Source of the DNA: Clostridia bacterium
GTDB lineage: Bacteria; Bacillota; Clostridia; Oscillospirales; Acutalibacteraceae
NCBI GenBank assembly: GCA_017399175.1
Contig: JAFQEE010000035.1
Location: 1-56,056 of the forward strand
Length of the DNA stretch: 56,056 bases
Direction: 5' to 3'
The notes beneath the pieces are model-generated. The model saw nothing but the letters and a program-made list of their open reading frames with translations. It made no database searches and was not told the DNA's origin. This document shows positions 1 through 56,056 of this stretch, piece by piece; the first letter of the stretch is position 1; each line of letters starts with the position of its first letter. The position numbers and the translations under genes were made by a program.

Positions 1-384
1 CTTGTGGCTATTTTCGCTGTAACATTTATGGTCATACTAACAGTAGTAACCTTTACGATGCTTCTGATTCAGCTTGTCATTAAGACAAGATTAAGCCTTT
101 CGACATATACGCTTTATCGGATCAACGGCTTGAGTTTCCGAAAACTGATAGCATCTTTGCTCCTCCAGTTAGTAGCGGCTTTTACCATCGGAACTATATT
201 ATCAGCACCAATGACATGGCTGATAATAAAAATAGGATTTAATATTTCAAGTGCAATAACGTATTACTTTACGCAAAGTGATTATCTGTTCGTTGTCCTA
301 AGTGTGTTTGTGCTTATGGTTGTTTCGTTTATTCCGAGTTTGGTCATACTGTATAAGCGGAAAAATAATATTTTTTTAGACTAA
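1..384 (+). CDS. ABC transporter permease, C-terminal part (FtsX-like), cut by window edge
   Basis: The reading frame is open from the first base, so this is the 3' end of a longer gene; the GTG at 4 is probably internal. The roughly 127 visible residues contain three or four hydrophobic segments and end in a short basic tail. The arrangement (membrane segment, charged loop reading TLYRINGLSFRKL, two or three more segments) resembles the last part of FtsX-type ABC permeases, including those of bacteriocin or peptide export systems. The substrate cannot be inferred. It is followed at once by an intrinsic terminator. It belongs to the accessory block left of the tRNA genes. The family call is moderate because only the tail is visible. 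Confidence 0.5.
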   Translation, partial: LVAIFAVTFMVILTVVTFTMLLIQLVIKTRLSLSTYTLYRINGLSFRKLIASLLLQLVAAFTIGTILSAPMTWLIIKIGFNISSAITYYFTQSDYLFVVLSVFVLMVVSFIPSLVILYKRKNNIFLD

Positions 385-412
385 TTCATTATGTGAGAGT
401 TTATTTGTATGC

Positions 413-446
413 AAAAAAACAGGTGGTTTTTGTGACCACCTGTTTG
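413..446 (+). terminator. Intrinsic terminator after the permease
   Basis: AACAGGTGGT and ACCACCTGTT form a ten-base-pair stem with a short T-rich loop, flanked by A-run and T-rich DNA. It lies between the plus-strand permease and the convergent minus-strand TnpV gene, and its flanks would let it work in both directions. Confidence 0.75.
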
Positions 447-452
447 TCGTTA

Positions 453-806
453 TCAGTTAAAAATTAATTCTTCACACACAATCTCTCTTGCTCGTGCTTG
501 AATATTACTTATTCTCTGCACCCACTCCCTCTGATTTTTTTCTTTCAGTTTTTCGGTAACACTCTCTGCCTCTTTCATCTGCTCGACAAGTGTATCAAAC
601 ATTTGCTGTGCCTGAGTATTAATATCAGCAAGATACTGCCATAGTTTTCCTTCAGCGAGTAAAGTTGTGAATACCACTTTCTTGTGTTTGAGAAGATAAT
701 CTTTATGTAACATTCCCCATTTACCGAGGGTGATATTCGCTTCTTCGGGTGGGAGTATAAGGTTAGGTATGTTATAGTCACCAACTCGTCTATATTCAAT
801 ATTCAT
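453..806 (-). CDS. TnpV-family transposon-encoded protein
   Basis: A protein of about 117 residues. Its N-terminus (NIEYRRVGDYNIPNLILPPE) is the hallmark of the TnpV family, small proteins carried on Firmicutes conjugative and mobilizable elements; their biochemical role is not known. The C-terminal half is charged and predicted helical. The ATG at 806 has an AAAGG ribosome-binding site nine bases upstream. An in-frame ATG at 815 overlaps the stop of the preceding gene as ATGA, so translational coupling from that codon is possible. It is the last gene of a three-gene minus-strand module with the DUF6809 protein and a 51-residue protein, and marks this stretch as mobile-element DNA. Confidence 0.85.
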   Translation of the reverse strand: MNIEYRRVGDYNIPNLILPPEEANITLGKWGMLHKDYLLKHKKVVFTTLLAEGKLWQYLADINTQAQQMFDTLVEQMKEAESVTEKLKEKNQREWVQRISNIQARAREIVCEELIFN

Positions 807-811
807 TTTGT

Positions 812-1090
812 TCATCCTTTCGTATTTCCAATAAATGTATCATATGTAAATTTTGCTCCGAGTCTAAAGCCTGATATAAAACTGTTAGAATTGCTGATAG
901 TTGAAAACTCGATACAAGCATTTGCATAATTGAGAAACAGTTCTTTTTCCTCGTCACTCAGCTTTGTGGTGAGTTGCTCTTCCTTTTCAGTCAATTTACT
1001 GAGCTTCTTTTTGAGCGTTGCTGACAGTTCAGAATTCAGCTCCTGCGGTTCAATATTGCCGTAATAAAACTCTTCAATGATATTAGCCAT
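812..1090 (-). CDS. DUF6809-like small protein of mobile elements
   Basis: A 92-residue acidic protein starting MANIIEEFYYGNIEPQE, a pattern seen in DUF6809-type proteins that accompany TnpV in Firmicutes elements. It is mostly predicted helical (Leu/Lys/Glu-rich, SATLKKKLSKLTEKEEQL) with a more hydrophobic C-terminus. The start at 1090 is preferred over the upstream ATG at 1147 because GGTGAT lies a few bases before it and the longer version would run into the upstream gene. Its stop overlaps the first possible tnpV start by four bases. No function is known. Confidence 0.75.
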   Translation of the reverse strand: MANIIEEFYYGNIEPQELNSELSATLKKKLSKLTEKEEQLTTKLSDEEKELFLNYANACIEFSTISNSNSFISGFRLGAKFTYDTFIGNTKG

Positions 1091-1103
1091 GATATCACCA
1101 CAC

Positions 1104-1259
1104 TTAATCTTTGCACTTATCAATGATTTTAATGAGCAGGTCATCAATATCCTCTGTAGGTAAATCCTCAGACAAGAGCATATTGCGAAACTCGTTCATT
1201 CCGTTGATAAGCAAATTACATTCAAAATCTGTGAACTTAATTTTAGTTTTTCTTTCCAT
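1104..1259 (-). CDS. 51-residue conserved protein at the head of the TnpV module
   Basis: A short open frame, ATG at 1259 to TAA at 1104, giving a 51-residue acidic protein beginning MERKTKIKFTDFECNLLING and containing MNEFRN. A GGGGG ribosome-binding site sits ten to fifteen bases upstream. Similar short proteins with an 'IKFTDFE...NEFRN' pattern are common in Firmicutes mobile elements, but I assign no function. It is the first gene of the 51aa-DUF6809-tnpV set. Its ribosome-binding site lies within the 3' arm of a hairpin (separate entry), so translation may be controlled. Confidence 0.6.
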   Translation of the reverse strand: MERKTKIKFTDFECNLLINGMNEFRNMLLSEDLPTEDIDDLLIKIIDKCKD

Positions 1260-1265
1260 AACAAA

Positions 1266-1310
1266 ACCCCCTGTTACTTGGTAATTTCATTTTACCTTAT
1301 AACAGGAGGT
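1266..1310 (-). promoter_or_regulatory. Hairpin that can sequester the ribosome-binding site of the 51-residue gene
   Basis: Read on the minus strand, CCTCCTGTTA can pair with TAACAGGGGG over ten base pairs (one G-U), followed by an internal loop and a five-pair GGTAA/TTACC helix closed by a seven-base loop. The 3' arm contains the G-rich ribosome-binding site for the ATG at 1259. The pairing is visible in the sequence; the regulatory role is inference. Confidence 0.45.
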
Positions 1311-1333
1311 TAGTCGAATGTATGGATTTTTAA

Positions 1334-1352
1334 TTCGGTAGCTGCTACCGAA
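1334..1352. repeat. Palindrome copy 1 (TTCGGTAGC-N-GCTACCGAA)
   Basis: A perfect nine-base inverted repeat around a single central base, 34 bases beyond the stop of the nuclease-like gene. The same 19-base motif, with longer arms, recurs at 4059-4091, so the two copies bracket the RES/nuclease-like operon. There is no T-run, so it is not an ordinary intrinsic terminator. Confidence 0.85.
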
Positions 1353-1386
1353 AATATTACTATCAACCTTTTAGAATGTTTTTGTT

Positions 1387-2862
1387 TCACTCAGTTAAAA
1401 AACGGGCAGCTTCCTTTTTAAGTTCATCGCAGTATGATTTAAAAGTCGGAATACACGAGATATCCTTTTTAGGAATGAAGAAAGAATAATCATCCCATTT
1501 GCTTCGTTCAACAACTTGATTTAATAGACATTCCATATAACTATGACCAATTAATACAGTCTGCTCAATTTGATATAGAGGAATGACTTTAATGTGGCTA
1601 TGAATGTAATCACAGATTTCGGAATTAGCATCTAAGCCTTCTTCTTTCAACATTTCAAATACTCTATCATATACCTTGTGCTTTGGAATTGCAGCATCTT
1701 CCAATACTACAACCACACCAAAAATATCATTTCTTTCAAATACACTTTGTAATGTAAAATGACCATTGTTTAAATCAAGAATCCTTCGATACAATTGTAA
1801 TATATCAGTAGCATAAGTATTGGTTTCTTTTTCAATTTCTTCTTTGTCAAATTGACGCATTTTTAAACTAGGGGACAACGCCTTTGTGTCAAACAAAATG
1901 GCTTTATCCATTTCTTCTACTAATACATCTGGGGTAAGACGCCGATCTCTTCCAACAAAATATTCAAATTCTCGACTAATCCAAGTGACGGTATTTAATT
2001 CTCGATAAATAGAAAATAAGTATTCTTCAATGACTTCTTTTCCAAATCGCCTGCGCAATGCATTTTTACCTAATGTGAGCCTGTTGAGCATTGATGCAGT
2101 TACTGCGTTTACGACAAGATAAGGGGAAGGAATATAAGAACAATCTAAATCTTCAATTATAGGATACAAATATTGAATTTTAAGTCCATAATAGTAATCT
2201 AAAATTTTTCCGTTGTACTGACCATCCAATAGCCTCTTATATTCATTTTTATCTATACTCAGTTGTTTGTAAACAGAACCAATCGAAAAAGCCTTACTCA
2301 ACGCAGTATGACATAATTCTCTTTGTAGTAAATTCTGACCTTCCAAGCTGCATGTAGCAAAGATAATAAAAGCAAATAATTCAAACTGGCGGTATTCATT
2401 CTCGAACATTTCCTCGAAAGTAGCTTTCATATTAAGCTTATCATTTTTGAAATTAAAAAAGAAATTATATCTGAATAATTTTTGCAAAAACGTACCCTGC
2501 ACAGGAAATTGCTGCAAGGTTGAGACCATCATAAAATAGTCAGAATACGTGCCGTTTTCTTTAGCTATAGTTAACTCTGGGTGCCAATAATTACGAAGCA
2601 ACGTAATTATATTACAAAACTCTTCGTCATTCATTTGGTCTTTTGCTTCTGGCGAGTCATAAATAACAGAAAAAGCTGCAAAAGCTTCCAACTCCCAAGG
2701 CATAATATTTGAGGTTAACATTAGTTCCGCAGAGACTTCAGACGAAGTCATTATTCGAGAGGAATATGCTTGACAAAAAAGCATTTTGCTCTCAAATGTA
2801 TAATTCGCAAGATCTTCCAAAAAAGATAAATCGGAGTGAGTTAAATCAAATTCTTCTTTCAT
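1387..2862 (-). CDS. Unrecognised 491-aa protein with a PD-(D/E)XK-nuclease-like motif
   Basis: I do not recognise the family. Residues 1-260 are predicted helical and rich in aromatics. The C-terminal half carries a pattern that fits the PD-(D/E)XK nuclease fold: a Glu in a helix (EVIEEYLFS, about 276-284), then LTPDVLV (D312), then a hydrophobic strand ending FDTK (D325, K327), followed by a helix with conserved-looking polar residues. That spacing of Asp and D-x-K is typical of these nucleases, but activity is inference. No signal peptide or membrane segment is seen. It is the second gene of an operon behind the RES protein (62-base gap) and is bracketed by a duplicated palindrome. A defence or toxin role is possible but unproven. 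Confidence 0.5.
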   Translation of the reverse strand: MKEEFDLTHSDLSFLEDLANYTFESKMLFCQAYSSRIMTSSEVSAELMLTSNIMPWELEAFAAFSVIYDSPEAKDQMNDEEFCNIITLLRNYWHPELTIAKENGTYSDYFMMVSTLQQFPVQGTFLQKLFRYNFFFNFKNDKLNMKATFEEMFENEYRQFELFAFIIFATCSLEGQNLLQRELCHTALSKAFSIGSVYKQLSIDKNEYKRLLDGQYNGKILDYYYGLKIQYLYPIIEDLDCSYIPSPYLVVNAVTASMLNRLTLGKNALRRRFGKEVIEEYLFSIYRELNTVTWISREFEYFVGRDRRLTPDVLVEEMDKAILFDTKALSPSLKMRQFDKEEIEKETNTYATDILQLYRRILDLNNGHFTLQSVFERNDIFGVVVVLEDAAIPKHKVYDRVFEMLKEEGLDANSEICDYIHSHIKVIPLYQIEQTVLIGHSYMECLLNQVVERSKWDDYSFFIPKKDISCIPTFKSYCDELKKEAARFLTE

Positions 2863-2924
2863 ATAAAAAGTCCTTTAAATAGCTAAACATAGCAATCCTT
2901 TCCAATTATTAACTTATAAAAAAG

Positions 2925-3839
2925 TTATTTGCATTGACCATATACATAATTCACTTCAGACAAGTACACCAATTTGGAGGATACCGCAGGGCAATCATTT
3001 GGATTGAAGATAACATAGTTAGTGCCATCTTTGACGAGAGAGCTCCTAAAACAAAGCCCGTCATATCCAAGATGCTCAATTAAAGATGCTATAAACTGAG
3101 TTATCAAATAGTCACCATCTTGGGTTTTGTTAATCTTGGAAAAATCCCGTTGAATATCATTGAATAAAAAATCCCTGCCATTAACTACCGCTGTTGGCTC
3201 AAAATCAAAATTTACCAAGTGTAAATCACGGGCGGGTTGTAAAACTGCAACACTGATGGAGTCCCGGATAAAAGGCCTTATTTCAGCAATTGCTGTATGT
3301 TCTTCTAAAGAAGCATACAAGTAAGAAACACCTTCAGAATTACATCTGCCTGCACTTGCTTTTCCTTTTGGCGGAGCAGAACTTCCGTTGGCATCAAACC
3401 CTTGAAATCCGGATTCGATACGTTGTTTTATTGCTTTAGTCTCTTGGGAGTTAACGAAATCTTCGTACTCTTTCCAAAACTCAGCGAGCTTATCACCAGC
3501 AATATTCCTTTTTTCAAGCTCCTTCAAATGCTTAGGGGTATACTCGATACTGCAGTAATTATTCCATTCATTCCACAGTTTACTGTCATAATCTATCCTT
3601 GCACGGTAAATTTCCGTTCCCAGCGGCAATTTACACGAATTGCGTTTAAACTCAGCCTCCAAAACAGGCAAGAGCGGATGTTCAAAAAAGAAACGATTGT
3701 TCCTTTTTAGGCAATCCTTAAAGTATTCCCACATATAGTATTCAATGTTATACCACCCTGGATGCTTATTGTTATTTTGAATATATTGTTCAATGACTTC
3801 TGTCCAATATGCATCATCCGTATATGCCGGAAAATTCAT
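2925..3839 (-). CDS. RES-domain protein (putative NAD+-degrading toxin family)
   Basis: A 304-residue protein with a helical N-terminal region of about 70 residues and a C-terminal RES domain. Recognisable RES features are YRARIDYD early in the domain, the signature GRCNSEGVSYLYASLEEHTA with a following Glu-Ile-Arg, and a C-terminal strand NYVIFNPND. RES proteins characterised so far are toxins of Xre-RES modules that degrade NAD+. Here no Xre-type antitoxin is adjacent; the partner is the nuclease-like protein downstream. The ATG at 3839 is chosen because GAGGGGG precedes it at good spacing; the frame extends to an ATG at 3926 without a visible ribosome-binding site. The extra N-terminal region makes it longer than the compact Xre-linked RES toxins. 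Confidence 0.75.
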   Translation of the reverse strand: MNFPAYTDDAYWTEVIEQYIQNNNKHPGWYNIEYYMWEYFKDCLKRNNRFFFEHPLLPVLEAEFKRNSCKLPLGTEIYRARIDYDSKLWNEWNNYCSIEYTPKHLKELEKRNIAGDKLAEFWKEYEDFVNSQETKAIKQRIESGFQGFDANGSSAPPKGKASAGRCNSEGVSYLYASLEEHTAIAEIRPFIRDSISVAVLQPARDLHLVNFDFEPTAVVNGRDFLFNDIQRDFSKINKTQDGDYLITQFIASLIEHLGYDGLCFRSSLVKDGTNYVIFNPNDCPAVSSKLVYLSEVNYVYGQCK

Positions 3840-3952
3840 TAAAAATCCCCCTCTGTTGTTTATCTGAATATCTGATGCTCCTAAAGAAAACAAAACCGTA
3901 TGGAATTTCTTCCACACGGTTGACATGGCAGACTATTTACTACCGTTATCGT

Positions 3953-3981
3953 ATTATAGCATAAAATACATTGTTTTTCAA
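3953..3981 (-). promoter_or_regulatory. Promoter of the RES/nuclease-like operon
   Basis: On the minus strand TTGAAA and TATAAT are separated by 17 bases. The predicted start lies about 100 bases before the RES start codon, between that gene and palindrome copy 2, so the cassette carries its own promoter. Confidence 0.7.
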
Positions 3982-4058
3982 TATATTACTGAAATATAAT
4001 AGCGCCAACAGTATCAAAAGCAACAATCTCAAAGACAGTGGCTCTGTTTTTGTAGTAC

Positions 4059-4091
4059 CAATAATTTCGGTAGCGGCTACCGAAATTATTG
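4059..4091. repeat. Palindrome copy 2 with 16-base arms
   Basis: A perfect inverted repeat with 16-base arms around one G (arms 4059-4074 and 4076-4091). Its core TTCGGTAGC-N-GCTACCGAA is identical to copy 1 at 1334-1352. It lies upstream of the RES promoter rather than over it, so a simple operator role is less likely than a boundary or recombination role. Confidence 0.85.
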
Positions 4092-4131
4092 ATGTATAGT
4101 GTTGGATAAATGTTATCAGAAATAAACAAAA

Positions 4132-4176
4132 AATCCGAACGCTTCACCAATCGGTAAAAAGTTCGGATTATTTGTT
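4132..4176 (-). terminator. Terminator of the tRNA operon
   Basis: AATCCGAAC (4132-4140) pairs with GTTCGGATT (4161-4169). On the minus strand this hairpin comes just after the tRNA-Tyr 3' end and is followed by a T-run. Confidence 0.7.
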
Positions 4177-4178
4177 TC

Positions 4179-4263
<85 letters not shown>

Positions 4264-4282
4264 ATATTGAATTACAAAAAAA

Positions 4283-4358
4283 TGGAGCTGGTGGACGGAC
4301 TCGAACCCCCGACCTGCTGATTACAAATCAGCTGCTCTACCAACTGAGCTACACCAGC
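4283..4358 (-). tRNA. tRNA-Thr (anticodon TGT)
   Basis: The acceptor GCTGGTG pairs with CACCAGC, CCA is encoded, the anticodon loop is TTTGTAA within CTGATTTGTAATCAG (TGT), and the D- and T-arms are standard. First gene of the tRNA pair. Confidence 0.95.
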
Positions 4359-4374
4359 GTCTCAACGCTTGAAT

Positions 4375-4403
4375 ATAATATCATATGATTTCGGAATAGT
4401 CAA
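4375..4403 (-). promoter_or_regulatory. tRNA operon promoter
   Basis: On the minus strand TTGACT and TATTAT are 17 bases apart, immediately upstream of tRNA-Thr. Confidence 0.75.
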
Positions 4404-4499
4404 GTGTTTTTTTGAAATTTTTTTAAATTTTTTCATTTTTTTGTTTTATGTTGAATTATCAACATTTATAGCATATTTTGACAGATAATTTGGAGTTTG

Positions 4500-4706
4500 T
4501 AGGGGAAATGCAAAGCGCAAAGTGTAAAGTGCAAAGTGTCGGAACTGTGTTGCGATTGTATATGATAGGTCATTCTGAGGAGTGTAACGACGAAGAATCT
4601 CTGTTGGTTCTATTGTTCACTTTATAACGGACAGACAAGGATGTCTGTCCCTACGCGTCGCTATGCTCAGAATGACAATGCAGGCGTGGAAGCCTGCCAC
4701 TACGCG
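4500..4706. repeat. Mosaic intergenic repeat island 1
   Basis: The gene-free stretch 4404-4758 is AT-rich at first and then holds modules that recur elsewhere in the window: GCAAAGTGC-type runs, GTCATTCTGAG with GAAGAATCTCTGTTGG and the matching CTCAGAATGAC, a GACAGAC/GTCTGTC hairpin followed by CCTACGCG, and GCAGGCGTGGAAGCCTGC followed by CACTACGCG. No open frame of note is present. Confidence 0.8.
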
Positions 4707-4758
4707 GTATTCATCTCCTCAATAAATTATGGTTTATCGAGCTTTATTACACATAAAT

Positions 4759-4784
4759 GACTCCACATCGGGTGATGTGGAGTC
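4759..4784 (-). terminator. Hairpin after the LRR protein gene
   Basis: GACTCCACATC (4759-4769) and GATGTGGAGTC (4774-4784) form an 11-base-pair stem with a four-base loop, directly after the LRR gene. The T-run is weak, so it may act as a 3'-end stabiliser as well. Confidence 0.6.
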
Positions 4785-4791
4785 GTTAGTT

Positions 4792-6018
4792 TTATGGCAT
4801 TGGTTGTCTTTCTGCTGAATAGTTTACATCGATTGCCTTCTTGAATAATAAGTAGTCATACTTTGGAATCCAGTCATCGCCAACTTCCAATGATTCGAAA
4901 TCTTCTTCGCTGACTGCAACATTAGCAACTGTCACGCCCTTAAGTTCTTTGCCTTCTTTATAGCAAGTATCCCAGAATGCGTGGTGACCAATGTATGTTA
5001 CAGACTCTGGAATGTAAACATACTGTAAAGCCTGATTATAGCTGAATGCGTCAGAACCAATGAATTTGAGTCCTTCAGGAAGTGAAAGGTAAACTTCGCC
5101 AAGTGCATCCTGTGTTGTAAAATGTGAATCTGTTGCCTCACCCTTATATGAATAAATGTGGGAGAGTGATGGTGTTGTGCTCCACTGGTCAACACGCTCG
5201 TGAAGTTTAAAGACAGCAAGTGTTTCGATGGTTTCAAGACCTTCAGGAAGATAGATGTATCTCAGGTTTGCATAGTTAAAACACATTTCGCCAAGTTTTT
5301 TAACTGTTGAAGGAACTACATAAGTCTGGATATCTCTTTCGTATTCAGGAGTAACCTCATCTCTGTAAAGTTCTTTTTCATAACCATATTTCTGACGAAG
5401 GTATTCGTCGTGGTCACAAGGGTAACAAAGAACCTCTGTCATATCCTTATTATAAAGAACACCGTCAACATCACAATAGTTAGGATTGTTTTCGTCAACC
5501 TCAATGTTCTGTAATGCCCAGCATGAATAGAATGCCTTACCATCAATTTCAAGAACATCAGGACCGATTGTGATTGTCTTAATCTTATCGTCACAGTTGA
5601 GTGTAAACTGTCTTACAGATGTGATTGGCTTTGTTTCGTCCTTAACAACCTTGAAGTTAGTTGCAGGGTCGTTATTACCGGGGATATACTCAATATCAGA
5701 AACATAGTCAATATCGAGTTCGTAAAGATAACCTGTATTACTGAATTTTGAGAATTCAATTCCTTTTTCTGTTTCATTGTATTCAAATGTTTCATTCTGT
5801 AATGCAAGAACACTGAACAACATTGAAAGTGAAACAGCAACTATAATAACAATTACGAAAATTGCTTTCTTCAAGTTGTAGTATTTATAAGGCTTGTTGA
5901 CATGAGGAGCTGCAAGACCCGGTACCTGATAAGTCCAAATTTCGTCTTCAGGAATATCTAACTGCACATCAGTACCCCAGCCATTAGCTTTATTTTGTTT
6001 CTTTTCTTTCTTACTCAT
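4792..6018 (-). CDS. Membrane-anchored leucine-rich-repeat (BspA/LRR_5-type) protein
   Basis: A 408-residue protein with a charged N-terminal cytoplasmic segment of about 50 residues, one transmembrane helix (about 51-72), and an extracellular part. The latter has irregular BspA-type repeats, for example VPSTVKKLGEMCFNYANL, LPEGLETIET and IPESVTYIGHHAFWD. LRR_5 domains of Clostridia are thought to mediate binding to host or polymer surfaces, but no ligand can be inferred. It lies 14 bases downstream of the MFS-like transporter and is probably cotranscribed from the same promoter. The pairing of a short LRR ectodomain with a transporter suggests the two proteins work together in the membrane; that is inference. 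Confidence 0.75.
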   Translation of the reverse strand: MSKKEKKQNKANGWGTDVQLDIPEDEIWTYQVPGLAAPHVNKPYKYYNLKKAIFVIVIIVAVSLSMLFSVLALQNETFEYNETEKGIEFSKFSNTGYLYELDIDYVSDIEYIPGNNDPATNFKVVKDETKPITSVRQFTLNCDDKIKTITIGPDVLEIDGKAFYSCWALQNIEVDENNPNYCDVDGVLYNKDMTEVLCYPCDHDEYLRQKYGYEKELYRDEVTPEYERDIQTYVVPSTVKKLGEMCFNYANLRYIYLPEGLETIETLAVFKLHERVDQWSTTPSLSHIYSYKGEATDSHFTTQDALGEVYLSLPEGLKFIGSDAFSYNQALQYVYIPESVTYIGHHAFWDTCYKEGKELKGVTVANVAVSEEDFESLEVGDDWIPKYDYLLFKKAIDVNYSAERQPMP

Positions 6019-6032
6019 TCAACTCACCTCCA

Positions 6033-7784
6033 TTAACCTTTATATCCGCCGGAAACAGAAACGCCTTCTTCTTGGGCTTTCTTTTCTGTAACCTCTGCAC
6101 GACGTTTAAGAACTTCCATAACGAGGTTCTGCTTCTTATTATCGTAATCCCAGAAGAGATATGGAATTGTCATAAGGAAGAAACCGATTGCGTCAACGAT
6201 AATCGGAACAACGACGATATTTCTTCTTGAACCGTCAAAGAAGAGGATTTCCCAGTTACTGTTGAAACCGTATCTGAGCAAGAAGATAGGAATAATAAGA
6301 CCAACGAATGATGTGATAGGTCCTGTAAACCAGCCGAAGATACCTGCAAAGCTTTCAAGACGTTCGCCTGACAAGTACATCTGATAGTCACCGATACGAA
6401 CACCCATATCGTGGCCTGCTGTTGTAGGAACTGTCTTTGTCATTTCCATAAAGAAGAGAACAACAACGCAGATTGTACCACAGAGTGCAAGATTATCACC
6501 AAGAGTCCACATTGCAATAGCGATAACAGCATTACCGATTGCACGGCTTAACTGGTAGAAAATCATAATCTGTTTGTATGAGAATCTCTTTAAGAAATAT
6601 GGAGATAACAAATCAGGTGGAGTACCCGCGAATGAGATAAGTGCTACCAACAATGAGTATGGAAGGCCACTCAAGCGGAATGTGTAGAAGTAAAGGATAG
6701 TTGCAAACGGCAACATACCGTTACCCAATGAGTCAATAAGACCAACAACTGTATTGATAAGCAAATACTTGTTTTTAAGAACGCCAAGCATACCGTCCCA
6801 GAACTTAATCTGAACTTTCTTTTCAATTGGCGGCTGTGGAATTCTTTCCTTAATTCTGCCTGCCAAGAACATTGTAAAACCTGCAGAAATACAGAATGTT
6901 ACAGGAATAACCCATCTGTAGAAGTTGATGTCAGCCCACTCATAGCGGAGTTCACCAACAATTGCAGGAAGGATAATTGCAAGAATTGAGTTAAAAATGT
7001 GTGAAAGTTTTACAGGATAGCTACGAACGAGAATTCTTTCCTGAAGGTTAGGGCTGATTCTCTTTGAACATTCTTCCAAAACATTACCGAAACCGAACAC
7101 ATTATATGTAGCGAAAAGAAGGTTAGCAACCCAAACACGAGTTGAAACATCAGCAATATTGTAAACAGGAAGCCAACCGATAAGGATAACCATTACACAC
7201 TTTGGAATAACGTCACAGTAAAGGCTGTACTTATATCTGCCGTATTTAGGAATAAGCTTTTTACGCCAGAAAATGTTACGAGCCCCTACCCAACCTGAAT
7301 ACAAGAAATGAGTACCAAAGGTCTTAAAGCACGCCGTGGCATTCATACCCTCAAAACTGTTTAGAGTTGTGATGAACCAGCTTGACTGGTCAAATAATCT
7401 TGAATAGTCAAAAAGAATGGTGGATATACCAAATGCCATCATAAGACCGTAAACAAGATATACTTTTCTTTCTTGTTTTTTAGGCAAGAATCCCAAGTTG
7501 TCACATACATACCACCAGATAAGGGCTGTAATATAACCGAGAGGCATATTCAGAAGTCCGATAACTGAGAATGTAAGATAAGGCAACTTATAGTGGTGCA
7601 TAATGAGGAAACAGCTTGACCAGAAGCCGATATACTCAAGTGTTTTTGCACCTGCGTAGTTTGCGCCGACGCCGATAACTACGTCCTTATATTCCTTATA
7701 AGGAACATATTTACCTTCTGCCGGAGTGTTCCAATGAGTTTTGATTTCAGTACCAAATTCTTTTACTTTATCAAGTACACTCAT
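6033..7784 (-). CDS. MFS-like multipass transporter
   Basis: A 583-residue integral membrane protein with about twelve hydrophobic segments and an N-terminal amphipathic region, of Major Facilitator or GPH-like appearance (for example GLIDSLGNGMLPFATILYFY and RRAIGN-like charged loops). The substrate is unknown. The ATG at 7784 is chosen because GGGAGAG precedes it by a normal distance; an upstream in-frame start at 7814 would include the ribosome-binding site. It is the first gene of a two-gene operon with the LRR membrane protein. It is longer than typical 400-450-residue MFS proteins because of extended loops and termini. Confidence 0.65.
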   Translation of the reverse strand: MSVLDKVKEFGTEIKTHWNTPAEGKYVPYKEYKDVVIGVGANYAGAKTLEYIGFWSSCFLIMHHYKLPYLTFSVIGLLNMPLGYITALIWWYVCDNLGFLPKKQERKVYLVYGLMMAFGISTILFDYSRLFDQSSWFITTLNSFEGMNATACFKTFGTHFLYSGWVGARNIFWRKKLIPKYGRYKYSLYCDVIPKCVMVILIGWLPVYNIADVSTRVWVANLLFATYNVFGFGNVLEECSKRISPNLQERILVRSYPVKLSHIFNSILAIILPAIVGELRYEWADINFYRWVIPVTFCISAGFTMFLAGRIKERIPQPPIEKKVQIKFWDGMLGVLKNKYLLINTVVGLIDSLGNGMLPFATILYFYTFRLSGLPYSLLVALISFAGTPPDLLSPYFLKRFSYKQIMIFYQLSRAIGNAVIAIAMWTLGDNLALCGTICVVVLFFMEMTKTVPTTAGHDMGVRIGDYQMYLSGERLESFAGIFGWFTGPITSFVGLIIPIFLLRYGFNSNWEILFFDGSRRNIVVVPIIVDAIGFFLMTIPYLFWDYDNKKQNLVMEVLKRRAEVTEKKAQEEGVSVSGGYKG

Positions 7785-7817
7785 TTTTTCACTCTCCCTT
7801 TCTAATATAATCAATCT

Positions 7818-7846
7818 ATTTTACCATAGTTCAAGGTTAATAACAA
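7818..7846 (-). promoter_or_regulatory. Promoter of the transporter-LRR operon
   Basis: TTGTTA and TAAAAT with a 17-base spacer on the minus strand, about 35 bases before the start codon. Confidence 0.6.
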
Positions 7847-7887
7847 TGCGGTTTTAACATTTATTATTTATTTGTAAAGATTCAACA

Positions 7888-7922
7888 AAAAAAGGGCTTG
7901 TCACTTATGCAACAAGTCCTTT
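7888..7922 (-). terminator. mntP terminator
   Basis: The arms AAAGGGCTTGT (7891-7901) and ACAAGTCCTTT (7912-7922) form a stem with one G-U. On the minus strand it is followed by a run of T, directly downstream of mntP. Confidence 0.8.
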
Positions 7923-7932
7923 TTCAATTATT

Positions 7933-8505
7933 TTAACCGCCTATTATCCCAAGACCTTCAAGTAAAAATTTTACACCCATAAGTACAAGCACAAGACCAC
8001 CTGCAAGTTCAGCCTTATTCTTATATTTCGCACCAAATTTGTGACCGATAAACACGCCGATTGCAGAAAGTAATGCAGTTATTACGCCGATAAGAGTTAC
8101 AGCAACAAAAACTGTTTTTTGTTCATATTCAAGGGCAAAAGCAACACCTACTGCCAACGCATCAATACTTGTTGCGATTGCAAGTGCTGTCAGTTCTTTA
8201 AGATTCAGTTTATTTTCACAACATTCACACTCATCATCGTCGTGGAATGACTCATAAATCATCTTACCGCCAATAATCAGGAGAAGAATAAATGTCACCC
8301 AATGGTCAATGCTTGTAATATATTCAGCAAATTTTGAGCCGACAAACCAACCTATAAGTGGCATTCCTGCCTGAAAACCACCAAAAAAGAGTGCAATAAG
8401 TGCAGTTTGTTTATAATCAAGTTTTCGCATATTCAGACCTTTACAGATTGCCACAGCAAAGGCATCCATAGCAAGACCGACAGCAATAATCAGCAATTCT
8501 GACAT
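7933..8505 (-). CDS. mntP: Manganese efflux pump MntP
   Basis: A 190-residue protein with six hydrophobic helices, matching the MntP (DUF204) family, which exports Mn2+. Diagnostic features are the paired repeats with membrane-embedded Asp: AVGLAMDAFAVAICKGL near the N-terminus and AIATSIDALAVGVAFAL in the second half, plus GGKMIYES. The loop between the halves is acidic and Cys-rich (DDDECECCENK). Length is normal for the family. It is transcribed alone: a terminator follows it, and its promoter overlaps the end of spo0A. No yybP-ykoY manganese riboswitch fits in the short leader; instead there is an intrinsic-terminator hairpin just before the ribosome-binding site. Confidence 0.92.
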   Translation of the reverse strand: MSELLIIAVGLAMDAFAVAICKGLNMRKLDYKQTALIALFFGGFQAGMPLIGWFVGSKFAEYITSIDHWVTFILLLIIGGKMIYESFHDDDECECCENKLNLKELTALAIATSIDALAVGVAFALEYEQKTVFVAVTLIGVITALLSAIGVFIGHKFGAKYKNKAELAGGLVLVLMGVKFLLEGLGIIGG

Positions 8506-8523
8506 ACCATAAACTCCTTGAAA

Positions 8524-8549
8524 AAAGGCTCATAAAAATATGAGCCTTT
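8524..8549 (-). terminator. Terminator between spo0A and mntP, inside the mntP leader
   Basis: AAAGGCTCATA (8524-8534) and TATGAGCCTTT (8539-8549) form an 11-base-pair stem with a four-base loop, followed on the minus strand by a T-run. It ends spo0A transcription, but it also lies downstream of the mntP promoter and only about 15 bases before the mntP ribosome-binding site. Confidence 0.85.
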
Positions 8550-8567
8550 AGTTTATCTATCAAAAAA

Positions 8568-8596
8568 ATGATAGCATTTTTATATATGTTTGTCAA
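8568..8596 (-). promoter_or_regulatory. Probable mntP promoter
   Basis: TTGACA (8591-8596) and TATCAT (8568-8573) are separated by 17 bases on the minus strand. The -35 overlaps the spo0A stop codon. Transcripts would pass through the terminator hairpin at 8524-8549 before reaching mntP. Confidence 0.65.
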
Positions 8597-9323
8597 GAAA
8601 TCTTCATTCGTAAACGAAGCTTGTCACTTATCATTGCGATAAATTCTGAATTTGTCGGTTTTCCCCTGTCGCTTTGAATTGTATAGCCAAAATATGCACT
8701 AAGAACATCAACATCACCCCTGTCCCACGCAACCTCTATTGCGTGACGGATTGCCCTTTCAACTCGTGATGAAGTTGTGGAATATCTTTTTGCAACTGTG
8801 GGATAAAGTACTTTTGTGACAGAATTCATCATTTCTCCGTCGTTTATTGTAAGTACGATTGCTTCACGAAGATACTGATATCCCTTTATATGAGCAGGAA
8901 CACCAAGTTGATGCATAATTTCGCTGACTGTTACCTGTAAATCGTTATCGTCTTTAGGTACTGTTGTGTCCTTTTTATCCTTTGACCAACCTGTAAGCTG
9001 TGTTACTCTTTGAGCAAGCATATTAACATCAAAAGGTTTAAGGAAGTAATAATCGGCACCTGCTGACAAGATTTCCTGTTCAAAGCGTTGATTGTCGGAA
9101 CTTGATATAACAACTACAAATGGCTTTTTGTTATCGTTCTTCAAGCTGTTCACAACTCCCAATGCATCAAGATTTGCCATAAAAGCATCCATAATCACAA
9201 CATCAGGATTTTCTGTGGAGAGTTTTGCTAACAACGCCTTACCGTCCTTCGCAACACATTTGCACAGTTTCTCCCGAAATCACTGCCTTCACCCGTTAAT
9301 AATACTTTTAAATTATTTCCCAT
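8593..9323 (-). pseudogene. spo0A: Stage 0 sporulation regulator Spo0A, frameshifted in the receiver domain
   Basis: Master response regulator of sporulation. The natural start is the ATG at 9323, behind a strong GGAGG; it reads [20 protein letters not shown] and then runs to a TAG at 9228-9230. The rest is in another frame from about 9250: [10 protein letters not shown], the phosphoacceptor strand [15 protein letters not shown], and a complete DNA-binding domain ending at 8593. By comparison with Spo0A from memory, about a dozen residues between the NCANVL helix and KDGKALL are missing, so a non-triplet deletion near 9245-9255 is likely. Starting instead at a TTG (9234) gives a 213-residue protein without the first strand and acidic pocket. 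Either a true mutation or an assembly error; identity itself is secure. Confidence 0.85.
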
Positions 9324-9373
9324 TTTCTGGAACCTCCATTTTAATTTCAAATCATTCTCTGATTTCTTATTTC

Positions 9374-9408
9374 TGCCATATTTTACCATATATGGTAATT
9401 TATGGCAA
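9374..9408 (-). promoter_or_regulatory. spo0A promoter embedded in a palindrome
   Basis: On the minus strand TTGCCA (9403-9408) and TAAAAT (9380-9385) are 17 bases apart, about 60 bases before the spo0A start. The spacer contains a perfect 16-base palindrome, TTACCATATATGGTAA (9383-9398), and outer arms TGCCATA/TATGGCA extend the symmetry over both promoter elements. This is how a repressor operator would look; the regulator is unknown. Confidence 0.6.
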
Positions 9409-9439
9409 TAGTTTTTTCAAATTTTGACATTAAAAACTT

Positions 9440-9449
9440 TTCGACAAAA
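9440..9449 (-). promoter_or_regulatory. Candidate Spo0A binding site (0A box)
   Basis: TTCGACAAAA, the reverse complement of TTTTGTCGAA, matches the 0A-box consensus exactly and lies about 55 bases upstream of the spo0A -10 element. This suggests autoregulation. The rest of the gene-free stretch 9450-9774 is very AT-rich and shows nothing else I can name. Confidence 0.55.
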
Positions 9450-9774
9450 AATGCATCACAGAATTTCGATTAAAATGACGGAAAGAAAAATATTTCCTGC
9501 AAATTTTTTTTGCATAAATTCTAAAATATTCAGTCATAATTTGACTATTCATCTCTGTTTTAAGTCTTTTTTTAACGACGATTTGAACTTTGAAATTGTT
9601 GAAAAGTCTGTTGAAAATGTTTAAAACTATATATATCAAGGGATTTTTCACCCTCATTTTTGTTTTTTTGTAAAGGAAAAGCCTTTACAAAATTTTTTTG
9701 AAGAACAAAAAAGATGTATATACAAATGCATATACATCATAGATTTTGAAGGATAAATTTCATATTTATTTTTT

Positions 9775-9811
9775 GACAAAAAAATATCCGGATATTATCA
9801 AAATACCCGGA
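9775..9811 (-). terminator. Terminator after the MacB-like permease
   Basis: CCGGATATT (9788-9796) and AATACCCGG (9802-9810) form a stem with one G-U. On the minus strand it is followed by TTTTTTT. Confidence 0.75.
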
Positions 9812-9823
9812 GTTATTTTTATT

Positions 9824-11071
9824 TTAATCTCTGCGAAGTGCCTCAATCGGTGGAAGATTCGCTGCTCGTTTAGCAGGATAAACACCGAAGATAATTCCTA
9901 TTGCTGATGAGAAACCAACTGCAAGAAGAACTGTTGCAGGCTCAACAGACAACGGCACATTCATTATATAGGATACAAAGGCGGCGGCAGCAACACCAAG
10001 CAACAGACCGATTACACCACCAATAAGGCAAAGGATAATTGATTCTGTCAAGAACTGGAACATAATTGTTCCCGTTTTAGCACCAAGAGCCTTTCGAATG
10101 CCGATTTCACGAGTACGCTCGGTAATGGACACAAGCATAATATTCATAACACCGATACCGCCAACCACAAGTGAAATAGCACTTACGGCAGCAATAAATA
10201 TTGTAAACACATTGATAACTGTATCAAGAAGGTCAATATATGTTGCCATATTTGTGACAATATAACAGTCTTTTTCAAAATTATCATGCAAAGAACGGAT
10301 ATAGTTTATTGCCGCAGTACCTATACCGTCAAGCTGACTTTCATCAACTGCTGTGATATTGATTGTATCGTAACGATTTTGTGAAGAACCGTTAATTGCA
10401 GATACAAGCGGAGCAGGCATAATAATCATACAACTGTTCATTTGCATTCCGCCCATTGATGCAGACATTGTTTCCATCATCTCTTCGGTATCCATATTCA
10501 TGCCTGCCATTATGTCAATAACACCGATAATCTTAATTGATGTAGTCAGATTTTCTGAATTACAATAGATATATTCACCTACAACATTTCTTTTACCGAA
10601 AAGTTGAATAGCACTACCCACATCAATTACGCCTACACTTTTAGCTTCCACATATTCTTCTTCATTAAAAAATCTGCCATAAATACAAGGAGTTTGCATA
10701 AGTAACTGCATATCGGTATTACCGCCGATACCCATCATAAAACCATCACGGTCATTCGCTGACATTCCGCACATAGCCATCGTCTGCATTGAGGCATACT
10801 GAACACCATCAATTTGTTTTATAGCCTCAATATCGGCATCTGTGAAGTAATCTTCATCATCAGCAGCACTTCCGCGTACATTAAGGGAAATAGCACTATT
10901 ACCCATATCACGAATCATACCCACAATATAGTCACGGCCACCGTTACCAACAGTAACAATAGCAATAACTGATGCAACACCGATTATAATACCGAGCATT
11001 GTAAGAAGTGAACGCATCAAATTAGTTTTTATGCTGAATACGGCAATGCGGATATTTTCTTTAATATTCAA
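9824..11071 (-). CDS. MacB/FtsX-type ABC permease without its own ATPase
   Basis: A 415-residue permease of the MacB/YknZ type. It has an N-terminal helix (about 19-40, LLTMLGIIIGVASVIAIVTV), a periplasmic or extracellular domain of about 210 residues, then three C-terminal helices. It carries the family motif ITERTREIGIRKALGAKTGTI (about 315-335) and ends AKRAANLPPIEALRRD. The start is a TTG behind GGGGTG. It lies 14 bases downstream of a MacA-like adaptor. In related YknXYZ-type operons an ATPase gene lies between adaptor and permease; none is present here or nearby. The substrate is unknown; family members export peptides, toxins or antibiotics. Confidence 0.85.
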   Translation of the reverse strand: MNIKENIRIAVFSIKTNLMRSLLTMLGIIIGVASVIAIVTVGNGGRDYIVGMIRDMGNSAISLNVRGSAADDEDYFTDADIEAIKQIDGVQYASMQTMAMCGMSANDRDGFMMGIGGNTDMQLLMQTPCIYGRFFNEEEYVEAKSVGVIDVGSAIQLFGKRNVVGEYIYCNSENLTTSIKIIGVIDIMAGMNMDTEEMMETMSASMGGMQMNSCMIIMPAPLVSAINGSSQNRYDTINITAVDESQLDGIGTAAINYIRSLHDNFEKDCYIVTNMATYIDLLDTVINVFTIFIAAVSAISLVVGGIGVMNIMLVSITERTREIGIRKALGAKTGTIMFQFLTESIILCLIGGVIGLLLGVAAAAFVSYIMNVPLSVEPATVLLAVGFSSAIGIIFGVYPAKRAANLPPIEALRRD

Positions 11072-11085
11072 TATCTACACCCCAA

Positions 11086-12651
11086 TCAAGCAGTTTTTTC
11101 TTGAATTTTTGTTCCGTCTTCCATATTCGGGTCAGGACTCTTTATTACTTTTTCGCCTTCTGAAAGTCCTTCAATAATCTCATAGCTTGTATCGTCAAGT
11201 GAACCCTTTGTAATTACACGCTTATATACCTTACTTTCAGATTCATTAAAAACGAATACAGAATATTCGCCATTTTTATATACTACAGACTCAACCGGAA
11301 CCTTCAATACATCATCAACTGTATTGAGTTTAATCTTAATATCAACATCAAAACCAATTACAACTTTTTCGTCAGGATTTTTAATTCTTACCTTAATAAC
11401 AGCACCATTTGTACCGGATGTTCCGCTCATCAATGAATTTATATCGAGTCCTGAATTCTGTGCAGTTGCACCCACATATATAACTTCTGCATCATATTCC
11501 TGTTTAAGGCTCTTAACAGTTGCTTCCATACCAACCTTAACTTTGAGAAGGTCTGCTTTACCTACAGTTACAGAAACAATCAAGTCATCATAACTCTCAA
11601 CAGTAATACCGGCACCTGTAGGAAGAGAATTGTTTCCACCTATAAGCGAAGCGATAAAATCATTATCAACGCCCTGACCACCTAACAATGCAGAAATATC
11701 AAAAGAGGTGTTCTGTACTTCATCAACAGGCACAAATCTCTCTCCTGCTTTAACATTTACAACAGTTACAATACCGTCATTTTTTGCAACCCAGCCGTTC
11801 TTCATTGAATCATATATTTTCTTGACATTGTCATATGTTGCTTTTTTAGAATCTGCAACTGCTTTTAAAGCATCAAGTACTGTTTCATTATCAGTTGATA
11901 CTGTCATTGCATTTTGTGCCTGAAGAACTGAAAGTTCAGAAATAAGCTGTGCTAACACAATATTTTTCTGCATAAGTTCTTCATGCTTGGCAGTATCTGA
12001 TGACATTGACGGAATCTGAACCTGGGACATTGCTTTTACATATTCTTCAATCTGCTTGTTTTTTACACCGTTAAGTTTCATCTGTAACGCAATGGCATCA
12101 ATCTGTTCTTGAGGAATATTTGTCATTTCAATGACTGAACCGCTGCTTTCAACCTCTTTTTCAAGTAAAGCAATTTCTTCCTTAATTGCAGAAATTTCAG
12201 CATTTTTCTTTTCAATCGCAGCACTCAACTCTGCTTTTTTCTCTGAACTGTTTTCTGTTGAAGCTTTGGCATTATTATAATCATTAAGTGCTTTATCGTA
12301 ATCAGCTTTTGCTTTGTTCAGATGTTCTGCTACAGTTGACACATTGAATGTAGCAAGTTTGTCACCCTTGGCAACTCTGTCACCTACATTTACAAAAACT
12401 TCTTCGACCATTACACCTTCAATTGCCATCAGGTTTTCTGAAACACCTGACTCAACTGTTCCGCCAACATCAAGAGAATCCGTAACAGAACCATAGACAA
12501 CCTCAGCAATCTCGTACTCTACCGGAGGTTCCGGTTTGAAATTGGAATAAAGCACATAAGATACCAATAAAATCATAAATACTGCAAATGCAATTATCCC
12601 GATTTTCGCCTTCATACTTTTCTTTTTAAAATTCTTAAACAAGGAAATCAC
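11086..12651 (-). CDS. MacA/HlyD-type membrane-fusion (adaptor) protein
   Basis: A 521-residue protein with an N-terminal membrane anchor (about 15-33), a first lipoyl-like half (YGSVTDSLDVGGTVESG), a long coiled-coil hairpin (about 110-290, Lys/Glu/Ala-rich), and the second lipoyl half (NDGIVTVVNVKAGERFVPVD). The barrel and C-terminal domains follow (VPVESVVYKNGEYSVFVF). In MacAB-like systems the adaptor contacts the FtsX-type permease outside the membrane. It is the first gene of a two-gene operon with that permease. The start codon is uncertain: GTG at 12651 sits close behind AAGGA, and a TTG three codons later is spaced a little far. Confidence 0.85.
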   Translation of the reverse strand: MISLFKNFKKKSMKAKIGIIAFAVFMILLVSYVLYSNFKPEPPVEYEIAEVVYGSVTDSLDVGGTVESGVSENLMAIEGVMVEEVFVNVGDRVAKGDKLATFNVSTVAEHLNKAKADYDKALNDYNNAKASTENSSEKKAELSAAIEKKNAEISAIKEEIALLEKEVESSGSVIEMTNIPQEQIDAIALQMKLNGVKNKQIEEYVKAMSQVQIPSMSSDTAKHEELMQKNIVLAQLISELSVLQAQNAMTVSTDNETVLDALKAVADSKKATYDNVKKIYDSMKNGWVAKNDGIVTVVNVKAGERFVPVDEVQNTSFDISALLGGQGVDNDFIASLIGGNNSLPTGAGITVESYDDLIVSVTVGKADLLKVKVGMEATVKSLKQEYDAEVIYVGATAQNSGLDINSLMSGTSGTNGAVIKVRIKNPDEKVVIGFDVDIKIKLNTVDDVLKVPVESVVYKNGEYSVFVFNESESKVYKRVITKGSLDDTSYEIIEGLSEGEKVIKSPDPNMEDGTKIQEKTA

Positions 12652-12787
12652 TATCCTTCAAAAATAATTTATCAGTTTATTTTACACCTATTTTTATTTT
12701 TTTCCAATATGTAAAATGTAAAAAAATTGTTAATTTCTCATTTTTTTCATATATATAAATAACAAATATTAAAACGGAGGACATTTT

Positions 12788-13264
12788 ATGAAAAAATTAT
12801 TGGCAATTCTTATGGTTTTTATAACTGTTTTCTTCTCCGCCTGCTCAAAAGAAAGCAAATTCGGTATTCAACAATTTACAGAAAGAATGAATAAAACTTT
12901 TGAAACAGATTACAAAACATCTGACTTTGTTTTAAGTAAACGAGAAGATGAAAATGTTATGTTTTTATCGGAAGAAAATTCCCTTATTTCTGTTTTTATT
13001 GACAATAACAATTATATTAAAGGTGTCAGCCTGCTCATAACCGCTGACGGTGACATTGAAAATGCAAAAAATACATATTGTCAGATGTGCAGTATTTTTA
13101 CGGGAAATGATTATGAAAGTCAGATGAAGATATTTAGTGAATCGGATTTTTTTAATGAAGACATAAAATTTGCCGACGGAAATTCACTAATCACCGTCGG
13201 CAGATATAAATATACAGTTGTTTGTAATGATTACAGTATTACTTTTTTCTGTGAGAGAGTATAA
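12788..13264 (+). CDS. Small predicted lipoprotein
   Basis: A 158-residue protein with a classical lipoprotein signal peptide: KK, a hydrophobic core, and the lipobox FSAC with the lipidated Cys near residue 19. A good CGGAGG ribosome-binding site precedes the ATG. The mature part is charged with no family I recognise. It is probably monocistronic; a TTGTTA/TATATA pair with a 17-base spacer lies upstream in the very AT-rich intergenic DNA. It converges with cysS, with only three bases between the stops and no obvious terminator. Function unknown. Confidence 0.7.
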   Translation: MKKLLAILMVFITVFFSACSKESKFGIQQFTERMNKTFETDYKTSDFVLSKREDENVMFLSEENSLISVFIDNNNYIKGVSLLITADGDIENAKNTYCQMCSIFTGNDYESQMKIFSESDFFNEDIKFADGNSLITVGRYKYTVVCNDYSITFFCERV

Positions 13265-13267
13265 AGT

Positions 13268-14677
13268 TTATTCACGATGCCATTTTACACCTTGTGGTGT
13301 GTCCTCAAGAACGATACCCTGTGCTTTGAGTTCATCACGAATTCTGTCAGCCTCTGCCCAGTTTCTGTCCTTACGAGCCTGAGTACGAGCTTCAATCAGC
13401 TTTTCGATTTCATCGTCAAGGCTTTCTGTCTTTCTGTTATAAACAAGACCAAGAACACCTGTAAGTTCATCAAAGAGTTTTGTTGCATATTCAACAAGTT
13501 CTTTTGATGGTGCATCTGTGATAACCTTTGTGTTGATGTCCTTTACAAGTTCAAATACTGCTGAAATAGCATCGGCTGTATTAAGGTCATCGTCCATTAC
13601 ACGGATAAACTGGTCACGACGACCATCAAGTGCCTTTTTGATTTCTTCTGCATTTTCCGGTATTGTGTCAACTGCATTTTTGAGTGCGAAATCAAGACTT
13701 TCACGACAGTTGTAAAGACGAACAAGAGATGCTTTGCACTGTTCGATAATATCAACGCTGTAGTTAATTGGGCTTCTGTAATGTGAAGAAATAAGAAAAT
13801 AACGGATTGGTTCATAACCGTATTCGTTAGCAACATCACGAACTGTGAAGAAGTTGCCGAGAGACTTTGACATCTTAACATTATCAACGCTGATAAATCC
13901 GTTATGCATCCAGTAATTTGCAAACGGAACACCGTTACAGCATTCGCTCTGTGCGATTTCGTTTTCGTGGTGAGGGAAAACAAGGTCCTGACCACCACAA
14001 TGAATATCAATAGTTTCACCAAGATATCTTCTTACCATTGCTGAACATTCAATATGCCAACCCGGTCTGCCGTGTCCCCAAGGTGATTCCCAGTATGGTT
14101 CACCAGGTTTTGCACTCTTCCAGAGGGCAAAGTCCATTGGTTCGCGTTTTACTTCGCCGATATTGATACGAGCACCTGCTTCAAGGTCCTCAAGTGGCTG
14201 ATGTGAAAGTTTACCATATTCCTTGAACTGTTTTGGACTGAAATAAACATCACCGTTATCTACCGCGTAAGCATAACCTTTTTCGATAAGAGTGCTAACG
14301 ATATTGATAATTTCGTCAATGTTTTCAGTTGCTTTTGGATGAACGGTTGCTTCACGCACATTCATACCCTTTGCATCTGTCCAGAATTCTTCGATATACT
14401 TTTCGGAAACAGTTTTGTAGTCTGTGCCTTCTTCATTTGCACGACGGATGATTTTGTCGTCAATGTCAGTAAAGTTCTGAACAAAATTCACCTTGTATCC
14501 GCGATATTCCATATATCTTCTAAATGTATCAAACACACAAAGAGGACGAGCATTACCGATATGGATATAGTTATAAACTGTTGGTCCGCAAGCGTAAACC
14601 TTTAATTCGTTTGGTACAAGTGTTTTAAGTTCTTCTTTTCTTCTTGTAAGAGTGTTAAAAATTTTCATGTTACTCAC
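13268..14677 (-). CDS. cysS: Cysteinyl-tRNA synthetase
   Basis: Charges tRNA-Cys. The 469-residue length is normal. It shows the class I HIGH-type motif ([11 protein letters not shown]), the zinc-site residues expected of CysS ([29 protein letters not shown]), and the KMSKS motif exactly ([11 protein letters not shown]). The C-terminal anticodon-binding region ends in [12 protein letters not shown]. The start overlaps the end of cysE by eight bases, so the two genes are translationally coupled. Both are controlled by the upstream cysteine T-box, which links cysteine synthesis and cysteinyl-tRNA formation to the level of uncharged tRNA-Cys. Confidence 0.97.
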
Positions 14678-15320
14678 CTTTTTCTTCCTTTTCTTTGTAT
14701 TTTAAAAGTTCTTTTTCAAGTCTTTCAATTTTCGCATTAAGCTTACAGAATTCCTGTGATACAGGGTCAGGAATGTGAACCTGGTCAAGGTTGTCAACTC
14801 GTTTTCCGTTCCTTTTCACAACTCTTGCAGGAACACCGACGGCAGTTGAATTCGGCGGAATTTCATCAAGCACCACGGCACCTGAGGCGATATTTGAATA
14901 ATCCCCTACTTTAAAAGGTCCTAAAACCTTTGCACCCGAGCCAATCATAACACCGTTGCCGATTGTCGGATGTCGTTTACCTGTATCCTTACCCGTTCCT
15001 CCCAATGTAACACCCTGATAGATTGTTACATCGTCACCGATTTCAGCAGTTTCACCGATTACCACTCCCGTTCCGTGGTCGATGAAAAATCTTCTGCCGA
15101 TGGTAGCACCGGGATGAATTTCAATATTAGTCTTTTTTACTGCGTGCTGTGAAATTGCACGGGCAATAAATTTCATTTTATGACGGAAAAACCAATGTGC
15201 AACTCTGTGCATTCTTATGGCTTTTAGTCCCGGATATAAAAACAGAATTTCAAGAATACCTGACGCTGCAGGGTCGCGCTCTTTGACTGTTTGTATATCT
15301 TCTCTTAATCGTTTAAACAA
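14670..15320 (-). CDS. cysE: Serine O-acetyltransferase
   Basis: Acetylates serine from acetyl-CoA, the first step of cysteine synthesis. A 216-residue protein with an N-terminal helical part (about 1-60) and a left-handed beta-helix of hexapeptide repeats (GATIGRRFFIDHGTGVVIGE, AEIGDDVTIYQGVTLGGTGK, IGNGVMIGSGAKVLG). The active-site His-Gly in FIDHGTG and the RHP after KDTGK are as in family members. It is a short SAT of the kind common in Firmicutes, ending in a charged helix. It is first in the operon with cysS, behind a T-box leader. A repeat island lies between the T-box terminator and the start codon. Confidence 0.95.
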   Translation of the reverse strand: MFKRLREDIQTVKERDPAASGILEILFLYPGLKAIRMHRVAHWFFRHKMKFIARAISQHAVKKTNIEIHPGATIGRRFFIDHGTGVVIGETAEIGDDVTIYQGVTLGGTGKDTGKRHPTIGNGVMIGSGAKVLGPFKVGDYSNIASGAVVLDEIPPNSTAVGVPARVVKRNGKRVDNLDQVHIPDPVSQEFCKLNAKIERLEKELLKYKEKEEKGE

Positions 15321-15368
15321 GAGTATTCCTCCAAAATATATTAAAAAGTTATTGCAGGAGTAAATAAA

Positions 15369-15440
15369 CTCCCTCAGTCAGCTTCGCTGACAGCTCCCTC
15401 AAGGAGGGAGCGAACTGTCCCTACGCGTTAACAAGGGAGG
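15369..15440. repeat. Mosaic repeat island 2, inside the cysE leader
   Basis: Carries the module CTCCCTCAGTCAGC/GCTGACAGCTCCCTC with its AAGGAGGGAGC closing arm, and the CTGTCCCTACGCG end. These recur near 19.9, 23.7 and 43.3 kb. It lies between the T-box terminator and the cysE ribosome-binding site, so it is part of the cysE mRNA. Confidence 0.8.
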
Positions 15441-15444
15441 CAAT

Positions 15445-15671
15445 AAAAAAGCCTCCGTCTGCAAATGCAAACGAAGGCGAATAATCGCGGTTCCACTTCG
15501 ATTTATAACTCGATTAGTTTATAACGCAACCACACGGATGTGTATTTCCCCACATCGACTCACGAACGCACTTCACAGTCCTTTTTTAATACAGGCTTTC
15601 AGCCGACGACCCGTAATCTCTGATAAAAAACTGAACTGCTACTCTTTTCGGTCACAGTCTTTATTCATATT
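15445..15671 (-). promoter_or_regulatory. Cysteine T-box leader of cysE-cysS
   Basis: The T-box core on the minus strand reads GAAGTGGAACCGCG (15486-15499), a variant of the usual AGGGTGGNACCGCG. It is followed by a strong terminator hairpin, GCCTTCGTTTGC/GCAGACGGAGGC (15451-15478) with a T-run. Upstream are long paired segments expected of Stem I, and a TGC in GAAGTGCG is a plausible Cys specifier. The downstream cysE and cysS genes agree with cysteine specificity. Confidence 0.9.
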
Positions 15672-15677
15672 GTTATT

Positions 15678-15706
15678 ATTCTATCACACATTTTCAGAAA
15701 ATGCAA
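15678..15706 (-). promoter_or_regulatory. Promoter of the T-box leader
   Basis: TTGCAT and TAGAAT with a 17-base spacer on the minus strand. The -35 abuts the pgsA stop, so the leader starts near 15671. Confidence 0.65.
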
Positions 15707-16297
15707 TTATTTTGTGAAATCAATTATTTTTCTGCTGTCAAATAAATAAATTACACCTGAAACAACGGTGAAGATTGCTGTAATCCATAACAAACCATTA
15801 GAAATCAATGATAAATCAGGGAGTTTTGCAAAGAGTTCTGCATTTGTGTCAGCGATAATTTCCCAAGTTTCACCTAAAAGCATAATTAGTATTGTGAAAA
15901 CCATCTGTGTTACGGTTTTGATTTTCCCCCATATATTTGCGGGAATTACAACACCACCTGATGCAGCAATCATTCGCACAGATGCTATGGCAAATTCTCG
16001 TGTTAAGACAAGCATTACAATCCATATATTGCAAAGTCCCATTGACATAAAGGCTAAAAGTGCTGATGTTGTCAAGACTTTATCGGCAATAGGGTCCAAA
16101 AACTTACCGAAATTTGTAATCTGGTTATTTTTTCTTGCAAGATGACCGTCAACAGCGTCAGTAATTGCACCGATTGAGAATACAATACAGGCAATTAAAA
16201 ATCTGTGTGGAAGATTTTCCGAGAGAATTATCCACAGAAAAAACGGTGTTATGATTATTCGTGCTATTGTCAAAATATTAGGAATGTTTAATTTCAT
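15707..16297 (-). CDS. pgsA: CDP-diacylglycerol--glycerol-3-phosphate 3-phosphatidyltransferase
   Basis: Makes phosphatidylglycerophosphate in the membrane, the committed step to phosphatidylglycerol. A 196-residue protein with about four to six hydrophobic helices and the full CDP-alcohol phosphotransferase signature DG-x2-AR-x8-G-x3-D-x3-D (VDGHLARKNN then GKFLDPIADK, about 47-72). Length is normal. Its start overlaps the end of rimO by four bases, making it the last gene of recA-recX-rimO-pgsA. Order differs from many Firmicutes, where pgsA precedes cinA-recA. Confidence 0.95.
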   Translation of the reverse strand: MKLNIPNILTIARIIITPFFLWIILSENLPHRFLIACIVFSIGAITDAVDGHLARKNNQITNFGKFLDPIADKVLTTSALLAFMSMGLCNIWIVMLVLTREFAIASVRMIAASGGVVIPANIWGKIKTVTQMVFTILIMLLGETWEIIADTNAELFAKLPDLSLISNGLLWITAIFTVVSGVIYLFDSRKIIDFTK

Positions 16298-17619
16298 ACT
16301 ACTTCTCCGGTCAATTCTCCGTCAATGACATTTATTACCTCAACTTCCACAATATCCCCATCATCAAGCTCAAATCCGCAAGTGAAATAAATCTGTGTGT
16401 CGATTTCAGGCGCATCCATATATGTTCTGCCGTAATATGCGTCTGAATATGAATCGTAACCCTCAACAATGGCAGAAAGTGTTTTACCGATAAGGCTTTC
16501 GTTAATCTCGTCAAGAATAACACTCTGTCGTTCATTTATGATGTCGGCACGCTCCTGACGAATTTCAACATCTATCATACCGTCAAGCTTTGCAGCAGGA
16601 GTCCCCTCTTCCTCCGAATATGCAAAGCAACCCATTCTTTCAAATCGCATTTCTTCAATAAACTCGCAAAGTTCATTAAATTCTTCTTGTGTTTCACCCG
16701 GAAAACCTGCAATAAATGTTGTGCGAATTGTAATTCCGTCAATCTTTTCACGGATTTTGTTAAGAAGTGCAGTAAGGCTTTCTCGGTCACCGTGACGATT
16801 CATTCTTTTAAGCACATTCTTATTACAATGCTGAAGCGGTATGTCCATATATTTTACAATTTTTTCGTTGTTTGCAATTTCATCGATAAGTGCATCGTCA
16901 ATTCTTTCGGGATAAAGGTACAAAAGTCTAATCCACTCAATACCGTCAATCAATGAAAGTGATTTAAGGAGTGGTACAAGTGCATTCTGTCCATATAAAT
17001 CTTCACCATATCGTGTTGTATCCTGTGCCACAACAACAAGTTCTTTTACACCTTCGTCAGCAAGTTTCTTTGCTTCTTTAAGTATGCTTTCACTTGGTCG
17101 GCTTCTGAATGGTCCGCGAATTGATGGAATTGCACAGTAGGTACAATGATTTGAACAACCCTCTGCAATTTTAAGATATGCTGAATATGGCGGAGTTGTG
17201 AGAATTCTGTCACCCTCGATTTTAAGGTCGGTTTTTGGTGGGAAAAGTTCAACCTTTTCACCATTTATAATTCTGTCACAAACCTCGCATATATCTTCAT
17301 TTGCACCGATACCGATTACAGCATCTGTTTCAGGAATTTCCTTAAAAATTTCTGCCTGATATCTTTCAGCAAGGCAACCTGTCACAAGGACTTTAAGGTC
17401 AGGACAATCCTCCTTATATGAAATCATATCAAGAATATTTTCGATTGATTCTTTTTTCGCATCTTCAATAAAACCGCAAGTATTGACAATGACCACATCT
17501 GCTTCGGCAGGGTCACTTACAATGTCAAATCCGTTATTTTGAAGTTTTGAAAGCATAATTTCGGCATCAACCTGATTTTTGGGACAACCCAAAGATATCA
17601 TACCAACTTTTTTAGTCAT
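16294..17619 (-). CDS. rimO: Ribosomal protein S12 methylthiotransferase RimO
   Basis: A radical SAM enzyme that methylthiolates an Asp of ribosomal protein S12. About 441 residues: an N-terminal UPF0004 domain starting MTKKVGMISLGCPKNQVDAE with three Cys for the auxiliary cluster (SLGCPKN, VNTCGF, VTGCLAE). The radical SAM motif is C-x3-C-x2-C in EGCSNHCTYCAIP, and a C-terminal TRAM domain follows. The SLGCPKN start favours RimO over MiaB. The ATG at 17619 has GAGGA upstream and overlaps the recX stop by eight bases; the longer frame to 17637 lacks this spacing. Confidence 0.95.
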   Translation of the reverse strand: MTKKVGMISLGCPKNQVDAEIMLSKLQNNGFDIVSDPAEADVVIVNTCGFIEDAKKESIENILDMISYKEDCPDLKVLVTGCLAERYQAEIFKEIPETDAVIGIGANEDICEVCDRIINGEKVELFPPKTDLKIEGDRILTTPPYSAYLKIAEGCSNHCTYCAIPSIRGPFRSRPSESILKEAKKLADEGVKELVVVAQDTTRYGEDLYGQNALVPLLKSLSLIDGIEWIRLLYLYPERIDDALIDEIANNEKIVKYMDIPLQHCNKNVLKRMNRHGDRESLTALLNKIREKIDGITIRTTFIAGFPGETQEEFNELCEFIEEMRFERMGCFAYSEEEGTPAAKLDGMIDVEIRQERADIINERQSVILDEINESLIGKTLSAIVEGYDSYSDAYYGRTYMDAPEIDTQIYFTCGFELDDGDIVEVEVINVIDGELTGEVV

Positions 17620-18238
17620 AATTTTCGTCCTCGTCAAATTCCGAAAGAGTATTCAAGGCAGATTTTATTTCCGAATAGGAATATCCAAGTCGCATAAGAC
17701 CGTCAATAGCTCTTTTTCTGCCTTTTTCATCATCCAATTTGTTTATGTATTTTTTCTTGATTACTAATATAATACGGTTTTCAGCATCATTGTCAAGAGA
17801 ATCAACGGTATTTTCAACAATTTCCCTCCCGATTCCACGAAATGACAATTCCTGTTTCACTCTTTTTAGGCTGTATTTTTTTCGCTGGAGCAGGTCATTT
17901 GCAAGAATTCTTGCGTATTCTTCATCATTGAGCAAGCGAAGTTCAAGAAGTCTTTCGCAGGCTTTTTCTGCAGAATTCTTGTCGTGACCTTTTTCGCAGA
18001 GTTTTTTTATGAGTTCTTTTACACCGTAAGGTCTTCGTGACAGTAAATCAAGGCCCTTGTTATAAGCACGACGAAAACTGACCGCGTCAAGCAACTCGGT
18101 CAGTTCTTCTTCATTAATTTCTTTTAAATTGCGATATTTTTCCGAATACCAGTAGTCACTGTCAACAGTGGCACGATATTCGTCGTCAACATAGATATGT
18201 ATCTTGTTGGCTTTTCCCTCTTTAACTGTCAGTTTCAT
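17612..18238 (-). CDS. recX: RecA regulator RecX
   Basis: A 208-residue, highly charged helical protein of the RecX family, which modulates RecA filaments. The family pattern of three-helix repeats is visible (RRPYGVKELIKKLCEKGHD, LNDEEYARILANDLL, RKKYSLKRVKQELSFRGIG). Firmicutes RecX is often longer, so this is a compact version with an N-terminal beta region. Its ATG overlaps the recA stop by one base (TAATG), and its stop overlaps the rimO start, so the operon is tightly coupled. It is presumably induced with recA through the LexA box. Confidence 0.93.
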   Translation of the reverse strand: MKLTVKEGKANKIHIYVDDEYRATVDSDYWYSEKYRNLKEINEEELTELLDAVSFRRAYNKGLDLLSRRPYGVKELIKKLCEKGHDKNSAEKACERLLELRLLNDEEYARILANDLLQRKKYSLKRVKQELSFRGIGREIVENTVDSLDNDAENRIILVIKKKYINKLDDEKGRKRAIDGLMRLGYSYSEIKSALNTLSEFDEDENYD

Positions 18239-19341
18239 TATTCGTCGTCATCAACTGCGATATCAAGTGTTGCACGGGCAGCCGCTCTTGTAGTTGGAAC
18301 TTTTACGATTTCAGGTTGTGACACAGGAGGAGTTGTTGGTTTCTTTGCACTTGCAATTTCCTGCATTTTTTCACGAATCTGCTTTTCAATTTCATTTGCG
18401 AGAACTTCGTCCTGTTTAAAGAGAAGTTTAACATTTTCTCTGCCCTGACCAAGACGCTGTTCACCGTAATAGAACCAAGCACCGCTCTTTTTAAGAATGT
18501 CGAATTTAACACCAAGGTCAACGATTTCGCCGATTTTTGAGATACCTTCGCCGTACATAATGTCGAATTCTGCCTCTTTAAACGGAGGAGCAACCTTATT
18601 CTTAACAATTTTTGCACGTGTTCTTGAACCGATAAACTCATTACCTGCACCCTTAAGCTGTTCTATACGACGAACATCAATTCGCATAGTTGTATAGAAT
18701 TTAAGGGCACGACCACCTGTTGTAACCTCAGGATTACCATAAACAACGCCAACTTTTTCACGAAGCTGGTTGATAAAGATAACAACTGTGTTTGACTTAT
18801 TGATTACACCTGTAAGCTTACGAAGTGCCTGTGACATAAGACGAGCGTGAAGACCAACGTGACTGTCACCCATATCACCCTCAATTTCAGCACGAGGAAC
18901 AAGGGCAGCAACAGAGTCAACGATAATTACATCAAGAGCACCTGAACGAGCAAGGGCTTCTGTAATTTCAAGTGCCTGTTCACCGTTATCAGGCTGAGAA
19001 ACAAGGAGTGAATTAACATCAACACCTAAATTCTGTGCATATTCAGGGTCAAGAGCATGCTCAGCATCGATAAAAGCAGCCTCACCGCCAAGTTTTTGTG
19101 CCTCAGCAACAACCTGTAAAGCAAGAGTTGTTTTACCTGAAGATTCAGGTCCGTAGATTTCAATAATTCTGCCTCTTGGAAGTCCTCCGATACCTGTTGC
19201 ATGGTCAAGTGAAATTGAACCTGTTGAAATTGCCTCCACATTAAGTGTATTATTTTCACCAAGACGCATAACAGCACCTTTACCGTGTTCTTTTTCTATC
19301 TGCAACAAAGCAGTTTCCAATGCCTTCTTTTTATCAGCCAT
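18238..19341 (-). CDS. recA: Recombinase RecA
   Basis: The strand-exchange ATPase and LexA co-protease. A 367-residue protein with Walker A GPESSGKT (about 66-73), the [11 protein letters not shown] and [14 protein letters not shown] (Walker B) segments, the loop-2 region [21 protein letters not shown], and an acidic C-terminus (DIAVDDDE). The ATG at 19341 is preferred over 19365 because GAGGTAA precedes it properly and the longer frame starts inside the LexA box. First gene of recA-recX-rimO-pgsA, with a strong promoter and an SOS box just upstream. Confidence 0.98.
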
Positions 19342-19358
19342 TTTAATTACCTCGCAAT

Positions 19359-19372
19359 CGTACAAATGTTCG
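19359..19372 (-). promoter_or_regulatory. LexA/SOS box of recA
   Basis: CGAACATTTGTACG on the minus strand matches the Firmicutes LexA consensus CGAAC-N4-GTTCG with one mismatch. It lies between the predicted transcription start and the recA ribosome-binding site. Confidence 0.75.
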
Positions 19373-19381
19373 TTTGAATGT

Positions 19382-19410
19382 ATTATATATTATTTATTTT
19401 CAAAATGCAA
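19382..19410 (-). promoter_or_regulatory. recA promoter
   Basis: TTGCAT (19405-19410) and TATAAT (19382-19387) with a 17-base spacer on the minus strand. Confidence 0.8.
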
Positions 19411-19452
19411 GTATTTTTCTGTATTTTATTAAAAATATTTTTCAAAAAACAC

Positions 19453-19481
19453 TTGCAAAATATAAAAGTTTCTGTTACAAT
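19453..19481 (+). promoter_or_regulatory. rpmB promoter
   Basis: TTGCAA and TACAAT with a 17-base spacer, about 55 bases before rpmB and divergent from the recA promoter. Confidence 0.75.
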
Positions 19482-19537
19482 ATCTCTCGTTGTAATTTGA
19501 TTATTTATATCCCCGTATACAAGGAGGTGCCTTTGAA

Positions 19538-19726
19538 ATGGCAAAATGCGAATATTGTGGTAAAGACGTAGCTTTCGGTATTAAGGTTTCTCACTCACAC
19601 AGACGTTCAAACAGAACATGGAAGCCAAACGTTAAGAGAGTTAAGGCAGTTGTAAACGGCTCTCCTAAGAGAGTTTATGCTTGCACTCGTTGCCTTCGCT
19701 CAGGTAAGGTTGAAAGAGCAGTTTAA
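19538..19726 (+). CDS. rpmB: 50S ribosomal protein L28
   Basis: A 62-residue basic ribosomal protein of normal length. The first CxxC (CEYC) and second CxxC (CTRC) form the zinc-ribbon version of L28, with the family segments SHSHRRSNRTWKPN and VKRVKAVVNG. AGGAGGT precedes the ATG. Monocistronic, with its own promoter and a strong terminator. Confidence 0.97.
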   Translation: MAKCEYCGKDVAFGIKVSHSHRRSNRTWKPNVKRVKAVVNGSPKRVYACTRCLRSGKVERAV

Positions 19727-19750
19727 TTCAAAGCTAATTCATGAAAATTA

Positions 19751-19777
19751 ACGGACATCATCTGATGTCCGTTTTTT
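19751..19777 (+). terminator. rpmB terminator
   Basis: ACGGACATCA and TGATGTCCGT form a perfect ten-base-pair stem with a two-base (effectively four-base) loop, followed by TTTTT. Confidence 0.9.
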
Positions 19778-19798
19778 CTTTGTATTAAATTAAATAAA

Positions 19799-19961
19799 GG
19801 TCATTCTGAGGAACGGAGTGACGAAGAATCTCTGTTGGTTAATATGTCACTTCGGTAGAGATTCTTCGCTTACGCTTAGAATGACAACTCCCTCAGTCAA
19901 CTTCGTTGACAGCTCCCTCAACGAGGGAGCGTAAGCAGGCGTGGAAGCCTGCCACTACGCG
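19799..19961. repeat. Mosaic repeat island 3
   Basis: Three modules in series: GTCATTCTGAG...AGAATGAC with the inner GAAGAATCTCTGTTGG/AGAGATTCTTCG arms; CTCCCTCAGTCAAC/GTTGACAGCTCCCTC; and GCAGGCGTGGAAGCCTGC ending CACTACGCG. The same order occurs at 23.6 kb. The gene-free gap 19778-20104 is otherwise empty apart from the next element. Confidence 0.85.
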
Positions 19962-20003
19962 AAATTTTATATAATATAAATTGTACATTCAAACAAACGA
20001 CAA

Positions 20004-20088
20004 CGGCGGAGGTGCGGGTGTCCGGCGGACACCTCTGCGAAGCAGAAGCACCGACCGAACCGGCAGGTGAGATACAAGACTCCGCCCT
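20004..20088. repeat. GC-rich palindromic repeat module
   Basis: Unusually GC-rich for this genome. It contains GGTGTCCGGCGGACACC, a CTGCGAAGCAG hairpin, and outer arms GGCGGA...TCCGCC. A related module (GGTGTCCGGTGGACACC) occurs at 50.1 kb. Confidence 0.75.
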
Positions 20089-20104
20089 ACTATTTATGTT
20101 TAAT

Positions 20105-21793
20105 TTATTCTTCCAAAACGGTGACTTCATCTTCTATGACTTGTTCATCTTCATAATAAGTGTCGTAATCATAATCATCGTAATACCAGCCTACTTCTGC
20201 TTTATTAAATGATTTTGTTGCGAAATATTCTGATAAGGTAAAGCCATAGGTTGCTTTATAGGTTGCACTATATGTCTTTGTTTCAGTTTCATCATAGGTT
20301 ACAACACTATCATCTACATACCAATCATAAAGCATATAAATAATTCGTTTTGATTCTTTTTCAATCGTTTCGTCACCACATACAGTAAGCTTATATATGT
20401 AAGGAATTGATGATTCAGAAAGACCTTCCAAAGTATATAAATCAATGCTTTCATGCATACCACTCAAATAAGCATTCACATTATAATGTGCTACTGTACG
20501 GTCAACACCACAAAGACAAAGCACCGTAAACAAGGACAATGCAATCACAACTGCATATTTCATTGTATCAAGTTCAGGATTAAAAACTCTTATTATGAAC
20601 GCTACAATCACAACAGCCGTTGCAATCATAAATACAGATGTAAAAAGTCGAAGTACTGTAAGACCATATTCACCAATGTACATTACCATTTTTGAAAGAG
20701 CTGTGACAATGAACAAAATTGTAAACACACTGATAAATGTCATTATCCCTTTAAGCATCAGATTCAGTTCACCATTATCGCGACGAACAGATTTCCATTG
20801 AATTCCACCCATAAGCACAAGATTTATAAATGCAATTGCTTCAGTTTCAAAAAAGCCCCGTCTTGCATATTGAGCAAAGCTGAATTCATATCCTGCAGGG
20901 AGTATTCCCGAAAAAGCACTGAAAAAATATGCTGTCTGTGAAAACATATACACAAGATAGACAAAAGCTATCATTCCAAGAAATGTTACTGCAAATGGTG
21001 ATTTTAAAGTTCTTGCTTTTTCAAAATTAATTGGTTTTGAATTCGTTTCATTCAACTCATATTTACACGAAATTGCAAAGGCTAATAAAAAGCCTGTCAA
21101 CACAACGGATATAATCAGTTTTAAAATTGTCATTCCAAGACTTTCTGCAATTTTACCGACCAAACCTTCAAACGCTGCATCCGCACTTGTAAGCAAAGGA
21201 ACAACAATAATCAGCACAGGTATAGCAGCTAAAAATGCTCCGCCAATTTGAATTGCTGTTTTATTTTTATCGTTTTTCAAAAGTGCTTTTATAGGTAATA
21301 AAATATTTTGAAAAGGTGTAACCACAACTGAACGAAGATATTTTATTGCACCTTCAATTGTATCCATTACCGTTTCATCAATAGTTGAAACCGCACACAT
21401 CGTTGTTGATGAAAAATATATCACAAATGCTAAAAATCTTGAAAGCGGGTCAATAGCATAAAGACTGAAAGTAACACTTGATAATATTGCCAATACAAGT
21501 GATGCAACTGAAATGAAAGTAAAATCACCATTTTTAAACATATATATGACCAATGTCACTACCAATGCAATTAAGCTTATGGTAAAGCCGATTGCCATTC
21601 CGCCAAAGAAACCAAAGAACACAACACAAAGTGACAACACAGCAAAAATGCCAAAGAAAATATAATCAACTTTTTGAAGTTCAATTTTCTTTTGTGGTTT
21701 AGGCGCAATAGGTTTTCCGTAAGGATTTACATAAGGATTCACATTTGCGACAGGTTGATTTGATAAATTTGTATTATTCTGAATATTATCCAT
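20105..21793 (-). CDS. DUF4173-family multipass membrane protein
   Basis: A 562-residue protein with an Asn/Pro-rich cytoplasmic N-terminus (about 1-45), roughly ten to twelve transmembrane helices, and an acidic soluble C-terminal tail of about 100 residues ending VIEDEVTVLEE. The segment ETEAIAFINLVLMGGIQW and the overall layout match DUF4173 (DUF4153-related) proteins of Firmicutes. No biochemical function is established. It ends a four-gene operon with DUF2975, a small Xre regulator and a short membrane protein. The ribosome-binding site AAGGAGG is strong. The acidic tail may bind cations or partner proteins, but that is a guess. Confidence 0.8.
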   Translation of the reverse strand: MDNIQNNTNLSNQPVANVNPYVNPYGKPIAPKPQKKIELQKVDYIFFGIFAVLSLCVVFFGFFGGMAIGFTISLIALVVTLVIYMFKNGDFTFISVASLVLAILSSVTFSLYAIDPLSRFLAFVIYFSSTTMCAVSTIDETVMDTIEGAIKYLRSVVVTPFQNILLPIKALLKNDKNKTAIQIGGAFLAAIPVLIIVVPLLTSADAAFEGLVGKIAESLGMTILKLIISVVLTGFLLAFAISCKYELNETNSKPINFEKARTLKSPFAVTFLGMIAFVYLVYMFSQTAYFFSAFSGILPAGYEFSFAQYARRGFFETEAIAFINLVLMGGIQWKSVRRDNGELNLMLKGIMTFISVFTILFIVTALSKMVMYIGEYGLTVLRLFTSVFMIATAVVIVAFIIRVFNPELDTMKYAVVIALSLFTVLCLCGVDRTVAHYNVNAYLSGMHESIDLYTLEGLSESSIPYIYKLTVCGDETIEKESKRIIYMLYDWYVDDSVVTYDETETKTYSATYKATYGFTLSEYFATKSFNKAEVGWYYDDYDYDTYYEDEQVIEDEVTVLEE

Positions 21794-21824
21794 GATTATA
21801 CCTCCTTGAAGTTACTAAAACTAA

Positions 21825-22202
21825 TCACAAAATATCTATTTCTCCTTTTTTACCGGTATAAGTAGTAGCAATAATCAAAATAGCACATATTAAAACAGTT
21901 GGAAATTCAAAAATAACAGGAATATTTCCAATTGCCAACAAAATCAAAGAAATCGTCGGTATTATTATAAATTTTCCGTTGTAAAAATGTGCCAAACTTG
22001 TAAACAATATAAGGGAAATAATAAGAATTAAAAATACAATAATAACAAACGCCACATTTACATTTACTTCAGCAACTAACATGCCGATAAAAACAAATGG
22101 TGATGAAAAGACATTTATAGTGATTGGCAGAAATTGAACAAATAAGTCTACACACATAATCAAATAATACAACATTACTATGACATAGACTACTCTTTTC
22201 AT
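21825..22202 (-). CDS. Small membrane protein, unrecognised
   Basis: A 125-residue, very hydrophobic protein with about four transmembrane segments, short loops and the tail TYTGKKGEIDIL. I do not recognise a family. AGGAGGAC precedes the ATG. It lies between the Xre regulator (two-base gap) and the DUF4173 gene and is clearly part of that operon. Likely a membrane partner of the DUF2975 or DUF4173 proteins. Confidence 0.65.
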   Translation of the reverse strand: MKRVVYVIVMLYYLIMCVDLFVQFLPITINVFSSPFVFIGMLVAEVNVNVAFVIIVFLILIISLILFTSLAHFYNGKFIIIPTISLILLAIGNIPVIFEFPTVLICAILIIATTYTGKKGEIDIL

Positions 22203-22204
22203 AA

Positions 22205-22411
22205 TCAGTCCTCCTCGTATTCCAAGATATCCCCCGGTTGACAGTTGAGTTCACGACAGATTGCTTCAAGTGTTGAAAATCTTACGGCTTTTGCTTTGCC
22301 TGTTTTAAGAATTGATAAATTTGCCTGTGTTATTCCTATGCGTTCAGCCAGTTCGCCCGAAGACATTTTGGCTTTTGCAAGTACCACATCAAGATTAACT
22401 TTAATTGCCAT
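22205..22411 (-). CDS. Short Xre-family regulator (YozG-like)
   Basis: A 68-residue protein that is almost entirely one helix-turn-helix: LAKAKMSSGELAERIGITQA, NLSILKTGKAKAVRFSTLEA and the end CQPGDILEYEED. These are features of YozG-like regulators that accompany DUF2975 membrane proteins in Firmicutes. It is ten bases downstream of the DUF2975 gene. It probably regulates its own operon, but no operator could be identified. Confidence 0.88.
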   Translation of the reverse strand: MAIKVNLDVVLAKAKMSSGELAERIGITQANLSILKTGKAKAVRFSTLEAICRELNCQPGDILEYEED

Positions 22412-22421
22412 TTTTATTACC

Positions 22422-22865
22422 TCATATTGTAAGTTCGTTTTCTTCTTTAAGTTTTATCGCTTCTTCAATTACATTACGGACAATTCGGATAATTAGTCCT
22501 ATGAAGAATGCTGAAATTGACACAAACACAAAAGCTACATATCTTAATGATGCAACAGCACTTACAATGCCCACATAAAGGCAAAGATATGAAAGAATGT
22601 TCAGGAATTTAACATTATCGTTTATAAACACTTTTTTATTGTTTATATTGAAAAGAATTTTGTAAAGCAATACTACTGCACCCCACCCTGCAGGGACTGC
22701 AAGATATGCCACAACGGTCATAAAGGTAACATCATTTTCGTGATTCAGAAATTCACAAAGAAATGGCACAAGCCAAGGAATGGAAAATGTGAGTCCTGCC
22801 ATTGCCAATGCAAACAGAGTTGTAAAAACAAGTGATAAAATGATAGATTTGTTTCCCGTTTTCAT
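22422..22865 (-). CDS. DUF2975 membrane protein
   Basis: A 147-residue protein with four transmembrane helices and a central charged loop (NNKKVFINDNVKFLN) typical of DUF2975, which is found next to YozG-like regulators. The function is unknown. First gene of the four-gene operon, behind AAGGAG and a TTGACA promoter. The conserved DUF2975-Xre pair suggests the membrane protein senses something and works with the regulator, but this is inference. Confidence 0.82.
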   Translation of the reverse strand: MKTGNKSIILSLVFTTLFALAMAGLTFSIPWLVPFLCEFLNHENDVTFMTVVAYLAVPAGWGAVVLLYKILFNINNKKVFINDNVKFLNILSYLCLYVGIVSAVASLRYVAFVFVSISAFFIGLIIRIVRNVIEEAIKLKEENELTI

Positions 22866-22899
22866 AAAAATTTCTCCTTAAAATTTATTTCTTGATTAT

Positions 22900-22928
22900 A
22901 AAATAGCACCATTTTTATCGATTGTCAA
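22900..22928 (-). promoter_or_regulatory. Promoter of the DUF2975-Xre operon
   Basis: TTGACA and TATTTT with a 17-base spacer on the minus strand, about 30 bases from the start codon. A TATAAT five bases downstream is an alternative -10 but is badly spaced. Confidence 0.6.
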
Positions 22929-22971
22929 TAAATTTTTATTGAAATACAGAAAATCATTAAAAACATTTAAA

Positions 22972-23180
22972 ACCCCTCAGTCTTTTTTACAAAAAGACAG
23001 CTCCCCTTTCAGGGGAGCCGAGAAAATCATTTTGCACTTTGCGTTTATTATCTTTTATCTATTAAATATTATCTGTTATCTGAAATTCGGGTCGTCGAGG
23101 ACGCCGACCACTACGAAAAATACCATATGTTATTAAAATGAATACTAAATCAATTACGAATTACGCATTAAGAATTACGA
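22972..23180. repeat. Mosaic repeat island 4
   Basis: Contains CCCCTCAGTCTTTTTTAC...AAAAAGACAGCTCCCCTTTCAGGGGAGCC, a TTGCACTTTGCGTTT run, a GTCGTCGAGGACGCCGACCACTACG segment, and ATTACGAATTACGCATT repeats. These recur at 23.7, 25.9 and 50.1 kb. This covers the gene-free gap 22929-23181. Confidence 0.8.
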
Positions 23181-23181
23181 A

Positions 23182-23565
23182 TTATTTACAACCGTGTTCG
23201 CCACAGGTATGACCTTCGCCGTGTTCGTGGTCGTGGTGGTCGCATTTTGCGTCCGGATTATAGTCGAGTTTTCCTACGAGGAAAGAAATAACTGCACTAT
23301 TGCAATCTCCTTTTACTCCGCCGTACCATTTGATTCCTGCTTCAGTTAAGGCATTCTGGGCACCGCCACCGATACCGCCACAGATGAGAACATCAACTCC
23401 GTTGTCCTTTAAAAAGCCTGACAACGCACCGTGACCACTGCCGTTTGTGTTTACTATCTGCATATTTACGATTTCATCATTCTGCACTTCGTAAATTTTG
23501 AATTTCTCTGTATGACCGAAATGCTGAAACACTTGTTCGTTTTCATATGTAACTGCGATTTTCAT
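23182..23565 (-). CDS. NifX/NifB-C-like iron-molybdenum cofactor family protein
   Basis: A 127-residue protein of the dinitrogenase iron-molybdenum cofactor biosynthesis superfamily (ribonuclease H-like fold): MKIAVTYENEQVFQHFGHTE, then GALSGFLKDNGVDVLICGGI and the GGGAQNAL segment. No nif genes are near, so it is one of the many stand-alone family members in anaerobes, probably handling an iron-sulfur or other metal cluster. The last 20 residues are a His/Cys tail (CDHHDHEHGEGHTCGEHGCK) that looks like a metal-binding site. AAGGAG precedes the ATG. Confidence 0.88.
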   Translation of the reverse strand: MKIAVTYENEQVFQHFGHTEKFKIYEVQNDEIVNMQIVNTNGSGHGALSGFLKDNGVDVLICGGIGGGAQNALTEAGIKWYGGVKGDCNSAVISFLVGKLDYNPDAKCDHHDHEHGEGHTCGEHGCK

Positions 23566-23628
23566 AATATCAACTCCTTTGGTTATGAGATAATTATATA
23601 CCCGATATAAGATAAAATCAACATTGAA

Positions 23629-23823
23629 AGAGATTCTTCGCTACGCTCAGAATGACAACTCCCTCAGTCACCTTACGGCGACAGCTCCCTCAAAGAGGGA
23701 GCGAGCAGGCATGGAAGCCTGCCACTACGCGACCCCTCAGTCTTTTTTTTCAAAAAAAGACAGCTCCCCTTTCAGGGGAGCCAAGAAAAATCATTCTGCA
23801 TTTTGCATTCAGCATTCTGCATT
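23629..23823. repeat. Mosaic repeat island 5
   Basis: Modules in order: half of the CATTCTGAG element (GAGATTCTTCGC...CTCAGAATGAC), CTCCCTCAGTCACC/GGCGACAGCTCCCTC, GCAGGCATGGAAGCCTGC...CTACGCG, the CCCCTCAGTC...GGGGAGCC element, and TGCATTTTGCATTCAGC runs ending at the groEL stop. Confidence 0.85.
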
Positions 23824-23826
23824 TAA

Positions 23827-25765
<1,939 letters not shown>

Positions 25766-25801
25766 TTTATGTTACCTCCTGAAAAGATTATAATTACAAA
25801 T

Positions 25802-25828
25802 TTAGCACTCTACCCTTTCGAGTGCTAA
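25802..25828 (-). promoter_or_regulatory. CIRCE element (HrcA operator)
   Basis: TTAGCACTC-N9-GAGTGCTAA, a perfect match to CIRCE, between the promoter and groES. It predicts HrcA repression; hrcA is not in the window. Confidence 0.97.
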
Positions 25829-25832
25829 TTAT

Positions 25833-25861
25833 ATTTTAGCCACTTTTTTCCAAATCGTCAA
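25833..25861 (-). promoter_or_regulatory. groESL promoter
   Basis: TTGACG and TAAAAT with a 17-base spacer on the minus strand, immediately upstream of CIRCE. Confidence 0.75.
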
Positions 25862-25909
25862 GGGGTTTATGTAAATTTAACAGAATTTTCATAATTTGTT
25901 TTTGTAGAA

Positions 25910-25955
25910 ACCCCTCAGTCTGCTTACGCAGACAGCTCCCCTTTCAGGGGAGCCA
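25910..25955. repeat. Mosaic repeat island 6
   Basis: A single CCCCTCAGTCTGC/GCAGACAGCTCCCC element closed by CTTTCAGGGGAGCC, between mazF and groES. Same family as the islands at 23.0 and 23.7 kb. Confidence 0.75.
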
Positions 25956-25976
25956 AGAATTATCGCTACTTTAAAT

Positions 25977-26321
25977 TTATATTAAACCAAAGCTGACGGT
26001 TAATGCTTTGTTGATTTTGTTCATATCAGCAACGGATAAGTTTCCCATTCTTTCTTTTAGTCGTTGTTTATCAATTGTTCGCACCTGTTCAAGAAGTACT
26101 ACGGAATCCTTACTGAGTCCACAGGTATCTCCGTTTACATTTATATGCGTCGGCATTCGTGATTTATCCTGCTGACTTGTAATTGCCGCTGCAATTACTG
26201 TAGGGCTATATTTATTGCCCACATCATTTTGCACTATAAGTACAGGACGGACTCCACCTTGCTCCGAGCCTACAACAGGACTTAAATCTGCGTAATATAT
26301 GTCCCCGCGTTTTACATTCAT
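25977..26321 (-). CDS. MazF/EndoA-type mRNA interferase (no antitoxin alongside)
   Basis: A 114-residue PemK/MazF-family endoribonuclease very close in pattern to Bacillus EndoA (NdoA): VKRGDIYYADLSPVVGSEQG, GVRPVLIVQNDVGNKYSPTV, DSVVLLEQVRTIDKQRL. Family members cleave mRNA at short sequences. The ATG at 26321 has GGAGTG upstream. In Bacillus the toxin gene follows alr and its antitoxin; here it follows a lipoprotein and nnr, and the 100 bases upstream contain no antitoxin-sized frame. The C-terminus (SFGLI) is a few residues shorter than EndoA. Either the antitoxin is elsewhere or the protein serves another purpose. Confidence 0.92.
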   Translation of the reverse strand: MNVKRGDIYYADLSPVVGSEQGGVRPVLIVQNDVGNKYSPTVIAAAITSQQDKSRMPTHINVNGDTCGLSKDSVVLLEQVRTIDKQRLKERMGNLSVADMNKINKALTVSFGLI

Positions 26322-26422
26322 TTTTCGTATCACTCCTTACACTTTTATTTTTACCTTGTAATTGCAAAAATAAACATTGAAGGCAAAAAAATCAGGGAGT
26401 AATACATACTATTCTTTAATTT

Positions 26423-26914
26423 TCAGGTCTGTCCCATATTATACTCGAAATTCTTAAAATGAAGAATCTCGTTTCCGTCTATTGATAATTTTGTGAAACC
26501 GTTTTCATCGGCATATAGTTGATAAGTATATCCGTTCACGCTGAATTTATAATATCCGTTTTCGTATATTGCTGTTTTTGCATTTTCGGCACAAGCCATT
26601 AAACTTGTGGGTAATGAATCAGGCGGAAGATTTTCGTATAAAACAGAAAAGGACAACGTATGAAGATTAGTCTTACATTCACCGTCCTTGCATATTATTT
26701 TCATTCCTTTAAGGGATTCAGGAGATGTAAGAGTCAGCACAAGACCTTGAAGTTCAGTAAACTCGGCTGAACCCGTAATCTTCGTATCGTTTATTACTGT
26801 ATAAACATCTGTTTTAAATCCCCTGAAATCAGGAATCTCATATTCCTTTGTCTTTTCTTTTTCACATCCTGCTAAAAGCAAAATCATTACTAAAATACAA
26901 AGGATTTTTCTCAT
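26423..26914 (-). CDS. Predicted lipoprotein, possibly LolA-like fold
   Basis: A 163-residue protein with a lipoprotein signal (MRKILCILVMILLLAGCEK; lipobox LAGC, Cys at 17). The mature part is beta-rich with two Cys (ICKDGECKTN) that could form a disulfide. In Firmicutes a LolA-like lipoprotein (YdcC type) is found in the alr-ndoA neighbourhood, so this may be a divergent relative; the sequence alone does not prove it. It lies nine bases downstream of nnr in the same operon. Confidence 0.65.
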   Translation of the reverse strand: MRKILCILVMILLLAGCEKEKTKEYEIPDFRGFKTDVYTVINDTKITGSAEFTELQGLVLTLTSPESLKGMKIICKDGECKTNLHTLSFSVLYENLPPDSLPTSLMACAENAKTAIYENGYYKFSVNGYTYQLYADENGFTKLSIDGNEILHFKNFEYNMGQT

Positions 26915-26923
26915 AATAATTAC

Positions 26924-28459
26924 CTATTCAATTTTTCCTAATGTTAAAGGAAGTTCTTTTAAAATAAGTGATGGTGTATTACCCATCATTGAATATTTCC
27001 TTGTTACATCATCACCTGCAAGCCCATGGACATAAACACCTGCAATAGCACTTCTGAAAACATCCATACCTTGAGTAACGAATGATGCGATTACTCCGCT
27101 GAGCACATCACCGCTGCCACCTGTTGCCATACCGGGATTACCCGATGAATTCACATACATATCGTCATATTCGGTACAGCCCACAAGAGTTGACGCACCT
27201 TTAAGCACGAGAGTCGCATTATGTGCTTTTGTAAAACTCCCCACGACTGCACCTCGGTTTTCCTGAATTTCCTCAACAGAAACATCTGCAATTCGTGACA
27301 TCTCTTTCGGATGAGGAGTAAGCACAACAGGTGCTTTTGCTTTATCAATCAAATCTATATTTCCTTTAAGGCAGTTTATTCCGTCAGCATCGATAATAAT
27401 CGGCACTTCTGAATTTTCAATTACGAACTGAGTTACTGCTTTTGTATCGTCATCTGTACCCATACCGCAACCGATAAGCACACATGAACACTTTTTAAGT
27501 TCCTTTTCCAATCGTTTTATTGCATTCTGTGAAATTCGTCCTGCCTTATTGCTTTCAAGAGGGACTAAGGTCTGCTCATATGTTTTTGGTGCTATTGCAC
27601 TATACATAACAGCAGGGAATGCAACCTTCACAAGACCTGCACCGCTGTTGACTGCACCTTGAGAAGCAAAATAAACTGCATTAGGCATTTCGTAACTGCC
27701 ACCAATCACGAGAACTGTTCCGTATGTACCCTTATGACTCATAGCATCACGCCTTGTGAAAAATGCCTTTATTTCATCTGTGTTCATTGTGAACAATGAT
27801 GCAGGAACTTTCCCGAAACACTTATCAGGAATCCCAATTGGTGCTAAAACAACTTTACCGCAATTTTCAATTGATGGTTTAAGCACATGTACGGGTTTAA
27901 GAGTCAGAACTGCTATCGTCATATCTGCTACAACAGACTTATCATTAACCTTTCCGCTGTCGCCCTCAAGTCCGCTTGGAATGTCGATACTCACAACAGT
28001 CGCAGATGATGAATTAATCTTATTGATAACAGACGCTGTTGTCACATCGGGCTCACCGTGAAAGCCCACACCGAAAATACAGTCTACTATAAGCTGTGAA
28101 CGGTTGAACAGAATATCAGTTGAGCCTTGTTCATCGAAATTTACAACAGGAATATCCAATGCACGAACACGGGACAGCATTTCAGCAGAAATATTATCAA
28201 CAGGCAATCCCATAGTAAGCATCACAGTTACATTATATCCGTTTTCGTGAAGTTTACGAGCAATAACATATCCATCACCGCCGTTTTTACCTTTACCGCA
28301 TATTATAAGCACATTTCTTTTTTCTGTGTTTGCATATGTTTTACGAATAACCCTTGCACAATATGAGCCTGCATTCTCCATAAGCTGAAGATAGGAAATA
28401 CCGCTTTCGTTGGCTAATGCTTCAACTTTCTTTACATTTTCAACTGTCAATACTCTCAT
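26924..28459 (-). CDS. nnr: Bifunctional NAD(P)H-hydrate repair enzyme
   Basis: Repairs hydrated NADH/NADPH. Two domains in about 511 residues: an N-terminal YjeF_N epimerase (MRVLTVENVKKVEALANESG, LIICGKGKNGGDGYVIARKL) and a C-terminal ADP/ATP-dependent dehydratase (about 225 on, GTYGTVLVIGGSYEMPNAVY, LTPHPKEMSRI, MATGGSGDVLSGVIASF). The ATG at 28459 is selected behind GGAGTG. It is followed at nine bases by the lipoprotein gene and then mazF. Housekeeping function, not specialised. Confidence 0.95.
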   Translation of the reverse strand: MRVLTVENVKKVEALANESGISYLQLMENAGSYCARVIRKTYANTEKRNVLIICGKGKNGGDGYVIARKLHENGYNVTVMLTMGLPVDNISAEMLSRVRALDIPVVNFDEQGSTDILFNRSQLIVDCIFGVGFHGEPDVTTASVINKINSSSATVVSIDIPSGLEGDSGKVNDKSVVADMTIAVLTLKPVHVLKPSIENCGKVVLAPIGIPDKCFGKVPASLFTMNTDEIKAFFTRRDAMSHKGTYGTVLVIGGSYEMPNAVYFASQGAVNSGAGLVKVAFPAVMYSAIAPKTYEQTLVPLESNKAGRISQNAIKRLEKELKKCSCVLIGCGMGTDDDTKAVTQFVIENSEVPIIIDADGINCLKGNIDLIDKAKAPVVLTPHPKEMSRIADVSVEEIQENRGAVVGSFTKAHNATLVLKGASTLVGCTEYDDMYVNSSGNPGMATGGSGDVLSGVIASFVTQGMDVFRSAIAGVYVHGLAGDDVTRKYSMMGNTPSLILKELPLTLGKIE

Positions 28460-28481
28460 AAAAAACACTCCACAATACAGA

Positions 28482-29060
28482 TTATTCAGCCGAATAAACT
28501 TTCATTCCTACACCGCTGTCAGATATTAAAATATCATCAGGCATTTTTGAAAACTTTGCTGTAACATAAAAATCTCCTGCCGCACCGCTGATGTTAAATA
28601 TCTGAATAAAATATACAACCCAGAACCAATTTTGAGGAACAAACAAATTCATAACAAGCAAGACAATACCCCAAAGTACAACGGGTGCAAGAGCAATAAA
28701 GATGTAGCTCTTTTTATCATAAAAATCATCACTGCCTGCAAATGCATATAATCCCGTGAAACCATATTTCACTTTTTTTGTACCGCATATTTTCATAGCA
28801 ACACCGTGAACAGCTTCATGAAGAATCAGATATACAATCATAGATAACAGTAAAACAGCAAATCTGATAAAATAAACAAGGAAACCTTGTGAAAAATCAA
28901 AAAGAGTTGTTATGGGTATATAAAAATGCATAGGTACTGCCATTACAGCACCAATCAACAATGATACTACATTTAATACAACCGCGATTTTCTTATCATT
29001 TTGCAAATTGACAGAAAAAATTTCTCTGTAATTTGTCGGCAAATTATTTAAAGCTTTCAT
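28482..29060 (-). CDS. DUF3267 membrane protein with HExxH motif
   Basis: A 192-residue membrane protein with four or five hydrophobic segments. A helix carries ILHEAVHGVAMKICG, an HExxH motif typical of DUF3267 proteins, which resemble site-2-type membrane metalloproteases. The second metal ligand region is expected near the Asp in FNISGAAGDFYVTAKF. Substrate unknown. The ATG at 29060 has GGAG at proper spacing; a GTG nine bases upstream is an alternative start. It lies 22 bases upstream of nnr and may be cotranscribed with it. Confidence 0.82.
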   Translation of the reverse strand: MKALNNLPTNYREIFSVNLQNDKKIAVVLNVVSLLIGAVMAVPMHFYIPITTLFDFSQGFLVYFIRFAVLLLSMIVYLILHEAVHGVAMKICGTKKVKYGFTGLYAFAGSDDFYDKKSYIFIALAPVVLWGIVLLVMNLFVPQNWFWVVYFIQIFNISGAAGDFYVTAKFSKMPDDILISDSGVGMKVYSAE

Positions 29061-29155
29061 ATCCTTCACTCCATATCGTTTTATTAACTATATTCTATCA
29101 TAAACACACCGAAATGCAAACAATAATTCCATATAAGTGAGATTGATAAGAATAG

Positions 29156-29190
29156 AAAAAGAGGTAATGCGAGCAATTCCGTATTACCTC
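29156..29190 (-). terminator. Bidirectional terminator after the four-helix-bundle gene
   Basis: GAGGTAAT (29161-29168) and ATTACCTC (29183-29190) form the stem. T-rich DNA follows on both strands. Confidence 0.6.
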
Positions 29191-29254
29191 CGTTTTTTGC
29201 ATTTTCACATTTGATAGTGAATAAGTGTGCTATTAAAATTTATTTAATGCTCCT

Positions 29255-29611
29255 TTATGTGTTATTTGCTTTAACAGTTTTTAATGAAGAAATTAACATT
29301 CTTCTAATAGTACCACAATCATTATGTAATTTTTTATATTTTTCTTCAGGAATACACTCTGTTTCAAAAAGAAGTTCTAACCAATATTCTGTTTCAAAGC
29401 ATTCTTTTTGTGCTATTTCAAGTTTCGATATAAAATCTTTAGTTCCTTGTGCATATTGTGCTTCGTGTATATTTGCACCTATAGAGGTTGCAGAACGAAG
29501 AATCTGATTTATAAGAACAGATTCCTTTTTGTTCTTCTTCATATCTCGGCAAGTCAAAACTATTTCTTTTGCAAAATCTTTAGCTTTTTCTCGTAAAATA
29601 CTTTTTGCCAT
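29255..29611 (-). CDS. Four-helix-bundle protein (23S rRNA intervening-sequence type)
   Basis: A 118-residue, all-helical protein starting MAKSILREKAKDFAKEIVLT. It has the family motif ILRSATSIGANIHEAQYAQG and a second half DFISKLEIAQKECFETEYWL. Family members occur in 23S rRNA intervening sequences and as free-standing genes; they form ring-like oligomers of unknown role. The start at 29611 is chosen because of the M-A-K start and upstream GGATG. It stands alone between terminators. Confidence 0.9.
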   Translation of the reverse strand: MAKSILREKAKDFAKEIVLTCRDMKKNKKESVLINQILRSATSIGANIHEAQYAQGTKDFISKLEIAQKECFETEYWLELLFETECIPEEKYKKLHNDCGTIRRMLISSLKTVKANNT

Positions 29612-29650
29612 AAATATCACATCCATATGAATTATATCTGAAACAACAAG

Positions 29651-29821
29651 TTTTTTCAAGTGTTATTCTGCCGTGTGGCAGAGTGTTATTTCTACTTGCG
29701 TGAAAGTTTTATTGAAACCTTACGGTTTCAGTGTTATTTTATTCGCTACAAAACTCACAAAGTGAATAAAACTGTGCGTAGCACAATAAAACTGCGAAGC
29801 AATATCACTCGCCCATAGGCG
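29651..29821. repeat. Array of small hairpins with AATAAAACTG-type spacers
   Basis: Hairpins CTGCC/GGCAG, GAAACC/GGTTTC, TTCGC/GTGAA, GTGC/GCAC, TGC/GCA and CGCC/GGCG follow one another, separated by AATAAAACTG, AGTGTTATT and close variants. It directly follows the terminator hairpin of the G5/3D gene. A shorter array with the same spacers follows the foldase gene at 51.5 kb. Confidence 0.75.
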
Positions 29822-29856
29822 AATAAAACTGCCGAGTGTACTTACGAACACTCGGC
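29822..29856 (-). terminator. Terminator of the G5/3D gene
   Basis: GCCGAGTGT (29831-29839) and ACACTCGGC (29848-29856) form a perfect stem. On the minus strand it is followed by AGTTTTATT, the first spacer of the hairpin array. Confidence 0.75.
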
Positions 29857-29875
29857 ATAGAACTCTCTTTAAAAA

Positions 29876-31147
29876 TTATAATACATAAATTGTAACGCCA
29901 CGGTCGCCCCACTGATAGCACTGTTCTGTGCTGTTCATATAAAGGTCGCAAGTAAAGTAGCCTTTCTTTACAAATCCGCCTGTATCAGCAGCGATTGCGT
30001 AACCGTAAACAACGCCGTCATTTGATACAATCCACATTTCAGTACCATATGGAATCTGTTTTGGGTTAACTGCGATATAGCCAGGCTTTACAGGTCTGCC
30101 TGTTGCTGTTATACCACCAGGAATGCAATATGCTGCACCTCTGCCCTGAATTGTGTATTTGTATTCTGTTGGAACATTGTTTTTACCGATTGTGTATTTT
30201 GACGGAAGTTCCAATTCTGAAATAGGCTTGCCGTTTTTCTCAATCTTGTTATTTCCTAATTTTTTTGATGTCTGTTTTACGAGAGTACCAACCTTGATAA
30301 TCTCCTTAACAGGTTCTTTTGTTACTTCTTCCTTTACAAGTTCTGAAGATTCAACAACACCGTTTACAATCTTATCTTCATAAGTGAACGTCTTGATACC
30401 GTTAACACCCTTTTGAGTAACTTTCTGTGTACCCTTATTCATTGCTGAAGAGTTAACTTTTTCAGTTGTAAAAGGAATTTTTTCTTCTGTTTCGCGTGTT
30501 ACATATTCAACACGAAGAACATCAATAACCAAACCATTTGAAAGAACTGTGTCAGCAGATGGTGAAACCTCATCATCTTCATCAAGAGTAATTCCCTGTT
30601 CTGTGAGCACATCGCCTACTGTTTTTTCAGTAGTCTGTACTGCCTTTTCTTCACCGTCAACGTTGATTATAATGTCAAATGCACTAATAATTTCAACTCG
30701 TAAATTGTTTGTCACAACAGCGTTTACGTTGACACTTGAGAAAAGAGTATCAGAGAGTGTAACACCCTGATTTTCAATAAGTTCCTCTACTGTTCCTGCA
30801 AATGTAGTATCGACTGTTTTTCCGTCTGCGTGCACGAAAGTCACCTGACCTGCACGATAGATTTCAATTCTGCTGTCCTTACCCGGATTAAAATCGTCAA
30901 GTATAAGTCTGTCATTTTCGGACAACTGAATTCCTGCTTCGGCAACAACTTTTTCTGCTACTGTTTGGGTAGTTTCAATTCTTGTTACCTGTGAGCCCTC
31001 ATAAATATCTACGACATAAGAAGTCTCACTTGTGGCAGCAAATGCTGTGCCGGCACATAAAATGGCAAATGCCAAAATAATAGCCGTTACTCGTACTGCA
31101 ATACGACGAGTAGCCTTTACCTGCCCTTTAATATTTTGATTCATCAT
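29876..31147 (-). CDS. G5- and 3D-domain cell-wall protein (RpfB/YabE-like)
   Basis: A 423-residue exported protein. An N-terminal hydrophobic segment (about 18-40) serves as signal or anchor. Three DUF348 (ubiquitin-like) repeats follow, each with the 'T-V-x-(E/D)-x-L-x-x-x-G-I-x-L' pattern (TVAEKVVAEAGIQLSENDRL, TVEELIENQGVTLSDTL, TVGDVLTEQGITLDEDDEV). Then come a G5 domain (EKIPFTTEKVNSS...) and a C-terminal 3D domain with the three Asp (AIAADTGGF, FTCDLYMNS, WGDRGVTIYV). The 3D domain is related to lytic transglycosylases (MltA) and is the probable peptidoglycan-cleaving part, as in YabE and resuscitation factors. Behind a strong promoter and a structured leader. Confidence 0.9.
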   Translation of the reverse strand: MMNQNIKGQVKATRRIAVRVTAIILAFAILCAGTAFAATSETSYVVDIYEGSQVTRIETTQTVAEKVVAEAGIQLSENDRLILDDFNPGKDSRIEIYRAGQVTFVHADGKTVDTTFAGTVEELIENQGVTLSDTLFSSVNVNAVVTNNLRVEIISAFDIIINVDGEEKAVQTTEKTVGDVLTEQGITLDEDDEVSPSADTVLSNGLVIDVLRVEYVTRETEEKIPFTTEKVNSSAMNKGTQKVTQKGVNGIKTFTYEDKIVNGVVESSELVKEEVTKEPVKEIIKVGTLVKQTSKKLGNNKIEKNGKPISELELPSKYTIGKNNVPTEYKYTIQGRGAAYCIPGGITATGRPVKPGYIAVNPKQIPYGTEMWIVSNDGVVYGYAIAADTGGFVKKGYFTCDLYMNSTEQCYQWGDRGVTIYVL

Positions 31148-31269
31148 TCTGCTCCTTTAATAAGTCGTGTTAACCCTCTGATTTTTGAGGGGCTTACCCA
31201 AATCCTGACTTAGAAAAGTGGATTTTAAGGCTCGCCTAAAACAGCGACCGTTATTCTCGCTTTGTGACC
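31148..31269 (-). promoter_or_regulatory. Structured 5' leader of the G5/3D gene, possible riboswitch
   Basis: About 120 transcribed bases with several possible helices: AGCGA/TCGCT, AGGC/GCCT, AAATCC/GGATTT, and CCCTC/GAGGG just before the ribosome-binding site region. It does not fit the c-di-AMP (ydaO) consensus that precedes some wall-hydrolase genes, and I cannot name the class. The rest of the gene-free stretch (31305-31606) is AT-rich with nothing recognisable. Confidence 0.4.
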
Positions 31270-31275
31270 TTGAAG

Positions 31276-31304
31276 ATTATATTCATACGCGATAAAAAAG
31301 TCAA
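31276..31304 (-). promoter_or_regulatory. Promoter of the G5/3D gene
   Basis: TTGACT and TATAAT with a 17-base spacer on the minus strand. It fixes the start of the 120-base leader near 31269. Confidence 0.8.
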
Positions 31305-31600
31305 ATTTTTTCAAAATTGATTTTTGTTCAAATTTCACAAAAAACAAAGTCAATTTTCGACTTAATATCCAATGGAACCCCTTAAAACCACAATATTTTG
31401 TGTTTTTCTTGCTTGGATTTAAGATTTTTTTGTGAGATTGTTAAAATTTTTTTAAATTATTACAAATTGGTTACAAAATATCACTTCCTAATGCTTGTAT
31501 ATATACATTATTTGTGTATATTTTATGCATTTTAATGGTTGGATATTCCAATTTTTACTATACTATTATATATAAGGGATTTTTAAGCAGTTTTGCACAA

Positions 31601-31627
31601 AAGAAAGACGAGGAAAAACTCCTCGTC
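31601..31627 (-). terminator. azlCD terminator
   Basis: GACGAGGA (31607-31614) and TCCTCGTC (31620-31627) form an eight-base-pair stem, followed by TTTCTTTTG on the minus strand. Confidence 0.75.
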
Positions 31628-31645
31628 AAATGTGATTTATTCAAT

Positions 31646-31990
31646 TTACACAAAAACATACTGAATCAGCACCATATAGAGAACTGTGCCTGTGCCGATA
31701 CTCAACAGATTATTTCTTTTCCATAGGTGTAACAGCACCACAACTGCACCTGCGATAAATTCAGGTAAACCGAATGGTGACTCGATGATACTTACTGACT
31801 TAAAACAATATACCACAAGCATACCTATTACGGCAGGTGGAAGTACTTTTCCTAAATACTCAACTGCTTTTGGAATCTTTTTACCATTTGGGAAAAGAAT
31901 AAAGGGAATTGCCCTTGTTGCGAGAGTGGTCAACGCCACTAATACTATTATAATAAGAGAACGCCAGAATGAAACGGGAAGATTAGTCAT
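31646..31990 (-). CDS. azlD: AzlD-family branched-chain amino acid transport subunit
   Basis: A 114-residue protein with four hydrophobic helices: FWRSLIIIVLVALTTLATRA, then the TRAIPFILFP motif of AzlD, YLGKVLPPAVIGMLVVYC, and two more. AzlD is the small partner of AzlC in export of branched-chain amino acids or analogues. The ATG at 31990 has GGAGGTG and overlaps the azlC stop by eight bases; the longer frame to 32053 lies wholly inside azlC. Confidence 0.92.
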   Translation of the reverse strand: MTNLPVSFWRSLIIIVLVALTTLATRAIPFILFPNGKKIPKAVEYLGKVLPPAVIGMLVVYCFKSVSIIESPFGLPEFIAGAVVVLLHLWKRNNLLSIGTGTVLYMVLIQYVFV

Positions 31991-32711
31991 TCTTTTCCAC
32001 CTCCCCTGTTTTGTTCTTTTTCTCCTCAATTCTGTGATTTGAAAGAAGAACAATCATTATAATAATCATAGCAGGAAGTATAAAGCTGTCTTTACCGAAA
32101 GCAAGAAGGCTGATAAGACTTGCAATAACACCTACTATTGCAGGAAAACGATTTTTCTTTTCGAGCCATTGTTCAACAAAAATCACAATGAACAAGGCAG
32201 TCATAGCAAAGTCAATTCCCGTTGAATCAAAAGGAATAAGACTCCCTGCAACGCCACCAATCATTGAGCCGATTATCCAATATGACTGGTCAAGAGTTGA
32301 AAGTGCAAAAAGGAATTTACCCTCGTCAACATCAGGCGGAGTTTTTGTCAAAAAATAAAGTGAATATGTTTCATCTGTCAATGAAAAAATCATATAAGGT
32401 TTCTTTTTACCCGACACCTTGAACTTATCAAGTAGAGAAAGCCCATAGAAAATATGACGGACATTGACCATAAATGTGAGAAATACAACTTGCAAAAGGC
32501 TTACAGACGGGTCAAAGAAATTAACTGCAAGATACTGTCCTGAACCTGCATAAACAAGAGCACTCATAAGTCCTGCCCATAAAAAGTTATACCCTTTATC
32601 GGCAAACATAACACCAAAGGCTATACCTATAAAAAGATAGCCTGTCATTACGGGTATGGTATGTGGAAACGCCGCTTTATAGGCAGCTTTGTATGTATTC
32701 TTCTTTTCCAA
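31983..32711 (-). CDS. azlC: AzlC-family branched-chain amino acid exporter
   Basis: A 242-residue membrane protein with the AzlC features PVMTGYLFIGIAFGVMFADK, ALVYAGSGQYLAVNFF, FMVNVRHIFYGLSLL and SLTDETYSLYF. Partner of AzlD. I prefer a TTG start at 32711 because GGTGAT lies at the right distance; a GTG at 32720 is the alternative but has no ribosome-binding site. No Lrp-type regulator is adjacent. Confidence 0.92.
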   Translation of the reverse strand: MEKKNTYKAAYKAAFPHTIPVMTGYLFIGIAFGVMFADKGYNFLWAGLMSALVYAGSGQYLAVNFFDPSVSLLQVVFLTFMVNVRHIFYGLSLLDKFKVSGKKKPYMIFSLTDETYSLYFLTKTPPDVDEGKFLFALSTLDQSYWIIGSMIGGVAGSLIPFDSTGIDFAMTALFIVIFVEQWLEKKNRFPAIVGVIASLISLLAFGKDSFILPAMIIIMIVLLSNHRIEEKKNKTGEVEKND

Positions 32712-32833
32712 AAAAATCACCGTGAATGATTTTACTACATTAAAGTGATAAAGTCAATAAGAATATCCAATTATTTTGTGAAGAATAATACTTTGTCTTT
32801 TTTGTTCATCAAATCAGAATTTGTCGGGATATT

Positions 32834-32998
32834 GGCTTCCCCTTGAGGGGAAGCTGTCACGAAGTGACTGATGAGGTGTTGGTTGCCAAAGCAACCGTTA
32901 ATCATCTTAATTAACAACTTTTCCACCTTATCCGTCTTTGCCTTACGGCAAATCCACCTTTCCCTCAAGAGGAAGGCTCTACAAACTCCAATTTATTA
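32834..32998. repeat. Mosaic repeat island 7
   Basis: CTTCCCCTTGAGGGGAAG, CTGTCACGAAGTGAC, GTTGCCAAAGCAAC, GCCTTACGGC and TTTCCCTCAAGAGGAAGGC follow each other, ending in CTACAAACTCCAATT, the reverse complement of a module seen at 4.5 and 50.1 kb. This accounts for most of the gene-free gap 32721-33164. Confidence 0.75.
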
Positions 32999-33069
32999 GA
33001 AACTTACATTTGTTTTGTGTTATACATATTATATAATAAATTGATAAACAATAAAATTGCACATAATAC

Positions 33070-33098
33070 TTGCATAATTCCAATTTTCATTGTATAAT
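33070..33098 (+). promoter_or_regulatory. Promoter of the TRAP-TAXI operon
   Basis: TTGCAT and TATAAT with a 17-base spacer, about 65 bases before the start codon. Confidence 0.75.
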
Positions 33099-33164
33099 TA
33101 TTCTAAATAAAGTTTCGTTGAGTGTATTTTATTCAAATGAAACGCAAAAATAGGAGGATATTTT

Positions 33165-34133
33165 ATGAAAAAAAGATTAGTAGTAGTTCTCGCATTAGTT
33201 CTTGTTCTCACATCTGTTTTCTTTACAGCTTGTGGCGACAACAATGGCGACGGTGACACAACTTCAATCAACTTAGGTACAGGCGGTACAACAGGTACAT
33301 ACTACGGTTTCTGTAACGTTGTTGCGACTGTTATCAACGAAAAGACTGATATGAATCTTACTGTTCAGTCATCAGGTGCTTCAAAGGCTAACATCCTTGA
33401 CATTGACGACGGTGTTGTTCAGATGGCTATCGTTCAGAACGACGTTATGGACTATGCTTACAACGGAACATCACTTTTTGAGAGTGACGGTGCTATCAAG
33501 TCTTTCTCAACTCTTGGTGCTGTTTATGCTGAGGTTTGTCAGATTGTTGCTCGTGCTGATTCAGGTATCAAGACAGTTGCTGACCTTAAGGGTAAGAAGG
33601 TTTCTGTTGGTGACAGCGGTTCAGGTGTTGAATTCAACGCACAGCAGATTCTTGGTGCATACGACATCACATTTGAAGATATCGACAAGCAGAACTTAAG
33701 CTTTGACGCTTCTGCAAATGCTCTTAAAGACGGTAAGATTGACGCTTTCTTCTGTACAGCAGGTGCTCCAACAGTTGCGATTACAGACCTTTCAACAACT
33801 ACTGGTATTGTTCTTGTTGAAATTGATGCAGAACATCTCCAGAAACTTCAGAAGGATTACGGTTTCTATGCTGCTTACACAGTTCCTGCAGGTACATACA
33901 ATGGAATCGATAAGGATGCTACAACAGTTGCTGTTAAGGCTACATTTATCGTAAGCAACGACCTTAGTGAAGACACTGTTTATAATCTTACAAAGGCTAT
34001 CTATGAAAATGTAGATAACTATTCACACGATAAGGCTAAAGAAATGAACCTTGAATATGCTGTATCAAGCATTTCAGTTCCATTCCACCCAGGTGCAGAA
34101 AAATACTTCAAAGAAGTTGGCGCTATTAAATAA
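33165..34133 (+). CDS. TAXI-family TRAP transporter substrate-binding lipoprotein
   Basis: A 322-residue extracytoplasmic solute receptor with a lipoprotein signal (lipobox FTAC, Cys at 23). The TAXI pattern is clear: LGTGGTTGTYYGFCNVVATV, LTVQSSGASKANILDIDDGV, LKGKKVSVGDSGSGVEFNAQ and VSSISVPFHPGAEKYFKEVG. It delivers substrate to the fused permease downstream. Known TAXI systems take glutamate or other carboxylates, but the substrate here is not determinable. AGGAGG precedes the ATG. First gene of a three-gene operon; its stop overlaps the next start. Confidence 0.95.
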   Translation: MKKRLVVVLALVLVLTSVFFTACGDNNGDGDTTSINLGTGGTTGTYYGFCNVVATVINEKTDMNLTVQSSGASKANILDIDDGVVQMAIVQNDVMDYAYNGTSLFESDGAIKSFSTLGAVYAEVCQIVARADSGIKTVADLKGKKVSVGDSGSGVEFNAQQILGAYDITFEDIDKQNLSFDASANALKDGKIDAFFCTAGAPTVAITDLSTTTGIVLVEIDAEHLQKLQKDYGFYAAYTVPAGTYNGIDKDATTVAVKATFIVSNDLSEDTVYNLTKAIYENVDNYSHDKAKEMNLEYAVSSISVPFHPGAEKYFKEVGAIK

Positions 34134-34660
34134 TGAGCCAAACGACCTTAAAAAGTTCTAAAAAAAGGTTAATTGTAGCAGCCGTTTTAATGATAATCAT
34201 TACAGCGGCTGCTGTTTTAATAAGTCTTTTATCTACCCCCTATCTTGTAATGTATGTTGACGATACAAATGCCAGATACATCACACAAAAAGCGGAAGAG
34301 GGACTTATGTTTTCGGTGGAATTTATCCACTCGGTTAACCAGACTCCTTTAAAGGATACATATATTATAGAGGATGAGCAAATCAGAGCTTATTCCACCA
34401 CTTATCGTTCATTCGGTGCAGGTGTTCAGACTGCACTTGAGGAAGGTCAGACTATGACCTATGACGATGACGGAAATATGGTCATTACGGGTTTTGATAT
34501 TACATATGACCCGTTAAGATATATTGTGGGTACGGTTTCGGACCACATACTCACGATTGATGGCAAGGAAATCAGCCTTCGTGACCTTTGCGGAAGGAAT
34601 GCAAAGGTTGTTTTCGAAATTGCCACACCATTTGAAATTCTGACGAAAGGATTGTTGTAG
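34133..34660 (+). CDS. DUF1850 protein of the TAXI-TRAP operon
   Basis: A 175-residue protein with an N-terminal hydrophobic segment (about 13-34), then a beta-rich domain with EFIHSVNQTPLKDTYIIED and STTYRSFGAGVQTALEEG, which mark DUF1850. The family occurs almost only between TAXI receptors and fused TRAP permeases; it is presumably an accessory on the outer face. Its ATG overlaps the receptor stop by one base. Confidence 0.88.
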   Translation: MSQTTLKSSKKRLIVAAVLMIIITAAAVLISLLSTPYLVMYVDDTNARYITQKAEEGLMFSVEFIHSVNQTPLKDTYIIEDEQIRAYSTTYRSFGAGVQTALEEGQTMTYDDDGNMVITGFDITYDPLRYIVGTVSDHILTIDGKEISLRDLCGRNAKVVFEIATPFEILTKGLL

Positions 34661-34663
34661 TTA

Positions 34664-36640
34664 ATGTCAGATGTAAACACAAAACCAATTACAATGGAAG
34701 CTGACGAAGAAGTTGTTGACGTTGACAAGATTATGGCTGAATTTGACAAAGAATCAAATACGCGTCACTTCACAGGCATCTTCCAGAAGATAATTAAAGC
34801 GGCTATGGTGTTTTTCTCCCTTTATGTTATGATTGACGGTTGGACCGGCACAATGGAAGAAAGACAGAAAATGTCATTATTTATCGGCATAATCGTTTTC
34901 CTTGCTTTTATTATCTTCCCAAGTCACAAAAAAGAGAAAAAGAGACCTAATCATGTACCTTTTTACGATTGGATTTTCGCAATTTTAGGTTCAGGTGCAT
35001 TCTTCTATTACACAATTAACTGTCAGGCAATTGTTGACAGAGCATCAAGAATCAATGAACTTGATATTGCAATCGCAATTGTTGGTATTCTGTTGTTGTT
35101 CGAGGCTTGTCGAAGGGTTGTAGGCTTGCCTATTGTTATTGTTTCATCAATATTTATCGCCTACGCATTCTTCGTTGTAAACAGAAATCCTCTCCGAATT
35201 ATCGTTTACAAGCTTTTCTATACAACAGAGGGTATTGCAGGTACTCCGCTTAATGTTTGTGCATCGTTTATCGTTCTTTTCATAATCTTTGCATCATTCC
35301 TTGAGCAATCAGGTATAGGTGCATTCTTCGTTGACCTTGCTAACTCAATCGCAGGTAAGTCAGTTGGTGGCCCTGCTAAGGTTGCTGTTATTTCAAGTGC
35401 TATGGAGGGTATGTATTCAGGTTCTTCTGTTGCTAACACAGTTGGTAGCGGTTCTGTTACAATTCCTACTATGAAGAGATGCGGATACAAGCCTGAATTT
35501 GCTGCTGCGGTTGAGGCTGCTGCTTCAACAGGCGGTCAGATTATGCCACCTATTATGGGTGCTGCTGCATTCCTTATGACTGAATACACAGGTCTTCCTT
35601 ATGCACAGATTGCTATTGCTGCAATTCTTCCTGCTGTCCTTTACTTCACAGGTATCTTTATGATGATTCACTTTGAGGCAAAGAAGCTTGGTCTTAAAGG
35701 TCTTCCAAAGGAATCAATCCCTAATTTCTTTAAGCTTGTTTTAACAAAGGGATATCTTCTTCTCCCTGTTGTAGCCCTTGTTGTTGCAATGAATCATTTC
35801 TCACCTGCAAAGGCTGCGATTATCGCTATCCTTGTTGCAATCGGTGTTAAACTTATTGAAGGTATCATTAAATCAATCGTTCACAAAAAATGGGAATTTG
35901 ATATCGGCCTTTACATTCAGTCACTTGCAAACGGTACAAAAAATGCGATTGGTGTTGCTCTTGCTTGTGCAGTTGCAGGATGTATTTCTGCTATGGTCCA
36001 GCAGACAGGTCTTGCTAATGTGCTTTCATCACTTGTACAGTCAGCGTCACAGATTCATCCAATCTTTGCATTGATGCTTACAATGCTTATGTGTATCGTT
36101 CTCGGTATGGGTGTTCCGACAACAGCAAACTATGTTATTATGGCATCTATGGTTGCTCCTATCCTTATGCGTAGTCTTAGCCTTCCTGTACTTGCTGCAC
36201 ACATGTTTGTGTTCTATTTCGGTATTGTTGCCGATATTACTCCTCCTGTTGCTCTTGCAGCATATGCAGGCTCAGCTATCGCAAAGTCCAACCCAATGAA
36301 AACAGGTGTTACGGCTACAAGACTTGCAATCACAGCATTCATTGTTCCTTACATCTTTGCGTTCAGTCCAGAAATGCTTATTGTTGGTTCAGACAAGCCT
36401 TGGTACGAAATTGTCCTTCTTGTTGTTACAGCACTCTGTGGTATTTATATTATTTCTGCAGGTATGGAAGGATATATGTTCAAGAATATGTCATGGTTTG
36501 AAAGAATCCTTGCTCTTGCAGGCGGTCTTTGTATGATTATTCCTGGTATTGCAACTGATGCAGTTGGTCTTGCACTTATTGTTCTTATATTTGCAATCCA
36601 GAAAATCGGAGCAAAGAAAGAACAAAAACAGATTTCATAA
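34664..36640 (+). CDS. TRAP transporter permease, fused 4TM-12TM (TAXI type)
   Basis: A 658-residue protein combining the small (DctQ-like) and large (DctM-like) TRAP subunits. After an acidic N-terminus come about four helices, then about twelve. Family features: SSAMEGMYSGSSVANTVGSG, FAAAVEAAASTGGQIMPPIM, LGMGVPTTANYVIMASMVAP and FYFGIVADITPPVALAAYAG. Na+- or H+-driven secondary uptake is expected from the family. It lies three bases downstream of the DUF1850 gene, ends the operon and is followed by a strong terminator. Confidence 0.95.
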   Translation: MSDVNTKPITMEADEEVVDVDKIMAEFDKESNTRHFTGIFQKIIKAAMVFFSLYVMIDGWTGTMEERQKMSLFIGIIVFLAFIIFPSHKKEKKRPNHVPFYDWIFAILGSGAFFYYTINCQAIVDRASRINELDIAIAIVGILLLFEACRRVVGLPIVIVSSIFIAYAFFVVNRNPLRIIVYKLFYTTEGIAGTPLNVCASFIVLFIIFASFLEQSGIGAFFVDLANSIAGKSVGGPAKVAVISSAMEGMYSGSSVANTVGSGSVTIPTMKRCGYKPEFAAAVEAAASTGGQIMPPIMGAAAFLMTEYTGLPYAQIAIAAILPAVLYFTGIFMMIHFEAKKLGLKGLPKESIPNFFKLVLTKGYLLLPVVALVVAMNHFSPAKAAIIAILVAIGVKLIEGIIKSIVHKKWEFDIGLYIQSLANGTKNAIGVALACAVAGCISAMVQQTGLANVLSSLVQSASQIHPIFALMLTMLMCIVLGMGVPTTANYVIMASMVAPILMRSLSLPVLAAHMFVFYFGIVADITPPVALAAYAGSAIAKSNPMKTGVTATRLAITAFIVPYIFAFSPEMLIVGSDKPWYEIVLLVVTALCGIYIISAGMEGYMFKNMSWFERILALAGGLCMIIPGIATDAVGLALIVLIFAIQKIGAKKEQKQIS

Positions 36641-36661
36641 AATATATAAACATATAGTAAA

Positions 36662-36697
36662 AATGCGTTGTGCTGGATTCGCACAACGCATTTTTTG
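36662..36697 (+). terminator. TRAP operon terminator
   Basis: AATGCGTTGTGC (36662-36673) and GCACAACGCATT (36681-36692) form a perfect 12-base-pair stem followed by TTTTG. It sits between the convergent TRAP and mannosidase genes. Confidence 0.9.
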
Positions 36698-36701
36698 TTG
36701 G

Positions 36702-39641
36702 TTATTTGTTATAAGGAATTCCTATTGTAACAATTTCAAACGGTTTGTATTCAATTATATCGGTAACATCAATAATATCTTCAAGGAAATTGAGAATTTT
36801 AACCTTACCGCCAAGCTTGATTTTACCGCGTCTGCCGTTCTGTTCAGAAAGACGGATAACAATCATATGGCCTTTTTCACTCATTTTCATTGTCTGCATA
36901 TAAAGTTCACCGAATGAGTTTTCGCAGGTTAAATCAGCCTTGCCGATTGGAATGTTGTATTCAAATGCGATATTGTTAATTTCTGCTTTCACAAAATCAT
37001 CACCGTGAGGGTAAATCATATATGCGAACTCGTGATGACCAAGGTCACTTGTCACATCAGGGCGAACAGTTGCACGAAGAAGGCTTAAACTCATTGAATT
37101 TTCAAGAAGTCCTATACCGTATTTTGAATCGTTAATCAGGGCAATACCGCCGTCAGTTTCTGCCATATCAACCCATTTGTGATGACAAACCTCAAAACGA
37201 GATTGTTGCCAGGTCGTATTTCTGTGAGTTTCCCTTTCAACAAAGCCTGCACTTGTATCACATACTGCTTTTCGTGTCAGCACATTACAATCAAACTGTG
37301 CCTTTGCAAGAACATGTTTTTCGTTCCAATCAACAATATTTTCAACCTCAATACCGCGTGAGCGACGGAAAACTCGAATAATTCGTTTCCAAGTACTCTT
37401 TTCAGTGCTGAGAGTACAAGCGAATGACACAACCTCTGAATTTTTCTCGATAGTTTTAAGCGGTGAAAGGATTTTCACATCAACTTCACGGTCTGTGTAA
37501 TTAGGAAGAATGTCCCAAGCATCATAAACACCCGGATTATCTTTATAAAGTTTGAGTTTATTGAACTCACCATTCACCCATTCACGCTGAAGTTCTCTGT
37601 CATAAAGGCTTTCAATACTACCATCAGTATTAAACACAATTTCGTAGAACGGAGTTACAACCTTTTCACCGATTGTAAGCCATTCATCAGTAAATTCTTC
37701 TGTTTTAATGTATCCGCAAGAAAGTGGTGGAAGATTTGGAATTGCCCAATTACCCTTTTTGCCGTAACGGGTACTGTTACCCATTTCGTCAGGGATAAAT
37801 GTAAGATGAGTACGAGGGAAATTAAGGGAGTTAAAATACTGTTCACCTGTGCCGATAAGTTTATTTACTCTCTGTTCGATTTCTTCGTAATCAGCCATTG
37901 CATCACGGTAAACAGGTGTGATGTGGCTACCCGGAAGAATATCGTGGAATTGGTTGATTAAAAGCTTTTTATAAATATCACGAATTTCATCATAAGGATA
38001 TTTTGCACCCTTTAAATGACGGAGAGTTGAAATAATTTCTGCTTCACGAAGTTTATATTCAAGCTGACGGTTATAGCGTTTCATCTTTGACTTTGTGGTA
38101 AATGTACCACGATGCATTTCAAGATAAAGTTCCCCGTCCCATTTAGCGAGATTTTTGTTGTATTTCAGGTTCTTTTCAAGGAATTCCTGACCGCCCAGAT
38201 GCTCGGTTTTTGGCATAATTGAGAGTTTGTTGAAACGATGCATAACCTCAATCATTTCTTCGGTACAGCCACTTCCACCGTCACCGTAACCAAACATAGA
38301 CATAGTCTGTCCGCCTTGATTTTTGTCCTGATATGCTTCCCAGTTTTCTTGAATCTGTGATGGCATATTCCAAGTTATAAAGTGAGTTGGCGGTACGCAA
38401 GCATAAACCTCACTACCGTCAATGCCTTTCCAGATAAAGTTGTTATGTGGGAATCTGTTTGTATCGTTCCATGTTGACATCTTGTTTGAAACAAAGTAGT
38501 CAACACCACTTTTTTTAAGAATCTGCGGTAAAATCCAACTATTGCCAAAGACATCAGGCAACCAGCAATTCTTAACTGTTATACCGAATTTTTCACGGAA
38601 ATAATGCTGACCGTACATAAACTGACGGATAAGACTTTCAGCACAAGGAATATTGCAGTCAGGCTCGACATACATAGCACCGACAGGCTCAAACTGTCCC
38701 CTTGCAATCTTCTCTTTGAGTTCATTGAACACATCAGGATAATACTTTTCAAGCATTTCATATGTGTATGCCTGAGTATGAGTATATTTAAAGTCAGGGT
38801 ATCTGTCCATTAAACGCAACTGGATAAGAATTGTACGGAGATTTTTCTGAACAGAATGAATACGACGCCAATAATAGGCAATATCAAGATGTGAATGGGC
38901 AATAAGTGCCACATCACCGTTACCCTTGTAATCGTCATTAGCATAGATTACTTCGTCAACATACTTTTTAGCCTTTGCAACATCTTCTGTTTTTAAATCG
39001 TCAAAGTCAATGAGATTAAGTGCATTGTTGATTTCACGGTTAAGGAAATTACGATAATCTTCATTGAAAAAGTCACTTTTTGCAATATCGAGTAAAAGTT
39101 CAAGGTCATAAACCAAATCAAGAACTGTATGATTAATCGTTGCTAAATATGCACCCTCAAAAATCTGACGACAACCACGAACTGAAAGTGATTCGGGATT
39201 TCTTTCGTCATCAGGCTTTGAACGATTATAGCCCTCCATCTCAAAATGGAGAACATCTGATTTGATATAAGGACTTAAAAGAATTCTGTCACGGTTAGGG
39301 TCAACGCCACCAACATACTTACCATTTACCTTAACGATAATTTCAGCAGCAGTTTTAAGTGAAAACCACAATTCTTTATTGCGTAAATGCTGTGGGATAA
39401 CAACTTCTGCTTCAAAAAATGCAGTTCCGTCAGGAGTAAAGTACATATCTCCTTTACGAAGATTTCTCCAACCCTCGGGATAATACTCGTACTGCATTTC
39501 GGCAACCTGTCGTGCATCACGGATTTTTAAATTTTCGATTTCATATTTTTCTTCGTATATGTATCGTTTAAGCCAACCGAAGCGTAAATCTGTCCACTCT
39601 TCAGGTCGCATACTTCTTCTTACAACTTTTATATGTGCCAT
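36702..39641 (-). CDS. Alpha-mannosidase, glycoside hydrolase family 38
   Basis: A 979-residue cytoplasmic enzyme without a signal peptide. An N-terminal beta region (about 1-230) precedes the GH38 catalytic domain. Zinc ligands are seen in AHSHLDIAYYWRR (H241, D243), and the nucleophile Asp in NCWLPDVFGNS (D353). A helical mid-domain follows (YDEIRDIYKKLLINQFHDIL PGSH) and a long C-terminal beta-sandwich. The family removes alpha-linked mannose from oligosaccharides taken into the cell. It stands alone on the minus strand with GGCGGTG before the ATG. Together with the GH36, ROK and sialidase genes it suggests use of host glycans. Confidence 0.93.
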   Translation of the reverse strand: MAHIKVVRRSMRPEEWTDLRFGWLKRYIYEEKYEIENLKIRDARQVAEMQYEYYPEGWRNLRKGDMYFTPDGTAFFEAEVVIPQHLRNKELWFSLKTAAEIIVKVNGKYVGGVDPNRDRILLSPYIKSDVLHFEMEGYNRSKPDDERNPESLSVRGCRQIFEGAYLATINHTVLDLVYDLELLLDIAKSDFFNEDYRNFLNREINNALNLIDFDDLKTEDVAKAKKYVDEVIYANDDYKGNGDVALIAHSHLDIAYYWRRIHSVQKNLRTILIQLRLMDRYPDFKYTHTQAYTYEMLEKYYPDVFNELKEKIARGQFEPVGAMYVEPDCNIPCAESLIRQFMYGQHYFREKFGITVKNCWLPDVFGNSWILPQILKKSGVDYFVSNKMSTWNDTNRFPHNNFIWKGIDGSEVYACVPPTHFITWNMPSQIQENWEAYQDKNQGGQTMSMFGYGDGGSGCTEEMIEVMHRFNKLSIMPKTEHLGGQEFLEKNLKYNKNLAKWDGELYLEMHRGTFTTKSKMKRYNRQLEYKLREAEIISTLRHLKGAKYPYDEIRDIYKKLLINQFHDILPGSHITPVYRDAMADYEEIEQRVNKLIGTGEQYFNSLNFPRTHLTFIPDEMGNSTRYGKKGNWAIPNLPPLSCGYIKTEEFTDEWLTIGEKVVTPFYEIVFNTDGSIESLYDRELQREWVNGEFNKLKLYKDNPGVYDAWDILPNYTDREVDVKILSPLKTIEKNSEVVSFACTLSTEKSTWKRIIRVFRRSRGIEVENIVDWNEKHVLAKAQFDCNVLTRKAVCDTSAGFVERETHRNTTWQQSRFEVCHHKWVDMAETDGGIALINDSKYGIGLLENSMSLSLLRATVRPDVTSDLGHHEFAYMIYPHGDDFVKAEINNIAFEYNIPIGKADLTCENSFGELYMQTMKMSEKGHMIVIRLSEQNGRRGKIKLGGKVKILNFLEDIIDVTDIIEYKPFEIVTIGIPYNK

Positions 39642-39657
39642 TTATCACACCGCCTTA

Positions 39658-39871
39658 AAGGCAAACTTTGTCAAACACCATACAGTTTTGAACTAATTGC
39701 CTTTTTATTTATTTGTTATGTTTATCAAAACCTTTAGTCGGAATTACTTGAAATTTGGATGAATTTTTGCTTTTGAGACCGCAGGCTTGCTGACGCAAGT
39801 CGAGGGTGAAAAAGTGAAAAGTCGCAAAATTTCTGTAATTACGATGTGTGGTGTTTGACAATGCTTGCCTT
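39658..39871. repeat. Inverted-repeat-bounded intergenic segment
   Basis: TGGTGTTTGACAA followed by TTGCCTT occurs in inverted orientation at both ends (39658-39680 and 39849-39871), 21 of 23 positions matching. The right copy overlaps the end of the NifU-like gene. The inside is AT-rich with one GCTTGCTGACGCAAG hairpin and no coding sign. Confidence 0.55.
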
Positions 39872-40103
39872 ATTTATCCCAGAAGAATGGTTTTTTCTTC
39901 TGGGCAACAATCTTTACACTTTCGCCCATATCACGCATGATTTCGCTTTCAATCCAAGCGATACAGCGGTCAACAATAAGGCATTTTGAACATTCACCCT
40001 GTAAAAGCACAGTAAGAATGCCATTTTCATATGAAACGAAATCAATTTCGCCACCGTCACCTTGAAGTTTAGGCTTTATAATTCTGTCAATATAATCTCT
40101 CAT
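39870..40103 (-). CDS. NifU C-terminal-domain-like iron-sulfur protein
   Basis: A 77-residue protein resembling the NifU C-terminal domain: IIKPKLQGDGGEIDFVSYEN, then GECSKCLIVDRC with the CxxC that holds a transferable Fe-S cluster, and a C-terminal helix. NfuA-like proteins deliver clusters to apoproteins. Slightly divergent: the residue after the CxxC and the extra Cys differ from the usual CSGCPSS. It lies two bases downstream of the phosphoglucomutase gene and is probably cotranscribed, an odd pairing. Confidence 0.78.
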   Translation of the reverse strand: MRDYIDRIIKPKLQGDGGEIDFVSYENGILTVLLQGECSKCLIVDRCIAWIESEIMRDMGESVKIVAQKKKPFFWDK

Positions 40104-40105
40104 AA

Positions 40106-41746
40106 TTAACCTTCTATCTCTTTTTTGAGAATTGTGCGGATAGTTTCAAGTTTTTCTGTTGCTTGTTCCTTTGTTTCTCCGCACATTGAGTAGTAAACCT
40201 TGAGTTTTGGCTCTGTGCCTGACGGTCTTACTGCAATCCAGCTACCATCACTAAATGTGTATTTAAGCACATTTTCTTTTGGCAAATCCCCTATTCCCTT
40301 TGAGTAATCAAGGACATCCTTGATATTTTCGAAAAGTGTTCTGCCGTTTTCACGCATATTTGTCATAATGCTTTGAATTTTCTCTGCACCGTCTTTGCCT
40401 TTAAGCACAAATGTATCAAGTGCATCAAGATAAAAACCGAACTTTTCGTAAATCCTGTTAAGGGCATCAACAAGTGTTCTGCCATTATTTTTGTGGTATG
40501 CTGCCATCTGACAGATGAGCATTGAAGAAACAACAGCATCCTTGTCCCTTGCATGAGTACCAACAAGATAGCCGTAGGATTCTTCGTAGCCGATTATAAA
40601 TTCTTTGTCACCATTGATTTCGTATTTTCCAATCTGTTCACCGATATATTTGAAACCTGTGAGTGTATCAACAACATTAAGTCCATAGCTTCTTGCAATA
40701 TCGGCACCGACTTCACTTGTAACAATAGTCTTTACAAGAGTTGATTTTTCATTTAATGTATCTTTTCTGTTAGAAAGAACAAAATCCACAAGTAAGGCAC
40801 CAACCTGATTACCTGTCATAAGGACATATTCACCGTTGTGTAAAACCGCAATACCAACGCGGTCACAGTCAGGGTCAGTACCAAGCACTAAATCAGCATT
40901 TTCCTCTTTTGCCTGTTGGATTGCAATAGTGAGTGCATCTTTTTCTTCCGGATTAGGTGAACGAACTGTACTGAAATTACCGTCAGGTAATTCCTGTGAT
41001 TTTACTATTGAAACATTCATTCCCTCAATGGCTTTTCTTACAGGGATATTACCTGTTCCGTGAAGTGGTGTATAGACAATATTAAGGTTAGATTTTTCTT
41101 CGTAAATTGACTGTTTTTTAACTTCGTTGAGGAATTCTTGAAGAACCTCGTCACCAATTACAACGATTTTTCCACTCTCTACTGCATTTTCAAAATCATC
41201 AACCTGAACACCCTTTAAATCAGTGATTGCATTTACAAATTCGATAACCTGACCTGCAAACTGTGGTACTAACTGACAACCTTTTTCGTCATAAATTTTA
41301 TATCCGTTATATTCCTTCGGATTGTGACTTGCAGTAAGCACAATACCACCGTTACAGCCTAAATGCTTTGCAGTAAAGGACAAAACAGGTGTCGGCATAA
41401 GTGTGTCATAAATATATACTTTAATTCCGTTTGCTGAAAGTACACCTGCTGCAACTTGAGAAAAATACTGTGAGTTATTTCGAGAGTCATAAGCGATTGC
41501 AACGCTTATTTCACCGTCAAAACGGCTTTTAAGGTAATCGGCATAACCTTTTGTCGCCTTTGCGATTGTGTATCTGTTCATTCGGTTTGGACCTGCACCC
41601 ATAATGCCACGAAGACCACCTGTACCGAACTCCAATTCTTTATAAAATCTGTCTTCGATTTCCTTTTCGTCGGCAATTGACAAAAGTTCATTTTTTGTGT
41701 CATCGTCAAATGTACACCAATATTCAAAAAGTTCTTTAATTTTCAT
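40106..41746 (-). CDS. pgcA: Phosphoglucomutase/phosphomannomutase
   Basis: Interconverts hexose 1- and 6-phosphates. A 546-residue member of the alpha-D-phosphohexomutase family close in length to PgcA. Motifs: the phosphoserine loop IVLTASHNPKEYNGYKIY, the metal-binding loop LGTDPDCDRVGIAV, the sugar-specificity loop GYEESYGYLVG and the phosphate-binding loop RPSGTEPKLKVYYS. AAGGAGCG precedes the ATG. Upstream of the NifU-like gene. Name assigned by family; substrate preference (glucose or mannose) cannot be read from the sequence. Confidence 0.93.
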   Translation of the reverse strand: MKIKELFEYWCTFDDDTKNELLSIADEKEIEDRFYKELEFGTGGLRGIMGAGPNRMNRYTIAKATKGYADYLKSRFDGEISVAIAYDSRNNSQYFSQVAAGVLSANGIKVYIYDTLMPTPVLSFTAKHLGCNGGIVLTASHNPKEYNGYKIYDEKGCQLVPQFAGQVIEFVNAITDLKGVQVDDFENAVESGKIVVIGDEVLQEFLNEVKKQSIYEEKSNLNIVYTPLHGTGNIPVRKAIEGMNVSIVKSQELPDGNFSTVRSPNPEEKDALTIAIQQAKEENADLVLGTDPDCDRVGIAVLHNGEYVLMTGNQVGALLVDFVLSNRKDTLNEKSTLVKTIVTSEVGADIARSYGLNVVDTLTGFKYIGEQIGKYEINGDKEFIIGYEESYGYLVGTHARDKDAVVSSMLICQMAAYHKNNGRTLVDALNRIYEKFGFYLDALDTFVLKGKDGAEKIQSIMTNMRENGRTLFENIKDVLDYSKGIGDLPKENVLKYTFSDGSWIAVRPSGTEPKLKVYYSMCGETKEQATEKLETIRTILKKEIEG

Positions 41747-41795
41747 TATTATCGCTCCTTTGCAGACATAATTATATATGATAATATTACAATAA

Positions 41796-41829
41796 AACCC
41801 CCTCGATTGTCAATGAAATCAAGGGGGTT
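41796..41829. terminator. Hairpin in the gap upstream of pgcA
   Basis: AACCCCCT and AGGGGGTT form a stem with a GATT/AATC extension. On the minus strand it is followed by TTTTATTG. Confidence 0.6.
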
Positions 41830-41871
41830 GAATATGTAATTATTAAATTTATACTTACTAACACGCGTAGG

Positions 41872-41893
41872 GACAGACTTCCCAGTCTGTCCG
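41872..41893. repeat. Mosaic repeat fragment 8
   Basis: CGCGTAGGGACAGACTT and the GTCTGTCC arm: the GACAGAC module in inverted orientation compared with 4.6 and 43.2 kb. Confidence 0.7.
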
Positions 41894-41923
41894 AGGTAAA
41901 TTAAAAAAAGAAACATATATGAA

Positions 41924-41952
41924 AAAGCAGAGAAATCAATGTTCTCTGCTTT
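41924..41952 (-). terminator. Terminator of the zinc-ribbon gene
   Basis: AAAGCAGAGAA and TTCTCTGCTTT form an 11-base-pair stem just downstream of the zinc-ribbon/TM gene on the minus strand, followed by TTC and T-rich DNA. Confidence 0.8.
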
Positions 41953-41959
41953 CTTGTTT

Positions 41960-42328
41960 TTAAAAATATTTATCTGCATCGACTTCGTATTTATCCGTAA
42001 ACAATTTAATTGCATCTATCAATGAAATAATTGAACTGATTCCAGTCCAACACAACAAAATCTTCACAATACCTTTTTTGCTTTCGCCCATCATAAAATT
42101 ATGAATACCGAAAGTGCCAACTAAAAGGGCAACAATTGCTAATATCATTTTATCTGAATTCATATTTTTCTTAACAGCAAAACCACAATTCAAACATACA
42201 CTTGCAGTCGGGTCTATGGTTTTACCACAATTGGAACAAAAATTGTTTCCCTCGCCTACTTTTACACCACATTTTACGCATATTGCCTGATTAGGGTTAA
42301 TGCTTTCTCCACATTGTTTACAATACAT
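41960..42328 (-). CDS. Double zinc-ribbon, TM2-like membrane protein
   Basis: A 122-residue protein with two zinc ribbons (MYCKQCGESI...CVKCG and NFCSNCGKTI...CLNCG), a linker, and then a TM2-type pair of helices (IVALLVGTFGIHNFMMGESK, ILLCWTGISSIISLID). TM2 proteins sit in the membrane and their role is unknown. The ATG at 42328 has AAGGAG seven bases upstream; the longer frame to 42355 is inside the preceding gene. The start overlaps that gene's end by eleven bases. Second gene of a pair facing a divergent Xre regulator. Confidence 0.82.
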   Translation of the reverse strand: MYCKQCGESINPNQAICVKCGVKVGEGNNFCSNCGKTIDPTASVCLNCGFAVKKNMNSDKMILAIVALLVGTFGIHNFMMGESKKGIVKILLCWTGISSIISLIDAIKLFTDKYEVDADKYF

Positions 42329-42782
42329 TTTCATTCTCCTTTTTATGTTCTTCATTATTTTTCAAACAAGTAAAACTAATTACTGCGTTTGCTATACATA
42401 TAACAACAACGACCAAACCCAGGAAATTTAATTCACAGGTTATATCTGCAATTAATGAAAAAATTTCAATATGAATTGAAAAGTACATAATTGCAACAAT
42501 AATAGATGCAATAAATTGAGTCCATCTTGTTACATTTAAGCTTTTATTTGTTAATGATAATACAGCAGAAACAAATAATATTAAGAATGAACCCAACAAG
42601 CAAAAATGTAAAATTTCTTCATTATACATAGACTCATTCAGCAATTTTATGGTTGTTGTATCAGTGTTCATGCTACCATAGTAATAACTATATGCACTAC
42701 AACTCCACATCGGCAATACAAAAGCAGAAATTATAATAAGTAAATCAAGCAATCCGGTAATATAACGTGCATTCTTTTTCAT
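42318..42782 (-). CDS. Four-helix membrane protein, unrecognised
   Basis: A 154-residue protein with four transmembrane segments, starting MKKNARYITGLLDLLIIISA and ending in a basic-acidic tail (NNEEHKKENENVL). I do not recognise a family. The ATG at 42782 has a GGGGGTG ribosome-binding site; a longer frame to 42875 would cross the promoter. Cotranscribed with the zinc-ribbon gene and divergent from an Xre regulator that may control both. Confidence 0.6.
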   Translation of the reverse strand: MKKNARYITGLLDLLIIISAFVLPMWSCSAYSYYYGSMNTDTTTIKLLNESMYNEEILHFCLLGSFLILFVSAVLSLTNKSLNVTRWTQFIASIIVAIMYFSIHIEIFSLIADITCELNFLGLVVVVICIANAVISFTCLKNNEEHKKENENVL

Positions 42783-42812
42783 ACGCACACCCCCTTTCAC
42801 TTTTACAAAATC

Positions 42813-42857
42813 ATTAAAACACATAATTTGTAGAATGTCAAGCATAATTTTATGCTT
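42813..42857 (-). promoter_or_regulatory. Promoter and candidate operator in the divergent Xre region
   Basis: TTGACA (42836-42841) and TTTAAT (42813-42818) with a 17-base spacer serve the minus-strand pair. Immediately upstream, AAGCATAA-TT-TTATGCTT (42840-42857) is a perfect palindrome touching the -35, a likely binding site for the adjacent Xre protein. Confidence 0.55.
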
Positions 42858-42910
42858 TTTGTTCTCTGTTTGCAATTAATAAAATGGGGTATCATTTAAT
42901 TGGTGATATT

Positions 42911-43138
42911 ATGAAACAGACACATAAAAACAAATACAAGTTACTTGGCTTAAACATTGCGTATTATCGAAAATTAAATGGATACACGCAGGAGGCATTT
43001 GCAGAAAAATTAGAAATTGACCGAACAACCGTAAGTAAAATCGAATTGGCAACTTGCGGTGTTTCTCTTGATTTGCTTTTTGATATTTCGGAATTATTAG
43101 ATGTTCCGTTAAGCAAATTATTAGATTTCAGAGATTAA
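42911..43138 (+). CDS. Xre-family transcriptional regulator
   Basis: A 75-residue helix-turn-helix protein: LGLNIAYYRKLNGYTQEAFA, EKLEIDRTTVSKIELATCGV, SLDLLFDISELLDVPLSKLL. It is nearly all DNA-binding domain. The ATG at 42911 has GGTGAT just upstream; a longer frame starts at 42884. Divergent from the zinc-ribbon membrane pair, which it may regulate through the palindrome at 42840-42857. Followed by a terminator. Confidence 0.88.
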   Translation: MKQTHKNKYKLLGLNIAYYRKLNGYTQEAFAEKLEIDRTTVSKIELATCGVSLDLLFDISELLDVPLSKLLDFRD

Positions 43139-43141
43139 GTA

Positions 43142-43168
43142 AGGGCAGACTTTCTGCTCTTTTTTTAT
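43142..43168 (+). terminator. Terminator of the Xre gene
   Basis: AGGGCAGA and TCTGCTCT form an eight-base-pair stem with a three-base loop, followed by TTTTTTT. Confidence 0.8.
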
Positions 43169-43193
43169 ACCGTGAATGAGATAACATTATCAT

Positions 43194-43419
43194 ACGGACA
43201 GACAAGGATGTCTGTCCCTACGCAAATATTGGAGTTTATCGAGGCAAACTGATTGTGTGTTCTTGGCTCCCTCTGACGAGGGAGCTGTCTGCGAAGCAGA
43301 CTGAGGGAGAGATTTAGTGAACAGTTAAGCCTATCTCTCCCTCCGTCATTTTCTTACGAAAATGCCACCTCCCTCGTCAGAGGGAGGCGTAAGCAGGCGT
43401 GGAAACCTGCCACTACGCG
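43194..43419. repeat. Mosaic repeat island 9
   Basis: GACAGACAAGGATGTCTGTC...CTACGC, then GGCTCCCTCTGACGAGGGAGC, CTGTCTGCGAAGCAGACTG, a second CTCCCTC...GAGGGAG unit with CATTTTCTTACGAAAATG, and GCAGGCGTGGAAACCTGC ending CACTACGCG. It fills the gene-free gap 43169-43489. Confidence 0.85.
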
Positions 43420-43489
43420 TATAAATCTTTCCGATAAATTATGATTTGATAAAATGAAATAAATGAGCATATAATATGCCTTTTGTGTA

Positions 43490-43518
43490 TTGCTTTTTAG
43501 ATTTTATTCAACTATAAT
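43490..43518 (+). promoter_or_regulatory. Promoter of the alpha-galactosidase gene
   Basis: TTGCTT and TATAAT with a 17-base spacer, about 30 bases before the start codon. Confidence 0.7.
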
Positions 43519-43549
43519 TTAAAGTAGATACGAAAGGAGATGTTCCACT

Positions 43550-45187
43550 ATGAAACGCTTTAAGATTAACATTGAATATATGGTTGATAAGGTGCTTTAT
43601 AAGACCAATGTTTTTGAAACAGAGCATTTTAACATTAATTATACTGCTCTTGAAAGTCATATAAAACTCGATATTGTGCCTGTTGTACCATTGGAAAAGG
43701 TTACATTCAAAATGACTGTGCCTTACGATTTCCGCAGTAATGACCGAATTTTCCTTAATGGTTTCCAGTCGTGGACAGAGTGTCGTGAGCATTTTATTGA
43801 TGACGAGCCGATTACTCTTAATCTTAAACAGCAGGCATTAAGACGCATAAAACCTACATCTCCTTATGGTGACTATGATTTCGTAAAATACGATAAACGA
43901 AAAGGCTGTTTTCACGGTTTTTCATATGGTTATGTACGTAATCTTGATGAATTTGACTTTTTCGGTTCATTGAGTGAGCGTTTTGGTTACACAATTATCC
44001 GTGCTAATGTGCCTGACAGAGAATTGATTTTTGAGCGTGACCTTGAAGGCGTTGTAATCGACAAGGAATACACTCTTATTGATGTTGTAAACTATCGTGG
44101 CAAGGAAAATGATGTTTATGATAAATATTTTTCTGCTATGAACATTCCTGCACCAAGAGTGGGCAGAACAAACGGTTACACAACTTGGTACAATTACTAT
44201 CAGAATATTACAGAAGACATTGTTACAACTGACCTTGAAGCACTTTCAAAGGTAGAGTCAAAAATCGACATTTTCCAGATTGATGACGGATATCAGACTG
44301 CTGTTGGTGATTGGCTCAGTATTGATAGCAACAAATTCCCTAACGGAATGAAATATGTTGCCGACAGAATTCACGAAAAAGGTATGAAAGCAGGACTTTG
44401 GCTTGCTCCCCTTTCTTGTCAGGTAAATTCAAAAATTGCAAAGGAGCATCCTGACTGGCTTATCCGTGATGAATACGGCAAAAAGAAGCTTTGCGGTATC
44501 AACTGGGGCAATTTCTATGGTCTTGACACAGAAAAAGAAGAAGTCAGGGAACATATCCGCAACTTCTTCAATGTGGTACTGGATGTTTGGGGCTATGATA
44601 TGGTTAAACTTGATTTCCTCTATTCAACCTGTACTGTGCCGAGAAACGGAAAATCACGCGGTCAGTTAATGTGCGAAACAATGGACTTTATCCGTGAATG
44701 TGTTGGTGATAAGCTTATTCTCGGTTGTGGTGTACCGCTGGCACCTGCATTCGGTAAGGTTGATTATTGTCGAATCGGTGCTGACATCGGTCTTGAATGG
44801 GACAGAAGTAAGATGATACTTGAAGATGTCTGCACACGAACAACTCTCTGGAACACCATTTTCCGTCGCGGACTTAATGGCAGAGCTTTCGCAAACGACC
44901 CTGATGTATTTTTGCTTCGTGACAACAATATGACAATGGGCTTTACACAGAGAAAAATTTCAGCAACTGTTAATCATATTTTCGGCAGTCTTCTTTTCAC
45001 TTCCGACAATGTTGGTGACTATAACCGTGAAAAAATGGATGTGTTGTTAAACATTTTCAACAACAATCAGCCTGAGCTCGTTTCTGCTGAATTCATTACT
45101 AAAGAACTTATTGAAATTAAATACATTGAAAATGGAGAAGAAAAACGACTTTGCTTCGATAGTAATACCGGAGAACTTATGTTATAA
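43550..45187 (+). CDS. Alpha-galactosidase, glycoside hydrolase family 36 (clan GH-D)
   Basis: A 545-residue cytoplasmic enzyme. An N-terminal beta-sandwich (about 1-200) precedes the TIM barrel: TTWYNYYQNITEDIVTTDLE, IFQIDDGYQTAVGDWL, GMKAGLWLAPLSC. The catalytic nucleophile is D355 in YDMVKLDFLYS and the acid/base is probably D412 in CRIGADIGLEWD. Shorter than typical 730-residue GH36 enzymes and closest in pattern to the compact subgroup. AAGGAG before the ATG. Monocistronic with its own promoter. Likely releases alpha-galactose from imported oligosaccharides. Confidence 0.9.
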   Translation: MKRFKINIEYMVDKVLYKTNVFETEHFNINYTALESHIKLDIVPVVPLEKVTFKMTVPYDFRSNDRIFLNGFQSWTECREHFIDDEPITLNLKQQALRRIKPTSPYGDYDFVKYDKRKGCFHGFSYGYVRNLDEFDFFGSLSERFGYTIIRANVPDRELIFERDLEGVVIDKEYTLIDVVNYRGKENDVYDKYFSAMNIPAPRVGRTNGYTTWYNYYQNITEDIVTTDLEALSKVESKIDIFQIDDGYQTAVGDWLSIDSNKFPNGMKYVADRIHEKGMKAGLWLAPLSCQVNSKIAKEHPDWLIRDEYGKKKLCGINWGNFYGLDTEKEEVREHIRNFFNVVLDVWGYDMVKLDFLYSTCTVPRNGKSRGQLMCETMDFIRECVGDKLILGCGVPLAPAFGKVDYCRIGADIGLEWDRSKMILEDVCTRTTLWNTIFRRGLNGRAFANDPDVFLLRDNNMTMGFTQRKISATVNHIFGSLLFTSDNVGDYNREKMDVLLNIFNNNQPELVSAEFITKELIEIKYIENGEEKRLCFDSNTGELML

Positions 45188-45200
45188 ATTCAAGTTATGG

Positions 45201-46349
45201 TTACCCCATAATAAACTCATGTCCGATTCTTCTGATTTTTAAATCCACCTCGACTTCGTAAATGCTGTTTTGCAAAACGGAGTCGAGATTTTTTTCGTTT
45301 TTCCTGTAAAAATCCTTGTGGAGAATATATATGAGTCTGCCGAGTCCAACTGAATCACTGTTGTATTCTTCATAAAGTGAATAAATCAGATTTTTAGTTT
45401 CTTTTTCAATATATTTTTCACCCAAAAGTGCAATTTTTTCAATATCCTTATCTTTCATAGCAGAAGAAACTCCACCGCTGATTTCTGAAATATCCGCCTC
45501 CATTTTCACCTTGATTTTAAATACAGGCTGACCGTTTTTGATTTTAACTGTTCTTGTGGTTTTAGAATCAACAATATTGAGTGATACCTTTTTATTGTCA
45601 TCCATATCATAGGAAAGTGCTGTGTTGTTGAGCTTGTCATAAAGAATATTGAGAAAGACGGTTTCGTCCTTTGAGATTTTTTCACGGTATTTAGTGCTGT
45701 TAAAAAGTGCTGTACCTGAAATTTCCACACTTTTTTCACCTTTTTCTTCCTTTAAAGAAAGAAGTGGCATCGCAAAATCCTTTGTTCCTGAATTATAACG
45801 ATTAATAAGGTCAAAAAGTTGGAGTTCAAATATTCTTGCATCATATTCATAGGAACTTATACCCGTTTCGATACTTCTTGCACTTATATATTCCTGTCCG
45901 TTTTTAGCTTCAAGTATTTCGCCTGCTGTTTTTTCGGCGGCAGCAATATAAACGGACGAACTGTTTTCCACATCACGGACAAAGAAGTCAATTACATCTG
46001 CCATATTTTCTTCTGTTATACTTTTTCCTAAAATTATTATTCTGTTTTGTGAATACAAGGGTATTTTGCCCTCTGTTTCAGTAACACTTTTAAGTGCTGT
46101 GTATATTGTATCACCTTGCATTTTATAAGCCTTTAAAGGTGGTTGCGATGCACTATCCGAAGATGATGCTGATTGTGCATTTGTGTCGATTGCCTGAATT
46201 GTGACAGAGTATTTGTTATCGTCCTCTACATCAATTCCGATTCCCTGAATCACAAGACGGTTACGGATATCTTTTTTATAAATTTCTTCTGAATTAAAGG
46301 TGTAAAACGCCGTAAAGAAAACAAGAAGAACTATGACTGCTTTTCGCAT
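45201..46349 (-). CDS. Ger(x)C-family spore germination protein (GerAC-like), lipobox missing
   Basis: A 382-residue protein of the C subunit of a spore germinant receptor. It has the family's IQGIGIDVEDDNKYSVTIQA near the N-terminus, SRNQNRIIILGKS-like segment YSQNRIIILGKSI, and a Ger(x)C C-terminal domain. Normal C subunits are lipoproteins (LxGCWD); here the signal-like helix is followed by FTAFYTFNSEEIYKKDIRNR with no Cys, so lipidation is not expected. Its start overlaps gerAB by 19 bases. GGGGAGAG precedes the ATG. Confidence 0.88.
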   Translation of the reverse strand: MRKAVIVLLVFFTAFYTFNSEEIYKKDIRNRLVIQGIGIDVEDDNKYSVTIQAIDTNAQSASSSDSASQPPLKAYKMQGDTIYTALKSVTETEGKIPLYSQNRIIILGKSITEENMADVIDFFVRDVENSSSVYIAAAEKTAGEILEAKNGQEYISARSIETGISSYEYDARIFELQLFDLINRYNSGTKDFAMPLLSLKEEKGEKSVEISGTALFNSTKYREKISKDETVFLNILYDKLNNTALSYDMDDNKKVSLNIVDSKTTRTVKIKNGQPVFKIKVKMEADISEISGGVSSAMKDKDIEKIALLGEKYIEKETKNLIYSLYEEYNSDSVGLGRLIYILHKDFYRKNEKNLDSVLQNSIYEVEVDLKIRRIGHEFIMG

Positions 46350-47422
46350 TTTTCTCTCCCCTTTCGTCCTGTTATCAAGATAAATAAAGGAATTATCAGT
46401 ACTGAAAGTCCTGTAATGAAAATCTTTATTATACTGTTATCTGCAATATTAAACCATCGTACTTGTTGTGATATGAACAGATTTGCGATTATTGTGAGTA
46501 TTCCGATTGCCACGATATAATACACTCTTTTAAATCGACCGAAATATGTTATGAGAATATCGGTCTGTAAGAATATGAGTAATCCTGCCTTAATGAATGC
46601 ACACATAATCCATACACTTGTGAAAATGGCATCAAGACGGGTAAACATTGAAAATTCAGCAAGAGAAGCCATAGTGTGAAACGGAAAAAGTTGAGTTGAT
46701 GCGAAATTCCCCATAACCGTACAAGCGAAAAAGAACATAATTGCCATTAAGGATACCTGTGCAAAAAGCCAGATGAAATACCCTTTTCTCCATTTTCCCG
46801 TTACTCGCGGTAACATTAGTGCGATTATTCCGTATTCAACAGTTTGTCCCACAGAATCAACTGCCACCTTTACAACAGGCAAAACTCCGTTATAAAAAAT
46901 GGGTGTTAAATTGAGAAAATCAACTTTTTTCACAAGTGTCAGCATTATAAAAATCAATGCCGGAATCACAAGAACGGCTGAAATTACTGAACTTCGTCCC
47001 AATGGTTCGAGTCCCAGATAAGCACCGTAACAGCAAAGGATAATTGCAAAAATAAGCATATATTCCACATCGGTTTCAGGAAACACGATTGTTCCTGCGA
47101 AAAGGTCAAGTCGTGCCAAGGTTACAACGGTGAAATAGAAAAAATAGGTTATGAATACTATTGAAACGACTTTTGCAAGTTTTTCTGATTTTTCATAAGC
47201 AAGTTCAAGGATGTTTTTATCCCTGTGCTTTCTGTAAAGACGAAACACAGGCAACATAATAAGTGTCCCGATGGCTATTCTGAATATTGGTTGTATAAGC
47301 ATATCGGAAAGTCTTATATTTTCCGTATATGACGAAAGATATGTGACTGTTGTCAAGGTACGCGATAAAAACAGCATTACATAAAACTGAAACGCACTGA
47401 TTTTTCCTTTTGTTTTTTCCAT
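46331..47422 (-). CDS. GerAB/YndE-type spore germination permease
   Basis: A 363-residue inner-membrane protein with about ten transmembrane helices, the B subunit of a Ger receptor, related to amino acid permeases. It begins with the family-typical KGKISAFQFYVMLFLSRTLT and contains YLGLEPLGRSSVISAVLVIP. B subunits are thought to bind the germinant. Adjacent to the A subunit (one-base gap) and overlapping the C subunit, a standard A-B-C order. Confidence 0.93.
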   Translation of the reverse strand: MEKTKGKISAFQFYVMLFLSRTLTTVTYLSSYTENIRLSDMLIQPIFRIAIGTLIMLPVFRLYRKHRDKNILELAYEKSEKLAKVVSIVFITYFFYFTVVTLARLDLFAGTIVFPETDVEYMLIFAIILCCYGAYLGLEPLGRSSVISAVLVIPALIFIMLTLVKKVDFLNLTPIFYNGVLPVVKVAVDSVGQTVEYGIIALMLPRVTGKWRKGYFIWLFAQVSLMAIMFFFACTVMGNFASTQLFPFHTMASLAEFSMFTRLDAIFTSVWIMCAFIKAGLLIFLQTDILITYFGRFKRVYYIVAIGILTIIANLFISQQVRWFNIADNSIIKIFITGLSVLIIPLFILITGRKGREKCEKQS

Positions 47423-47423
47423 T

Positions 47424-48929
47424 CTATTTCCTCAATTTATCAATTTCCATTCGTTTTTTGCCCATTTTCTTCCAGTCAGCACGAAAAACCATATCACGCC
47501 ACGCACCCATTTTTGTAGGTGACATTGGTGAAGTAAACGGTACACCATAAGGGTTTATGGCTGATGCATTGATTAAAACCGCCGCAAAACACAGCATTAT
47601 TCCGTAAAGTCCTGTAAGTCCGCCTACAATGATAAATGTAAATCTTAATACGGCAACAGGCTCGTAAAGTGTTGAAACAACGAAAGAGCTTACGGCAGTA
47701 AGTCCCACCACAATAAGCATTGGTGCGGATAAAATTCCTGCTGTTACTGCTGACTCACCGACTACAAGTGCACCCACAATTGATATTGCGTGACCTACAT
47801 TCTTCGGCATACGAAGTCCACCCTCACGGACAATTTCGTATATGAGATGAATTAGCAAAGCCTCAAGCATTACAGGTAGCGGTGTTCTGCTTTCCTGTCC
47901 TGTTATGCCAAAAATCATAGTTTCGGGTATTATTTCCTGATGAAAAGTGCAGACGGCCACATAAAGTCCCGGTAAAAATACGCTGAACAGAAATGATACA
48001 ATCTTTAAGATACGAATAAATGTTGCGTAAAATGGTCTTTTAAGGTAATCATCCATTGAATGAAAATGCTCGATAAAAAGATAAGGTACAATAAGGGCAT
48101 TCGGTGTCCCGTCAACGATAACACAAATTTTTCCTTCGCTGATTTTTGCTGTCAGCACATCAGGTCGTTGGGTAAAACCCACACCGCTGAAAATTGATGC
48201 ATATTTTGTATCGAGAAAGCTTTGCATATATCCTGAACCAAGGACTGTATCAACCGTGGAATTTTTAAGCCTTTTCACCACATCATCAAGCATTTTTTTA
48301 TCAACTCGGTCGGACATATAGCATACACAGGCTCTCGTTTTTGATGTTGTGCCAACCTCCACCACCTGAGTTTTAAAGACCGGGTTTCGCACACGACGAC
48401 GAATCATTGTCACGTTGTCCTTAAAACTTTCCACAAATGCTTCACGAGAACCTCGCTCCTGCATTTCGGTATCAGGCTCTAAAACTGCTCTTTTCGGGAA
48501 GCCCTGAACACCAAACATTACGGTAAACTGAGCATCATCAGTAAGCATTAAAATACTACCGTAAATGGCTTCACGAATGGCTTCGTCAAGGTCGTTTGTG
48601 ATTGATTTGTCAATACTTGCCGAAACTCTGTCAGCGGCGGAATAAATCAGTTTATCCCCTTTTTCATCGTGAAAATCCGCATCGATTATAGGAAGAATGA
48701 CCTGCTCCGTGGCAAGAAGACTGTCGCACATTCCGTCAACCATAATAAAATAGATTTCCTTGCCCTGTGCGTTGTATTTTCTGTATTTCACATCAAAAGC
48801 ATCACCGAATTGCGCTTTTATATATCTTATATTCTCCTGTAAATCGGTGCTTAAATACTTTTTTTCTGTTGTCTTTTTTTCATCAACTGTAATTTCATCT
48901 ACTTTTTTGCCGAACCAATTATTACTCAT
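47424..48929 (-). CDS. GerAA-type spore germination protein
   Basis: A 501-residue A subunit of a spore germinant receptor: an N-terminal soluble domain (about 1-280, with DGMCDSLLATEQVILPIIDA and GSREAFVESFKDNVTMIRRR) and a C-terminal membrane domain with five or six helices. Family motifs are VDGTPNALIVPYLFIEHFHS, TPLPVMLEALLIHLIYEIVREGG in part and SIVGALVVGESAV. First gene of gerAA-AB-AC. Expected to be made in the forespore. It shows this lineage has a spore germination apparatus, even though spo0A in the same window is broken. Confidence 0.95.
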   Translation of the reverse strand: MSNNWFGKKVDEITVDEKKTTEKKYLSTDLQENIRYIKAQFGDAFDVKYRKYNAQGKEIYFIMVDGMCDSLLATEQVILPIIDADFHDEKGDKLIYSAADRVSASIDKSITNDLDEAIREAIYGSILMLTDDAQFTVMFGVQGFPKRAVLEPDTEMQERGSREAFVESFKDNVTMIRRRVRNPVFKTQVVEVGTTSKTRACVCYMSDRVDKKMLDDVVKRLKNSTVDTVLGSGYMQSFLDTKYASIFSGVGFTQRPDVLTAKISEGKICVIVDGTPNALIVPYLFIEHFHSMDDYLKRPFYATFIRILKIVSFLFSVFLPGLYVAVCTFHQEIIPETMIFGITGQESRTPLPVMLEALLIHLIYEIVREGGLRMPKNVGHAISIVGALVVGESAVTAGILSAPMLIVVGLTAVSSFVVSTLYEPVAVLRFTFIIVGGLTGLYGIMLCFAAVLINASAINPYGVPFTSPMSPTKMGAWRDMVFRADWKKMGKKRMEIDKLRK

Positions 48930-48931
48930 AA

Positions 48932-49009
48932 AAAATCACCATTTTTATCTTTGCCTTAAAATATAGTAATATTCTGTCACTATTGGCAAAAGATATGAAT
49001 GGTGATTTT
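48932..49009. promoter_or_regulatory. Near-symmetrical divergent leader between gerAA and DUF421 genes
   Basis: AAAATCACCATT...TATCTTTGCC (48932-48955) and its near-perfect reverse complement (48985-49009) face each other around 29 bases of AT-rich DNA. Both arms end with the GGTGAT ribosome-binding sites of the two divergent genes. The single promoter region must lie within the 29-base centre and arms. Confidence 0.6.
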
Positions 49010-49684
49010 ATGTTTGTGACTTTAATAAGAACTGTTATTTTATATGTTTTTGCGATTACCAGTATCCGAATAATGGGAAAAAGGCAGATTGGAGAACTTC
49101 AACCATCAGATTTGGTGGTAACTCTGCTTATTTCACAGATTATTTCAATTCCAATTCAGGATACAGATATTCCCCTTGTGAACACAATTATTCCAATCTT
49201 TCTCCTTGTTGGATTTGAAATTCTAACATCAGTTTTCAATATGAAAAGCATTAAATTCCGCAGATTTATGCAAGGACAACCCGTTGTAATTATCAATAAC
49301 GGAAAGTTGGACCAGAAACTACTCAAAGAACTGCGTTTTACTGTTGATGATTTGCTTGAATCACTCAGGCAAAAAGATGTTTTTGATATTTCACAAGTGC
49401 AATATGCAATTGTGGAAACAAACGGACAGTTAAGTGTTCTTTTGAAGGCGGAATATGATGTGGTTACACGCGAGGATTTGAAACTATCATCCGAACCGCA
49501 GGGGTATAAGTGCCCTGTAATTATTGATGGAAAAATCATAGAAAAGGACTTTGAAATATGTAACACAAGCAAAAAGGAAATTGAGAAAACTGTGAAAAAA
49601 GAAAAACTTGAAATTAAAGAAATTCTGCTTATGACTGTTGATTCAGCAGGGAACAACACAATTATCAGAAAGGAAAATCAATGA
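49010..49684 (+). CDS. DUF421 (YetF-type) membrane protein
   Basis: A 224-residue protein with three N-terminal transmembrane helices, the signature ITSIRIMGKRQIGELQPSDL, and a soluble C-terminal domain (PVVIINNGKLDQKLLKELRF, DLLESLRQKDVFDISQVQYA) that is the YetF fold. YetF-type proteins are found in spore-formers and often affect spore or envelope properties; the molecular function is not settled. The ATG at 49010 has GGTGAT upstream; the frame to 48983 crosses the inverted repeat. Four-base overlap with the DUF4363 gene. Confidence 0.9.
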   Translation: MFVTLIRTVILYVFAITSIRIMGKRQIGELQPSDLVVTLLISQIISIPIQDTDIPLVNTIIPIFLLVGFEILTSVFNMKSIKFRRFMQGQPVVIINNGKLDQKLLKELRFTVDDLLESLRQKDVFDISQVQYAIVETNGQLSVLLKAEYDVVTREDLKLSSEPQGYKCPVIIDGKIIEKDFEICNTSKKEIEKTVKKEKLEIKEILLMTVDSAGNNTIIRKENQ

Positions 49685-50061
49685 AAAGAATCATTATTGC
49701 TGTTAGTGTTATTTTTCTTGCCTTTGCAATCTCATTTACGGGAAATTTCCTTGTGGACAGGGCTTGTAAAAAGCTTGAAAATCATTTATCTGAAATATGT
49801 AATACCGCACAGGAAAAAAATGTGGAAAAAGCTATTCAGTTATCCGAAAGTGCCGTTGTACTTTGGGAAGATGTTCACGATATCATTGAAAGTTTTATCC
49901 GTCACGAAGAAACAGATAAACTTGAAGAATTAGTAAAAAGCCTATCCGTTTATGCACAACAAGGCAATATGGAAAGACTTGAACAACAAGCCGATTTGGC
50001 TATTGACGAATTAAGTCATTTAATTCGTAATGAAAAGCCGTTGATAAGTAATATATTTTAG
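49681..50061 (+). CDS. DUF4363 protein
   Basis: A 126-residue protein with one N-terminal signal-anchor helix (about 3-24) and a helical remainder with Glu-rich heptads (QLSESAVVLWEDVHDIIESF). DUF4363 genes typically follow DUF421 in sporulating Clostridia, as here with a four-base overlap (ATGA). Presumably they act together at the membrane. Function unknown. Confidence 0.85.
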   Translation: MKRIIIAVSVIFLAFAISFTGNFLVDRACKKLENHLSEICNTAQEKNVEKAIQLSESAVVLWEDVHDIIESFIRHEETDKLEELVKSLSVYAQQGNMERLEQQADLAIDELSHLIRNEKPLISNIF

Positions 50062-50077
50062 TTTCGTTGGTTAAATT

Positions 50078-50170
50078 GGAGTTTGTAAGGATAATTCGTA
50101 ATGCGTAATTCGTAATTTGGAATTAAGGGGTGCGGGTGTCCGGTGGACACCCGCACCTCGTCAGAGGGAG
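50078..50170. repeat. Mosaic repeat island 10
   Basis: TTGGAGTTTGTAAGG, ATTCGTAATGCGTAATTCG and the GC-rich TGCGGGTGTCCGGTGGACACC module, closed by GCACCTCGTCAGAGGGAGCC. Shares modules with 4.5, 20.0, 23.1 and 43.3 kb. Confidence 0.75.
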
Positions 50171-50246
50171 CCAAAGAAAAAACACAATTAAAAGAGAGCG
50201 ACAAATTCTAATTTGTTTATAACATTTTTATTTCCCTTTTTTCGTG

Positions 50247-50275
50247 TTGTTATTTGCATCTGATTATGATAAAAT
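50247..50275 (+). promoter_or_regulatory. Promoter of the metallophosphoesterase gene
   Basis: TTGTTA and TAAAAT with a 17-base spacer, about 20 bases before the start codon. Confidence 0.6.
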
Positions 50276-50295
50276 AGCATCATTGAGGTGATACA

Positions 50296-51432
50296 ATGGA
50301 ATTTAAATTTAATAACGGAAAATTCCGTATAATGCAGATTGCTGATGTTCAGGATACACAGCGAACATCTGATGCAACAGTCCGTTTTATCCGTGAGGCT
50401 CTTAAAAAAGCAAAGCCTGACCTTGTGGTTTTTACAGGTGACCAGGTCAAGGGCTATGGATTTAATCTTATGGGTGGCGATAACAAGAAAAAGGTTACGG
50501 AATGTATCAACAAATTTTTGACACCGCTTGATGAAACAGGAATTCCGTTTACATTCGTTTTCGGCAATCACGATGACCAAGCTTTTTCAATTTCCAAGAA
50601 AGAACAGTTTGAAATTTATTCTTCCCACGCAAACTGTGTGGCATTTAATGCTGATGATGAGATTGACGGATACTGCAACCACAATCTTGAAATAAAAGGT
50701 AAGGACGACAAGACCAAACTTAATGTATATCTTGTAGATAGCCTTACTGCTACTCTTGACGGTACTTGTGACCACGTTCACGAAAATCAGCTTGAATGGT
50801 ATAAGAATACAAGAGAAAGACTTAAAGATGAAAACGGTGATTATGTTCCGTCAGTAGTTTTTCAGCATATTCCTGTCAATGAGATTTACGAACTTTTAAT
50901 AGAAGTGCCGAAAGGAACACCAAACAGTGCACAAGGTTATCGTGAATGGGACGGAAAGTTCTTTGCTATGAACCCTGAAAGAGTGGAGATTAATGAACGT
51001 TCATTTATCGGTGAAACTCCAAGTGTCCCTAAAGAAAACGGTGGTCAGTTTGATACTATGAATAAAAAAGGTGATGTGTTCTTAATGCTTTTCGGACATG
51101 ACCACAACAACTCATTTATCGGTGAATATAAAGGTATGAAAATGGGCTATACTCAGGGTTGTGGATTTAATGTTTATGGTCCCGGTAAAAAAAGAGGAGT
51201 ACGCCTTATCGATTTCGATGAAAGCAATCCTGCTGATTTTACTTCAACAACTCTTACCGTTGAAGATTTAGAAGAATTTGATGTGGGCAATAAGCTCAAA
51301 CACGGTTTTTATACTTATGCACCAACAAGTGTGGATTCTGTAAAAGATATTGCAAAACGAAAGATTCTTCCTATTGTGGCAGTTGCATCGGCAGTATACG
51401 GAGTATATAAACTTATTAAGAAAAAGAAATAA
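50296..51432 (+). CDS. Calcineurin-like metallophosphoesterase with C-terminal membrane anchor
   Basis: A 378-residue phosphoesterase: metal-binding motifs IMQIADVQD, VVFTGDQVKG, FVFGNHDDQ, VFQHIPVNE and MLFGHDHNNS. The ligand set is that of two-metal calcineurin-like enzymes. The first motif has DVQD where DxH is usual, so the first-site His is replaced by Gln, as in some PhoD/YkuE-like relatives. A C-terminal hydrophobic helix (about 356-372) and KKKK end anchor it to the membrane. Substrate unknown. GAGGTG precedes the ATG; monocistronic with promoter and terminator. Confidence 0.88.
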   Translation: MEFKFNNGKFRIMQIADVQDTQRTSDATVRFIREALKKAKPDLVVFTGDQVKGYGFNLMGGDNKKKVTECINKFLTPLDETGIPFTFVFGNHDDQAFSISKKEQFEIYSSHANCVAFNADDEIDGYCNHNLEIKGKDDKTKLNVYLVDSLTATLDGTCDHVHENQLEWYKNTRERLKDENGDYVPSVVFQHIPVNEIYELLIEVPKGTPNSAQGYREWDGKFFAMNPERVEINERSFIGETPSVPKENGGQFDTMNKKGDVFLMLFGHDHNNSFIGEYKGMKMGYTQGCGFNVYGPGKKRGVRLIDFDESNPADFTSTTLTVEDLEEFDVGNKLKHGFYTYAPTSVDSVKDIAKRKILPIVAVASAVYGVYKLIKKKK

Positions 51433-51445
51433 ATATAAAATATTA

Positions 51446-51480
51446 TCCCCCGTAATCAACTTGATTACGAGGGATTTTTA
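51446..51480 (+). terminator. Metallophosphoesterase terminator
   Basis: CCGTAATCAA and TTGATTACGA with outer CCC/GGG pairs form a 14-position stem with one mismatch, followed by TTTTT. Confidence 0.85.
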
Positions 51481-51542
51481 TTCGCTATAACACTATGCGA
51501 AGCATAATAAAACTGGCGTTGTATCCTTACGAATACAACGCC
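51476..51542 (-). repeat. Foldase terminator followed by a short hairpin array
   Basis: GGCGTTGTAT/ATACAACGCC (51515-51542) is the terminator stem of the foldase gene on the minus strand. It is followed by AGTTTTATT, an ATGCTTCGCAT hairpin, AGTGTTATA and GCGAATAAA, the same spacers as in the array at 29651-29821. Confidence 0.7.
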
Positions 51543-51555
51543 TTACTTTTATATA

Positions 51556-53358
51556 TTAGTGATTGTGACCTGCGTGGCTAGTGCCAAGGTTATTTACGAT
51601 AATTGTTGAGATGTGCTTGTTTTCTCTCTTGAGTGTCCAGTTGATTGTGAATGAATCAAGTTTAACACTATGAACGCAATCTTCAATTTCCTTTGCAATA
51701 CCTTCTTCGATTTCAGCACCTACAAGAGCAGTCTGAACAGCCTGATACCAGCTGAGGTTACCTGCCTTAACAAAGTACATGATGTGATAACCAAAGTCAG
51801 ATTCAATAATTTCTGTGTCACCTGCTTTACGGCCCTCAGCAATTGACCAGTTTGTAAATGGCTTAACATAAGTACCGTCATTCATAACGCCTTCGTAAAG
51901 ACCGCCATAATTAGGATTACCGCTTGAGTCAACATCTTCACTGTGCTTCTTTGTAAGCTCAATGAAATTATCCTCTGTTGGATTTTTAAGGTATTCGTCA
52001 AGAACAGCCTGAGCCTTTTCTTTTGTTGCTTTCTTTGTTGCTTCAGTAATGTTTGTTACTGAATTACCGTCTTCATCCTTTGTAGATGTTGCAGTACCGT
52101 CAGTATTCTTGTCAGGGAACTTAATAAGGATATGTCTTACATCACTTGAATAGATTGAAGTATCCTTATGAGGAAGAGTCTTCATCATTACAACATAGAA
52201 AGTGCCGTTTTCACCGTCAACAACTGCGATTTCGCCTGCTTTTCTTGCATCATCATAAACCCATTTTGCAACAGCTTCACTGTATGATGATGTAAGAGTT
52301 GCATACTTTGTATTTTCAACAAGAGTAGATACGTCAGGGTCTTTTGTGCTCTTGTTGTCTTTTGATAAGATGTCAGATTTAGCGGCAGCGATGAATTTTT
52401 CTTCATCAGTTGCTTTTTCAAGGAATGCTTCAGCATTTTTCTTTGCCTTTGCTTCAGCTTCAGCGTGCTCCTTTTCGTGGTCTTCGCCTTCTTCATGAGT
52501 ATGGTTGCTGCCTAAATCAGCTGCGAAAGCATAGATACGAAGGTCAACTACATCATAATCGTCTTTATTAGCCTTGTATTCTTCGTTAATTTTATCTGCT
52601 GTAACAGCATTTGTTGTATCTTCAGTAACCTTGTCATAGTATTTCTGAGCAAGATACATTTCTTCAGTAATGTTACGGATTAATTTTTCTGTAACACCGT
52701 AACCGAGCTGTAAACGAAGCCATCTGTTGAGTGAGTAGTCGTTTTCTTTAGCTGTTTTACGCATTTCTTCAAACTGTGAATCAATTTCTTTTTCTTCAGC
52801 TTCTGTGAGCTTAAGACCTGCTTCTCTTGCCTTTTCAGCACCGTATTTAGCGTTAACAAGCTGGTAAACAGCAGAATATGTAAATACATCCTGCCATGTT
52901 GGTTCCTTGATATCACCAAGGTCTTCCATAGCAACACCTGTGAACTGAACCTGGTCCTCTGTGTATTCCTGCTGGTCAGGAGCCTTTGTGTAGTCAAATC
53001 CTGTCATTGAAAGGCCCATTCCTTCACCATACTGTTCATACTGAGCAGCTGTGTTAAATGACTGCATCCATGTCTGGAAATAGAAATAGTTGATTTCAGC
53101 AAGAGAAATCTTTTCCTTAACACCGTCAATTGAAACCTTAACTGTTTTCTGTGGAATGTCAAAGAAGTTAAGCACTCCTGCAACAGCACCGAAAGCGATA
53201 ACAACTGCAAGAACAATTGAAATTACCTTTTTAACTGTCTTCTGAGCCTTTACGCTCATAGGAGATTTTTTTGCATTTTTTGCGGCAGCTTTAGCGAGTC
53301 TTTCTTTGCGTTCCTCACGGTAAAGCTCAGCCTGAGATTTGTTGTTGTTGTTTTCCAT
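51556..53358 (-). CDS. PrsA-like membrane-anchored peptidylprolyl isomerase (parvulin/rotamase)
   Basis: A 600-residue protein. A Lys/Glu-rich cytoplasmic N-terminus (about 1-45) precedes a transmembrane helix (VISIVLAVVIAFGAVAGVLN), then a long SurA/PrsA-like helical region, and a parvulin domain with SSDVRHILIKFPDKN, FIELTKKHSEDVDSSGNPNY and SDFGYHIMYFVKAG. It folds or assists exported proteins. Two His-rich stretches stand out: NHTHEEGEDHEKEH (about 290) and the C-terminal end SHAGHNH. The ATG at 53358 lies behind AAAGGTGG. Leader contains an intrinsic-terminator-like hairpin. Confidence 0.88.
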   Translation of the reverse strand: MENNNNKSQAELYREERKERLAKAAAKNAKKSPMSVKAQKTVKKVISIVLAVVIAFGAVAGVLNFFDIPQKTVKVSIDGVKEKISLAEINYFYFQTWMQSFNTAAQYEQYGEGMGLSMTGFDYTKAPDQQEYTEDQVQFTGVAMEDLGDIKEPTWQDVFTYSAVYQLVNAKYGAEKAREAGLKLTEAEEKEIDSQFEEMRKTAKENDYSLNRWLRLQLGYGVTEKLIRNITEEMYLAQKYYDKVTEDTTNAVTADKINEEYKANKDDYDVVDLRIYAFAADLGSNHTHEEGEDHEKEHAEAEAKAKKNAEAFLEKATDEEKFIAAAKSDILSKDNKSTKDPDVSTLVENTKYATLTSSYSEAVAKWVYDDARKAGEIAVVDGENGTFYVVMMKTLPHKDTSIYSSDVRHILIKFPDKNTDGTATSTKDEDGNSVTNITEATKKATKEKAQAVLDEYLKNPTEDNFIELTKKHSEDVDSSGNPNYGGLYEGVMNDGTYVKPFTNWSIAEGRKAGDTEIIESDFGYHIMYFVKAGNLSWYQAVQTALVGAEIEEGIAKEIEDCVHSVKLDSFTINWTLKRENKHISTIIVNNLGTSHAGHNH

Positions 53359-53400
53359 GGGAAAAACCACCTTTTCGAACTTTTTTGCTTTTTATAATGA

Positions 53401-53429
53401 AAAGGTATGTTGATAACAACATACTTTTT
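53401..53429 (-). promoter_or_regulatory. Terminator-like hairpin in the foldase leader
   Basis: GTATGTTG and CAACATAC form an eight-base-pair stem (extended by AAA/TTT), loop of four. On the minus strand it lies between the promoter and the ribosome-binding site and is followed by CTTTTC. Confidence 0.5.
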
Positions 53430-53444
53430 CACATTAACAGATAC

Positions 53445-53473
53445 ATTTTATACTATTTTAAAGAAATATACAA
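53445..53473 (-). promoter_or_regulatory. Probable foldase promoter
   Basis: TTGTAT and TAAAAT with a 17-base spacer on the minus strand. The divergent gap 53474-53583 is very AT-rich with nothing else recognisable. Confidence 0.5.
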
Positions 53474-53583
53474 GAGAAAAAATAAAATTTAACATTTTGT
53501 ACAAAAATATAGTGTGTTTTTTGACATAGTGAAAAATTTGATACCATATATTTTGTTTTTCCTCAACTTTTTATATATTTTTA

Positions 53584-53612
53584 TTGTAAAAACTAAAAAT
53601 ATATTATATAAT
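53584..53612 (+). promoter_or_regulatory. Promoter of the ROK-sialidase operon
   Basis: TTGTAA and TATAAT with a 17-base spacer, about 50 bases before the ROK start codon. Confidence 0.65.
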
Positions 53613-53663
53613 CTTTTTAATAATGTCTTTGAAATTTAAACAAGTAAAAAGGAGATATATTTT

Positions 53664-54569
53664 ATGAAAATTATGGCTTTTGATGTTGGCGGTACTGCTA
53701 TTAAATTCGGCTTGGTTGACGAAAATTTTGAAGTTCTTTTTTCAGAGGAATTTCCAACAGACACATACAAGGATACTGACAATATGGTGCTCAGAGCAAT
53801 GGAAGCAAAGCTCAAGGAATATGAAGGTCAGTATGACGCAGTTGGTATTTCAACAGCAGGTCAGGTTAATGTTAACACCGGTGTTATTCACGACGGTGTC
53901 GGTAATATTCCAAACTATAACTACTCTGACCTTTGCGGCACATTTGAACCTGAATTCAATGTTCCTGTTGCAGTAGATAACGATGTTAACTGTGCTGCAA
54001 TCGGTGAGGCTCATTTCGGTGCTGCTCGTGGTGAAAGCGATTTCCTTTGCCTTACTTACGGTACAGGCGTTGGCGGTGCTATTTTCATCAACGGTGATGT
54101 TTATCGTGGTTCAAAATTCGCAGGCGGTGAATTCGGTCATATGGCAACTCACAAGGACGGCAGACTTTGTACTTGCGGTCGAATTGGTTGTTATGAGGCT
54201 TATGCTGCTTGCCGTGTATTCACAACAGCAGTTTCAGAAAGAATGGGCAAGCCAATGAACGGCAGAGAAATTTTTGAGCCTGAAAACCTTAAAAACCCTA
54301 TTATTATGGAAGAAATTGATAAGTGGGAAGATGAAATTGCATTGGGACTTCGCAACCTTTGTTATATTTTCAACCCAAGCCTTATCGTTCTTGGTGGCGG
54401 AATTATGTCAGAGGAATTACTTCTCGGTCATATCCGTGAAAAGGTTAATGCACAGCTTGAAGATAACTATAAGCATGTAAGAATTGAAAAAGCACAACTT
54501 CGTAACAAAGCGGGTATGATGGGTGCTGCATATCTTGCAAGTGAAAAATTGAAAAAATGGAGTAAATAA
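53664..54569 (+). CDS. ROK-family sugar kinase
   Basis: A 301-residue cytoplasmic ROK protein without a DNA-binding domain, so a kinase. Motifs: the ATP loop MAFDVGGTAIKFGLVDE, VDNDVNCAAIGEAHFGAA with the catalytic Asp in VDNDVNC, GTGVGGAIFINGDVYRG, GEFGHMATH and the zinc site CTCGRIGCYEAYAA. The specificity (glucose, N-acetylmannosamine or other) cannot be read; the sialidase-like partner makes an amino sugar plausible. AAGGAG before the ATG; two-base gap to the next gene. Confidence 0.92.
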   Translation: MKIMAFDVGGTAIKFGLVDENFEVLFSEEFPTDTYKDTDNMVLRAMEAKLKEYEGQYDAVGISTAGQVNVNTGVIHDGVGNIPNYNYSDLCGTFEPEFNVPVAVDNDVNCAAIGEAHFGAARGESDFLCLTYGTGVGGAIFINGDVYRGSKFAGGEFGHMATHKDGRLCTCGRIGCYEAYAACRVFTTAVSERMGKPMNGREIFEPENLKNPIIMEEIDKWEDEIALGLRNLCYIFNPSLIVLGGGIMSEELLLGHIREKVNAQLEDNYKHVRIEKAQLRNKAGMMGAAYLASEKLKKWSK

Positions 54570-54571
54570 TT

Positions 54572-55855
54572 GTGTTTTTTAAAAGACCTTTCCCAAAAAG
54601 AGTTAACTACTATAAAATACCTCTTGTTGATTTAAGTGTAATGCCCCCGAATACACCTGAAGAGCTTAAGTATCTTTATAACTATACAATAGTTGATGAC
54701 CATGCAGGGTATCTTGGTCATCCCGATTCGGTTCTTCTTAATAACGGAGATATACTCACATTTTACCCAAAAGGACACGGAAAAGGTGCGATTATCTCAA
54801 AAATCAGTGATAACGGTGGTATTTCATACGATAAGACTATCGAAAATCAACCTGCATCATGGGAAAAATCCCTTGAAACACCTACCGTTTATCGTTTACA
54901 GTTTAGAAGCGGTGATGAAAAACTCATTCTCGTTTCAGCAAACTCAAAATGGCCGGGAATGTCAACTCCCGGTGGTTTCAACAGTTCAGTTTCTCTTGAC
55001 GAGGGAAAAACATGGACAGAATTCAGACGATTCTGGGATAACGACAGCGAAATGCCTTTGATTCCTATTGTGGCTATGGCATCGCTTACGCGACTTAAAG
55101 AAAACGGTGAATTTGTTGATAAATGGATGGGAATTTTCCACGATAACCAATTTATAAACTACAAATCAATTCTTACTTTTGATGAAAACGGTGAATATAA
55201 CTGGTCAAAACCTGAACCTTATCTTGCACAGTATCGTGATATTGAAATTTACTCCGGAATTTGTGAGGTTGAGTGTATCCGTTCTGCCGGTGGTAAGGGT
55301 GATGAACTTTGTCTTATTGCCCGTTGCAACAAAAAGAGAAACACATCTCTTCTTTTCTTCTCACAGGATGAGGGTAAAACATGGTCAAAACCTGTTGAAG
55401 CACCTGTTACACTTAATGGTGAACGCCATAAGGCGGAATATACCGATGACGGACGACTCTTTATCACATTCCGTTCGATTGAGCGTAATCGTAAAATGGT
55501 TAAAAAGATGCGTAAAGACGGAGGAATGCAAACATGGTATTCCGAAGGCTGGGTTGCTTGGGTAGGCACTTATGATGACCTAAAAAAAGGCACAGAAGGT
55601 CAGTACAGAATCAAGATTGCACATACATATCTTGACCACCAGAAAGAGCCATCACTCAGTGCAAATGCAGACACAGGATATTGCGGAAATGTAGTCCTCA
55701 ATAACGGAACAATCGTAACTTCTTCTTACGGTATTTTCTCACCCAAAGAAAAGGATAAGGGCAAGTATGATACGGATAAGGGCAAACAAAAACGAAAGAC
55801 TTTTATTGTATCAAAGAGAATTAAACTCAGCGATGTTGAAAAGCTTATAAAATAA
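54572..55855 (+). CDS. Intracellular sialidase/BNR-repeat family protein
   Basis: A 427-residue six-bladed beta-propeller-type protein of the sialidase superfamily. Three Asp-box (S-x-D-x-G-x-[TS]-[WY]) repeats are visible: SDNGGISY (79-86), SLDEGKTW (141-148) and SQDEGKTW (264-271). There is no signal peptide, so it acts in the cytoplasm, unlike secreted GH33 sialidases. An N-terminal Arg of the FRIP type is not evident, so true sialidase activity is unproven. The start is GTG at 54572 behind GGAG. Cotranscribed with the ROK kinase, suggesting a joint role in catabolising an imported sugar acid or glycoside. Confidence 0.8.
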   Translation: MFFKRPFPKRVNYYKIPLVDLSVMPPNTPEELKYLYNYTIVDDHAGYLGHPDSVLLNNGDILTFYPKGHGKGAIISKISDNGGISYDKTIENQPASWEKSLETPTVYRLQFRSGDEKLILVSANSKWPGMSTPGGFNSSVSLDEGKTWTEFRRFWDNDSEMPLIPIVAMASLTRLKENGEFVDKWMGIFHDNQFINYKSILTFDENGEYNWSKPEPYLAQYRDIEIYSGICEVECIRSAGGKGDELCLIARCNKKRNTSLLFFSQDEGKTWSKPVEAPVTLNGERHKAEYTDDGRLFITFRSIERNRKMVKKMRKDGGMQTWYSEGWVAWVGTYDDLKKGTEGQYRIKIAHTYLDHQKEPSLSANADTGYCGNVVLNNGTIVTSSYGIFSPKEKDKGKYDTDKGKQKRKTFIVSKRIKLSDVEKLIK

Positions 55856-55862
55856 AAAAATT

Positions 55863-55898
55863 AACTGTCGGTTATAAAACGTAACCGGCAGTTTTTTC
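55863..55898 (+). terminator. ROK-sialidase operon terminator
   Basis: AACTGTCGGTTA and TAACCGGCAGTT form a stem with one mismatch or G-U, followed by TTTT. Confidence 0.85.
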
Positions 55899-55936
55899 TT
55901 ACAAATTATAATTTATCGGGGTAACTAATTTGGTAT

Positions 55937-56051
55937 GTCATTCTGAGCAAAGCGAAGAATCTCTACCCAAATGACATATCAACCAGCGGAGATTCTTCGT
56001 CACTTCGTTCCTCAGAATGACAACGCAGGCGTGGAAGCCTGCCACTACGCG
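55937..56051. repeat. Mosaic repeat island 11 at the window end
   Basis: GTCATTCTGAGCAAAGCGAAG and AGATTCTTCGTCAC...CTCAGAATGAC form a long imperfect inverted repeat, followed by GCAGGCGTGGAAGCCTGC and CACTACGCG. It may continue beyond the window. Confidence 0.8.
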
Positions 56052-56056
56052 ATTGC

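What the first reader, a model, noticed from the sequence alone, without database searches (positions are those of the whole stretch)
1334..4091. Palindrome-flanked two-gene cassette: RES-domain protein plus a PD-(D/E)XK-like protein
The operon (own TTGAAA/TATAAT promoter) encodes a RES-domain protein with an extra helical N-terminus and a 491-residue protein whose C-terminal half has the D312 ... D325-T-K327 pattern of PD-(D/E)XK nucleases. Known RES toxins are paired with Xre antitoxins, and none is present here. The cassette sits in mobile-element DNA beside a tRNA and is bracketed by two copies of one palindrome. An NAD+-acting effector with a nuclease-like partner would be a new toxin or anti-phage arrangement.
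Basis: partly seen in the sequence, partly recalled or inferred. Interest (0 to 1): 0.75.

Follow-up and report, generated by a model that had tools for sequence, protein, structure and literature searches.

The report
RES and GapS1-like anti-phage gene pair
A bacterium carries, in mobile DNA beside a tRNA gene, two neighbouring genes that look like anti-phage weapons, one predicted to destroy the cofactor NAD+ and one a distant relative of the phage-defence protein GapS1 with nuclease-like residues, but their nearest relatives were not found side by side in the other bacteria checked.

Summary
Two co-oriented genes lie between two copies of one palindrome, beside a tRNA pair and mobile-element genes. 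The 491-aa protein is a far relative of the anti-phage protein GapS1 (NCBIfam 54 bits against a cut-off of 320; profile-profile E 9e-12), with E279, D312, D325 and K327 in register with the conserved residues of six genuine GapS1 proteins; the PD-(D/E)XK call is supported at sequence level, but no fold could be predicted. The other protein has a RES domain with the active-site residues of NAD+ phosphorylases and no Xre partner; its start is probably 3839, not 3926. The claimed two-gene system is not backed by conservation: RES lies near 0 of 18 loci of this nuclease's relatives, and such a nuclease near 0 of 12 RES-relative loci. One genuine GapS1 gene (Erwinia plasmid) does have an unlike, convergent RES neighbour. 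The palindrome is a mobile-element repeat, found in 4 of 249 other family genomes beside other genes. Best reading: two independent defence cargo genes stacked behind one promoter. Side finding: 5 of 12 RES-relative loci hold a sce7726-sce7725-RES set whose sce7726 protein also has a PD-(D/E)XK-like motif.

The parts
1387..2862 (-). GapS1-like protein, 491 aa, with PD-(D/E)XK-like residues E279, D312, D325, K327
   Evidence: NF047931 E 1.2e-14; 12 of 14 aligned rows hit it; hhalign to an alignment of six genuine GapS1 proteins E 8.9e-12; invariant residues
2925..3839 (-). RES-domain protein, predicted NAD+ phosphorylase, 304 aa from the more likely start (333 aa if started at 3926)
   Evidence: PF08808 E 3.1e-17; R108, R110, R194, Y204, E215, S295, N303 (333-aa numbering) invariant in ten aligned rows; start choice
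3894..3921 (-). terminator-like hairpin with U-rich tail in the leader before RES (possible attenuator)
   Evidence: fold of 62 nt of leader -24.3 kcal/mol
3953..3981 (-). sigma-70-type promoter-like site TTGAAA-17-TATAAT with extended TG
   Evidence: consensus match only
4059..4091 (.). palindrome copy 2, core 4066-4084, upstream of the RES promoter
1334..1352 (.). palindrome copy 1, 34 bp past the end of the nuclease gene and just upstream of the promoter-like site of the 51-aa mobile-element gene
1104..1259 (-). 51-aa mobile-element gene (MERKTKIKF...), beside the same palindrome in two other genomes (G177, G138)
   Evidence: no Pfam match
812..1147 (-). DUF6809 mobile-element gene
   Evidence: PF20648 E 3.9e-24
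453..815 (-). TnpV, transposon-encoded protein
   Evidence: PF14198 E 5.8e-42
4179..4263 (-). tRNA-Tyr; similarity to the same-genus genome G200 begins at 4175

Best explanation
The locus is a small phage-defence cargo unit in mobile DNA beside a tRNA pair. One promoter drives two genes: a lone RES enzyme predicted to cleave NAD+ with phosphate (ADP-ribose-1''-phosphate plus nicotinamide) and so stop growth of an infected cell, and a divergent GapS1-like protein predicted to cut nucleic acid through a PD-(D/E)XK-type site. The two most likely work as separate effectors stacked in one transcript, not as an obligate toxin-partner pair. Shown: sequence, homology, residues, lack of conserved pairing in the loci fetched. 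Inferred: enzyme activities, anti-phage role, co-transcription, independence.
For: RES domain over its Pfam cut-off; R, R, Y, S and N positions invariant in ten aligned rows follow in the order of the active-site residues R23, R82, Y93, S184, N193 reported for NatT, a RES toxin that degrades NAD+ (PMC11535050, passages). GapS1 homology by NCBIfam and hhalign, against 0.3% probability for the sce7726 profile; catalytic residues in register with six proteins that score 393 to 510 bits, over the GapS1 cut-off of 320. GAPS1 is called a defence system in PMC12774648 (passages), and K. pneumoniae GAPS1 is reported to protect against many phages in a meeting report (PMC12908700, passage). Of 12 RES-relative loci, 4 have a DNA methylase with a DndB-like protein, a TIR protein, HsdM with Fic, or a DUF4011 helicase beside RES, and 5 the sce7726-sce7725-RES set of unknown function. 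RES and nuclease relatives live apart: 0 of 18 and 0 of 12.
Against: The window protein is far below the GapS1 cut-off (54 against 320 bits), and a plain HMM of the six GapS1 proteins did not reach it at E 0.01 (it reached only its relatives L005 and L014/L008), so function may differ. No PADLOC hit for either protein. The 62-bp gap, same strand and absence of a promoter-like match between the genes would also fit a functional pair. A genuine GapS1 gene on an Erwinia pyri plasmid (509.6 bits) has a RES gene next door. PMC11535050 states that no RES toxin-antitoxin system had been implicated in immunity (passage), so the anti-phage role of RES is inference. Three of 12 RES-relative loci (L072, L076, L078) showed no such neighbour, though few of their genes were scanned.
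Confidence: 0.55

Rival explanations
1. True two-component system: the GapS1-like protein senses phage (or restrains RES) and RES is the NAD+-depleting effector, expressed from one operon with an attenuator in the leader.
For: Same strand, 62-bp gap, one strong promoter-like match upstream of both and none between; no Xre antitoxin found near a RES domain with a complete active site, so something else may hold RES in check; a genuine GapS1 gene beside RES in L086; RES with another PD-(D/E)XK-like protein in the sce7726-sce7725-RES set.
Against: No RES gene in any of the 18 loci of the nuclease's clade nor in the other five GapS1 loci L082-L085 and L087 (L083 and L084 are short). In L086 the two genes are convergent and the RES is of an unlike type accompanied by HEPN_RES_NTD1.
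Confidence: 0.22
2. RES is the toxin of an unrecognised toxin-antitoxin module whose antitoxin is small or RNA (leader RNA ending near 3894), and the nuclease is an unrelated neighbour.
For: Promoter-like site, short leader and strong terminator-like hairpin before RES, a layout recalled for type III antitoxins.
Against: No tandem repeat in 3830-4180; the co-oriented ORFs there are 33, 28 and 54 aa, and the 33- and 54-aa ones have no Pfam match. Of ten gene starts of RES relatives examined, four have a terminator-like hairpin upstream, differing in place and sequence.
Confidence: 0.1
3. Chance neighbours: two unrelated genes left in a decaying accessory region, of no joint or present function.
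For: The genes were not found paired in the same form elsewhere; the region is a patch of mobile-element genes at the end of a contig.
Against: Both reading frames are intact with the catalytic residues, and share one transcription unit by position.
Confidence: 0.13

Closest known systems
GapS1 (GAPS1) anti-phage protein, NCBIfam NF047931
   Same: Similar length, 340 aligned columns by hhalign, E/D/D-x-K residues in register
   Different: 54 bits against cut-off 320; 14% identity in the profile alignment; relatives found so far in Clostridia and Bacilli; adjacent RES gene here
RES-Xre toxin-antitoxin toxins (NatT, MbcT, ParT)
   Same: RES domain and active-site residues
   Different: No Xre antitoxin; about 155 residues before the RES domain even from the shorter start; ParT model only 12.5 bits against 110
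sce7726-sce7725-RES gene set (NCBIfam NF033832, NF033831)
   Same: RES beside a PD-(D/E)XK-like protein
   Different: sce7726 is unrelated to this nuclease by profile (hhalign probability 0.3%); no sce7725 here; most of the RES proteins there start with a cysteine-rich segment
GapS1 beside RES and HEPN_RES_NTD1, Erwinia pyri plasmid NZ_CP132354
   Same: The same two gene kinds side by side
   Different: Convergent; RES only 24% identical over 131 residues to this one; lies between two tyrosine recombinase genes

Membership tests
GapS1 (NF047931) | Score over the curated cut-off of 320 bits | tested here: not met
   54.1 bits; best E among 14 rows 4.9e-16
GapS1 (NF047931) | Homology over most of the length | tested here: met
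   hhalign E 8.9e-12, 340 columns, 97.5%; comparison with sce7726 0.3%. A plain HMM of the six GapS1 proteins missed the window protein at E 0.01
GapS1 (NF047931) | Stops phage | not testable with these tools
   needs phage challenge
PD-(D/E)XK nuclease superfamily | E, D, (D/E)-x-K residues conserved in order (motif recalled) | tested here: met
   E279, D312, K327 invariant, D325 once E, in 14 rows; E284, D316, K331 invariant in six GapS1 proteins and in the same register
PD-(D/E)XK nuclease superfamily | Restriction-endonuclease-like fold | not testable with these tools
RES domain (PF08808) | Score over gathering cut-off | tested here: met
   63.5 against 23.2 bits
RES domain (PF08808) | Active-site residues of NAD+ phosphorylases | tested here: met
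   invariant R108/R110, R194, Y204, S295, N303 against NatT R23, R82, Y93, S184, N193; order and rough spacing compared by eye
RES-Xre toxin-antitoxin module | Adjacent Xre-type antitoxin gene | tested here: not met
   Pfam of neighbouring ORFs shows no HTH; remaining small ORFs judged by eye
sce7726-sce7725-RES set | sce7726 and sce7725 genes next to RES | tested here: not met
   no NF033831 or NF033832 hit among the four window proteins scanned; hhalign probability 0.3% for nuclease against sce7726

The most novel reading that the evidence does not exclude
A new two-gene anti-phage system in which a GapS1-like PD-(D/E)XK protein detects phage nucleic acid and triggers (or otherwise restrains) a RES NAD+ phosphorylase. 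It would be a RES enzyme acting in immunity, with the same logic (RES plus PD-(D/E)XK partner) arising separately in the sce7726-sce7725-RES set and beside a genuine GapS1 gene in Erwinia.
Probability: 0.2. Interest if true: 0.65.

Novelty: new variant of a known kind. Interest (0 to 1): 0.4.

Why it matters
It extends the GapS1 defence family to a divergent clade in Clostridia and Bacilli with the catalytic residues kept, giving a clear set of residues to mutate. It also points to lone RES enzymes as candidate immune effectors: PMC11535050 says none of the RES toxin-antitoxin systems had been implicated in immunity (passage), yet 4 of 12 loci of RES relatives have restriction-modification, TIR or helicase-type genes beside RES and 5 of 12 hold a recurrent sce7726-sce7725-RES set.

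Tried and rejected
Tried and led nowhere: IMG/VR scans with the nuclease or a relative, RES and the palindrome found nothing. PDB sequence searches with nuclease queries gave only chance-level matches (five protease sequences, E 0.2-0.74) or none; RES gave only 8gug at E 0.066. An empty site for the cassette was not found: five of the six genomes searched share sequence at this place only from the tRNA on in the stretches I compared (the sixth, G127, was not compared further), and no second copy of the tRNA-Tyr 3' end exists in the draft at up to 3 mismatches, so tRNA integration is unproven. The contig starts at window position 1, so the left border is unseen.

Considered and rejected: palindromes as terminators (not scored; my looser scan does list copy 2 with a T-rich tail, so this is weak); palindromes as markers of this cassette; the nuclease being a relative of sce7726; the pair as a conserved operon.

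Limits: of the 18 nuclease-relative loci, four (L007, L015, L022, L027) hold under 1.1 kb upstream of the gene and some (e.g. L021, L025) little downstream; L006 is split into two frames and L027 is partial; L007/L020, L022/L023 and L004/L006 are close copies, so independent cases are fewer than 18. L002, L008 and L014 are one locus (G204), counted once. RES-relative loci were mostly read about 4 kb to either side. The RES alignment holds the window and nine of 13 relatives (L033-L036 left out). Pfam and NCBIfam scans covered chosen neighbours only. The 62-bp gap and operon reading rest on sequence alone.
Full report
What is there. On the minus strand, a RES gene (2925-3926 as an open frame) is followed after 62 bp by a 491-codon gene (1387-2862). 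To the left lie a 51-aa gene (1104-1259), DUF6809 and TnpV; to the right tRNA-Tyr and tRNA-Thr. Two copies of TTCGGTAGCNGCTACCGAA bracket the two genes; shuffles give none and the draft genome holds no others at up to 1 mismatch.

RES start and leader. The best promoter-like match ends at 3953; such matches as a class are not above chance (18 found, 18.8 in shuffles). From there the first ATG (3926) has no visible Shine-Dalgarno, whereas ATG 3839 follows AGAGGGGGA; a 12-bp hairpin with a U-rich tail lies between (3921-3894). I take 3839 as the likelier start (304 aa). The hairpin may attenuate the operon. Of ten gene starts of RES relatives examined, four have a terminator-like hairpin upstream, at different places and with different sequences, so it is not a shared feature on this evidence.

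The RES protein. PF08808 matches at 63.5 bits. In ten aligned rows (window and nine of the 13 relatives found) R108, R110, R194, N196, Y204, E215, S295 and N303 (333-aa numbering) are invariant. NatT, a RES toxin that degrades NAD+, has active-site residues R23, R82, Y93, S184 and N193 (PMC11535050, passages); these follow in the same order, compared by eye. RES domains attack NAD+ with phosphate (PMC9503650, passages). An NAD+ phosphorylase is the natural prediction. The draft genome holds no other RES gene.

The 491-aa protein. No Pfam or PADLOC family matches it. NCBIfam GapS1 matches at E 1.2e-14 but 54 bits, against a cut-off of 320; 12 of 14 aligned rows hit the same model. A phage record named in PMC12774648 (passages) holds a protein of 393 bits for GapS1; with it I found 5 plasmid and 17 phage records, of which three and three were aligned, and all six score 393 to 510 bits, over the cut-off. 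hhalign of the two alignments gives E 8.9e-12 over 340 columns with E279, D312, D325 and K327 on E284, D316, D329 and K331 of GapS1; the sce7726 alignment gave 0.3%. A plain HMM of the six GapS1 proteins is less sensitive: at E 0.01 it reached the relatives L005 and L014/L008 but not the window protein. Among 14 rows E279, D312 and K327 never vary and D325 is once E. That is the PD-(D/E)XK signature as I recall it; the fold could not be predicted, and no solved structure is related by sequence. The primary GAPS paper is not held; I know it only through citing passages.

Are the two genes a pair? I fetched 18 distinct loci of the nuclease's clade (14 genome contigs; three plasmids and one phage-collection record). 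None holds a RES gene by phmmer or by a RES profile; some flanks are short (see Tried and rejected). Of six GapS1 loci, one, on an Erwinia pyri plasmid, has a RES gene next to GapS1 (509.6 bits), convergent, 24% identical to the window's RES over 131 residues and accompanied by a HEPN_RES_NTD1 gene. Conversely, none of 12 loci with RES relatives (13 genes, all places found) holds a GapS1-like gene. Both families are sparse in the samples searched: RES relatives in 4 of 249 other family genomes and 8 of 390 other class genomes; the nuclease in 1 of 249 other family genomes and 0 of 397 other phylum genomes. The operon-like pair is thus particular to this locus as far as I can see.

What RES relatives do live with. 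Five of 12 loci (L073, L074, L075, L077, L079) have the order sce7726, sce7725, RES. sce7725 was confirmed by NCBIfam in all five; sce7726 by NCBIfam in L074 and by alignment, 46-59% identical, in the other four. The sce7726 alignment has an invariant D97 and E109-I-K111, again PD-(D/E)XK-like. The same three names are reported together in a P. aeruginosa integrative element (PMC9394441, passage). Four more loci have a DNA methylase with a DndB-like protein, a TIR protein, HsdM with Fic, or a DUF4011 helicase beside RES. Three (L072, L076, L078) showed neither, with few genes scanned. Lone RES proteins are thus plausible defence effectors; that is inference.

The palindromes. Besides this genome they occur in 4 of 249 family genomes. 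In G177 and G138 one copy sits upstream of the same small-gene promoter as copy 1 here; in G146 and G229 copies sit just upstream of another mobile-element gene, G146 having a relaxase and a serine recombinase nearby. They are a repeat of mobile elements, perhaps an operator or a recombination site; they do not define the RES-nuclease cassette. The sample was found with an exact pattern, so variation in the arms cannot be judged.

Mechanism. Most likely (0.55) two independent effectors in one transcript: RES would deplete NAD+, the GapS1-like protein would cut nucleic acid. A functional pair is possible (0.22) and is the most novel reading not excluded; the Erwinia case, now confirmed as a genuine GapS1, speaks for a shared neighbourhood but not for an operon, and I left the odds as they were. 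Papers: no full text was read; citations are to passages shown or to search listings. Searches for RES with abortive infection, defence or nucleases listed no paper that I could recognise by title or abstract start as describing a RES plus GapS1 system; one search listed only 20 of 135 papers.

Noticed in passing
L073, L074, L075, L077, L079: Recurrent three-gene set sce7726 (PD-(D/E)XK-like motif) - sce7725 - RES, mostly with a cysteine-rich RES N-terminus; a candidate defence system of its own.
   Followed up: partly
L086 (NZ_CP132354.1), 4962-8118: Genuine GapS1 gene (509.6 bits) convergent with RES and a HEPN_RES_NTD1 gene, between two tyrosine recombinase genes.
   Followed up: partly
window 3894-3921 (-): Strong terminator-like hairpin in the RES leader, possible attenuator.
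   Followed up: partly
L059, L060, L061, L062, L063: The palindrome stands just upstream of a conserved mobile-element gene (MMEEKKKKRGRPK...; no Pfam match for the L059 copy); in L059 a relaxase and a serine recombinase gene follow.
   Followed up: partly
L016:3462-5093: SIR2-domain protein gene about 0.8 kb upstream of a GapS1-like gene.
   Followed up: no
L004 and L006: In two Priestia plasmids a hypothetical gene and an AAA ATPase (Clp-like in L004) precede the GapS1-like gene; in L006 the latter is split into two frames.
   Followed up: no
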